From positions 1 through 35,303 of IMG/VR virus record IMGVR_UViG_3300047377_000170: a DNA stretch of 35,303 nt. The stretch is one strand, 5' to 3'. Origin of the DNA: a virus. The position numbers were made by a program, and so were the translations under genes. Of this stretch, positions 1 to 35,303 are shown piece by piece. Under the pieces are notes generated by a model. It was not told the origin of the DNA. It did no database searches and worked only from the letters and a program-made list of their open reading frames with translations. Position 1 is the first letter of the stretch. Each line of letters opens with the position of its first letter.

Positions 1-162
1 TTTTGCTATCTCACCGGTAGCATTGTACTCCACCATGACACCGTACTTTCTACACGTCTCTTGGCTAAGTCTTCTGTCGGGTATAGCTGCAACAACACCT
101 GATGATGTCATATCTTCCAATGGCCTCCTTGGTTGGGGCTGTAGTGTTACTACATTGCCATT
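1..162. repeat. Left copy of a 162-bp contig-end direct repeat
   Basis: Bases 1-162 match 35142-35303 with no gaps and four mismatches (positions 1, 18, 22 and 40); bases 41-162 are identical. In the primase reading frame three differences are silent and one swaps Thr for Ala. This is the end redundancy expected when a circular or terminally redundant genome is assembled from more than one strain. It lies inside a coding gene, so it is unlikely to be the packaged terminal repeat. Confidence 0.9.
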
Positions 163-306
163 TGATTGTTCGTGATGACCGCAACCTGCTGAAAAGCAAT
201 GCGCTGACCCGCTGCTATAGCGAGCCAGTGCATCTTTAGAACCACACTGGGGGCATGGTTCATGCCTTACAAACGGATCATCTTTGCCGTGGCTATAGCT
301 CTGCAT
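1..306 (-). CDS. Primase-helicase, N-terminal part (zinc-binding domain); continues at the right end
   Basis: These are the first 102 codons of the T7 gp4-like primase-helicase, running off the left edge and continuing in frame at 35141. The ATG at 306 overlaps the end of the ssDNA-binding gene by 14 nt. The sequence shows a gp4-type zinc-binding domain with Cys18 and Cys21 (CPQC), then Cys37 and Cys42, followed by histidines. In T7 gp4 this domain recognises the primase template site. When the contig is closed, the reading frame is kept and the protein is 549 residues, close to the 566 of T7 gp4A. The rest of the gene is described at 33798-35303. The gene was split only by the position of the contig break. 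Confidence 0.9.
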   Translation of the reverse strand, partial: MQSYSHGKDDPFVRHEPCPQCGSKDALARYSSGSAHCFSAGCGHHEQSNGNVVTLQPQPRRPLEDMTSSGVVAAIPDRRLSQETCRKYGVMVEYNATGEIAK

Positions 307-664
307 CTATCCCACTGCTGTCCTCGGCTACCTCTACTACCCTGATAGCATTCAGGTATGTAGGTGTGCCGTGTACAGGGTGCGGAGTGCCTGTTTTGTA
401 GCTTAGGCGTACCACAGAACCCCGTGGGATATTACCCACAAAGGGTTGATCGTTAGCGTCAATTACCTTGACGTTGAACTTACTAGCAAACTTGCGTTGC
501 TTGTCTCCATTGTAGTCCTTCAGCTTTACACCTTGCTCAGACAAAATCTGTGCATTGTCATCGTCCAAGGTTACAGTTAGGGTATACCGTCCTGTGTCCT
601 GTCCGTTATACACCTCAGTGCTGTCCAAGTGAGCGAAAGCTGCTTTACCACTTACTACTGCCAT
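293..664 (-). CDS. Probable ssDNA-binding protein (T7 gp2.5-like OB fold)
   Basis: A 123-residue protein just upstream of primase-helicase. Short beta-strand-like stretches (YTLTVTL near residue 28, a central KFNVKVID, then GSVVRLSYKTG) and an acidic C-terminal tail (residues 111-123) resemble the gp2.5/DUF2815 type of phage OB-fold ssDNA-binding protein. In those proteins the acidic tail contacts the polymerase and helicase. The position next to the helicase supports this. A good ribosome site (AGAGGT) lies upstream of the ATG, and one copy of a CTTTAG repeat array touches it. The assignment rests on pattern and context only. A replisome protein is likely; the exact family is less certain. 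Confidence 0.6.
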   Translation of the reverse strand: MAVVSGKAAFAHLDSTEVYNGQDTGRYTLTVTLDDDNAQILSEQGVKLKDYNGDKQRKFASKFNVKVIDANDQPFVGNIPRGSVVRLSYKTGTPHPVHGTPTYLNAIRVVEVAEDSSGIDAEL

Positions 665-673
665 GTTATCTAC

Positions 674-758
674 CTCTAAAGTTTACTAAAGTTAACTAAA
701 GAGAACTAAAGATATACCATAATGATTAACATAATGTTTACCTTTGTTCTCTTTAGAG
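674..758 (-). promoter_or_regulatory. Array of CTTTAG hexamers at exact 10-bp spacing upstream of the ssDNA-binding gene
   Basis: On the minus strand CTTTAG occurs four times at 676-681, 686-691, 696-701 and 706-711, each followed by a 4-nt spacer. The period of 10 bp puts every copy on the same helical face. An inverted copy (CTTTAG on the plus strand) lies at 751-756, and CTCTAAAG/CTTTAGAG at 674-681 and 751-758 form an inverted pair. The last copy overlaps the ribosome site of the gene starting at 664. It looks like an operator, or repeated binding sites for a phage regulator or ssDNA-binding protein. Function is inferred. Confidence 0.55.
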
Positions 759-762
759 TACT

Positions 763-789
763 AGTGTAGCATTATTTTCCTTGTGTCAA
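763..789 (-). promoter_or_regulatory. Possible weak leftward sigma70 promoter
   Basis: Minus strand: a perfect TTGACA (784-789) and a TACACT (763-768) separated by 15 bp. The -35 overlaps the last codons of the small zinc-ribbon gene and points at the CTTTAG array and ssDNA-binding gene. The spacer is short and the -10 is poor, so this is tentative. Confidence 0.25.
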
Positions 790-948
790 CCTCCTTACCT
801 CTAAAAGTTTATTATACAATTCTTGGACATCGTTATCCTGCACCTTTTGCTCTGGGAATCTAGCCTTGATTGACTCCACGTTGCACGGGTGACATAGATC
901 ACCTTTGTCGGTGTCCTCCATGAGTGCATCACATGCCTTGCATCTCAT
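772..948 (-). CDS. Small zinc-ribbon phage protein
   Basis: 58 residues if started at ATG 948. I prefer this start because GGAAG lies 9 nt upstream; an in-frame ATG at 972 would overlap the previous gene by 23 nt and lacks a good site. The N-terminus (MRCKACD, Cys3 and Cys6) and a later CHPC pair (Cys19, Cys22) form a CxxC-x12-CxxC zinc-ribbon pattern. It belongs to a common type of small phage protein that begins MRCKAC and is found in replication regions. The C-terminal half looks helical. No function is known to me. Confidence 0.6.
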   Translation of the reverse strand: MRCKACDALMEDTDKGDLCHPCNVESIKARFPEQKVQDNDVQELYNKLLEVRRLTQGK

Positions 949-949
949 A

Positions 950-1189
950 TTAATGTACTTCCTGTGACTCATTGCCTACCAATTGCGCGTACATAGCCTC
1001 TAATTCGTCCGTAGAGCGACTTTCTAGGTCATCATGTAGGTAGGCGCTGCACATGGCTAACATCTCGCTAACGGCCATTACGTTAAGCCTGTACTCACCT
1101 ATAGTATTCACGATAATGTCACGCCTTTGTTGCTCTGGGTCTGGTTCTTGGTCATCCGTCACGTCTTCCTGCCAGTATGTTGTACTCAT
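950..1189 (-). CDS. Small acidic hypothetical protein
   Basis: 79 residues, rich in Asp, Glu and Gln in the first 25 positions, then a probable helical segment with several Met and Leu. The ATG overlaps the stop of the upstream 56-residue gene (ATGA), indicating translational coupling in the leftward operon. I do not recognise the family. Confidence 0.5.
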   Translation of the reverse strand: MSTTYWQEDVTDDQEPDPEQQRRDIIVNTIGEYRLNVMAVSEMLAMCSAYLHDDLESRSTDELEAMYAQLVGNESQEVH

Positions 1190-1356
1190 TTCACCACCTT
1201 CGTTTCAGTTAGCCCATGCCAATCATTAATCTTCAAGCCTGACAACTTCCTATCATGCGGTATATACCATGATCGTAAGCCAAGGTGCAAGCCAGTGTAG
1301 CATCGGCCTCTGGTGATGCCATAGCGAGTTTTTTCTTTGCGTAGTCTGTAGATCAT
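1186..1356 (-). CDS. Small basic hypothetical protein (56 aa)
   Basis: A short open frame filling the space between two neighbours, coupled to both by ATGA overlaps (1353-1356 and 1186-1189). The product is basic and aromatic (MIYRLRKEKTRYGI at the start; a WYIPH segment near residue 30). The exact fit between neighbours, same strand and start/stop overlaps are the evidence that it is real. No family recognised. Confidence 0.5.
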   Translation of the reverse strand: MIYRLRKEKTRYGITRGRCYTGLHLGLRSWYIPHDRKLSGLKINDWHGLTETKVVK

Positions 1357-1484
1357 TGCTTTTTATCCTTACGGGTTAGTTGTTTGCCTGTATAGCATGA
1401 GGCGCATTGTAGCGCCCCATTGTTTTTCACCATCAAGTCTATGCGCTTGATTGTATCACAAGTGCTGCATGGTTTGTTTTTCAT
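1353..1484 (-). CDS. Small zinc-ribbon protein (43 aa)
   Basis: A 43-residue product with two CxxC pairs (Cys6/Cys9 and Cys27/Cys30), ending in a lysine-rich tail. The spacing CxxC-x17-CxxC is a typical minimal zinc ribbon. The start overlaps the stop of the 85-residue gene (ATGA at 1481-1484), and the stop overlaps the next start. Small zinc-ribbon proteins of this kind are often early phage proteins that bind nucleic acid or host factors. The specific role is unknown. Confidence 0.6.
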   Translation of the reverse strand: MKNKPCSTCDTIKRIDLMVKNNGALQCASCYTGKQLTRKDKKQ

Positions 1485-1738
1485 AGTTGCTCGACCTCTA
1501 TCACGTCAGTATCTAAAACGTCGTCTATATTTTCTGCCTTCCTGTTGGCTATCCTTGCTAAATCTATGGCATCTTGTGGGCTGTAGGCTTTGACCGTCAA
1601 CTCTACAGTGACTACATATTCCTGCGGCTCCGTGTAGCCTTCTGCGCCGTGTAGCGCCTCTATGGCCGCAGAGTCTACACGCTCCCTAGCTGCATCCACG
1701 TTACCGATAGCGTTGCCTAGTGTGTTGAATAAATCCAT
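1481..1738 (-). CDS. Hypothetical protein with a short alpha/beta domain
   Basis: 85 residues. The N-terminal half is probably helical. Residues 40-85 read like a small beta-alpha-beta unit (YVVTVELTVKAYSPQDAIDLA), a pattern seen in many small phage proteins of unknown function in which AYSPQDAI-type helices follow a strand. It has an AAGGA ribosome site. It sits between a membrane-protein gene and a zinc-ribbon gene in the leftward operon. Confidence 0.55.
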   Translation of the reverse strand: MDLFNTLGNAIGNVDAARERVDSAAIEALHGAEGYTEPQEYVVTVELTVKAYSPQDAIDLARIANRKAENIDDVLDTDVIEVEQL

Positions 1739-1750
1739 AGTCTTTGTTCC

Positions 1751-1906
1751 TTAGTTAGTGAGTCCGATTAGCATAGTCCAGACAATCCAAACAAACAATA
1801 CCCCAGACAGCATGACGCTACCGTTGGTTGTTGCTCTATAGATTGCCTCCTGTCTTCTTTCTTCTTCGCGTTCTTCGCGTATGGTCTTTGTGTAGTCTTT
1901 TCGCAT
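1751..1906 (-). CDS. Small single-pass membrane protein (51 aa)
   Basis: A 51-residue frame. A strongly charged N-terminus (KTIREEREEERRQE) is followed by one hydrophobic segment of about 20 residues (SVMLSGVLFVWIVWTMLIGL) and a three-residue tail. The ATG shares its A with the stop of the upstream gene (TAATG at 1904-1908), so translation is coupled. The topology is probably N-in with the helix near the C-terminus. It could be an early inner-membrane effector (superinfection exclusion, host modulation) or a holin-like protein. No family is recognised. Confidence 0.6.
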   Translation of the reverse strand: MRKDYTKTIREEREEERRQEAIYRATTNGSVMLSGVLFVWIVWTMLIGLTN

Positions 1907-2148
1907 TATTTTAGGTCTCCCCTAGTGAATCCAAAGCGAGCCAAGGATTGCACAAGGTGACGTTCTAACACCTCGGCCTCGCTTATTTCTTCCTTTGTCC
2001 TTTTCTCAATGTCGCTATGTGCTATCTGTAGGCGCATGTCGGGCAATTCTTCGCGGGAAAGTCTTATGTTGAAGAATGGCCCAGCGTCGCTGTTTACTGT
2101 TTCAATTGTGGCGAATGTGTCGCCTGTGGTGTTTGTTGCGGTTCTCAT
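1906..2148 (-). CDS. Hypothetical protein (80 aa)
   Basis: Starts four bases after the previous stop, with GGGAG upstream, and ends in the TAATG junction with the small membrane-protein gene. The sequence suggests two beta strands (residues 11-30) followed by helices rich in Glu, Arg and Leu. A plus-strand frame over the same bases is hydrophobic but has no operon context. I do not recognise the family. Confidence 0.5.
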   Translation of the reverse strand: MRTATNTTGDTFATIETVNSDAGPFFNIRLSREELPDMRLQIAHSDIEKRTKEEISEAEVLERHLVQSLARFGFTRGDLK

Positions 2149-2152
2149 GCTT

Positions 2153-2344
2153 TTATGCTCCCTGTTGTTGTTGTATTCTTGCTATCCGTCGGTGCTGGTC
2201 TGCTATGCACTTTTGAAAGTACTCAACCTCTAACGGTGATGGGTTTACCTTGCCTGCTAGTGTTTGCTCTAACCCGTAAAGGATTGCTTGCTCAATATCC
2301 ACCATGTTTTGGATATATTTTGCTTCCTGTTGTGCTGTTGTCAT
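2153..2344 (-). CDS. Small helical hypothetical protein (63 aa)
   Basis: Overlaps the upstream stop by ATGA (2341-2344). The product looks all-helical, with Gln-rich ends (MTTAQQEA and RIQQQQGA) and heptad-like hydrophobics between, so a short coiled coil or helical hairpin is likely. No function can be given. Confidence 0.5.
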   Translation of the reverse strand: MTTAQQEAKYIQNMVDIEQAILYGLEQTLAGKVNPSPLEVEYFQKCIADQHRRIARIQQQQGA

Positions 2345-2673
2345 GTAAACATTTCCTCCGCTATTTCTAACATAAACTCAATATCCTCGGGGCTATGCCA
2401 TTCGTCGGGATAGTCCGACATATTTTGCGAGTCTGCAACATATCGCAACATCTCATCCGGTAAGATAGGGGCCTTCGTGCAATGCTTAGGCTTTGAAGGC
2501 AAACCGGCCCTTTCGCGTAATCTTCCCATGTTAGGCTTAAAAGCGTTGCAGCCTAATACCCTAAACCGCGCTGCTACCTGTAAATAGGGCATATCCTCTC
2601 CAGTGTAATGCTCTATGTCGTGCAATTCGTCGTTGTCCCACGGTTCTCCGCAGTGTTTACAGTATATATCCAT
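2341..2673 (-). CDS. Conserved phage protein with N-terminal zinc-binding CxxC
   Basis: 110 residues. The N-terminus reads YCKHCGEPWDNDELH (Cys5, Cys8), a motif I know from many small phage proteins of unknown role; Cys42 and Cys65 could complete a metal site. The rest is acidic and probably helical, ending in an ISM-type pattern (EFMLEIAEEMF). It has an AGAGGA ribosome site and is coupled to the next gene by an ATGA overlap. Confidence 0.6.
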   Translation of the reverse strand: MDIYCKHCGEPWDNDELHDIEHYTGEDMPYLQVAARFRVLGCNAFKPNMGRLRERAGLPSKPKHCTKAPILPDEMLRYVADSQNMSDYPDEWHSPEDIEFMLEIAEEMFT

Positions 2674-2696
2674 CGTTTTGTTTTCCTCTTTTGTTG

Positions 2697-3455
2697 TTAA
2701 ATGTTAACCGCTGGCACTAATGCCGTGTTGAAGTTTGCAGCCCGTGTACCGTGTACCGTAATAGCTACGGACTGTTTTTTACCATCACAAAGTCCACATT
2801 GCAAGCATGACAAGCCTTGGCTATCGGATAGACATTCAATTTCGTTGTCCATTAGACTGTCCCCAGCCATTGCTACACGGAAGGTCTGGTATCCTTGTTG
2901 CTGGTATTTCGTGGCTTGTCGTGGGCTATCGGCACTAACCATGCATAGGGACGCAATGCGAGCATCAAAAGCCTTGTGTCTGGCTTGGTGAGTGTATCCA
3001 GTGTGACCTATACACAAGTCTGTGATGGTCTGCCATACGCTAAAAGGTGCCGCTGCTGGGTCGCCATAGGCACCTAGTCTAATCTTGCGACCAGCAAACA
3101 GTGAGGCGTGTTCTGCTAGGTTAAACAAGGGATATTTGCCAGCCTTATATGTCCGGTATACCGCAGCCGGTGCTTGTCCGATGTTAACGTAACATGCGCC
3201 GCCAGTGCTTTGTCTGTGGACACAATTGCCACAAATAGAGGAATCTGCACCTAGATCTAGCGCCTCTAATGGGTGCATATCGGCTCGGATAATCCACGTC
3301 TGCACCATGTCGCCAGTTTTGACATTGGATGACTTAAACGTAGCAATAACGGCTATTGGTGCGTCGTCTAGTACGCTTGGCCCTTCATACAGTACAACAC
3401 CATTAACTTTGGGTGCTGATTTAATCTTGATCTTTGCGCCTAGTAACTTTGCCAT
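2697..3455 (-). CDS. Conserved cysteine-rich phage protein (possible metal or Fe-S protein)
   Basis: 252 residues. I recognise the pattern as a widespread phage and bacterial family of unknown function, marked by TGDM-QTWI-RAD (residues 47-59), CGNC (75-78) with Cys88, RLGAYGDPA (126-134), HTGYTH (151-156) and a closing cysteine cluster (Cys208, Cys217, Cys220, Cys223). The two cysteine groups and the invariant-looking GYTH suggest a bound metal or Fe-S cluster and perhaps an enzyme. No membrane segment. The ribosome site is AAGGT. It is separated from the first gene of the block by a three-hairpin cluster, which may control it. Its chemistry is unknown. Confidence 0.65.
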   Translation of the reverse strand: MAKLLGAKIKIKSAPKVNGVVLYEGPSVLDDAPIAVIATFKSSNVKTGDMVQTWIIRADMHPLEALDLGADSSICGNCVHRQSTGGACYVNIGQAPAAVYRTYKAGKYPLFNLAEHASLFAGRKIRLGAYGDPAAAPFSVWQTITDLCIGHTGYTHQARHKAFDARIASLCMVSADSPRQATKYQQQGYQTFRVAMAGDSLMDNEIECLSDSQGLSCLQCGLCDGKKQSVAITVHGTRAANFNTALVPAVNI

Positions 3456-3484
3456 TGTCTTACCTTGTTGTTGTGTTGGGCTAA

Positions 3485-3553
3485 GGTAGCAGAGCTACCG
3501 CGCAGCTTCGCTGCTAATGCTGCCACTGATAACCCCTGAATGCAAGGGTTATC
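3485..3553. other. Cluster of three perfect hairpins in a 107-bp gap
   Basis: Three inverted repeats in a row: GGTAGC-AGA-GCTACC (3485-3499), GCAGC-TTC-GCTGC (3502-3514) and GATAACCC-10 nt-GGGTTATC (3528-3553). None is followed by a clear T tract on either strand, so they are not typical terminators. The middle one reads GCGAAGC on the minus strand, a sequence known to fold into an unusually stable DNA mini-hairpin. They lie in the leader of the 252-residue gene. Roles in RNA processing, attenuation or single-strand initiation are possible. Confidence 0.65.
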
Positions 3554-3562
3554 TATAGGGCA

Positions 3563-3976
3563 CTATTCCTTTGTTGTCTCTGTTACTTGCTGAATCATAA
3601 GAATGCGTTTACGGCTCTTACAATCCGCTGCCCAGTCTTCTAGGACACCATCGCGCACGCAACTAATGTGGCCCCTTGTGTGTAACAAAAATGTTCCTGT
3701 TTTTGGCAGTACCCTAGTTGCTGTGGCTAAGGTCTTGGGCCAAGGGTGGTGCATAGATACCCAAGGATTATGCTTATAACCTAAGTCTCTTAGGACTGAG
3801 TAAGTCCACACTTGATTAGTGCCCTTACCTTGCTTGCGCCCTTTCTTATGTAGCAAACTACGGGCCTTGCCGAAGGGTACTCGCGCCGCTACTGATACAG
3901 CAATGACAGCACAATAGCCTTCCTCTCTTGGGTAATACTTTCGCGCTACCCTTGATAGTTCTTCATAAGTGAACAT
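3563..3976 (-). CDS. Papain/C39-like cysteine peptidase candidate, first gene of the leftward block
   Basis: 137 residues, started by an ATG with a strong GGAGG site. A Cys at the start of a helix (GYCAVIAVSVAA, Cys22), a later HISCV (His103) and an Asp two residues after a Leu-Glu turn (Asp114 in LEDW) match the order and spacing of a Cys-His-Asp triad in small papain-fold enzymes (C39, NlpC and related folds). There is no signal peptide or membrane segment, so it would act in the cytoplasm. As the first gene of the early-type block it is placed where host-takeover genes usually lie. The triad is read from sequence; peptidase activity is an inference, and a deamidase or a dead fold is possible. 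Confidence 0.5.
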   Translation of the reverse strand: MFTYEELSRVARKYYPREEGYCAVIAVSVAARVPFGKARSLLHKKGRKQGKGTNQVWTYSVLRDLGYKHNPWVSMHHPWPKTLATATRVLPKTGTFLLHTRGHISCVRDGVLEDWAADCKSRKRILMIQQVTETTKE

Positions 3977-4345
3977 GTCAAACCTCCGCTATAACTTACT
4001 GCTAACCTCTATCTCTAAAGGCTACCAGTAAGCCTTGCCGTAATGCTTGAGACCTTAGCACCGGCTCACAAGAAGCCTTCTCGGTCTACTAGATAAGCCT
4101 ACGGCTAGGCTTTGGAAGTCTTTGCTAGTATCTTGCCGCTGCGCGCCCCGTCCTAGGCCAGTGTATTGCGTGTCGCTTTAAGGCTATGCAAAGAGTCAGA
4201 AGCGTTGGCGTTTCTTGGCTTGCCCCTTATCACGACCCTAGGATCGTAAGGCAAGCTAGGTATTGATCCCGAAGGCTTCAACCTCTGACTTGGGATAAAC
4301 TTTGCCAGCGTCTTAACACAAACGCAAGGATCTAAAGACAACACA
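3977..4345. other. Non-coding, hairpin-rich leader or intergenic segment
   Basis: About 370 bp with no credible gene. It holds several inverted repeats: AAGCCTA-cggc-TAGGCTT near 4096-4113, AGAAGCG-ttgg-CGTTTCT near 4199-4216 (one G-T pair), and a long interrupted stem from CTTGC near 4217 to GCAAG near 4256 enclosing ACGA/TCGT and a CCTAGG loop. The element AGGCTT/AAGCCT recurs. If the leftward promoter lies near 4390, this would be a long structured 5' leader of the first gene. No tRNA or known riboswitch was recognised. Confidence 0.45.
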
Positions 4346-4364
4346 AGTTAGACAGTAGTTAGAC
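4346..4364. repeat. Two inverted core copies of the iteron (AGTTAGAC)
   Basis: AGTTAGAC occurs at 4346-4353 and 4357-4364, spaced 11 bp. It is the reverse complement of GTCTAACT, the core of the four 31-bp iterons at 4456-4565. Direct and inverted copies of one core flanking a probable promoter suggest binding sites for a single protein. Confidence 0.6.
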
Positions 4365-4385
4365 ATAGTTATGCCCTTATTGGGT

Positions 4386-4431
4386 ACTATATAGACTCTC
4401 ACACTCTCAAGTTCTCTCAAGTCCACTCAAG
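4386..4431 (-). promoter_or_regulatory. CTTGAG boxes at 10-bp spacing with a TATATAGT element; possible activated leftward promoter
   Basis: On the minus strand CTTGAG occurs at 4426-4431, 4416-4421 and 4406-4411, each with a 4-nt spacer, followed 11 nt further by CTATATAGT (4386-4394). No good -35 sits 17 bp from the -10-like element. The layout fits a promoter that needs an activator bound to helically phased boxes. The hexamer differs by one base from the CTTTAG array at 676-711. Confidence 0.4.
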
Positions 4432-4455
4432 CAAACCATTAGACTACCTCGCGCC

Positions 4456-4565
4456 CCTAAGTCTAACTGTTGTACTCTTTAGCGTACCTAAGTCTAACTG
4501 TTGGGCTTAGTGGTACGCCTAAGTCTAACTGTTGTACTCTGTGGTGCGCCTAAGTCTAACTGTTG
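4456..4565. repeat. Four 17-bp iterons at exact 31-bp period
   Basis: The sequence CCTAAGTCTAACTGTTG is present without change at 4456-4472, 4487-4503, 4518-4534 and 4549-4565. The 14-bp spacers are related to each other (two begin TACTCT). A period of 31 bp is close to three helical turns, so a protein bound to each copy would sit on one face. Arrays like this are usually replication iterons or operators. Confidence 0.85.
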
Positions 4566-4770
4566 GGTCATGGGGCTAACGATAAAGGTACGGGGGGCCG
4601 CTGGCGCTGCTGTTAATTATTGTAGTAGGCACTCAGGTTCTCAAAAGTAAAAATTAGAAAACTACAGTAAAATAATAAAAAAGTAAGTAATTACTAACTT
4701 ATGTAACCTCTTGAATACACAAGAAAAGTTAAAACTTAGATCAAGTCAAGAAAATAACAGTAAAAAGTAC

Positions 4771-4799
4771 TTGACAAATGCTAAAAAATATGCTATAAT
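4771..4799 (+). promoter_or_regulatory. Consensus sigma70 promoter of the structural block (P1)
   Basis: A perfect TTGACA (4771-4776) and a perfect TATAAT (4794-4799) separated by 17 bp, directed at the gene starting at 4837. The spacer and leader are nearly shared with the promoter at 10612-10640: both have TTGACAAAT, an A-run, TATG before the -10, GTATTCTT (4806-4813) and AAGGTAAA before the ATG. Host RNA polymerase should read this strongly. Confidence 0.92.
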
Positions 4800-4836
4800 A
4801 AATAGGTATTCTTAGATAGCTTAAGGTAAATACATT

Positions 4837-5229
4837 ATGGATAATCAAGATGATCCTCCTAAGCGTAAGCGAGGTAGACCTAGGAAAGATGAGGTAGTTA
4901 AGAAAACTACTGGCTCTAGAGGTAAGGTAGGTAGACCTAAAGGTGATGCTTCAATTATCAATGAGTATAAAGCTAGGATGTTAGCTAGTCCTAAGTCTCG
5001 TAGAGTACTAGATAGTATATTTGATGCAGCACTAAATGATGACCATAAGAATCAAGCAGCAGCTTGGAAGCTAGTTATGGATCGTATGCTGCCCTTGAGT
5101 TACTTTGAGAAAGATAGTGCCGGTGGGCGCTCAGCAGTATCCATTACAATCTCAGGTATAGGTAGTGGCTCAGTTGAGACTGATGTTACACCTAATGACC
5201 CTATAGAAGGAGAATACACAGATGTTTAA
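4837..5229 (+). CDS. AT-hook protein, probable small terminase subunit
   Basis: 130 residues. Two AT-hook-like motifs (RKRGRPRK at 10-17 and KVGRPKG at 30-36) predict binding in the AT minor groove. A helical middle (about residues 43-95, with QAAAWKLVMDRMLPLSYFEK) and a flexible acidic tail follow. It is the first gene after promoter P1 and lies two genes upstream of the large terminase, as small terminases do. Such subunits recognise phage DNA and load the large subunit. The assignment is by position and DNA-binding features; a regulator is the alternative. Its stop overlaps the next start by 8 nt. Confidence 0.6.
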   Translation: MDNQDDPPKRKRGRPRKDEVVKKTTGSRGKVGRPKGDASIINEYKARMLASPKSRRVLDSIFDAALNDDHKNQAAAWKLVMDRMLPLSYFEKDSAGGRSAVSITISGIGSGSVETDVTPNDPIEGEYTDV

Positions 5230-5572
5230 GTACTTCAGTAGGAATGAGTTTGTATGTAAAGAAACAGGTGAGAATGAAATTGAGGATGAGCTAATCTTTG
5301 CCTTAGATGAGCTTAGAGAGCACTGTGGTTTCCCTTTTGTAATCACAAGTGGCTATAGATCACCTGACCATCCTATTGAATTAAAGAAAAAGACTCCCGG
5401 TACACATGCACAGGGCATTGCAGCAGACATAGCTGTATCCTCTGGGCTACAAAGGTACACTATAGTAAAGAATGCTGTTAAGTTAGGATTTACTGGCATT
5501 GGTGTAGCTGGTGGATTTGTGCATGTAGATATTAGGGCTACCGATACACCTGTAATGTGGACATATAGTTAG
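5222..5572 (+). CDS. M15-family zinc peptidase (endolysin candidate)
   Basis: 116 residues, close to the usual single-domain length. Family landmarks are present: SGYRSPDHP (43-51), GTHAQGIAADI with His62 and Asp69, and FVHVDIR with His101. Those three residues are the expected zinc ligands of M15-type D,D/L,D-carboxypeptidases and endopeptidases, which cut peptidoglycan cross-links. There is no signal peptide, so it would need a holin for release. AAGGAG precedes the ATG. The position between small and large terminase genes is unusual for a lysis gene. A role as the phage endolysin is most likely; the holin lies at 13043. Confidence 0.85.
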   Translation: MFKYFSRNEFVCKETGENEIEDELIFALDELREHCGFPFVITSGYRSPDHPIELKKKTPGTHAQGIAADIAVSSGLQRYTIVKNAVKLGFTGIGVAGGFVHVDIRATDTPVMWTYS

Positions 5573-5715
5573 TGAACACTAACAAAGACTACCTAAAGAC
5601 TTTAGCACAACAAGAAGATCTAAACTGGGACGGTGATCCTGAGTTAGACGTAGAGTATGAGTGTGTAGAGGAAAAAGATCTTGATGAGTATGTAGTCAAG
5701 TGGTTTTATGACTAA
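5572..5715 (+). CDS. Small acidic hypothetical protein, GTG start (47 aa)
   Basis: An open frame starting with GTG that shares one base with the previous stop (TAGTG at 5570-5574) and overlaps the terminase start by 8 nt. The product is strongly acidic (QEEDLNWDGDPELD-type core) and ends in aromatic residues. The overlaps at both ends argue for a real, coupled gene. Function is unknown; the charge would fit a DNA mimic or a terminase partner, which is speculation. Confidence 0.5.
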   Translation: MNTNKDYLKTLAQQEDLNWDGDPELDVEYECVEEKDLDEYVVKWFYD

Positions 5716-6958
5716 TCTTAACATACAACTACTGGATTGGCAAAAGGAAGTTTGGTCATCCGACACCAGATTCAAGATTGTAGCTGCCGGTAGACGTACA
5801 GGTAAGTCCAGACTAGCAGCATGGATGTTGATAGTCAATGCTCTACAGGCAGACAAAGGCCATGTGTTCTATGTAGCTCCAACACAGGGACAGGCCAGAG
5901 ACATCATGTGGCAAACACTATTGGAGCTGGCGCACCCTGTTGTAACCTCTAGTCACATTAACAACCTACAGATTAAACTGGTCAACGGTGCAACCATAAG
6001 CCTTAAAGGTGCCGATAGACCTGAGACCATGCGTGGTGTATCACTAAAGTTCCTAGTGATGGACGAGTACGCAGACATGAAGCCAGAGGTTTTTGAGCAA
6101 ATCCTTAGACCTGCCTTGGCTGACCAAAAGGGCGCTGCGCTGTTTATTGGTACGCCTATGGGACGTAATCACTTCTACGACCTGTACAAATACGCAGAGC
6201 TAGGTGACGATGAGTCCTATGAGTCATGGCACTTTACAAGCTATGACAACGAGTTGTTAGACCCAGACGAGATTGACCTAGCTAAAAAGTCTATGTCATC
6301 CTATGCCTTCCGTCAAGAGTTTATGGCATCCTTTGAAGCCAGAGGCTCAGAGATGTTTAAGGAAGACTGGGTTGTGTTTGATGAGACACCTGACATAGGT
6401 GATTACTACATCAGTATTGACTTGGCTGGCTTTGAGGACGTAAGTAAGAAAAGAACTAAAAACTCTAAGCTGGATGAATCTGCAATTGCAGTAGTGAAGG
6501 TCAATGAAAACGGCTGGCACTTAGAGAACATCATACACGGTAGGTGGGACTTAGCGGAGACAGCTAGGAAGATATTTGAGGCTGTGCGGGACTACAGGCC
6601 CATCAGCGTAGGGATAGAGCGTGGTATCTCTAAGCAGGCTGTCATGTCACCATTGATGGACATGATGAAGCAGTACGGTAGATTCTTTGTTGTAGAAGAA
6701 CTAACCCACGGCAACCGTAAGAAGACAGACAGAATCATGTGGGCACTACAGGGTAGATTTGAGAATGGTCAGATTACCTTGGGCAAGGGTGAGTGGAACA
6801 GTAAGTTTTTAGATCAACTGTTTCAGTTTCCTGACCCATTGACACATGATGACCTTGTGGATGCTTTTGCGTACACAGACCAACTAGCTAAAGTAGCCTA
6901 CAGTTATGACTTTGAGATTGATGATCTTGAGGTCTTGGACGTTGTAACAGGATATTAA
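5708..6958 (+). CDS. terL: Terminase large subunit
   Basis: 416 residues, the ATP-driven DNA packaging motor and headful or site-specific nuclease. The N-terminal ATPase has Walker A GRRTGKS (28-34), Walker B FLVMDE (115-120, Asp119-Glu120) and a coupling-type GTPMG segment (148-152). The C-terminal RNase H-like nuclease has Asp238 (SIDLAG), Glu304 (GIERG) and a HDDLVDA motif with Asp381 and Asp385. It docks on the portal encoded at 7560. The length is on the short side but all catalytic motifs are present. Confidence 0.95.
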   Translation: MTNLNIQLLDWQKEVWSSDTRFKIVAAGRRTGKSRLAAWMLIVNALQADKGHVFYVAPTQGQARDIMWQTLLELAHPVVTSSHINNLQIKLVNGATISLKGADRPETMRGVSLKFLVMDEYADMKPEVFEQILRPALADQKGAALFIGTPMGRNHFYDLYKYAELGDDESYESWHFTSYDNELLDPDEIDLAKKSMSSYAFRQEFMASFEARGSEMFKEDWVVFDETPDIGDYYISIDLAGFEDVSKKRTKNSKLDESAIAVVKVNENGWHLENIIHGRWDLAETARKIFEAVRDYRPISVGIERGISKQAVMSPLMDMMKQYGRFFVVEELTHGNRKKTDRIMWALQGRFENGQITLGKGEWNSKFLDQLFQFPDPLTHDDLVDAFAYTDQLAKVAYSYDFEIDDLEVLDVVTGY

Positions 6959-6959
6959 T

Positions 6960-7133
6960 ATGGCAAAGTCAAGAGTCAATGAAGCCGGTAATTACACCAA
7001 GCCCACTATGCGTAAGAACCTATTTAATAAAATCAAAGCAGGTGGCAAGGGCGGTAAGCCCGGACAATGGAGTGCGAGAAAAGCCCAGATGCTTGCAAAA
7101 GAGTACAAAGCCAAAGGTGGAGGATACAAATAA
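6960..7133 (+). CDS. Small basic conserved phage protein (57 aa)
   Basis: Lysine- and glycine-rich, with KAGGKGGKPGQWSARKAQ in the middle and a GGGYK C-terminus, a pattern I recognise from small conserved proteins in marine phages and giant viruses (sometimes next to a DUF5872-type partner, as here). It starts one base after the terminase stop, and its stop overlaps the next start (TAATG). It probably binds DNA or another structural protein, since it lies between terminase and portal and carries a high positive charge. The function is not established. Confidence 0.65.
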   Translation: MAKSRVNEAGNYTKPTMRKNLFNKIKAGGKGGKPGQWSARKAQMLAKEYKAKGGGYK

Positions 7134-7297
7134 TGAAGGGTGTATCACACTATACCAAAGAAGGCAAAGAATGGAAAGGCAATACTCACAAGATGCCAAA
7201 CGGACAATTGCATACGCATAAGTCTCATGGCAAGACAAGCCAACGCCTGTATCACTTCAAAGAACTAAGCAAGACTGCACAAAAGAGAGCTAAATAA
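7133..7297 (+). CDS. Small basic His/Lys-rich protein (54 aa)
   Basis: Starts at the ATG in the TAATG junction at 7133; an upstream extension in the same frame to 7067 overlaps the previous gene and lacks a ribosome site. The product has the pattern of a short conserved phage protein (KGVSHYTKEGKEWKG at the start, then HKMPNGQLHTH). It is rich in His and Lys and coupled to the next gene by TAATG at 7295-7299. No function known to me. Confidence 0.6.
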   Translation: MKGVSHYTKEGKEWKGNTHKMPNGQLHTHKSHGKTSQRLYHFKELSKTAQKRAK

Positions 7298-7548
7298 TGG
7301 CTCTTTCTAAGTCACAACAGTCCTTAAAGAAGTGGACTAAGCAGAAGTGGCGTACAAAGTCAGGAAAGCCTAGCACTCAAGGCTCAAAAGCTACAGGTGA
7401 GCGTTACTTACCAGAGAAAGCAATCAAGTCTTTGTCGGCTAAAGAGTACGCAGCTACCACCAGAAAGAAAAGAAAAGACACAAAAGCCGGTAAACAGCAC
7501 AGTAAGCAGCCTAAACGCATTGCTTCTAAGACTAAACGCTCACGTTAA
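7297..7548 (+). CDS. Small basic protein, DUF5872-like
   Basis: 83 residues, about a third Lys or Arg. The run KKWTKQKWRTKSGKPS, then TGERYLPEKA and KEYAATTRKKR, matches a family found in phages, bacteria and giant viruses that I believe is DUF5872; the exact accession should be checked. Third of three coupled small basic genes between terminase and portal. A role in DNA condensation, packaging or head assembly is plausible by charge and place, but unproven. Confidence 0.65.
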   Translation: MALSKSQQSLKKWTKQKWRTKSGKPSTQGSKATGERYLPEKAIKSLSAKEYAATTRKKRKDTKAGKQHSKQPKRIASKTKRSR

Positions 7549-7559
7549 GGGTAAACAGT

Positions 7560-9575
7560 ATGGATTATGGCGACAACGATGTTCTATCTAGCGATGAACA
7601 CCTAGAAAACTGGGTAATGGCTAAGTGTGACTCGTGGAGAGACCACTATGAGTCTAATTATGCGGAAAGATTTGAAGAATTTTACCGTTTGTGGCGTGGA
7701 ATCTGGGCAGCAGAGGACATGGAGCGCAAAAGTGAGCGTTCACGTATCATTTCCCCTGCATTACAGCAGGCGGTAGAGTCTAGTGTAGCTGAGATTGAGG
7801 AGGCCACCTTTGGTAGAGGCAAATACTTTGATATTACGGACGAACTTGGCGATGCTGAGCCGCAAGATGTCGTGTATTTACGGCAAAAACTGCATGAAGA
7901 CTTTGAAAAAACACAGATTCGCAAGCAAGTAGGCGAATGTTTGATTAACAGTGCAGTATTTGGCACTGGTGTAGCTGAAGTAGTGCTAGAGGAAGTCAAA
8001 GAAATGGCTCCTGCTACACAACCTATCATGGACGGACAGCTACAAGCAGTAGGTGTAAACGTCACAGACCGCACAGTAGTCAAGCTGCGCCCTGTAATGC
8101 CACAGAACTTCTTGATTGATCCTGTAGCAACTACTATACAGGACGCTGTAGGAGTCGCTGTAGACGAGTTTGTGCCACGACACAAGGTACAACAGCTACA
8201 GGAAGAAGGTGTCTACAGGGACGTGTACGTAGGTCAGGCGGCTAGTGACTATGACCTAGAGCCAGACCAAGACCTTACAAGCTACGACGAAGACAAGGTA
8301 CGCCTAACTAAGTACTACGGTCTTGTACCTCGCTACCTCTTGGAGATTGGCGAAAAGGAAGCAATGCTTGACGATGATGAAGACATTGCAGATATTGAAG
8401 TAGAGGAACCAGAGAAAGACGAAGATGCAAGCTATTACGTCGAAGCTATTGTGGTTGTGGCTAATGGAGGCATCCTGCTAAAAGCAGAAGCTAATCCGTA
8501 CATGATGCAGGATCGTCCTGTAGTGGCCTTTCCTTGGGATGTAGTTCCCGGTAGGTTCTGGGGCCGTGGTGTGTGTGAAAAAGGCTACAACAGCCAGAAG
8601 GCGCTTGATACAGAGCTACGGGCACGTATTGATGCCCTAGCCCTAACCGTGCATCCAATGATGGCTATGGACGCTACACGGCTTCCTAGAGGCTCTAGGC
8701 CAGAGGTACGCCCCGGTAAGATTATCTTAACCAATGGCGACCCTAAGACTGTACTTAATCCATTCAACTTTGGTCAAGTCAGTCAGATTACTTTTGCACA
8801 GGCAGCAGAACTACAGAAGATGGTTCAGATGTCTACAGGTGCTATTGACTCCGCTGGTATTCCCGGCAGTATTAACGGTGACGCTACGGCTGCTGGTATC
8901 AGTATGTCCCTTGGTGCAATCATTAAGCGTCACAAGCGCACCTTGATTAACTTTCAACAGTCCTTCCTGATTCCATTTGTCAAGATGGCTGCTTGTCGTT
9001 ACATGCAGTTTGATCCTGAGAACTATCCTGTCAAGGACTACAAGTTTAACACTACGTCTACCTTGGGCATCATTGCTCGTGAGTACGAAGTAACACAACT
9101 TGTGCAACTGTTGCAAACCATGCCAGCAGAGTCTCCATTGTACAACACGTTAATTCAGTCAATTATTGACAACATGAACCTGTCTAACCGTGAAGAACTA
9201 ATGGCTAAGCTACAGCAGGCAGAGCAAGCATCACAGCCTACACCTGAACAACAGCAGATGCAACAAGCGGCTGCACAGGCACAGATGGCCTTCCAGCAGT
9301 CCCAGACAGCAGCACTCAATGGTCAGGCACAGGAGTCTCAGGCTAGAGCGCAGAAGATTGCTGTAGAGACACAGCTTGCACCACAGGAGCTACAGATTGA
9401 CCAGATTAAGGCAGTCACGGCTAACCTGAAGGCAGGAGACCAAGAGGACAAGGAGTTTGAGCGTCGAATGAAGATTGCTCAGACATTCTTGAAAGAAAAA
9501 GAGATTGACCTAAAGAATCAACCTCAACAGCAACCCATGCAACCCCAGCAACCCCTTCAACTGAGACAAGGATAA
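7560..9575 (+). CDS. Portal (head-tail connector) protein
   Basis: 671 residues. The N-terminal two-thirds (to about 520) resemble podovirus portals, with conserved-looking segments IPFVK- and PWDVVPGRFWGRGVCE (near 320-335) typical of this connector class and a helical wing. The C-terminal 130 residues are Gln-rich helix (from about 540), corresponding to the barrel or a scaffold-contact region. It forms the dodecameric ring for packaging and tail attachment. The size is larger than T7 gp8 (536) and close to P22 gp1 (725). Assigned by position after terminase and overall pattern. Confidence 0.85.
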   Translation: MDYGDNDVLSSDEHLENWVMAKCDSWRDHYESNYAERFEEFYRLWRGIWAAEDMERKSERSRIISPALQQAVESSVAEIEEATFGRGKYFDITDELGDAEPQDVVYLRQKLHEDFEKTQIRKQVGECLINSAVFGTGVAEVVLEEVKEMAPATQPIMDGQLQAVGVNVTDRTVVKLRPVMPQNFLIDPVATTIQDAVGVAVDEFVPRHKVQQLQEEGVYRDVYVGQAASDYDLEPDQDLTSYDEDKVRLTKYYGLVPRYLLEIGEKEAMLDDDEDIADIEVEEPEKDEDASYYVEAIVVVANGGILLKAEANPYMMQDRPVVAFPWDVVPGRFWGRGVCEKGYNSQKALDTELRARIDALALTVHPMMAMDATRLPRGSRPEVRPGKIILTNGDPKTVLNPFNFGQVSQITFAQAAELQKMVQMSTGAIDSAGIPGSINGDATAAGISMSLGAIIKRHKRTLINFQQSFLIPFVKMAACRYMQFDPENYPVKDYKFNTTSTLGIIAREYEVTQLVQLLQTMPAESPLYNTLIQSIIDNMNLSNREELMAKLQQAEQASQPTPEQQQMQQAAAQAQMAFQQSQTAALNGQAQESQARAQKIAVETQLAPQELQIDQIKAVTANLKAGDQEDKEFERRMKIAQTFLKEKEIDLKNQPQQQPMQPQQPLQLRQG

Positions 9576-9579
9576 ATTG

Positions 9580-9714
9580 ATGGTAGTTACACGCACAGAG
9601 CTAATGCAGATTGTAGATCAAGTTAACAAGAAGTTTGAAGAACTAGAGTCTAAAATCAAAGAGCTTGAAGCCAAGAAGCAGCCGGTTAAAAAGCCAGCAC
9701 CAAAGGCGGCATAA
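9580..9714 (+). CDS. Small coiled-coil protein with Lys/Pro/Ala tail (44 aa)
   Basis: Starts five bases after the portal stop and ends two bases before the next gene. Residues 8-32 have a heptad-like pattern (IVDQVNKKFEELESKIKELE); residues 33-44 are Lys, Pro and Ala. It may be a head-assembly accessory. No family known. Confidence 0.5.
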   Translation: MVVTRTELMQIVDQVNKKFEELESKIKELEAKKQPVKKPAPKAA

Positions 9715-9716
9715 TT

Positions 9717-10013
9717 ATGGCAACACGACGAGCAAAACCTATACGCAAGACTACAGGCAAAGGCGGTAACTATCGTTCTACTAAGTCTGGCGCAGGCATG
9801 ACTGAGAAAGGCGTTAAGGCTTACAGAGCCGCTAACCCCGGCAGTAAGCTAAAGACTGCTGTTACAGGTAAAGTTAAAGCAGGAAGTAAAGCTGCTAAGA
9901 GACGTAAATCTTACTGTGCTAGGTCACTAGGGCAGCTAAAAAGAAGTTCCGCTAAAACTAGGAACGATCCTAACTCTAGAATTAGACAAGCTAGACGCAG
10001 GTGGAAATGTTAA
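9717..10013 (+). CDS. Small basic conserved protein, DUF6321-like
   Basis: 98 residues, highly basic. The segment GMTEKGVKAYRAANPGSKLK followed by KAAKRRKSYCARS and a RRRWKC end matches a family common in phages, cyanobacteria and giant viruses that I believe is DUF6321. Function is not known. With its neighbours it makes a belt of small basic proteins on both sides of the portal gene. Confidence 0.7.
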   Translation: MATRRAKPIRKTTGKGGNYRSTKSGAGMTEKGVKAYRAANPGSKLKTAVTGKVKAGSKAAKRRKSYCARSLGQLKRSSAKTRNDPNSRIRQARRRWKC

Positions 10014-10034
10014 TTGTCTACAGGAGAGATAATT

Positions 10035-10139
10035 ATGCCCGGATACGGTATGGGATACGGTAAAAAAGCAATGAGCGGCAAAAAGAAAAAGAAGCCGATG
10101 ACTCAACAGAAACGCACAGGTACTCGTAGAGGCCGATAA
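10035..10139 (+). CDS. Tiny Gly/Tyr/Lys-rich protein (34 aa)
   Basis: A 34-residue product beginning MPGYGMGYGKKAM and continuing with a KKKKK stretch and a basic end. A strong AGGAGAG site precedes the ATG, and the stop overlaps the next start (TAATG at 10137-10141). Short MPGYG-type proteins recur in marine phage structural regions. Unknown role, probably nucleic-acid binding by charge. Confidence 0.6.
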   Translation: MPGYGMGYGKKAMSGKKKKKPMTQQKRTGTRRGR

Positions 10140-10603
10140 TGCTGATAGAATCAGTTGCAGCCGCTTCAGCCATCTTGTCGAGTTTGAATGGACTCATAAG
10201 GACAGCTAATGAGTCTGGGCAGGGTATCCAGCAACTTATGGGTACTATCAGTGACTTTGGTGAAGCTCTAACAAACTTTGAAGTAGAGCGAAAGTCCAGT
10301 ACATTCAAGCCTCTTAGTCAGAGTGAGATTTTGAAGCTCACCCAGATTAAAAAAAGCTATGAAAGATACTGGAAGGATGTTCACGATCTACTTCTTGTAG
10401 CAGACCCTGAGACTTTAGAAGCCTTCAAAAGAGCTAAGGCAGAACAAGAGCAAGCTAGACAGCAGCACTTGCGCCTTATAGCTCGTAAGAAGAAAGAAAG
10501 AGAAATACTAATGCAGCAAGTTGCAATAGGCTCTCTTGTGTTTGTAGTAGGTGCTGCGGTTGCAATTGGTGCATTATCTATAATAATAAAAACATTTAGT
10601 TAA
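10139..10603 (+). CDS. Membrane-anchored helical protein
   Basis: 154 residues. The N-terminus is mildly hydrophobic (AAASAILSSLNGLI), the middle is a long charged helix with coiled-coil character (about 65-122, rich in Glu, Gln, Arg, Lys), and the C-terminus has one clear membrane segment (about 125-149). Topology of a coiled coil plus a C-terminal anchor could fit a spanin-like or ejection-related protein; neither is demonstrated. It is the last gene before promoter P2, so it ends the first transcription unit. Confidence 0.55.
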   Translation: MLIESVAAASAILSSLNGLIRTANESGQGIQQLMGTISDFGEALTNFEVERKSSTFKPLSQSEILKLTQIKKSYERYWKDVHDLLLVADPETLEAFKRAKAEQEQARQQHLRLIARKKKEREILMQQVAIGSLVFVVGAAVAIGALSIIIKTFS

Positions 10604-10611
10604 AAAAACGC

Positions 10612-10640
10612 TTGACAAATACGAAAAAGTATGATATAAT
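10612..10640 (+). promoter_or_regulatory. Consensus sigma70 promoter (P2) for head-gene cluster
   Basis: Perfect TTGACA (10612-10617), 17-bp spacer, perfect TATAAT (10635-10640). It is near-identical in core and leader to P1 at 4771, including GTATTCTT (10663-10670) and AAGGTAAA before the ATG at 10689. It drives the FmdB-scaffold-capsid genes, giving extra mRNA for abundant virion proteins. Confidence 0.92.
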
Positions 10641-10645
10641 GTATA

Positions 10646-10660
10646 TGTACTTTACGTACA
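10646..10660. promoter_or_regulatory. Operator-like dyad at the P2 start point
   Basis: TGTAC-TTTAC-GTACA is a perfect 5-bp inverted repeat with a 5-bp centre, lying just after the -10, where transcription should start. P1 does not have it. A repressor or regulator site that lets P2 be timed separately is possible. Confidence 0.4.
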
Positions 10661-10688
10661 AAGTATTCTTTAACAAAGGTAAAATACA

Positions 10689-10955
10689 ATGACTCAAGAG
10701 TTAGAAACTTACTTCAACAATTACTTTGCGATGTTTCGTTCAGAAGGCTGGAAACAGCTAATCTCTGATTTACAAGGTAATGTTGCACAGATCAACTCAG
10801 TAGAATTGACTACGGATAATGATAACTTGAACTTTCGCAAAGGTCAGTTAGCTATCCTAGCAACAATCTTTAATCTTGAAACACAGATTGACAACGCTCA
10901 TGCAGAGGCAGAATCAGGTGAAGACACTGAGGAAGCTCTAGATGAGGCTGTTTGA
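10689..10955 (+). CDS. Hypothetical acidic protein (88 aa)
   Basis: First gene after P2, with AAAGG upstream. The N-terminal part is aromatic and helical (FNNYFAMFRSEGWKQL), and the C-terminus is a run of acidic residues. I recognise the general type from marine podovirus head-gene clusters but know no function. The next gene starts inside its 3' end (14-nt overlap). Confidence 0.55.
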   Translation: MTQELETYFNNYFAMFRSEGWKQLISDLQGNVAQINSVELTTDNDNLNFRKGQLAILATIFNLETQIDNAHAEAESGEDTEEALDEAV

Positions 10956-11166
10956 CTTTAGATGTCCTTGTGGACAACTGTTTGAAGATTTAGTAAAGTC
11001 TGATGTCACAACTTCTAGGTGCAGTTGTGGCTTAGACGCAAAGCGTGTAATTTCTCCAGTACGCTCTAATTTAGAAGGTATCAGTGGTGACTTCCCTGAT
11101 GCACATGCTAAGTGGGCTAGAAAGAGAGAATCACACATGGCATACGAAAGAAGGCAATCCTCCTAG
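10942..11166 (+). CDS. FmdB-type zinc-ribbon protein
   Basis: 74 residues. The N-terminus RLFDFRCPCGQLFEDLV with Cys9/Cys11 and a second pair CSCG (Cys27/Cys29) is the single zinc-ribbon fold of the FmdB-like family, common beside phage scaffold genes. GAGG lies upstream of the ATG. Its role in head assembly or regulation is not known. Confidence 0.7.
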   Translation: MRLFDFRCPCGQLFEDLVKSDVTTSRCSCGLDAKRVISPVRSNLEGISGDFPDAHAKWARKRESHMAYERRQSS

Positions 11167-11189
11167 AGAACCTTCATAATAAAGTTCTC
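11166..11189. other. Hairpin upstream of the scaffold gene
   Basis: GAGAAC (11166-11171) and GTTCTC (11184-11189) are a perfect inverted repeat around a 12-nt A/T-rich loop that can extend by two more pairs after one mismatch. No T tract follows. It might be a processing site or weak pause between the zinc-ribbon and scaffold genes. Confidence 0.3.
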
Positions 11190-11215
11190 CACAATACTAA
11201 GGTACGGAGTTAATA

Positions 11216-11995
11216 ATGGCTAAGATTATTGAACCAGAGCGTCAACAGAATAACCAAGACGAACAACAACTAGAACTTTTTACTGAGGAGCAACAGGAAA
11301 CTCCTGAACCACAGGAACCTGAGATTCCCGACAAGTACAAAGGCAAGTCTGCTGAAGAACTTGTACAGATGCACCAAGAAGCTGAAAAGCTATTGGGCCG
11401 ACAAAGTTCTGAAGTAGGTGAGTTACGTAAGGTTGTTGATACGTATATCCAGACTCAACTCACTCAAGATCAACAAGAAGCACCCCAAGAAGTCGAAGAA
11501 GTAGATTGGTTTACAGACCCTGATAAGGCTGTAGATAGGGCGATTCAAAACCACCCTAAGATTAAGGAAGCTGAAGCACTCACTCAGCAATACAAGCATA
11601 GTACTGCTATGTCGGAGCTACAACGTAAGCACCCTGACATGCAGCAGATACTACAAGATGCTAACTTTGCTGAATGGATCAAAGCCTCTAAGGTCAGGAC
11701 TAGACTGTTTGTAGCAGCAGACCAACAGTACGATCACGAAGCCGCCGATGAGTTATTTAACTTATGGAAAGAGCGACAAAACATCGTACAACAGACTGCC
11801 GCTGTAGAGCAACAAGCTCGTAAGCAATCAGTTAAGACAGCATCTACTGGTAATGCCAGTGGTAGCACTGAGTCAGCCCCTAAGAAGATCTACCGACGCG
11901 CAGACATTATTAACCTTATGAAAACAGACCCTGACCGCTACGCTGCCTTACAACCTGAAATTATGAAGGCGTATGCGGAGAAACGGGTCAGATAG
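11216..11995 (+). CDS. Scaffolding protein
   Basis: 259 residues, rich in Gln and Glu, predicted mostly helical. The N-terminus (to about 95) is acidic and disordered-looking. The segment DKYKGKSAEELVQMHQEAEKLLG near 39-60 is a pattern I know from podovirus scaffolds. The C-terminus is basic (IYRRADIINLMKTDPDRYAALQPEIMKAYAEKRVR region), as expected of the part that contacts the coat protein. Position directly before the capsid gene and after portal is the classic place. It guides procapsid assembly and is lost on maturation. Confidence 0.85.
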   Translation: MAKIIEPERQQNNQDEQQLELFTEEQQETPEPQEPEIPDKYKGKSAEELVQMHQEAEKLLGRQSSEVGELRKVVDTYIQTQLTQDQQEAPQEVEEVDWFTDPDKAVDRAIQNHPKIKEAEALTQQYKHSTAMSELQRKHPDMQQILQDANFAEWIKASKVRTRLFVAADQQYDHEAADELFNLWKERQNIVQQTAAVEQQARKQSVKTASTGNASGSTESAPKKIYRRADIINLMKTDPDRYAALQPEIMKAYAEKRVR

Positions 11996-11996
11996 T

Positions 11997-12012
11997 ATAT
12001 CTTAGGAGATAT
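11997..12012 (+). promoter_or_regulatory. Small hairpin holding the capsid ribosome site
   Basis: ATATCT-TAGG-AGATAT is a perfect 6-bp inverted repeat with the core of the Shine-Dalgarno sequence (AGGAG) across its loop and 3' arm, six bases before the capsid ATG. It may tune or protect translation start of the most abundant virion protein. The structure is weak (A-T rich). Confidence 0.4.
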
Positions 12013-12017
12013 TTATT

Positions 12018-12983
12018 ATGACTGATTCCACATATCCCGCAACTGGCGGGTTTGTTGACAACACTAGCGCAGCTACTTTCATTCCAGAAATTTGGAGTGA
12101 CGAGATTATTGCTGCATATCAGAAGAACCTTGTCTTGGCAAACCTTGTCAAGAAGATGTCTATGGCTGGCAAGAAGGGCGATACGATCCATGTGCCTAAG
12201 CCTGTCCGTGGTGATGCACACGCTAAAGCAGAGAACACTGCTGTAACGGTACAGAACGCTACGGAAAGCGAAGTTCAAATCTCAATCAACAAGCACTTTG
12301 AATACTCTCGCTTGATCGAAGACATCACCGATGTACAAGCTCTGGCTTCACTACGTCAATTCTACACGGAAGATGCTGGCTACGCTTTGGCTAAGCAAGT
12401 TGACACTGACCTGCACTCTTTGGCTACTGGCCTTGGTGCTTCAGGTACGTCTTCTACGACTTACCTAAACAACGGCGGTACGTTCTTCGTAGATGCCTCT
12501 AATGGCCTGTCTACCTACACTGCTGACACGGTTGTTCCTGCTGACGTATTCACCGACGCTGGTTTCCGTGGCATCATTCAGAAGCTGGACGACGCTGACG
12601 TACCAATGGAAAACCGTTGCTTCGTCATTCCTCCTTCAGTACGCAACACCATCATGGGTATTGATCGTTACGTAAGCTCTGACTTCGTAAACAACGGTCA
12701 AGTCACTAATGGTCAGATTGGTCAACTGTACGGCATTGACGTATTTGTTAGCACCAACTGCCCTGTTGTTGAAGCTGCTGGCGATAACTCTGCTTCTTCT
12801 GTAGACTCTCTGGGTGCATTGTTGTTCCAGAAGGATGCAATTGTCATGGCTGAGCAACTGGGTGTACGCTCTCAGACTCAGTACAAGCAAGAGTTTCTTG
12901 CTAACCTGTTTACTTCAGACACTCTGTATGGCGTTGCTGTACTGCGTCCTGAGTCAGGTGTGACCTTGGTTGTTCCTAAGTAA
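12018..12983 (+). CDS. Major capsid protein
   Basis: 321 residues, coat-protein size. FIPEIWSDEIIAAYQKNL near residues 21-38, followed by KKGDTIHVPKPVRG and a beta-rich core with EYSRLIEDITDVQALASLRQF, is a pattern common to podovirus and GTA-like HK97-fold coats. It follows scaffold, and a terminator ends its transcript. Codon use is richer in C-ending codons than its neighbours (AAC, TTC, GAC), typical of a highly expressed gene. It forms the icosahedral shell. Confidence 0.9.
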   Translation: MTDSTYPATGGFVDNTSAATFIPEIWSDEIIAAYQKNLVLANLVKKMSMAGKKGDTIHVPKPVRGDAHAKAENTAVTVQNATESEVQISINKHFEYSRLIEDITDVQALASLRQFYTEDAGYALAKQVDTDLHSLATGLGASGTSSTTYLNNGGTFFVDASNGLSTYTADTVVPADVFTDAGFRGIIQKLDDADVPMENRCFVIPPSVRNTIMGIDRYVSSDFVNNGQVTNGQIGQLYGIDVFVSTNCPVVEAAGDNSASSVDSLGALLFQKDAIVMAEQLGVRSQTQYKQEFLANLFTSDTLYGVAVLRPESGVTLVVPK

Positions 12984-12994
12984 CAACTGTTTAG

Positions 12995-13026
12995 CTGGGG
13001 GCTGCTTCGGTGGCCCCTAGTTTTAT
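12995..13026 (+). terminator. Rho-independent terminator after the capsid gene
   Basis: Stem CTGGGGGC (12995-13002) with GCCCCTAG (13013-13020), one G-T pair, loop of ten bases with TTCGG, followed by TTTTATTT. It lies in the short gap between capsid and holin, so it would lower the transcription of lysis and tail genes compared with capsid. Confidence 0.85.
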
Positions 13027-13042
13027 TTATAAGGAGAGTATC

Positions 13043-13390
13043 ATGTGGCAAGCGTTAATTGGGCCTGTTTCTAACTTAGTCGGTACGTTCCTTAAAAATA
13101 AATCTGCTGAAAAACAAGCAGTACATGAGTCCAAGATGCGCCGTATTGAAGCGGATGCAGACTGGGAGACTCAGCAAGCTGCTGCTTCACAGTCCTCTTG
13201 GAAGGACGAATGGTTTGCCATTATCCTTAGCCTACCTCTAATAGGCGCTTTTATTCCCAGTATGGTGCCCTATGTACAAGAAGGTTTTATTGTTCTTAGT
13301 TCTATGCCTGATTACTACAAAGGTTTCCTAGCGGCTGCTATTGCTGCTAGCTTTGGCATCAAAAGCGTATCTGCTTGGGGCAAGAAGTAA
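13043..13390 (+). CDS. Holin, GTA-type three-helix family
   Basis: 115 residues. I chose ATG 13043 because AAGGAGAG lies 7 nt upstream; a longer frame from GTG 13010 would run through the terminator. The start MWQALIGPVSNLVGTFLK, the motif DWETQ (about 40-44), WKDEW (53-57) and two clear membrane segments (about 57-77 and 92-110) fit the GTA_holin_3TM family. It would open the inner membrane so the M15 peptidase can reach the wall. It is far from the peptidase gene. Confidence 0.8.
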   Translation: MWQALIGPVSNLVGTFLKNKSAEKQAVHESKMRRIEADADWETQQAAASQSSWKDEWFAIILSLPLIGAFIPSMVPYVQEGFIVLSSMPDYYKGFLAAAIAASFGIKSVSAWGKK

Positions 13391-15850
13391 GTGGCAGAGT
13401 CTTACTTTGACATAGATCTTAGTCAACTTCCCGTTGGCCTTGCTTCCCCACGCCCAAGAATTACTAGTGGTACAAGACCTACAGTTACCTCTGCGCCTTC
13501 AGTTAGTCAAATATCTCAAGACTACGCACGTTTAGGGAGTGCTATAGATAGCTACCAGAATGCTTTGTCATCAGGTGCTGACTACTTTGACATTGATGAT
13601 GTTGATTTAGTTGACCAGTACTACGATGATATTTTTAGAGATACGTTACGTACTCAGTCTGGTATTCTTTCTGACTTTGATATTGTAGGCGGGGAAGCAG
13701 GTATAGCTGGTCGGCCTGAGGCTTCCGATACAATACGTGTTGATAAAAACACATATTTTTCTCAAGTAGATGCTCCTGATTACCTAAGAAACTTTAGAGC
13801 ACCTGCAACACAGGAATCTGCTGTTTCTGCTTACTCAAGCATTGCTAATTTACAAAATACATCTGATATTGCTTCTGCCCTTAGTAATTACTATGGGTAT
13901 GAAATAACACCTACTGAACAAAACTTAGGCAGGAGGTTTGGAGGCAATCTCCAGTCACACACAGGCACATCTATAGCTCGCTTAACGGAGTTTCATTCTC
14001 TTGTTGAGCCTATACTGTCTGAGCAACTACCTTATCTACAAACAGTAGAAGGTTTAAGCTACGAAGATGCTCTAATAGAGTCTTACAAACGTGACCCTAT
14101 GCTACAGTCTTTGTACGCTAAGTACGATGTTACGCCTATAAGACAAACTGACGATGGTTCTACGTACCTGTATGATCCGTTTACTTTTGGTGAGATTAGA
14201 ACACTAGAAGTAAAAGATCCTAGTATTGGTGATATTGTCGCAAGTGTTTTACCTACGCTAGCATTATCAGCAATCTTAGGGCCAGCGGCTAGTGGAATTG
14301 TAGGGGGTTTAGGAGCTACAGGAACTACAGCTAACGTACTGTCTAGCGCACTTGCTAGTGCAGCATCAGCAGGAATACAGGGTGCTGACCTTGAGGATGC
14401 TCTAAAGGCAGGATTAATTAGTGGCGGCTTAACCTACGCTGGCGATGCTATTTCAGGATTACGCGAAGGAGGACAAGCAGGCGCTATAGACCCTAGTGCT
14501 CCAGAGTTAACTTTTGACCCTAGAGACCCTACTGTCCCTAATAATATCATAGACATAGCAGGTGATCCTTCAGCTTTTGAAGGTATTGACATTGGGGATT
14601 TTACTCCTGAAACTGTCGCTTCTCCTTTAACTAATGCACAACATTTTACAAATACTATTGGAAGAATTGTTGAAGATGTAGGAGGAAACGCTGCTTACGA
14701 GGCTTTGAGTCCAGATCAGTTTGGTCAGCAGTTACTTAAACATGGAGGAGAAAGAGCTTATAGACAGATATTTGAGTATTCAGGTAATCCAAAATCGTTA
14801 GTAAATATACCTGATGAAATAATTAATCTTGCTGGCGGCATAGGAAGTGCTTTACCTGATTATATAATGAGTACAGAAATGGAGGGCTTTACTAGACCTC
14901 CTGCTTCACGTACAGAAACAATAGTTGATGTCAGTGACCTTGAACTTCCTGAAGAACGCTTTGAGCCTATAAGACCACAACAGCCAACACAAATGCCCGG
15001 AGGTGGCGGTGGAGCATCAGGTGGGGCAGCATCAGCACCAGCAACATCTGTAGTATCTCCTTCTGCCCCCAGCGCAACGGTAACACCTGTTGTACCGCAG
15101 CCTACATTTGCTGCACCGGGGTCAATTACTAGCTCTTTGTTCTCTAGCTTTGCCCCTGCATTAGCAGCAGCAGCAGTAGCTCCACAGCCTACAGTAGCTC
15201 CACCAATTACACCTGTGGCTACTACTGCCCCTACAAGCGAGCCTACGCCTCCTACGACTACACAACCTACGGACATTTTGGAGGACACTACTGCCGAAGA
15301 CACTACTGCCCAGATGGAGGCAGAAGCTGAAGCACAGAGACAAGCTCAAGAAGAAGCACAGAGGCAGGCACAAGCTGAAGCAGCACGTTTAGCTGAAGAA
15401 GCTAGAAAAGCATCGGAGGCTAGGGCCGCAGCAGAGGCTAAAGCAGCAGCAGAGCAAGAAGCTATTGCTCAAGCAGAAGCTAGGGCAGACGCAGCAGAAG
15501 CTGCTAGGGCAGCAGCAGAAGCACAAGCAAAAGCAGATGCAGCAGCCGCAGAAGCTAGATACGGAGAAGCTGTAGCTGCCGGTGAAGCTCTTGGTGAAGC
15601 ACAATATGGCGAAGGGCTAGGCACAGGTAGAGGCCAAGGCGCTGGTGCAGGCATAGGTGCAGGGCTGGGCTTAGGTCTTCTTGCTGGCATGGGTGGAGGC
15701 GCTGGAGGTACTGGAGGCTATACGCCACCTGACTTTGAAGACTATCAGTTTAGAAAAACATATCAAGCCCCTGAGTTACTAGAGCTAGCGCCACAATACG
15801 AAAGTTATAAAGCCCCTACACTACAAGGGTTATTTAGAGGATTCATATGA
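13391..15850 (+). CDS. Large virion-associated protein with Ala/Glu/Gln coiled coil and glycine-rich segment
   Basis: 819 residues, GTG start directly after the holin stop. Regions seen: a Thr/Ser/Pro-rich N-terminus with acidic ILSDFD-type turns (1-190); a hydrophobic Gly/Ala stretch (about 282-330); a Pro/Thr/Gly linker (about 535-635); a long Ala/Glu/Gln/Arg helix (about 640-735, heptad-like, likely coiled coil); a glycine-zipper-like hydrophobic run (about 750-776); and a Tyr/Pro-rich tail. No enzyme motif is visible. In T7 no such gene lies between capsid and tail adaptor. I infer a tail or ejection protein, possibly membrane-inserting. The next gene is coupled by ATGA. Confidence 0.6.
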   Translation: MAESYFDIDLSQLPVGLASPRPRITSGTRPTVTSAPSVSQISQDYARLGSAIDSYQNALSSGADYFDIDDVDLVDQYYDDIFRDTLRTQSGILSDFDIVGGEAGIAGRPEASDTIRVDKNTYFSQVDAPDYLRNFRAPATQESAVSAYSSIANLQNTSDIASALSNYYGYEITPTEQNLGRRFGGNLQSHTGTSIARLTEFHSLVEPILSEQLPYLQTVEGLSYEDALIESYKRDPMLQSLYAKYDVTPIRQTDDGSTYLYDPFTFGEIRTLEVKDPSIGDIVASVLPTLALSAILGPAASGIVGGLGATGTTANVLSSALASAASAGIQGADLEDALKAGLISGGLTYAGDAISGLREGGQAGAIDPSAPELTFDPRDPTVPNNIIDIAGDPSAFEGIDIGDFTPETVASPLTNAQHFTNTIGRIVEDVGGNAAYEALSPDQFGQQLLKHGGERAYRQIFEYSGNPKSLVNIPDEIINLAGGIGSALPDYIMSTEMEGFTRPPASRTETIVDVSDLELPEERFEPIRPQQPTQMPGGGGGASGGAASAPATSVVSPSAPSATVTPVVPQPTFAAPGSITSSLFSSFAPALAAAAVAPQPTVAPPITPVATTAPTSEPTPPTTTQPTDILEDTTAEDTTAQMEAEAEAQRQAQEEAQRQAQAEAARLAEEARKASEARAAAEAKAAAEQEAIAQAEARADAAEAARAAAEAQAKADAAAAEARYGEAVAAGEALGEAQYGEGLGTGRGQGAGAGIGAGLGLGLLAGMGGGAGGTGGYTPPDFEDYQFRKTYQAPELLELAPQYESYKAPTLQGLFRGFI

Positions 15851-16500
15851 GTACGCAATATCTAACAATAGTAAACGAGGTACTGCGTCGGCTACGTGAA
15901 GACGAAGTATCTGCTGTAGCTAACACAGCTTACTCTAAAATGGTAGGTGACTTTGTAAACGATGCTAAGCGTATTGTAGAAGATTCACATGACTGGTCTA
16001 CGTTACGAACAACTATTGTTGTCCCTACGGTAGCCGATACTACAGAATATAGCTTGACAAACGCTGGAGAACGTGTTAAAATATATAGTGCTATTAACGA
16101 CACATCAAACTTTTTTATGCGTTATGAGTCACCTAACTGGTTTAACAACGCATATTATATCTCCGGTGAAGTCACAGGCACTCCAGACTCCTATACGTTT
16201 AGTGGTATAGACAGTAATGAAGACACTAAGGTACAGGTGTATCCTAAGCCTGACGCAGTGTACTCTTTGCGCTTTGACCTTATTGCAAGAGAAGCTGAGT
16301 TATCTAGCGATACAGACACTACAGTGTTACCTAAGAACGCTATTATCCACAATGCTGTAGCTTTGTTGGCTAGAGAGCGTGGTGAGACAGGCGGTACTAC
16401 TGCACAGGATTATTTCTTAATTGCAGACAAGCATTTATCGGATGCTATTGCAATAGATGCCTACAAGAATCCTGAAGAATTTATCTACAGAGTACCCTAA
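15847..16500 (+). CDS. Tail adaptor / tubular protein A-like (T7 gp11, P22 gp4 type)
   Basis: 217 residues, slightly longer than T7 gp11 (196). The start TIVNEVLRRLRED, then NDAKRIVEDSHDWSTLR and a C-terminal helix after LPKNAIIHNAVALLARERGE, are features of podovirus head-to-tail adaptors. It binds under the portal and connects to the nozzle protein encoded next. The stop overlaps the next start (TAATG). Confidence 0.8.
   Translation: MSTQYLTIVNEVLRRLREDEVSAVANTAYSKMVGDFVNDAKRIVEDSHDWSTLRTTIVVPTVADTTEYSLTNAGERVKIYSAINDTSNFFMRYESPNWFNNAYYISGEVTGTPDSYTFSGIDSNEDTKVQVYPKPDAVYSLRFDLIAREAELSSDTDTTVLPKNAIIHNAVALLARERGETGGTTAQDYFLIADKHLSDAIAIDAYKNPEEFIYRVP
16054..16082 (+). promoter_or_regulatory. 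Possible internal sigma70 promoter inside the tail adaptor gene
   Basis: TTGACA (16054-16059), 17-bp spacer, TAAAAT (16077-16082). The left part (CTTGACAAA) matches P1 and P2. It would serve the nozzle and fibre genes downstream of the capsid terminator. It lies in coding sequence and could be chance. Confidence 0.35.
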
Positions 16501-18032
16501 TGGCTGAGCAACGTCAAAACATATACATAGGTGCTCCCGGCTTCAAAGGTCTTAACACACAGGACTCTCCTGTAACACAAGACCCTGCTTTTGCGTCTAT
16601 TGCTGAAAACGCTGTTATTGACAAGTTCGGCAGGATTGCAGCGCGTAAGGGTCTAAAGAAGCTAACAAGTAGTGCTACACCTTTAGGGTCTAGTATTGGC
16701 ATAGAGACTATCTTTGAGTACATAGACGAAAGTGGCGACAAGGTTGTATTTTCCTCCGGCAACAATAAAGTATTTACAGGGACATCAACACTTACGGACG
16801 TAACTCCTTCTGGCTATACACCTACAGCTAATAACTGGAAAATAGTTAGTCTTAACAACCATGCTTACTTTTTTCAACGTGGTCACGAGCCGCTAATATA
16901 TACTGATGAGTCTGGATCTGGTGTCTTAGATAACATTAGCGACCATTCACATTCCACAGGCACTGCACCTCAAGGTAATGAAGCATGTGCAGCTTTCGGT
17001 AGACTCTGGGTAGCTGATGTTACTGGTAATAAACATACTTTGTTCTTTAGTGATTTACTTAACGGTCACGCTTGGACAGGGGGTAGTTCAGGATCACTAG
17101 ACTTAACTACTGTTTTCCCTGAAGGCTTTGATGAAATAGTGGCTGTACGAGAGTTTAACAACTTTTTAGTTATCTTTTGTAAGAGAAGCATTCTATTGTA
17201 CTCTGGGGCTTCGTCTCCTTCTAGCATGACATTATCTGATGTTATTACAGGCATTGGTTGTATTGCTAGAGACAGCGTACAGGCCATAGGTACAGATTTA
17301 ATTTTTTTATCTGACTCTGGACTGCGTAGCTTAGGTAGAGTTATACAAGAAAAGTCTAACCCTATAGGCAATGTGTCTAAGAATGTAAGAGACACTATGA
17401 TGTTGGCAGTCAACGCTGAAACAAACAACATCAAGTCTGTTTACAGCCCAGAAGAATCTTTTTATCTTTTGTTCTTACCAACGTCCTTAGAAGTTTATGT
17501 GTTTGACATGAGAGGAACACTAGAAGACGGTAGCTACAGAGCAACTATATGGGCAGGCATAACTGTACTTTCTGGCGCTAGACTTGCAGACGGTACTTTG
17601 TATTTAGGCAATGCTAAAGGTATAAACGAGTACGATGAGTTTCTGGATGACACAGATACTTACGTAATGAAGTACTTTACTAACCCTATGTCTTTTGGTG
17701 ATCCTTCCAGAATTAAGATGTTGAAGGAAATATCCTTTACAGTCATAGGAGGATCAGGTAGTCAAGTAGTTGGCAACTGGGCTTATGATTATACGGAAGG
17801 TTACAGTAAACAGGCGTTTACAGTAGCCACAAGTTTAATTGCTGAGTATGGTGTCTCTGAGTACAATGTTAGCACATCAGAATATAGTGCAACTATTGTT
17901 ATTGACGTAGCTAGAGTAAAAGCTACAGGTTCAGGTAAAGTCGCCACTATCGGTATTGAAGCAACAATTAACGGTGGTGCTTTATCCATTCAAGAGTTAA
18001 ACACTGAAGCAATTTTAGGTAGACTAATTTAA
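16500..18032 (+). CDS. Tail nozzle / DNA stabilisation protein (T7 gp12, P22 gp10 type)
   Basis: 510 residues. The N-terminus (KGLNTQDSPVTQDPAFA, then ENAVIDKFGRIAARKG, residues 15-52) is the characteristic start of phage nozzle proteins, which collect outside-facing repeats into a beta-propeller-like fold. The body has repeated short blades such as LWVADV, LVIFCKRSILLYSG and YVFDMRG. It forms the tube through which DNA leaves. TAATG couples it to both neighbours. T7 gp12 is longer (794). Confidence 0.8.
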   Translation: MAEQRQNIYIGAPGFKGLNTQDSPVTQDPAFASIAENAVIDKFGRIAARKGLKKLTSSATPLGSSIGIETIFEYIDESGDKVVFSSGNNKVFTGTSTLTDVTPSGYTPTANNWKIVSLNNHAYFFQRGHEPLIYTDESGSGVLDNISDHSHSTGTAPQGNEACAAFGRLWVADVTGNKHTLFFSDLLNGHAWTGGSSGSLDLTTVFPEGFDEIVAVREFNNFLVIFCKRSILLYSGASSPSSMTLSDVITGIGCIARDSVQAIGTDLIFLSDSGLRSLGRVIQEKSNPIGNVSKNVRDTMMLAVNAETNNIKSVYSPEESFYLLFLPTSLEVYVFDMRGTLEDGSYRATIWAGITVLSGARLADGTLYLGNAKGINEYDEFLDDTDTYVMKYFTNPMSFGDPSRIKMLKEISFTVIGGSGSQVVGNWAYDYTEGYSKQAFTVATSLIAEYGVSEYNVSTSEYSATIVIDVARVKATGSGKVATIGIEATINGGALSIQELNTEAILGRLI

Positions 18033-20377
18033 TGACTAATTATACAAAGACAACGAACTTTGCAACTAAAGACACTCTGCCTTCCGGCAATGCCAATAAG
18101 ATTGTTAAAGGCACAGAGATTGATACAGAGTTTAATAACATTGCAACTGCTGTAGCAACTAAGGCAGACACTGCTGGCCCTACGTTTACTGGTACTGTAA
18201 CTATACCAACTGTAGATCTAAACGGTGGTGCTATAGACGGCACTACTGTAGGTGCATCTACTGCTGCTGCTATTACAGGCACAACTATTGTAGCTAATAC
18301 TAGCATTAACATTGCTGGTGATGGTGCTACTGTAACTGGTATTAAAGATGAAGACGATATGTCTTCTAACAGTGCAACTAAACTAGCTACACAACAGTCA
18401 ATTAAAGCCTATGTAGACTCTCAGGTAACTGCACAAGACTTAGACTTCCAAGCAGACTCCGGTGGTGCTCTAAGCATTGACTTGGACTCAGAGACACTTA
18501 CGTTTACTGGCGGCACTGGTGTAGACACTAGCGGCTCTGGTAACGCTGTTACGTTTGCTATTGACAGCACTGTAGCTACTCTAGCAGGTACACAGACGCT
18601 AACCAATAAGACACTTACCTCGCCTACGCTTAACACACCTACTATTGGTACTTCGTTTACTATTGGCTCCGCTACAATTACTGAAGCAGAACTAGAGATT
18701 CTGGATGGTGCTACAGTAACTACAGCAGAGCTAAATGTACTGGACGGTATCACCAGCACTACTGCTGAACTTAATATCCTTGATGGTGTAACATCTACCG
18801 CAGCAGAGCTAAATATCTTAGATGGTGTAACATCTACTGCTGCTGAACTTAACATTCTCGACGGTGTTACATCTACTGCTGCTGAACTTAACATCCTAGA
18901 TGGTGTCACTAGCACTACAGCAGAGCTAAATATCCTAGATGGTGTCACTAGCACTACAGCAGAGCTAAACATTCTGGATGGCGTTACAGCGACTACGGCA
19001 GAGCTTAACTACGTCGATGGCGTGACATCAGCTATTCAGACGCAGCTAGACGCCAAAGCGCCTTTAGCATCGCCAACGTTTACTGGGACTGTAAACGCTG
19101 CCGCGATGACCGTAGACACCACCACACTGGTTGTGGATGCAACGAATAACAGGGTCGGTATTGGTGACAGCAGCCCGTCAAATACCTTAACGATCACAAA
19201 CGGATCAAGTGGAGCGACGGAAGCCAACGGGGCAATTGTTCCGCTTATGATTGAAAATAGCTCTAGCGCGTACATCAACTTTCTTACCCCTAATAACGCA
19301 AACGCTGGATTTTTGTTTAGTGACCCAGAAGGCAACAATGTTGGTCAAATGCAATATCTGCATGGGTCGAACGCTTTAGTTTTCGCAACAGGCGCTAGTG
19401 AAGCCATGCGCATCCTATCCAATCAGCGTGTTTCAATCGGCGGTACTAGCTCAAATCACCTTCTAAATGTCACAAGTTCAACAACTCCCGCTCTTGAATT
19501 TACTAGGGGGTCAGGCAACGCGACTATCGGTATAGACAACGGAAACTCTATCGCTGTTGGAGGTACTGCTGGTGATCTGGTACTGAGAGCAAGTGGCACT
19601 ACAGGGGTGACGAAGTTCACGGACAGTGGCGGCAACATTACAATGACGCTGACGGAGGCTAATAACGTCGGTATTGGTACTAGCTCGCCAACAGACACGC
19701 TGAACATTTCTAGTAACACTAATCAAATTGGCTTGGACACGGGCGATCAAGCAACGTATGGCACACTTGACGTTGGGCATTTCGCCAATGGTGCGTTTAT
19801 CGGCACTCAAGCTGGGTCGAATGCTGCGTCTAACTTGCTGCGGTTTGGTACTTCTGGCACAGAACGCATGCGCATCGACTCAAGCGGCAACTTGTTGGTG
19901 GGTACTACTAACGCTTCAGGTAGCGGCGCAAGCTCCGGTAAACAAGTAATTCAGTTCGCTGGTGCTGGTGTAAATGGTCTGTACCTTGACGATACAAGAA
20001 CTTCTTCTGGGACTGACAATGCAATAATTTTTGGCAGAGGTGCGACATACTGCGGGAAAATAGAAACCACCACTGCACCAGCAACAAACTACGTCAGTGC
20101 ATCAGACCAACGCCTCAAGGAAAACATTGCAGACGCTGATGACGCAGGAAGCAAGATAGACGCTATCCAAGTTAGAAAATATGATTGGATCGGGGATGGT
20201 ACGCATCAAGAATACGGCTTGGTTGCACAAGAACTACAGCCCATTGCTCCACTTGCTGTTAGTGGCGATGCAGACTCAGAAGACATGATGGGCGTGGACT
20301 ACTCAAAATTAGTACCAATGTTAATCAAAGAAATTCAATCACTACGCGCTCGCGTACAGCAACTGGAGAACAACTAA
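18032..20377 (+). CDS. Tail fibre with 13-residue repeats and C-terminal S74 chaperone
   Basis: 781 residues. N-terminal part (1-210): virion-attachment style, KIVKGTEIDTEFNNIATAV and PTFTGTVTIP. Residues 218-334: nine tandem 13-residue repeats, consensus TAELNILDGVTST. Then beta-rich receptor-binding domain with VGIGDSSP/VGIGTSSP motifs. C-terminus: intramolecular chaperone, SDQRLKENI with Ser691 and Lys696 in the S-x4-K spacing of the S74 catalytic dyad, followed by a helix. Such domains fold the trimer and cut themselves off before Ser691. The base composition rises near 19,000, suggesting a swapped distal part. It binds the host surface. Confidence 0.88.
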   Translation: MTNYTKTTNFATKDTLPSGNANKIVKGTEIDTEFNNIATAVATKADTAGPTFTGTVTIPTVDLNGGAIDGTTVGASTAAAITGTTIVANTSINIAGDGATVTGIKDEDDMSSNSATKLATQQSIKAYVDSQVTAQDLDFQADSGGALSIDLDSETLTFTGGTGVDTSGSGNAVTFAIDSTVATLAGTQTLTNKTLTSPTLNTPTIGTSFTIGSATITEAELEILDGATVTTAELNVLDGITSTTAELNILDGVTSTAAELNILDGVTSTAAELNILDGVTSTAAELNILDGVTSTTAELNILDGVTSTTAELNILDGVTATTAELNYVDGVTSAIQTQLDAKAPLASPTFTGTVNAAAMTVDTTTLVVDATNNRVGIGDSSPSNTLTITNGSSGATEANGAIVPLMIENSSSAYINFLTPNNANAGFLFSDPEGNNVGQMQYLHGSNALVFATGASEAMRILSNQRVSIGGTSSNHLLNVTSSTTPALEFTRGSGNATIGIDNGNSIAVGGTAGDLVLRASGTTGVTKFTDSGGNITMTLTEANNVGIGTSSPTDTLNISSNTNQIGLDTGDQATYGTLDVGHFANGAFIGTQAGSNAASNLLRFGTSGTERMRIDSSGNLLVGTTNASGSGASSGKQVIQFAGAGVNGLYLDDTRTSSGTDNAIIFGRGATYCGKIETTTAPATNYVSASDQRLKENIADADDAGSKIDAIQVRKYDWIGDGTHQEYGLVAQELQPIAPLAVSGDADSEDMMGVDYSKLVPMLIKEIQSLRARVQQLENN
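18683..19033 (+). repeat. Nine tandem 39-bp repeats in the tail fibre gene
   Basis: Nine in-frame units of 39 bp, each coding for 13 residues. Most have diverged at silent sites, but 18893-18930 and 18932-18969 are identical over 38 bp, a recent duplication. The outer units are the most diverged, as usual for arrays that expand and contract in the middle. Confidence 0.9.
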
Positions 20378-20682
20378 TGGCTACATGGACTATTTCACAA
20401 CTAGAAAGAAACACGGCAGACGGCGGCGTAATCGTTGCACACTGGCAAGTAACTGAAGAAGAAACTGTAGGTGACGTAACTTACTCAGCATCTTCATATG
20501 GCACTTGTGGGTTTACCCCAGACCCTGACGCTGAAGACTTTGTTGCTTATGACTCTCTTGACGAGGCTACAGTAATTGGCTGGGTGCAGGCTGACGTAGA
20601 TCAAGATGCTATTGAAGCTGGCTTGACTGCTAACATTGCAGAACAAAAGGCACCTACAACCTCTACAGGAATGCCTTGGTAA
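20377..20682 (+). CDS. Conserved small protein next to tail fibre (DUF7936-like)
   Basis: 101 residues starting MATWTISQLERNTADGGV, with AHWQVT, YGTCGFTPDPDAE and a TGMPW end. I know this pattern from many marine phages, where it always lies beside tail fibre genes; I believe it is DUF7936. Probably a virion or fibre-accessory protein. Coupled to both neighbours by TAATG. Confidence 0.7.
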   Translation: MATWTISQLERNTADGGVIVAHWQVTEEETVGDVTYSASSYGTCGFTPDPDAEDFVAYDSLDEATVIGWVQADVDQDAIEAGLTANIAEQKAPTTSTGMPW

Positions 20683-20909
20683 TGAAACAAGAGCAAACGC
20701 AAACACTTGACTTAGCTTTAGAAGCACTAGAAAAGATTGCTCAACACGAGAAAGAATGTGGTGAGCGGTGGGGTGAAGCTACAGCAGAGCTACGGCAGCT
20801 TAGAGAAATGGCATCAGCCCATGCTCGCAAGTGGGAGCGTCTTGCTTGGCTTGTTGTTACTGTTGTAGTAACAGGGGCGGCTTCTGTAATAACAACAGTA
20901 TTGACATAA
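20682..20909 (+). CDS. Small protein with coiled coil and C-terminal membrane anchor (XhlA-like)
   Basis: 75 residues from the ATG in the TAATG junction; an upstream TTG in the same frame is less likely. A charged helix (about 8-53) is followed by one membrane segment (about 54-74). That architecture resembles XhlA-type lysis accessories and small phage membrane proteins next to fibre genes. It may assist holin action or be an i-spanin-like factor; no lipoprotein partner is seen. Confidence 0.5.
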   Translation: MKQEQTQTLDLALEALEKIAQHEKECGERWGEATAELRQLREMASAHARKWERLAWLVVTVVVTGAASVITTVLT

Positions 20910-20920
20910 GAGAATAAAAA

Positions 20921-22006
20921 ATGAGTACTATACAAATAGGCCAACCCCCATCCTTCTTTGACCAACTAATAGGAGACCTAGATAACCTTGGAGGAGCCAT
21001 AGGTGGCTTTCTTGGTGGCACAGGTGGTCAGTTAATTGGTGCTGGTCTAAGCATTGATGAACTTAACAAGATCACTGACATTGCACAAAGGTCAGCAGCA
21101 GAGCAAGCTAGGATAGGTAGGGAAGCACAGGAAGCTAGTGCCTTTAGACCCTTCACTGTCTCTACTGGCTTTGGTGGTATTCAAGCAACACCTGAAGGTG
21201 GCTTTACTACTTCATTGTCTCCTGCACAAGCTGCACAACAACAGCAGCTACAGGCTCTCACAGGAGGCTTAGTAGGCGGTATGGGCGCAGTAGCTCCAGA
21301 TGTATCAGGCATCACTGGACAGGCGTTAGGAGGCGTTACAGGCGCTCTCACAGGGCTTATGGCTCCTATGGGTCAAAGGGAAGCTGATGTATACGAAAGA
21401 ATACGTGCTACCCAAAGACCAGAGGAAGAACGTGCTAGACTTGCACTTGAAGAAAGACTACAATCACAGGGGCGTACGGGATTACGTACAGCACAGTTTG
21501 GAGGTGCTCCAGAGCAACTAGCGTTAGCACAGGCACAAGAGGAAGCTAAGGCTAGAGCATCTCTAGGTGCATTAGAGCAATCACAAGCAGAGCAAATGCA
21601 ACAGCTAGGAATTGCACAGGGACTCTTTGGACTAGGCTCTGATGCTGCTGCATTACCTGCTTCGCTACAGCTAGGACAGCTACAAAACATTGGTCTATCA
21701 CAGGCTGCACAATATCAACCAGAAACACAATTACTTGCTGCACTAAACCCTGCTGTTAACTTGGCTAACATTGCTGGTGTAGCCCAACAACAAGGTGCTG
21801 GCTATATGTCTCAAGCAGGCATAAGTGGACTAGAGGACATACTGCAAGCAGAGACTGTGCGTAGTCAGAATCTACGTGACATATACTCTAGTATCTTAGG
21901 CGCTCAATCAGCACAACAGCAAGCAGCAGGCCAAGCAGCAACTAACACTGGACTGTTTAGTAGCATTGGTAACATTGGCTCTGCCCTACTTGACTTCTTT
22001 AGATAA
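20921..22006 (+). CDS. Probable internal virion / ejection protein (Gln/Gly/Ala-rich)
   Basis: 361 residues. A glycine-rich hydrophobic stretch near the N-terminus (about 23-43, GGAIGGFLGGTGGQLIGAG) could insert in a membrane. The rest is largely helical with many Gln, Ala and Glu (for example 160-235). It opens the three-gene set at the end of the structural block, where T7-like phages keep their ejected core proteins (gp14-16 type). No direct similarity is recognised. Confidence 0.55.
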   Translation: MSTIQIGQPPSFFDQLIGDLDNLGGAIGGFLGGTGGQLIGAGLSIDELNKITDIAQRSAAEQARIGREAQEASAFRPFTVSTGFGGIQATPEGGFTTSLSPAQAAQQQQLQALTGGLVGGMGAVAPDVSGITGQALGGVTGALTGLMAPMGQREADVYERIRATQRPEEERARLALEERLQSQGRTGLRTAQFGGAPEQLALAQAQEEAKARASLGALEQSQAEQMQQLGIAQGLFGLGSDAAALPASLQLGQLQNIGLSQAAQYQPETQLLAALNPAVNLANIAGVAQQQGAGYMSQAGISGLEDILQAETVRSQNLRDIYSSILGAQSAQQQAAGQAATNTGLFSSIGNIGSALLDFFR

Positions 22007-22015
22007 GGAATACAC

Positions 22016-23569
22016 ATGGGACTTTTAGATAGGATAGGCGCATTTGATCGCTACAAAGTATCACCTACGCAGGGCACTTCTGGCTTACTAACGGGCGCAC
22101 AGCAGCCTATGAGTCCCTTTGCTCAACGTGCTGCTAGAAACATTGGTGGTTTGCTTGGCATGGATATGAGGACTCCACAGGAGCGTTTGTCTGCTACAGT
22201 GCAGGAAAAAGGGTTAGACTCTCCTGAAGCAATGCAAGCTGTATTAGCTAACTTAGCTAAAACTGACCCTGCTAGGGCAGTACAACTTGCTAATCAGATG
22301 TCTGAAAAACTTAGAACTAAAGAATTACAAGCTAAACAAACAGAAGGTACCAGAGCTATTACTGCTTATGTATCTCAATTGTCTACTGATGACTTGCTAA
22401 AACCCGGAACTAGATCAGCAGTTAATGAACTAGAAAAAACTTATGGCTTAGAAGCAGGGGCCGCTACACAATTATTGGATACAGAACTTGATGTAAGAAG
22501 TAAAGCAGCAGAAGACAAAGAAAAGTTGCCTGTAGACTATCAGAACTATTTGTTAGCTGTGACTGAAGATCAAAGAGAGTCTTTGCCGTATGGGGAATGG
22601 CTAGATAGAGGCGGTAAAGAAGGTTCTACAGAGTTAGAGAGAGCTTATCAAAATGCGTTAAAAGCAGGTACAGTACCTAACATAGAAGGGTCTACTAATC
22701 AAAGGATGGGACTGGCTGAATGGAAGAATAAAATATGGTCTCCTAGTGAGTCTGTTGTTACTCTAACCACTGAGCAAAAAAACTACAAGGCTGCTAAAGA
22801 AAGCGGATACATCGGCTCATTTACTGATTATTTAGCTGAATATGAAGGTAAAGGTAAAACAGAAAGACAACAAGAAATAGAAATTCAACAAAAAGAAGCA
22901 GAAGAAATTGCTCTTAATGCTGCTGTTGAACTTATTGAAAATAGCGGTGTAATAGGCTCAGAAGCTACTGTTGCTAATTTAAAAGCAGGTGGGATTACTA
23001 TACAAAAAGCTATGGAGTCATTAAATATAGACCCAAGGCTACAAGAGTCTATAAACGAGTTATCAATTGAAGCGTCTTCTGATAAAAGAGCTGTTATTCA
23101 AAGAAGAAATTTACTAGCTGACTATAATGCAAATGTTCCTATAGGAGGTGCGCCGGGTAGGCTTGCTCAAGAATCTAAAGCGTTTTTAACAGGCGCAGAC
23201 AACCTTGCTAAGTTTCAGTTTGCAGAGATAGCTAATGAAACAGCTAACGCATCTATACCTAGAGGTGCGGCTTCAGATATTGATGTGAAAAGAGCTGACC
23301 GTACAGTACCTACATTTAATGATAGCCCTGAAGTAATTAGGTCTTGGTTATATAATCAGATGAAAAAACGTGCTTTAATGGCTGCTGAAAAAGAAGCTAT
23401 GGTTACTTATATGTCTAAAAACAGGGGATCAGCAGCAGGCTTTGCTGAATCGTGGGCTGCACAAACAGAAACATTCGATCAAATTAAAAAAATATATGCT
23501 CGCTACGGTGTCCCACCTACCGAAAACTATGTAAGAAAAACAGTACAAGCTGATGAGAGTATAAGATAA
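22016..23569 (+). CDS. Probable internal virion protein (517 aa)
   Basis: 517 residues, mainly helical, charged and without a membrane segment. AAGGA lies before the ATG, and the stop overlaps the next start (TAATG). From residue about 280 a Glu/Lys/Gln-rich helix (GKGKTERQQEIEIQQKEAEE) suggests a coiled coil. It is placed between two proteins with hydrophobic segments in the putative ejection set, as T7 gp15 lies between gp14 and gp16. No enzyme motif was seen. Confidence 0.5.
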   Translation: MGLLDRIGAFDRYKVSPTQGTSGLLTGAQQPMSPFAQRAARNIGGLLGMDMRTPQERLSATVQEKGLDSPEAMQAVLANLAKTDPARAVQLANQMSEKLRTKELQAKQTEGTRAITAYVSQLSTDDLLKPGTRSAVNELEKTYGLEAGAATQLLDTELDVRSKAAEDKEKLPVDYQNYLLAVTEDQRESLPYGEWLDRGGKEGSTELERAYQNALKAGTVPNIEGSTNQRMGLAEWKNKIWSPSESVVTLTTEQKNYKAAKESGYIGSFTDYLAEYEGKGKTERQQEIEIQQKEAEEIALNAAVELIENSGVIGSEATVANLKAGGITIQKAMESLNIDPRLQESINELSIEASSDKRAVIQRRNLLADYNANVPIGGAPGRLAQESKAFLTGADNLAKFQFAEIANETANASIPRGAASDIDVKRADRTVPTFNDSPEVIRSWLYNQMKKRALMAAEKEAMVTYMSKNRGSAAGFAESWAAQTETFDQIKKIYARYGVPPTENYVRKTVQADESIR

Positions 23570-25638
23570 TGCCTAAAGCTATAGAATTAGAAGATGGTAC
23601 AACCATCGAAAACATTGGTGATGACAGGTCTATAGAGGAAGTAACAGAATACCTCCTAAGAAATAATTATCCCGTACCTGCCGATATTGAAGCCAGTATG
23701 TATACTATGGCTTCTAAAGAAGATTCAGAAAGTTTTAGTTCTCAGTTTTTAGCTACAGAAGAAGACCCTGAAACTTACGCAGATTGGGTGAATACTGCTT
23801 TTGAAATAGGGCCAGCCCTTGCTGCCGGAAGTTTAGGCACAGCTAAAGGAGCTTCTTTAGCTTCAGAGATAACTGCGCCTATATTGATACCCCAAGTAAA
23901 GGTCGCTGCCCCTATTGTTGGTGGAGTTATAGGAGGCGTAGCTGCTACTGCACCATTTGTATTGGGTGGTAAAATGGTAGGAGAAACTGTAGAAGCCTTA
24001 ATAGAAGGACGTACAGTAGACCCTAAAGCCGCACTAAACGCCTCTATTGATGCTGCACAGACTGATGCTATTGCTTCAGGTGTTTTAGGGATTGCTTTCC
24101 CTGTAGGTGGAAGGCTTTACGCTAAAGGAAAACAAAAGTTAGGGGGAAAGTTTAGTTTAAGCGACGAACAAATAGAAAAAGTAATAAGACTACAGCAAAA
24201 CCTTAAAGAGTACGGCTCTAGTTTGTTACCTTCAATGGTGCGTCCTAAGTCTTGGTCAGCTAGGTTTCAATCAGACTTAGCGGCAGTATCTGAAGTAACC
24301 TCTGGTACAGTAGATAACTATTTAGAGGGCTATGAAAAATATATGGGAGACCAGATTGGTAAAATTATAGGAGATTATTCTGGCGCTCCTGAGTCTGCTA
24401 TGCAGCAGGGTCAAATACTACAGACTTTAATTCGTCAAACAGATGAAGCCCTAGATGAGCTTGTGTCTCCTTTGTATCGTGCTATTTCTGAAACTGGTCG
24501 TAAAATAGCTGTTGACCCCAGAAATGCTGGCATGTCGGCTGCTAAAGAAATTAGAAGGCAACGTAGATCACAAACGGTTAACAATAAAGGAGAGACAGTC
24601 TTTAAAGCTAAGTTTTTAAGTAGGGGAGAAAAATTAGCTACTGAATACTTAGAGACTTTACCTAATAACTTAAATTTTTGGGAAGCCCATCAAAGACTTT
24701 CTGCTGTTAAAAAACAATTATTTGCTGTGTCTACTGGGGCAAACGCAGACCCTATTGCAAAAGAAGCATGGGAAAAAGCAAGAGACATTCTACAGCAGGC
24801 TATGGATGATGCTTCTGCTAAGCTCTCTCCAGAACTAAAAGAACAGTACGCTAAAGTCACATCTTTCTATAGAGAAGGCCGCGAAGTAGTTAACAGGGAG
24901 TATTTTAAGAAAGCATTAGAAGTATTAGAACCTTCACAAATAGGATCTATGATGACGCAGCCGGGTTTTCAAGTAGGTCTTAATGACATCAGAGACCTTA
25001 AAAAGTTAGCTTCTGACTACGTTGAAAAACTCCCTAAAGACTCTGAGCTACGTAAGAAACTGAACGTAGAAGACCCTATGGAAGCTATACGTAGAGGGTA
25101 CTTAGAAAGTGCTTTAAGATTATCTCCTGAAGCTGGAGAATCTTCTTTACAAGCCTTTAGAAGAAAGCTGTCTGACCCTAAGTTTAGAGACACTTACGAT
25201 AACTTGTTTGCTGGTACAGCCACTAGGGGAAAGATTGATAAACTGTTAGATGAGCTAGAGATACTAGAAAGAGCAGCGGCAGGCGGTGGCGGTGGGGCGT
25301 TCTCTTTGACTGTCAGAAGCGGTGAATTGGCTCCTGTAAGAAACCCTAGTGCAAGTAATATTGTGCAGGGTTTACTGCCCGGCTTTCTGGCTCGTAAAGC
25401 TATTAAACCAGAGACAATAGATAACACAATATCACTAATGAAGGCTGCTGCTGAGTTTGAAAAACGTGGACAGCCTGTGCCTAAAGAAGTAACTAAGAAG
25501 CTGGTTGAGCTAATGACTTTAGGTCAAAGAGTCGGCGTAGGTGTAATAGGTTCCGCAGTAGAAGAAAGACCAGTATCGTTAACTCCTAGAGCTAGAGCGC
25601 AACAACAAAGACAGGCAGGAATGTTAACAGGACAATAG
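23569..25638 (+). CDS. Probable internal virion / ejection protein (689 aa)
   Basis: 689 residues. The N-terminus (IELEDGTTIENIGDDRSIEEV) looks like a small folded unit. Two hydrophobic Gly/Ala stretches follow (about 80-105 and 110-135, with GGVIGGVAATAPFVLGG), which may cross or insert in a membrane. The remainder is long and helical with Lys and Glu. I see no lytic transglycosylase or peptidase motif of the kind in T7 gp16. Last gene of the rightward block; a bidirectional hairpin terminator follows within 20 bp. Confidence 0.5.
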   Translation: MPKAIELEDGTTIENIGDDRSIEEVTEYLLRNNYPVPADIEASMYTMASKEDSESFSSQFLATEEDPETYADWVNTAFEIGPALAAGSLGTAKGASLASEITAPILIPQVKVAAPIVGGVIGGVAATAPFVLGGKMVGETVEALIEGRTVDPKAALNASIDAAQTDAIASGVLGIAFPVGGRLYAKGKQKLGGKFSLSDEQIEKVIRLQQNLKEYGSSLLPSMVRPKSWSARFQSDLAAVSEVTSGTVDNYLEGYEKYMGDQIGKIIGDYSGAPESAMQQGQILQTLIRQTDEALDELVSPLYRAISETGRKIAVDPRNAGMSAAKEIRRQRRSQTVNNKGETVFKAKFLSRGEKLATEYLETLPNNLNFWEAHQRLSAVKKQLFAVSTGANADPIAKEAWEKARDILQQAMDDASAKLSPELKEQYAKVTSFYREGREVVNREYFKKALEVLEPSQIGSMMTQPGFQVGLNDIRDLKKLASDYVEKLPKDSELRKKLNVEDPMEAIRRGYLESALRLSPEAGESSLQAFRRKLSDPKFRDTYDNLFAGTATRGKIDKLLDELEILERAAAGGGGGAFSLTVRSGELAPVRNPSASNIVQGLLPGFLARKAIKPETIDNTISLMKAAAEFEKRGQPVPKEVTKKLVELMTLGQRVGVGVIGSAVEERPVSLTPRARAQQQRQAGMLTGQ

Positions 25639-25644
25639 AAACAA

Positions 25645-25663
25645 AGGGGGCATTGCGCCCCCT
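25645..25663. terminator. Bidirectional terminator between convergent blocks
   Basis: AGGGGGC-ATTGC-GCCCCCT, a perfect 7-bp stem with a 5-nt loop. On the minus strand it is followed by TTTGTTT, a good T tract; on the plus strand the tail (AGTCTTCTCT) is poorer. It sits between the end of the structural block and the end of nrdB, so both long transcripts can stop here. Confidence 0.8.
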
Positions 25664-25671
25664 AGTCTTCT

Positions 25672-26643
25672 CTAGCCTACACTAGCAAACCTAACCTTAC
25701 CAACGTCACCTCTAAGCCCAGCCTTCATGTAGGTAGTAGCACGTCCTTCAAAGAAGTTCTGATGCTCTACACCAAGCACATCATCAAGCCAGTTTAAGGG
25801 ATTATCCTTCACTTCGTAGTTAGGCTTCAAGCCTAGTTGTAGCAGCCTACGGTCAGCAATGTACCTGATGTACTGTTGCATTTCTGCTTTGGTTAGGCCG
25901 GGAATGTCACCTTGCTCAAACACCAAGTCCAAGAACCTATCCTCTAGGTCAACCATTTCACGACATGCCTGATATATCTCCTTCTTGAAGTCATCAGTCC
26001 ACAGGTCTATGTTCTCTTTGATAAACTCCCTGAACAACTTGGTCATTGCCTCTACGTGCATGGACTCATCACGTATGCTGTAGGTAATGATCTGTCCCAT
26101 GCCCTTCATCTTACCAAAGCGCGGGAAGTTCAGTAGGATGATGAAGCTAGAGAACAACTGTAGCCCTTCAGTGAAGCCTGAGTATATCGCCAGTGCTTTA
26201 GCGATAGACTTCTTGTCGCCCTTAGTGACCTTCACAGCGTTGATGTACTCATGCTTGTCAGCCATAGCCTCGTACTCTGCAAACGCCTTATACTCCACCT
26301 CCGGCATCCCTACGGTGTCCAATAGTAAGCTATAGGCATGTTGGTGTATTGACTCCATGTTAGCGAAGCTAGACATCATCATACGTGCCTCTGGCTTCTT
26401 GAAGATACGCATGTAGCGGTCTACGTACCCGGCACCTACGTCTACATCTGACTGTGTAAACAATCGGAAGATCTGAGTCAGTAGGTTCTTCTCCTCGTCA
26501 GTCATCGTCTGCCAGTCTTTAACATCATTGTGCAGCGGTACGTCCTCTGGGAACCAGTGCATCTGGTTCTGCTGTGAGTAATAGTCGAACATCCAAGGAT
26601 GGTCAAATGGTTTGTAGTAATCTCTAGTATCTAATAAGCTCAT
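25672..26643 (-). CDS. nrdB: Ribonucleotide reductase small subunit (class I, NrdB)
   Basis: 323 residues. Di-iron and radical residues are in place: Asp66 (FTQSD), Glu97 and His100 (MESIH), Tyr104 at the radical position, Glu159 (TEGLQ), Glu193 and His196 (RDESMH). It makes the tyrosyl radical used by NrdA to convert ribonucleotides to deoxyribonucleotides. It is separated from nrdA by six small genes, which is unusual. ATGA overlaps the upstream gene and GAGG is the ribosome site. The last gene of the leftward block. Confidence 0.95.
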   Translation of the reverse strand: MSLLDTRDYYKPFDHPWMFDYYSQQNQMHWFPEDVPLHNDVKDWQTMTDEEKNLLTQIFRLFTQSDVDVGAGYVDRYMRIFKKPEARMMMSSFANMESIHQHAYSLLLDTVGMPEVEYKAFAEYEAMADKHEYINAVKVTKGDKKSIAKALAIYSGFTEGLQLFSSFIILLNFPRFGKMKGMGQIITYSIRDESMHVEAMTKLFREFIKENIDLWTDDFKKEIYQACREMVDLEDRFLDLVFEQGDIPGLTKAEMQQYIRYIADRRLLQLGLKPNYEVKDNPLNWLDDVLGVEHQNFFEGRATTYMKAGLRGDVGKVRFASVG

Positions 26644-26861
26644 TCAGCGTCCTCCGCAAGCCCACCCATTTCAAACTCATGCTCTTTCAGGTATCTTTTA
26701 CACGCTTTGTGCATAAGAATGTGTGAGTAACCTACCGCCTGTGTAAAGCAGCTAAAAAACTCCATAAGTTCATGTATGTCCACTCCGTTACTTATATTCA
26801 TTTCTACAGAGTAATCATTTAAGAATCCAGAATCGTTTTCATTACTTGTGAATTTAATCAT
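26640..26861 (-). CDS. Hypothetical protein (73 aa)
   Basis: Starts with AAGGAG upstream and overlaps nrdB by ATGA. A beta-like N-terminal part (YSVEMNISNGVDI) followed by helices with aromatic residues (LMEFFSCFTQAVGYSH). I do not recognise the family. The place between mazG-like and nrdB genes suggests a link to nucleotide supply but does not prove it. Confidence 0.5.
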   Translation of the reverse strand: MIKFTSNENDSGFLNDYSVEMNISNGVDIHELMEFFSCFTQAVGYSHILMHKACKRYLKEHEFEMGGLAEDAE

Positions 26862-27163
26862 CCTACATCTCCTTCCTTAATAAAGACACCATGAGTATTC
26901 ATGCGTCCCTTCCTATCTTTAATATCATCATACGCTACCTTCAGGCATTCCTCTAGGGTAGTGTCGTTCATTATGGCTAAGGTGTTTAACACCACCAAGC
27001 AGTCACCAATGTCATCAGTCACGTCACGCTCCTTGGCTATGTTATCTCCTAGCTCTCCTATCTCAGACACAAGTTTAGCAAACTGCGCTAAAGGTGTGCT
27101 GTTGTTAACTATACCACGCTTCATGGCCCACAGGCTTATGAGATGTATTAGTTCATCACTCAT
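26858..27163 (-). CDS. MazG-like nucleotide pyrophosphohydrolase
   Basis: 101 residues. EIGEL (Glu34, Glu37) and DDIGDCLVVL (Asp51, Asp54) form the ExxE...(E/D)xxD metal site of MazG-type all-helical NTP pyrophosphatases; the end DRKGRMNTHGVFIK is also typical of phage members. The first residue of the second pair is Asp and not the usual Glu. It may hydrolyse NTPs or (p)ppGpp-related nucleotides, as suggested for cyanophage MazG, and it fits with ribonucleotide reductase next to it. Confidence 0.8.
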   Translation of the reverse strand: MSDELIHLISLWAMKRGIVNNSTPLAQFAKLVSEIGELGDNIAKERDVTDDIGDCLVVLNTLAIMNDTTLEECLKVAYDDIKDRKGRMNTHGVFIKEGDVG

Positions 27164-27338
27164 GCCATTCCTCTTGTACCTTATCCTCTAAGTAATCTTT
27201 CATTAGTCTCTCAAAGCCCACCTGTATCAGGAAGGACACAGCCTCTGGCTCTAGGTGTAGTTCTACATTTGCAGAGCCATCTTCGTTCTCCGTGATAGCC
27301 CCTACGACTATCTTAGGTAGCATTTCCTCTACTATCAT
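27156..27338 (-). CDS. Small acidic hypothetical protein (60 aa)
   Basis: 60 residues. KIVVGAITENEDGSANVELHLEPEAVSFLIQVGFERL resembles a two-strand, one-helix unit that I have seen in small phage proteins next to nucleotide-metabolism genes. Coupled to both neighbours by short overlaps (ATGA at 27335-27338). Role unknown. Confidence 0.55.
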   Translation of the reverse strand: MIVEEMLPKIVVGAITENEDGSANVELHLEPEAVSFLIQVGFERLMKDYLEDKVQEEWHE

Positions 27339-27550
27339 TCTACTTCATGTCCTGCCATAATAATTGCTTGTTTGAATACCTCTATCAGGTAAATTATCTC
27401 TTTCATGTCCATAGACGTTGTGGATTTAGCTGTCAGAGCATCGTCGGGAGTCCAGCCGATAACTAGTACATGCTCAAAGTCACCTTTACATTCCTCTAGC
27501 ACTTCGTTAGCGGTAGCTTCCGTAGGCATTAAGTTTATCACATTACTCAC
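27335..27550 (-). CDS. Small conserved phage protein (71 aa)
   Basis: I place the start at GTG 27550, because GGAGA lies 10 nt upstream and the resulting N-terminus (MSNVINLMP) is the usual beginning of this small family, which continues with HVLVIGWTPDDAL and a helix (EIIYLIEVFKQAI). A longer frame from TTG 27571 is possible. The gene is widespread in phages; the function is not known. Confidence 0.6.
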   Translation of the reverse strand: MSNVINLMPTEATANEVLEECKGDFEHVLVIGWTPDDALTAKSTTSMDMKEIIYLIEVFKQAIIMAGHEVE

Positions 27551-27746
27551 TGAAGTGTGTCTCCAATACAATTAGTTTATCTTCTGCTTCTGCAATCTTA
27601 GCAACAAGGTTATCCATAGTATCAACCAAGTTACCATGCTCACCTACGCCCACAGGGTTGTCTAGATAGTTCTGCACCTCTGCCTTGTATATATCTATCT
27701 CAGCATTGTACAGCTTCTTCATGGCGCTAATCTTTTGGTCTATCAT
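27543..27746 (-). CDS. Small coiled-coil hypothetical protein (67 aa)
   Basis: All-helical appearance with heptad spacing in both halves (KISAMKKLYNAEIDIYKAEVQ and NLVAKIAEAEDKLIVLE), separated by a Pro/Gly turn (NPVGVGEHG), so likely a helical hairpin. AGGAAGGA is its ribosome site. It overlaps the upstream gene by 20 nt. Confidence 0.5.
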   Translation of the reverse strand: MIDQKISAMKKLYNAEIDIYKAEVQNYLDNPVGVGEHGNLVDTMDNLVAKIAEAEDKLIVLETHFSE

Positions 27747-27990
27747 TGAATCCTTCCTCTAACAGTTTTGTGTACTTATCGACATATTCTCTGTAGCTCA
27801 ATGGCGCTTCACGCCTTTTGCATTTGTCGTCCATGTAGCTTGCCCACATTTGAGAGCAATAGTAGCTATACAGCCAAAATTGCTCATCTAAGTCATTGTA
27901 GTAATCTAGGTACTCTTTCCATGATACAGACTTTTTTAGCTCTGGTATGTAAAATTTAGCCCTGTAGACAGGGTGTCCATCATCCTTCAC
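27727..27990 (-). CDS. Hypothetical protein (87 aa), GTG start
   Basis: Starts with GTG inside the end of nrdA (11-nt overlap). Very rich in Tyr and Trp (WKEYLDYYNDLDEQFWLYSYYCSQMWASY, about 24-52) and charged residues. No family recognised. Follows nrdA directly, so it should be translated from the same message. Confidence 0.5.
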   Translation of the reverse strand: MKDDGHPVYRAKFYIPELKKSVSWKEYLDYYNDLDEQFWLYSYYCSQMWASYMDDKCKRREAPLSYREYVDKYTKLLEEGFNDRPKD

Positions 27991-29863
27991 AGCTTAGGCA
28001 CTCCCCGTCTTCTAGGTTAATTCTTGGTATCTTGATGTTAACATTCTCTGTATTTCTAGCCGCTGTAGTTCGCAGGTAATACATAGATTTGAGTTTGTTA
28101 GCTCCTGTCCAATGTACGTGATTAACGTACTCCAAATACTCATCATGTACCTCCTGTGGTGCTGTAGCCGGTGGTGGCTCAAAAAACAGGTTTACTGACT
28201 GCGCTTGACAGATGTACTTCTGTCTTTGGTAGGCGTGTTCGATGACCCATCGCTGGTCAAGTTCAGGTGCTGTCTTAAATACCTCCTTTTCTTCTTCTGT
28301 GAGTTTCTCCAAGTCTTTAACAGAGCCTTCAGCAGCAGCAATATCTTTCCACGTTTGTTCGTTGTTAATACCTTTCTTCTCAAGCAATTCCTCCAGATAC
28401 TTATTCTTTACCTTGTATGAGCCTGTCAGAGTCTTGTGCGTAAATACGTTAGCCCTAGTTGGCTCAATTGAAGGACTCGTTCCACCGCATATAATACTAC
28501 TAGAGGCATTAGGAGCAATAGCAAGCAGGTGAGAATTACGAAGGTTCCCATTAGCCATATCAGGTGCTTCAGTACGTTCAGATGCAAGAACACTAGAAGC
28601 TGATGTGGCCCTATCTTTAATGTGCTTGAATGCTCTATTATTGAAACTGGCAGCGTACATACCTTCAAAAGGTATACCATTGCGTTGTAGGTAGCTGTGA
28701 AAGCCCATCGCTCCAAGGCCAATTGCGCGTTCTCTATATGCACTGTAAGCGGCTTTTGCAAAGCCTGTTTTATCTGGCTGAACATATTTACTAAACTCCC
28801 CAAAGGTGTCATTAAAGTGCCACGCATGTTCTCCATGTGTAGCGTTGTCAATGAAGTGTTCTATCACGTTGTCAAGCATTGTGATTAGATCACTGATGAA
28901 TAACTCATCGTCCTTCCATTCGTCAAAGTACTCTAGGTTCACACTAGATAAACAACAGACTGCTGTACGTTGCTCGCTAGTCGCTAAGGTAATCTCAGAG
29001 CATAGGTTACTCTGGCGTACCTCTAGCCCCATGTCCTTCTGTGTCTCCGGTAGAGCCTCGTTACAGCGGTCTAGGTTAACAATGTAGGGTTCCCCTGTCT
29101 CTGCCCTAGTGTGTATTAGCTGCCACCACAAGTCCCTTGCCGATACAGTCTTGATGGCCTGCTTAGACTTAGGGTCAATCAGTCTCCACTGGTCATCGTT
29201 CTTAACGGCTGTAAGAAAGTCGTCAGTAATAGTGATACCGTTATGCAGATTAAGACACTTTCTATTAAGATCACCTCCAGTAGTCTTCCGCATGGCAATA
29301 AATTCTTCAACCTCTGGATGGCTGATGTCCATGTAGGCCGCATATGATCCTCGTCTAGTTACTCCTTGATTAAACGCCAGCATCTGACTGTCAACTACGT
29401 GCATGAATGGAATGCTACCAGTAGACTGACTACCGTTAGAAGTTGAAACGCCATTACTTCTAACAGCACCCCAATATCCACCCAAGCCTCCACCTCCACT
29501 TGCCAGCCATATGTTCTCATCATAGTGGTCAGATAAACCACGCCTTGAATCTGGAACATAATTGAGAAAACAGCTAATAGGTAAACCACGAGTGGTTCCC
29601 CCGTTACTAAGTATAGGAGTGCTAAAACCGAACCAGCCCTTGCTTGCGTAGTCGTAAAGTCGCTGTGCAAGATTGTAGTCAGTATGGCCTTGATACGTTG
29701 CACTATAGACCGATGCTCTTGCGAAGGCTTCTTGTGCATGGGTTTCATCCTCCCAGAAATATCTGTCCTTCAGTGTCTCTAGTGAGAATACACTAAGGTC
29801 TTTCTCTCTATCATAGTCAATCTGTATACCTAAGTAGTCCTGTGTACCTGTCTTATTTGTCAC
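27980..29863 (-). CDS. nrdA: Ribonucleotide reductase large subunit (class I, NrdA)
   Basis: 627 residues from GTG 29863, chosen because GGAG lies 7 nt upstream; an ATG at 29887 in frame lacks such a site. Redox Cys98 (PISCF) with Cys303 or Cys304 (VCCLSS), thiyl-radical Cys288 in SNLCSE with Asn286 and Glu290, and the tail pair Cys622/Cys625 (CLSC) are all present. The N-terminal ATP cone is absent, so the enzyme should not be shut off by dATP, which suits a phage. It reduces NDPs with NrdB. Confidence 0.95.
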   Translation of the reverse strand: MTNKTGTQDYLGIQIDYDREKDLSVFSLETLKDRYFWEDETHAQEAFARASVYSATYQGHTDYNLAQRLYDYASKGWFGFSTPILSNGGTTRGLPISCFLNYVPDSRRGLSDHYDENIWLASGGGGLGGYWGAVRSNGVSTSNGSQSTGSIPFMHVVDSQMLAFNQGVTRRGSYAAYMDISHPEVEEFIAMRKTTGGDLNRKCLNLHNGITITDDFLTAVKNDDQWRLIDPKSKQAIKTVSARDLWWQLIHTRAETGEPYIVNLDRCNEALPETQKDMGLEVRQSNLCSEITLATSEQRTAVCCLSSVNLEYFDEWKDDELFISDLITMLDNVIEHFIDNATHGEHAWHFNDTFGEFSKYVQPDKTGFAKAAYSAYRERAIGLGAMGFHSYLQRNGIPFEGMYAASFNNRAFKHIKDRATSASSVLASERTEAPDMANGNLRNSHLLAIAPNASSSIICGGTSPSIEPTRANVFTHKTLTGSYKVKNKYLEELLEKKGINNEQTWKDIAAAEGSVKDLEKLTEEEKEVFKTAPELDQRWVIEHAYQRQKYICQAQSVNLFFEPPPATAPQEVHDEYLEYVNHVHWTGANKLKSMYYLRTTAARNTENVNIKIPRINLEDGECLSCEG

Positions 29864-30206
29864 TTGGGTGCTCCAGCATGTAGGCAATCAATCGTTCTTC
29901 GTACCATCGTGCTTTGCGTAAGTCTTCTATGGGCTGGCCTTTGTAGCGGCAGCGCCAGTTATACTTGAGTGCATTACCACGAAGATAACCAATATACTCA
30001 TCGTGTGTGAGCATACCGTGAATGGCATCAATACATTCCATTTTACCATTGTTGTAGTGTGCTGGACGGTTCACCATGTCCGGTTTGTTGTCCGGTTTAT
30101 CACCAAAGAAAGGATGGTCATTAGGCACTTCTTCATCCATCCAAGCCCACTCTTTCTTCCTGTTTACTTTGTTCCATTCTTCTGGGGTTGCGTCATCAAT
30201 GCTCAT
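29853..30206 (-). CDS. DUF3310 protein
   Basis: 117 residues from ATG 30206; an ATG at 30224 would give six more. The core VNRPAHYNNGKMECIDAIHGML (from about residue 46), followed by YLRGNALKYNWRCRYKG and EDLRKARWYEERLI, is the signature of DUF3310 (SaV-like), a small family in many phages sometimes labelled nucleotide kinase without proof. It lies among nucleotide-metabolism genes. Confidence 0.85.
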   Translation of the reverse strand: MSIDDATPEEWNKVNRKKEWAWMDEEVPNDHPFFGDKPDNKPDMVNRPAHYNNGKMECIDAIHGMLTHDEYIGYLRGNALKYNWRCRYKGQPIEDLRKARWYEERLIAYMLEHPSDK

Positions 30207-30393
30207 CTTCATCTGCCTTGTCATCCTCTAGTTCTCCGTCTACATCTTCTTCAAAGAAGGCTAAACGATTAATAAATTTATCTTCAAACCTGTCAAGTAG
30301 TTCCTCGGACGTTATGTCCAAGGCTTCTAACAAGTCTTCTGCGTCGTATCTCGCTAAGACACGTTCTCTGACTTCATCCATTGTTAGTGACAT
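30196..30393 (-). CDS. Small acidic conserved phage protein (65 aa)
   Basis: N-terminus MSLTMDEVRERVLARYDAED, then LLEALDITSEELLDRFEDKFI and an acidic tail. The pattern is that of a short helical phage protein family commonly next to replication genes (MTLEELREYIL... type). Overlaps the resolvase gene by 20 nt. Function unknown. Confidence 0.6.
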   Translation of the reverse strand: MSLTMDEVRERVLARYDAEDLLEALDITSEELLDRFEDKFINRLAFFEEDVDGELEDDKADEDEH

Positions 30394-30763
30394 GATCTAC
30401 ATACTCATCAACTGTGTAAAACTCAAAGCCTTCCTTGTGGCACCATTGCCCCATTGTAATCTTAGAACCTTTCCTGACCTTCTTGTTAGGGTCAGACAGG
30501 ACAAAAATTAACTTAGTGGGTGCAATACTATCACGTATTGAGGTGTACTTTTGGGTATCTCCTGTCCTAAAGAAACCTTTAGTCTCTATGTAGTCGCCTG
30601 TCTTTTTGTCAACAAAGTCTGGCTTGTACTTCCTGTGCATCACGTATGGTACATCATATGGCTCATACAGGTATCTACGCTTTGGCACTAGCTGAGCAAA
30701 CTTCTTTTCAAGGCCAGACCTGTAGATACTAGCCCTACGTAATCTCTTGGACTTTAGGCTCAT
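30374..30763 (-). CDS. Endonuclease I-like Holliday junction resolvase (T7 gp3 type)
   Basis: 129 residues; T7 gp3 has 149. Catalytic residues line up: Glu19 (SGLEKKFA), Asp49 (KPDF), Glu60 and Lys62 (IETKGFF), the PD-(D/E)XK set of endonuclease I. The enzyme cuts branched DNA to clear it before packaging and helps degrade host DNA. GAGG lies six bases before the ATG. The C-terminus (GQWCHKEGFEFYTVDEYV) is also usual for phage members. Confidence 0.9.
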   Translation of the reverse strand: MSLKSKRLRRASIYRSGLEKKFAQLVPKRRYLYEPYDVPYVMHRKYKPDFVDKKTGDYIETKGFFRTGDTQKYTSIRDSIAPTKLIFVLSDPNKKVRKGSKITMGQWCHKEGFEFYTVDEYVDHVTNNG

Positions 30764-31610
30764 TTGCCACCTCCGTTAAGTAACGTGGCCCTGTAGAGTA
30801 CAGGAAGGTACGTAGTTCAGGATAGCAAGCATGTTTGAAGTGACAGTAAGAGCAACCTGTAGCCAGCTTCATGTTGCCTGACTTACCATCAGGTACAGGC
30901 TGATGACATAGTTCAGGGGGTTCTTCCTGCTGTACCATATCCTTTATGTGAACGATACGTTCTGTAATGTCCTTCTTTAGAACCTCGTAGACAGGAGCCT
31001 GCTTGTCCTCTAGGTCATACTTCAGGTAAGTCAAGTGACCGTTAGCTTTGTCCATAGCCAGCCAGCCTACCTGTGTCTCGCCTTCAGACTTAGCGTATCC
31101 TTTGATTTGATCTATGTACCCAAAGGGGTCATCAAATGCAAGCGTAGCATCTTTGAACTTCTTGAAGCCATAGCTGCTGGCTGACTTAACGTCAGTCACT
31201 ATGCCATCAATTTTGCAGTCCATGCTACCTGAGATACCTTCTACGGTGGCCTGTGCTTGCTCATGTGTCACTGTATGACCAGCTAGACGCACAAACAGGA
31301 GCAACATTTCCTCAATCAAATGACCGTACATAAACTTTACAAGCGTATGTGGCTGCATTTTCTCCTTCGGCCCCACATTGTTGTAATGGTTCCACAGGTA
31401 TCTGTCGTCCTTGCCTATGTTGGACATACGCAACTTGCGCCCATCAAAGCTACCACGACTGGTAAACTCTTTACGCATAAGGTCTTTACATGCTTCACCA
31501 AAGTCATCTATGATTTGTTCAGCGTCCACTGACCTATCCGGTGTTTTAGTTTTCACCAAAGCATAAATGTCATCTATCAGGGTGTTAGTTGTCTTCATTG
31601 AAGTATCCAT
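30735..31610 (-). CDS. PD-(D/E)XK exonuclease with C-terminal cysteine cluster
   Basis: 291 residues; ATG 31598 is an alternative start. Motifs of the Cas4/RecB-type nuclease core: GHLIEE (His97, Glu100), CKIDGIVTDVKS (Asp135, Asp140, Lys142) and QIKGYA (Gln168). Near the end Cys253, Cys256 and Cys262 (GCSYC...AC), perhaps with Cys235, resemble the Fe-S site of such nucleases. Probably the phage recombination exonuclease in place of T7 gp6. Its neighbours are resolvase and polymerase. Confidence 0.8.
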   Translation of the reverse strand: MDTSMKTTNTLIDDIYALVKTKTPDRSVDAEQIIDDFGEACKDLMRKEFTSRGSFDGRKLRMSNIGKDDRYLWNHYNNVGPKEKMQPHTLVKFMYGHLIEEMLLLFVRLAGHTVTHEQAQATVEGISGSMDCKIDGIVTDVKSASSYGFKKFKDATLAFDDPFGYIDQIKGYAKSEGETQVGWLAMDKANGHLTYLKYDLEDKQAPVYEVLKKDITERIVHIKDMVQQEEPPELCHQPVPDGKSGNMKLATGCSYCHFKHACYPELRTFLYSTGPRYLTEVANEPKVQEIT

Positions 31611-32121
31611 CTAGTATTTCTTTAGCTACTGGGGCAGCGATTACAAACCATTCGTTCTTACTGCCATGAGTTTTCCTCAGTAACTCATGTATCTCACTCT
31701 CTGCTTTACGCCTGTCATCGGTGTCATAAGCCTTTATCAAGATGTAATCCCTGTATGGGCTACCTGTTTGAAAGTGCTTTAGCCTGTCCTCTGCGTCCAC
31801 TGCCATGCCTATCTTAACCCAGCTAGGGTAAGCAGGGCTGTACAAGATGTACACTTGCCCTTGCTTTGAAGTCTTGTAGTTATCTAAAGACTCAAAGGCC
31901 GCATCCCCAAAGGACTTGTATTTTCCGGGCTTATGCAGCGGGTGTGAGATAGGTATATATTTACCATTGACATACATCCTCTGTTTATTTTTTTTGGTTT
32001 TACAGGGAGTGCAAATGAAGATGCTAATTCTTTTATCAGAATCGTGCCAATTTTGATTTGCAACTAAACTTACACCACATTTAATACACTCCTTAGTGTG
32101 TCTCTGCCCAACTACTTCCAA
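31585..32121 (-). CDS. GIY-YIG nuclease (T5orf172-like) with zinc ribbon, TTG start
   Basis: 178 residues from TTG 32121, which has AGGAG 9 nt upstream; a longer frame to 32247 lies wholly inside the polymerase gene. CxxC-x21-CxxC (Cys12, Cys15, Cys37, Cys40) makes a zinc ribbon. The nuclease shows VYILYS (90-95), VKIG (102-105), Arg113 and an AESEIH segment with a closing NEWF, as in the T5orf172 subgroup. Such genes are often free-standing homing endonucleases. It overlaps polymerase by 29 nt and has relatively AT-rich middle sequence, consistent with insertion. Confidence 0.8.
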   Translation of the reverse strand: MEVVGQRHTKECIKCGVSLVANQNWHDSDKRISIFICTPCKTKKNKQRMYVNGKYIPISHPLHKPGKYKSFGDAAFESLDNYKTSKQGQVYILYSPAYPSWVKIGMAVDAEDRLKHFQTGSPYRDYILIKAYDTDDRRKAESEIHELLRKTHGSKNEWFVIAAPVAKEILDGYFNEDN

Positions 32122-33808
32122 CTTTGTACTCTCCTGTGAGCTTACAGTTGAGTCCAAGTTCAATTCCTGCTGCTTCCAAGCAGGATACTGCGAGTCTTCC
32201 GTACTTGTCTGCTTGGTCTGATCTAACTTCTGCTTGTACTTCATCATGGATGTTCCCTACAAAGTAATAATCAAGACCCCATAGTTTAGCATACTCTTGT
32301 AACAAGCACAAGGCTTTTTTCATTACAATTGCACCCGCACTTTGGAGTAAGGTGTTCAAGGCTGCATGTTCTGACCTGATGTGTAGTAGCCTACCATCTA
32401 GTCCATTGATCCAACCCTGTACTGCCTCTTGACTAATTCTTCCTTTAAGATCTGCATATGCTGGGAGATTAGACATAAATCGCTCTCTAAGCAGTCTACC
32501 AGCACCTGCGCCTCCTCCCGCCACCGTACCAAGTTTTGCGTCTCCAGCGCCGTACAGCAGCGCGTAGATGAAAGTTTTTGCTGAATCTCGTGATTCAAGT
32601 CCCGCAAGCTGCTGGTTAGCAGTATGGATGTCTCCTCCAATGACTTCATTCGTATAGTCCTCGTCGTTCATGTAATGGGCCAACATGCGTAGCTCTAGGC
32701 CACTAGCGTCAAAACCCACAAGTTTATAGCCGTCTCTAGCAATCCAGCACTGTCGGCATTCTTTGCCATACGGTGAGTATCCTGCCGGTACTTGGGCTAA
32801 GTTAGGTTTAGAGTGCGTCATCCTGCCGGTTACAGCGCCGTTGGTGTTAACGTAGCCATGCACTCTATCTGTCTCTGGGTCAGCTTCATCAACCCATGAC
32901 TGTACCTGTGCTACACGTTTTTGTAACATCAGGTACTCAGCAATCAATGCTGCCTGTGGTATGTCTTTGACAGTAGACAGCACTGCTTCGTCTACCATTG
33001 GTTGACCTGTAGGCGTTAGCTTGCAAGGCTCCCATCCAAAGTCAATCAAGTACTCGCCTATCTGCTGTCTTGAGCCAAGGTTAAATGGCTTCAATGCTCT
33101 ACGCATAAAGGGAGACCTATCGCCTGACTGTTGTACCTGTTGGTATTCATCGTCGGTGAGTCCAACTTTAGACAAGCTGCCATCTTTTTTAGTCTTCGGC
33201 ACTACCTGCTTAACGTCAACCCACTTGGGCTTGAATACTTTGTGTACTTCGTCCTCGACAACCAACTTACGCTCCTTCAGGGTAGCAAGCAAGTCCATAG
33301 CATGTCGCATGTCCAAGAGCCAGCCATTGCGTATTTGCTCCTGCATGATCCACTGTACTTCATGTTCAAGGTCAATGGACTCTTGCTTGAAGTTGCGTAA
33401 CTCCCATCTTAGACTATAGTATGCCTTAGCTGTCACATGGACATCCTGCACACAGTAGTCAACCATTTCCTTTGACAGGCATGTCCAGTCATCATGGTCT
33501 CCTTTGCCGCCCCATACTGCTAGCTTATGACCACCTTCACGTTGGGGATTAGCAAGTCTTGATAACACCAAGGTGTCCCTGACTCTGCTTTTGTCCACTG
33601 TGATGTCCCATAGCTTATCCAGCACTGGTAGGTCAAAGCCTATCAGGTTGTGCCCTACTACAGGGAAGTTACCTGTGAGAGCCTGTGAGAGACTGTTACG
33701 GTCATAGTGAGCATGTACTACATCGTCCTGCATAGTCACAGCTACCCATATGGTATCAGGGTCAAGACCATTCGTCTCTATGTCAAGGAACATAGGCTTA
33801 TAGCTCAT
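32093..33808 (-). CDS. Family A DNA polymerase (T7-type) with 3'-5' exonuclease
   Basis: 571 residues from ATG 33808, which has GGAGG nine bases upstream; the ATG at 33817 touches that site. Exonuclease: DIE (Asp9, Glu11), FDLPVL (Asp59), YCVQD (Asp122). Polymerase: motif A FDASGLE (Asp367), motif B RDSAKTFIYALLYG (Lys411, Tyr415), motif C HDE (521-523). The residue matching E. coli Phe762 and T7 Tyr526 is Tyr. Shorter than T7 polymerase (704). Replicates the genome with the adjacent primase-helicase. Confidence 0.95.
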   Translation of the reverse strand: MSYKPMFLDIETNGLDPDTIWVAVTMQDDVVHAHYDRNSLSQALTGNFPVVGHNLIGFDLPVLDKLWDITVDKSRVRDTLVLSRLANPQREGGHKLAVWGGKGDHDDWTCLSKEMVDYCVQDVHVTAKAYYSLRWELRNFKQESIDLEHEVQWIMQEQIRNGWLLDMRHAMDLLATLKERKLVVEDEVHKVFKPKWVDVKQVVPKTKKDGSLSKVGLTDDEYQQVQQSGDRSPFMRRALKPFNLGSRQQIGEYLIDFGWEPCKLTPTGQPMVDEAVLSTVKDIPQAALIAEYLMLQKRVAQVQSWVDEADPETDRVHGYVNTNGAVTGRMTHSKPNLAQVPAGYSPYGKECRQCWIARDGYKLVGFDASGLELRMLAHYMNDEDYTNEVIGGDIHTANQQLAGLESRDSAKTFIYALLYGAGDAKLGTVAGGGAGAGRLLRERFMSNLPAYADLKGRISQEAVQGWINGLDGRLLHIRSEHAALNTLLQSAGAIVMKKALCLLQEYAKLWGLDYYFVGNIHDEVQAEVRSDQADKYGRLAVSCLEAAGIELGLNCKLTGEYKVGSSWAETH

Positions 33809-35303
33809 TGACTGCATCCTCCTTTGGCTTGCTAGTCTCTGACATTCTACCAGTAAAGTTATCGTACTTTAGGTAGCAACAAGCCCCTGTCAAACCTGAG
33901 TACCGATTCTTGAGAACACGCACTGTGGTTGTATTGCGTTTCTCAGGGTTATCGTCCTGCTGGTCACGTTCCAAGCCTATCACCATGTCGGATAGCTGAG
34001 CGATAGCCTGTGATCCTCTTAGTTCACTTAGGCTAATCTGCCCACCGTCTTCATGTGCTTTGCCTTGGGTACGCTTTAGGTGTGACACAAGGAACAAGCC
34101 TACGCCTAGCTCCTGCACAAGTGACCGTAGCTTGGTCATAATAGCGTCAATGGCTTTGCGCTCATCGGCGTTATCCTGTGCTGACACAACAATGGACAAG
34201 TGGTCTAGGAAGATCCACTTGCAGTCCAAAGCCTTAGCCATGTACCTGACCCTAGCCAACAGATTGTCCTCGCTGGTGCTACCCCAATGGTCAAACAAGT
34301 AGTACCTGCCTGTGCCTAGAGTTTCTTCCCAAATAGGGAATGCCATGTCAGTGTCTAAGTCTTCCTCAAGGTGCAATGGGCAGTCAGCGTGTACCGACAT
34401 GATTCCCAGTGCTGTCCTTGCTACATCTTCCTCCAAGGCTAGGATTCCAATGTTGTCCTCTGTGGCGTTTAGCAAGTAGTACTCTAACTCCCGTACCATC
34501 TGGCTCTTGCCCATGCCCGACCCTGACGTTATCGTCACTAGCTCATATGGTCTAAAGCCTTTGGTGTAGACGTTCAAGCCCTGCCAAGGGTAAGGTATTG
34601 ACTTTACCTTAATCTTGTTGGTCAAGGCATCCCACGTATCACTACCCTGAACAATGCCGTCAGGTTGATACACCTTGGCATTCCACCATGCGCCGGTAAA
34701 GTCTCGCACCTTGTTGGCTACTAACATTTCGTTAGCGTCCTTCAAGGGTAGCTTTACTATCTTCAGCTTGCTTGGTGAGAACAAGTCCTTGATGTCGTCC
34801 ACGGCCTGATGGCCTGCCTTGTCACCGTCAAAGCAAACCACCACATTGTCGTAACCTTCGAGGAAGTCTAGGTTTTCCTTTATCTCCTTGGCTGCTGATG
34901 ATGCACCGTTACGCAATGAGACCACATCCCACTTACGCTCGAACATTTCAGACACGCTGAGAGCGTCTACCTCGCCTTCTGTGATGGTTATGTACTTACC
35001 CTTACCTTTGCACGTCTGTTGACCAAATAAGCCCACATTGGTGGTTATATCGCCTGTAACGTGAAAGTCTTTGGTTTTCACATGGCGTATCTTTGTGGCC
35101 TTTAGTTCGTCACTGTCGATGCTGTAGTAGGGGTATATGTGCTTTGCTATCTCACCGGCAGCGTTGTACTCCACCATGACCCCGTACTTTCTACACGTCT
35201 CTTGGCTAAGTCTTCTGTCGGGTATAGCTGCAACAACACCTGATGATGTCATATCTTCCAATGGCCTCCTTGGTTGGGGCTGTAGTGTTACTACATTGCC
35301 ATT
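33798..35303 (-). CDS. Primase-helicase (T7 gp4-like), main part; N-terminus at the left end of the window
   Basis: Stops at 33798, runs off the right edge in an open frame, and its start lies at 306 after closing the circle (549 residues). Numbers refer to the closed protein. TOPRIM primase: ITEGE (Glu157) and FDGD (Asp207, Asp209). RecA-like helicase: Walker A SGSGMGKS (Lys314) and Walker B IFLDH (Asp415), then SHLKR and an arginine-rich end of motif 4. It unwinds DNA and makes RNA primers. The apparent TTG start at 35261 is an artefact of the edge. Confidence 0.95.
   Translation of the reverse strand, partial: NGNVVTLQPQPRRPLEDMTSSGVVAAIPDRRLSQETCRKYGVMVEYNAAGEIAKHIYPYYSIDSDELKATKIRHVKTKDFHVTGDITTNVGLFGQQTCKGKGKYITITEGEVDALSVSEMFERKWDVVSLRNGASSAAKEIKENLDFLEGYDNVVVCFDGDKAGHQAVDDIKDLFSPSKLKIVKLPLKDANEMLVANKVRDFTGAWWNAKVYQPDGIVQGSDTWDALTNKIKVKSIPYPWQGLNVYTKGFRPYELVTITSGSGMGKSQMVRELEYYLLNATEDNIGILALEEDVARTALGIMSVHADCPLHLEEDLDTDMAFPIWEETLGTGRYYLFDHWGSTSEDNLLARVRYMAKALDCKWIFLDHLSIVVSAQDNADERKAIDAIMTKLRSLVQELGVGLFLVSHLKRTQGKAHEDGGQISLSELRGSQAIAQLSDMVIGLERDQQDDNPEKRNTTTVRVLKNRYSGLTGACCYLKYDNFTGRMSETSKPKEDAVNEL
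35142..35303. repeat. Right copy of the 162-bp contig-end direct repeat
   Basis: Matches bases 1-162 without gaps, with four substitutions in its first 40 bases. It implies that 35141 is followed by base 1 (or an allele of it) and that the genome length is about 35,141 bp. Confidence 0.9.

Follow-up and report, generated by a model that had tools for sequence, protein, structure and literature searches.

What function is served by four identical short repeats lying in non-coding DNA between the two divergent gene blocks of an uncultured podovirus? The window, that is, the whole stretch of viral DNA analysed here (35,303 nt; IMG/VR record IMGVR_UViG_3300047377_000170), carries the repeat CCTAAGTCTAACTGTTG at 4456–4565. 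Exact matching returned four 17-bp copies at a period of exactly 31 bp, as an earlier sequence-only reading had described, separated by 14-bp spacers that are unlike one another. No further copy was found elsewhere in the window at up to three mismatches; shuffled sequence gave 0.16 ± 0.42 matches on average, and none of 100 shuffles reached four. These are identical direct repeats within the range of about 17–22 bp, and about whole helical turns apart, that characterizes iteron origins. The inverted cores, the AT-rich neighbour with its 20-bp near-palindrome and the location between divergent blocks (the leftward one starting at 3976, the rightward one running from 4837), all noted in that reading, were likewise recovered. 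The elements of the region are:

4346–4364, minus strand: two inverted cores, AGTTAGAC, starting at 4346 and 4357, spaced by 11 bp; they lie immediately outside the predicted terminal repeat
4456–4472, plus strand: repeat unit 1, CCTAAGTCTAACTGTTG, exact match; kept in relatives
4487–4503, plus strand: repeat unit 2, exact match
4518–4534, plus strand: repeat unit 3, exact match
4549–4565, plus strand: repeat unit 4, exact match; its start lies 288 bp upstream of the ATG at 4837
4588–4604, plus strand: G-rich element GTACGGGGGGCCGCTGG, retained by most array types
4626–4770, unstranded: AT-rich (74%) non-coding stretch, unusually conserved
4681–4700: near-palindrome AAGTAAGTAATTACTAACTT inside the AT-rich stretch, kept in relatives
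4771–4799, plus strand: perfect sigma-70 promoter (TTGACA, 17 bp, TATAAT, with TG) serving the rightward block, conserved

By composition and conservation, the stretch at 4626–4770 is the adjoining AT-rich neighbour that an iteron origin calls for. The inverted pair is real, though not universal in the clade: its exact 11-bp spacing recurs at 11 of the 45 clade loci, the window counted in. Several relatives have at least four G runs in the homologue of 4588–4604, which may be quadruplex-forming. A search of Rfam, bearing on a reading of the site as an RNA element, gave no match. A second strong promoter at 10603–10649 is 79% identical over 47 bp to 4762–4808, the two having a common extended form, TTGACAAAT...TATGNTATAAT.

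The genes that matter to the argument flank the array on both sides:

4837–5229, plus strand: AT-hook protein, 130 aa, small-terminase candidate, adjoining the large terminase
5708–6958, plus strand: terminase large subunit (phrog_2, E 8e-43)
32093–33817, minus strand: family A DNA polymerase, leftward block (phrog_17, E 1e-141)
33798–35261, minus strand: T7-type primase-helicase, leftward block (phrog_239, E 8e-170)

The contig ends overlap by about 160 bp (2–162 with 35143–35303) at 98%, so that the window can be drawn as a circle of about 35.14 kb; an overlap of 98% rather than 100% looks as if assembly had joined two strains. On this circle the rightward block (4837–25638) carries terminase, portal and capsid genes, and the leftward block (25672 through the ends to 3976) encodes exonuclease, endonuclease and ribonucleotide reductase together with the primase-helicase and family A polymerase, the pair that marks a T7-type replisome. 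Among window ORFs of at least 200 aa, Pfam and PHROGs searches returned no T7-type single-subunit RNA polymerase, and the phage is therefore not filed as a member of the Autographiviridae. T7 starts replication by RNA-polymerase priming; given the same result, a start in the T7 style looks unavailable here. Cumulative GC skew has its minimum in windows around 3.5–4.5 kb and its maximum near 25.6 kb, but this is no independent evidence for an origin, because skew follows gene direction and all genes point away from the site. The AT-hook protein has weak DUF5681 similarity in 7 of 44 relatives; its AF2 model consists of helices only, at a confidence too low for a fold search, and its comparison with cultured phages gave no match. 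A PDB sequence search gave nothing. The ORF at 31585–32247, which encodes a T5orf172/MUG113 nuclease-like domain and is kept in most of the iteron clade, shares about 150 bp with the polymerase gene, read in a different frame.

A lack of any repeats here in related phages would have counted against the sequence-only reading, and a search of such phages, the check it proposed, showed otherwise: this array or another stands at the same place in most relatives. IMG/VR scans with the exact motif (37 stretches) and with a two-copy pattern (47 stretches, the sets overlapping; L001–L037 and L042–L057 combined) gave about 50 stretches with the CCTAAGTCTAACTGTTG array, in 2–6 copies mostly 29–32 bp apart; in some arrays one copy is 37 or 43 bp off, or there is a gap. 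Wherever neighbouring genes are present, they match those of the window. The last copy starts 284–292 bp before the AT-hook gene in nearly all of these relatives (the exceptions being L025, at 263, and L051, at 311), and this distance between the array and the terminase-like gene stays nearly fixed while the leftward genes vary. In an alignment of 39 different upstream regions, the array, the AT-rich stretch, the promoter, parts of the G-rich element and the right boundary TTATTGTAGTAGG are conserved, and sequence left of about 4380 is variable. Outside viruses, a scan of the GTDB genome collection for the array gave one hit, an unrelated cyanobacterial simple repeat, and the idea that a host oriC carries the same motif was dropped on this result; plasmid iterons were dropped after 0 matches in 72,556 plasmid records. 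Since no collection genome and no plasmid record has the array, its reader may be phage-encoded, or the host may be unsequenced. When cultured-phage DNA was searched with the window's own site, the promoter was the sole match.

Many wider relatives carry perfect DnaA boxes (typically CCTGTGGATAACTT) at the same place, in 2–11 copies, in one orientation and helically phased, with spacing modes of 11, 22 and 33. The distant relatives were found through the AT-hook protein family, at 63–88% identity in that protein. Among 63 relatives outside the window clade, picked by the AT-hook gene and independently of the array, 16 have at least two perfect boxes at this place; conversely, a gene-blind IMG/VR scan for three spaced DnaA boxes gave at least 120 stretches, at least 51 of which carry the AT-hook gene, generally right beside the boxes. 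Over 106 distinct loci, a set partly chosen for boxes, 183 perfect plus-strand boxes were counted against 0.27 expected per strand. Other relatives have TGCCAAC-type or CTAATG-type repeats here, and 27 of the 106 loci, classed as 'other', have no recognisable array of these types, so that an array is not essential in the family. The tree of the AT-hook protein is built on few columns and many of its forks are weak; in it, CCTAAGTCTAACTGTTG is confined to one or two neighbouring groups, whereas DnaA boxes turn up across many lineages. Near the window array there is no exact DnaA box (TTATCCACA); the whole window has one, at 16343. Spaced perfect DnaA boxes were also seen in L140. The SP6-like look of ACTATAGAAG in L054 was set aside, the window having no phage RNA polymerase gene.

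Where on the genome the array lies is indicated by relatives whose contigs end at it. One relative (G005) has a contig that begins and ends with the same exact 210-bp repeat; this encloses the iterons, runs from ACTATAGAAGG to TTATTGTAG, and has both of its cuts 3 nt past TTATTG. A distant relative (G008), with a primase 50% identical, has an exact 221-bp terminal repeat enclosing DnaA boxes, and the right ends of the two are homologous by eye, lying about 17 nt before AAAAG in both. Homologous elements can be placed in the window:

4377–4395, plus strand: left boundary element, TTATTGGGT and ACTATATAGA with the boundary between them; homologue of the left end of G005
4386–4625, unstranded: direct terminal repeat of 240 bp around the array, predicted by comparison with G005
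4617–4629, plus strand: right boundary element, TTATTGTAG followed across the boundary by TAGG, strongly conserved; homologue of the right end of G005

By this homology, the window array very probably sits inside a direct terminal repeat at 4386–4625. The window contig ends at neither coordinate, its own ends overlapping elsewhere. A crude comparison of own with cross pairings, looking for direct repeats between the two boundaries, yielded no more than a weak excess (12.35 versus 11.91 of 17), with clear cases in L104, L125, L129, L137 and L200. A pile-up of contig ends at the array was considered and abandoned, because most contigs retrieved with the terminase-like gene or with the primase run through it. 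At one contig end of a further relative (G007; L015 / L286–L287), about 45 nt of foreign palindromic low-complexity sequence, ATCTCTCTC...GAGAGAGAT, joins exactly at the left boundary element.

The same arrangement occurs in cultured T7-like phages. Shigella phage VB_Ship_A7 (NC_048180), met among the DnaA-array contigs, has an exact 177-bp terminal repeat with four perfect DnaA boxes; used as a query, this repeat led to phiEap-1 (195-bp exact direct terminal repeat, five perfect boxes), Klebsiella phage Kp7 (238 bp, exact, five boxes) and ZK1 (292 bp, exact, six boxes). T7 has no DnaA box at its ends; it has CCTAAAG at 17, 41 and 60 in its 160-bp repeat and a further run from 175 to 332 beside it, and the ends of T3 have near-copies of CCTAAAG in a similar way. 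Terminal-repeat arrays are thus a layout shared more widely, with motifs that differ. The sequence-only reading, which noted that T7-like phages are not known for iteron origins, missed that such phages do have repeat arrays within and next to their terminal repeats, of CCTAAAG in T7 and of DnaA boxes in phiEap-1, Kp7, ZK1 and A7. These four Autographiviridae share with the window helically spaced, one-orientation repeats in a podovirus terminal repeat, whereas the window motif is not a DnaA box, no T7-type RNA polymerase accompanies it and its terminal repeat is predicted by homology. T7 and T3 share short repeats at the genome end and a T7-type replisome, but their units are of 7 bp, about 13 bp apart beside the repeat, as against 17 bp and 31 bp here, and the genes of T7 all run one way whereas the window has divergent blocks. 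The A7 repeat also matched the large Lactococcus phages WRP3 and AM1–AM12, at non-coding places.

Comparison of close relatives suggests how the motifs change. Three pairs with AT-hook proteins 93–96% identical have different arrays (L107/L117, L116/L108 and L123/L120). In the last of these, where the proteins are 95% identical, L123 has four DnaA boxes and L120 none; between the boundary elements the two carry an unrelated block (25–55% identity), and outside it identity is about 70–98%. L116 and L108 resemble each other on the right side. The array thus appears to change as a block, as if a cassette had been swapped, and the AT-hook protein is unlikely to be its reader, because the array is exchanged while that protein stays 93–96% identical. 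The window carries one form of an exchangeable array that sits at the genome ends of podoviruses; for the mechanism the odds are about even.

We propose that the array is a swapped-in protein-binding cassette in the terminal repeat that acts in replication initiation, a reading to which we give a probability of about 0.5. Inside the direct terminal repeat of this uncultured podovirus, with its T7-type replisome, the cassette would bind a protein. In the DnaA-box relatives this would presumably be the host initiator DnaA; in the window lineage CCTAAGTCTAACTGTTG would replace the boxes, and the reader would be another protein, of the phage or of the host. On the helically spaced sites the reader could assemble into a complex that adjoins the G-rich and AT-rich stretch (4588–4770) and helps to open it, so that the genome, incoming or concatemeric, can be replicated. 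A replication role is favoured because of the DnaA boxes in relatives, their single orientation and helical spacing, and the conserved AT-rich neighbour. The position and homology of the array are well supported, and from these comparisons we infer the replication-initiation function, the binding of DnaA and, for the window, a reader other than DnaA. The sequence-only reading had offered a replication origin or a regulator-bound switch between the two blocks: the first is partly upheld, the DnaA boxes of relatives favouring replication over such a switch.

A start right at one end of a linear genome would be unusual, which counts against an origin. No cognate initiator gene was recognised by Pfam or PHROGs among the proteins scanned for known domains. 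A clade-specific initiator was sought in the gene content of 18 genomes, which gave small proteins only, none convincing; those restricted to the iteron clade include ORFs 950–1189 and 1186–1356. DnaA need not itself be the initiator, since the T7-like phages that carry its boxes have replication proteins of their own. Bacterial oriC and DnaA-dependent plasmid and phage origins resemble the DnaA-type relatives in having oriented boxes adjoining an AT-rich stretch, and differ from the window in motif, in its place at a genome end and in that no initiator or helicase-loader gene was seen there. The origin of lambda places four short direct repeats beside an AT-rich stretch, a layout that the window shares with it and with iteron plasmids; the window repeats, however, lie outside any initiator gene, with none adjacent, and found no counterpart among the plasmid records.

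More tentatively, and with less than even confidence, the terminal repeats of podoviruses with a T7-type replisome may be a cassette slot for initiator-binding arrays, with DnaA boxes in many and other motifs and proteins here and in T7 and T3. To our knowledge, short-repeat arrays at T7-like genome ends have no settled role, and in a partial coverage of the literature (titles, abstracts and term counts) no paper linking DnaA boxes to phage terminal repeats was found. DnaA boxes at podovirus ends, with exchange of the block, link the genome ends to the host replication initiator. If the cassette-slot reading were true, it would give these arrays a function, and one open to direct test in phages that can be grown, since cultured phages carry terminal repeats with DnaA boxes.

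The main rival, because of the array's place, is a packaging or concatemer-processing signal, which we hold to be somewhat unlikely. The array would show terminase where the genome ends, in the manner of the R sites in lambda cosB or possibly of the CCTAAAG arrays around the T7 ends, and would aid concatemer cutting or duplication of the terminal repeat. Its location in or beside the terminal repeat and next to the terminase genes fits such a role, as does the occurrence of CCTAAAG both inside and beside the 160-bp repeat of T7, and in lambda too the cosB repeats lie beside terminase genes at the genome end. Here, however, arrays swap with no change in the small-terminase candidate, which makes that protein an unlikely reader and sets the locus apart from cosB; moreover, a terminase has no reason to prefer the perfect DnaA box found in many lineages. 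A packaging complex assisted by DnaA, as IHF assists in lambda, is conceivable.

A different objection concerns place rather than function and is compatible with any other reading: the terminal repeats of G005 and G008 might be assembly artefacts, and the array might lie in unremarkable intergenic DNA of a genome that is circularly permuted. The window contig does end elsewhere, most contigs read through the site, and repeats and strain variation break assemblies, as where G019 breaks in the array with an overlap of the 127-base k size. We nonetheless consider artefacts unlikely, given that assemblers do not usually work with a k of 210 or 221 bp, that two distant phages have homologous right ends, that both G005 ends fall 3 nt past TTATTG and that the arrays of four cultured phages lie inside exact terminal repeats.

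Transcription control, by a regulator that binds the array and switches or represses the divergent blocks, is improbable. The array does lie between those blocks, a perfect promoter stands at 4771–4799, and in some members of the clade the AGTTAGAC inverted cores are turned towards the leftward block; but the end of the array is 205 bp upstream of the –35 box with the conserved AT-rich stretch between, the motif turns over while the promoter stays, a poor fit to a dedicated operator, and no gene for a regulator was found. Host take-over or end protection, with arrays titrating DnaA or another host protein or coating the incoming ends against nucleases, is just as doubtful: perfect DnaA boxes at both linear-genome ends of cultured T7-like phages would suit it, but with so few boxes in each genome, titration of DnaA would have to await replication, and the conserved AT-rich neighbour would be left unexplained.

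The window holds a second set of direct repeats, of a different kind: seven 39-bp units at 18634–19029, within a tail-fibre-like ORF (18032–20377) whose C-terminal end is an endosialidase chaperone (S74) domain.
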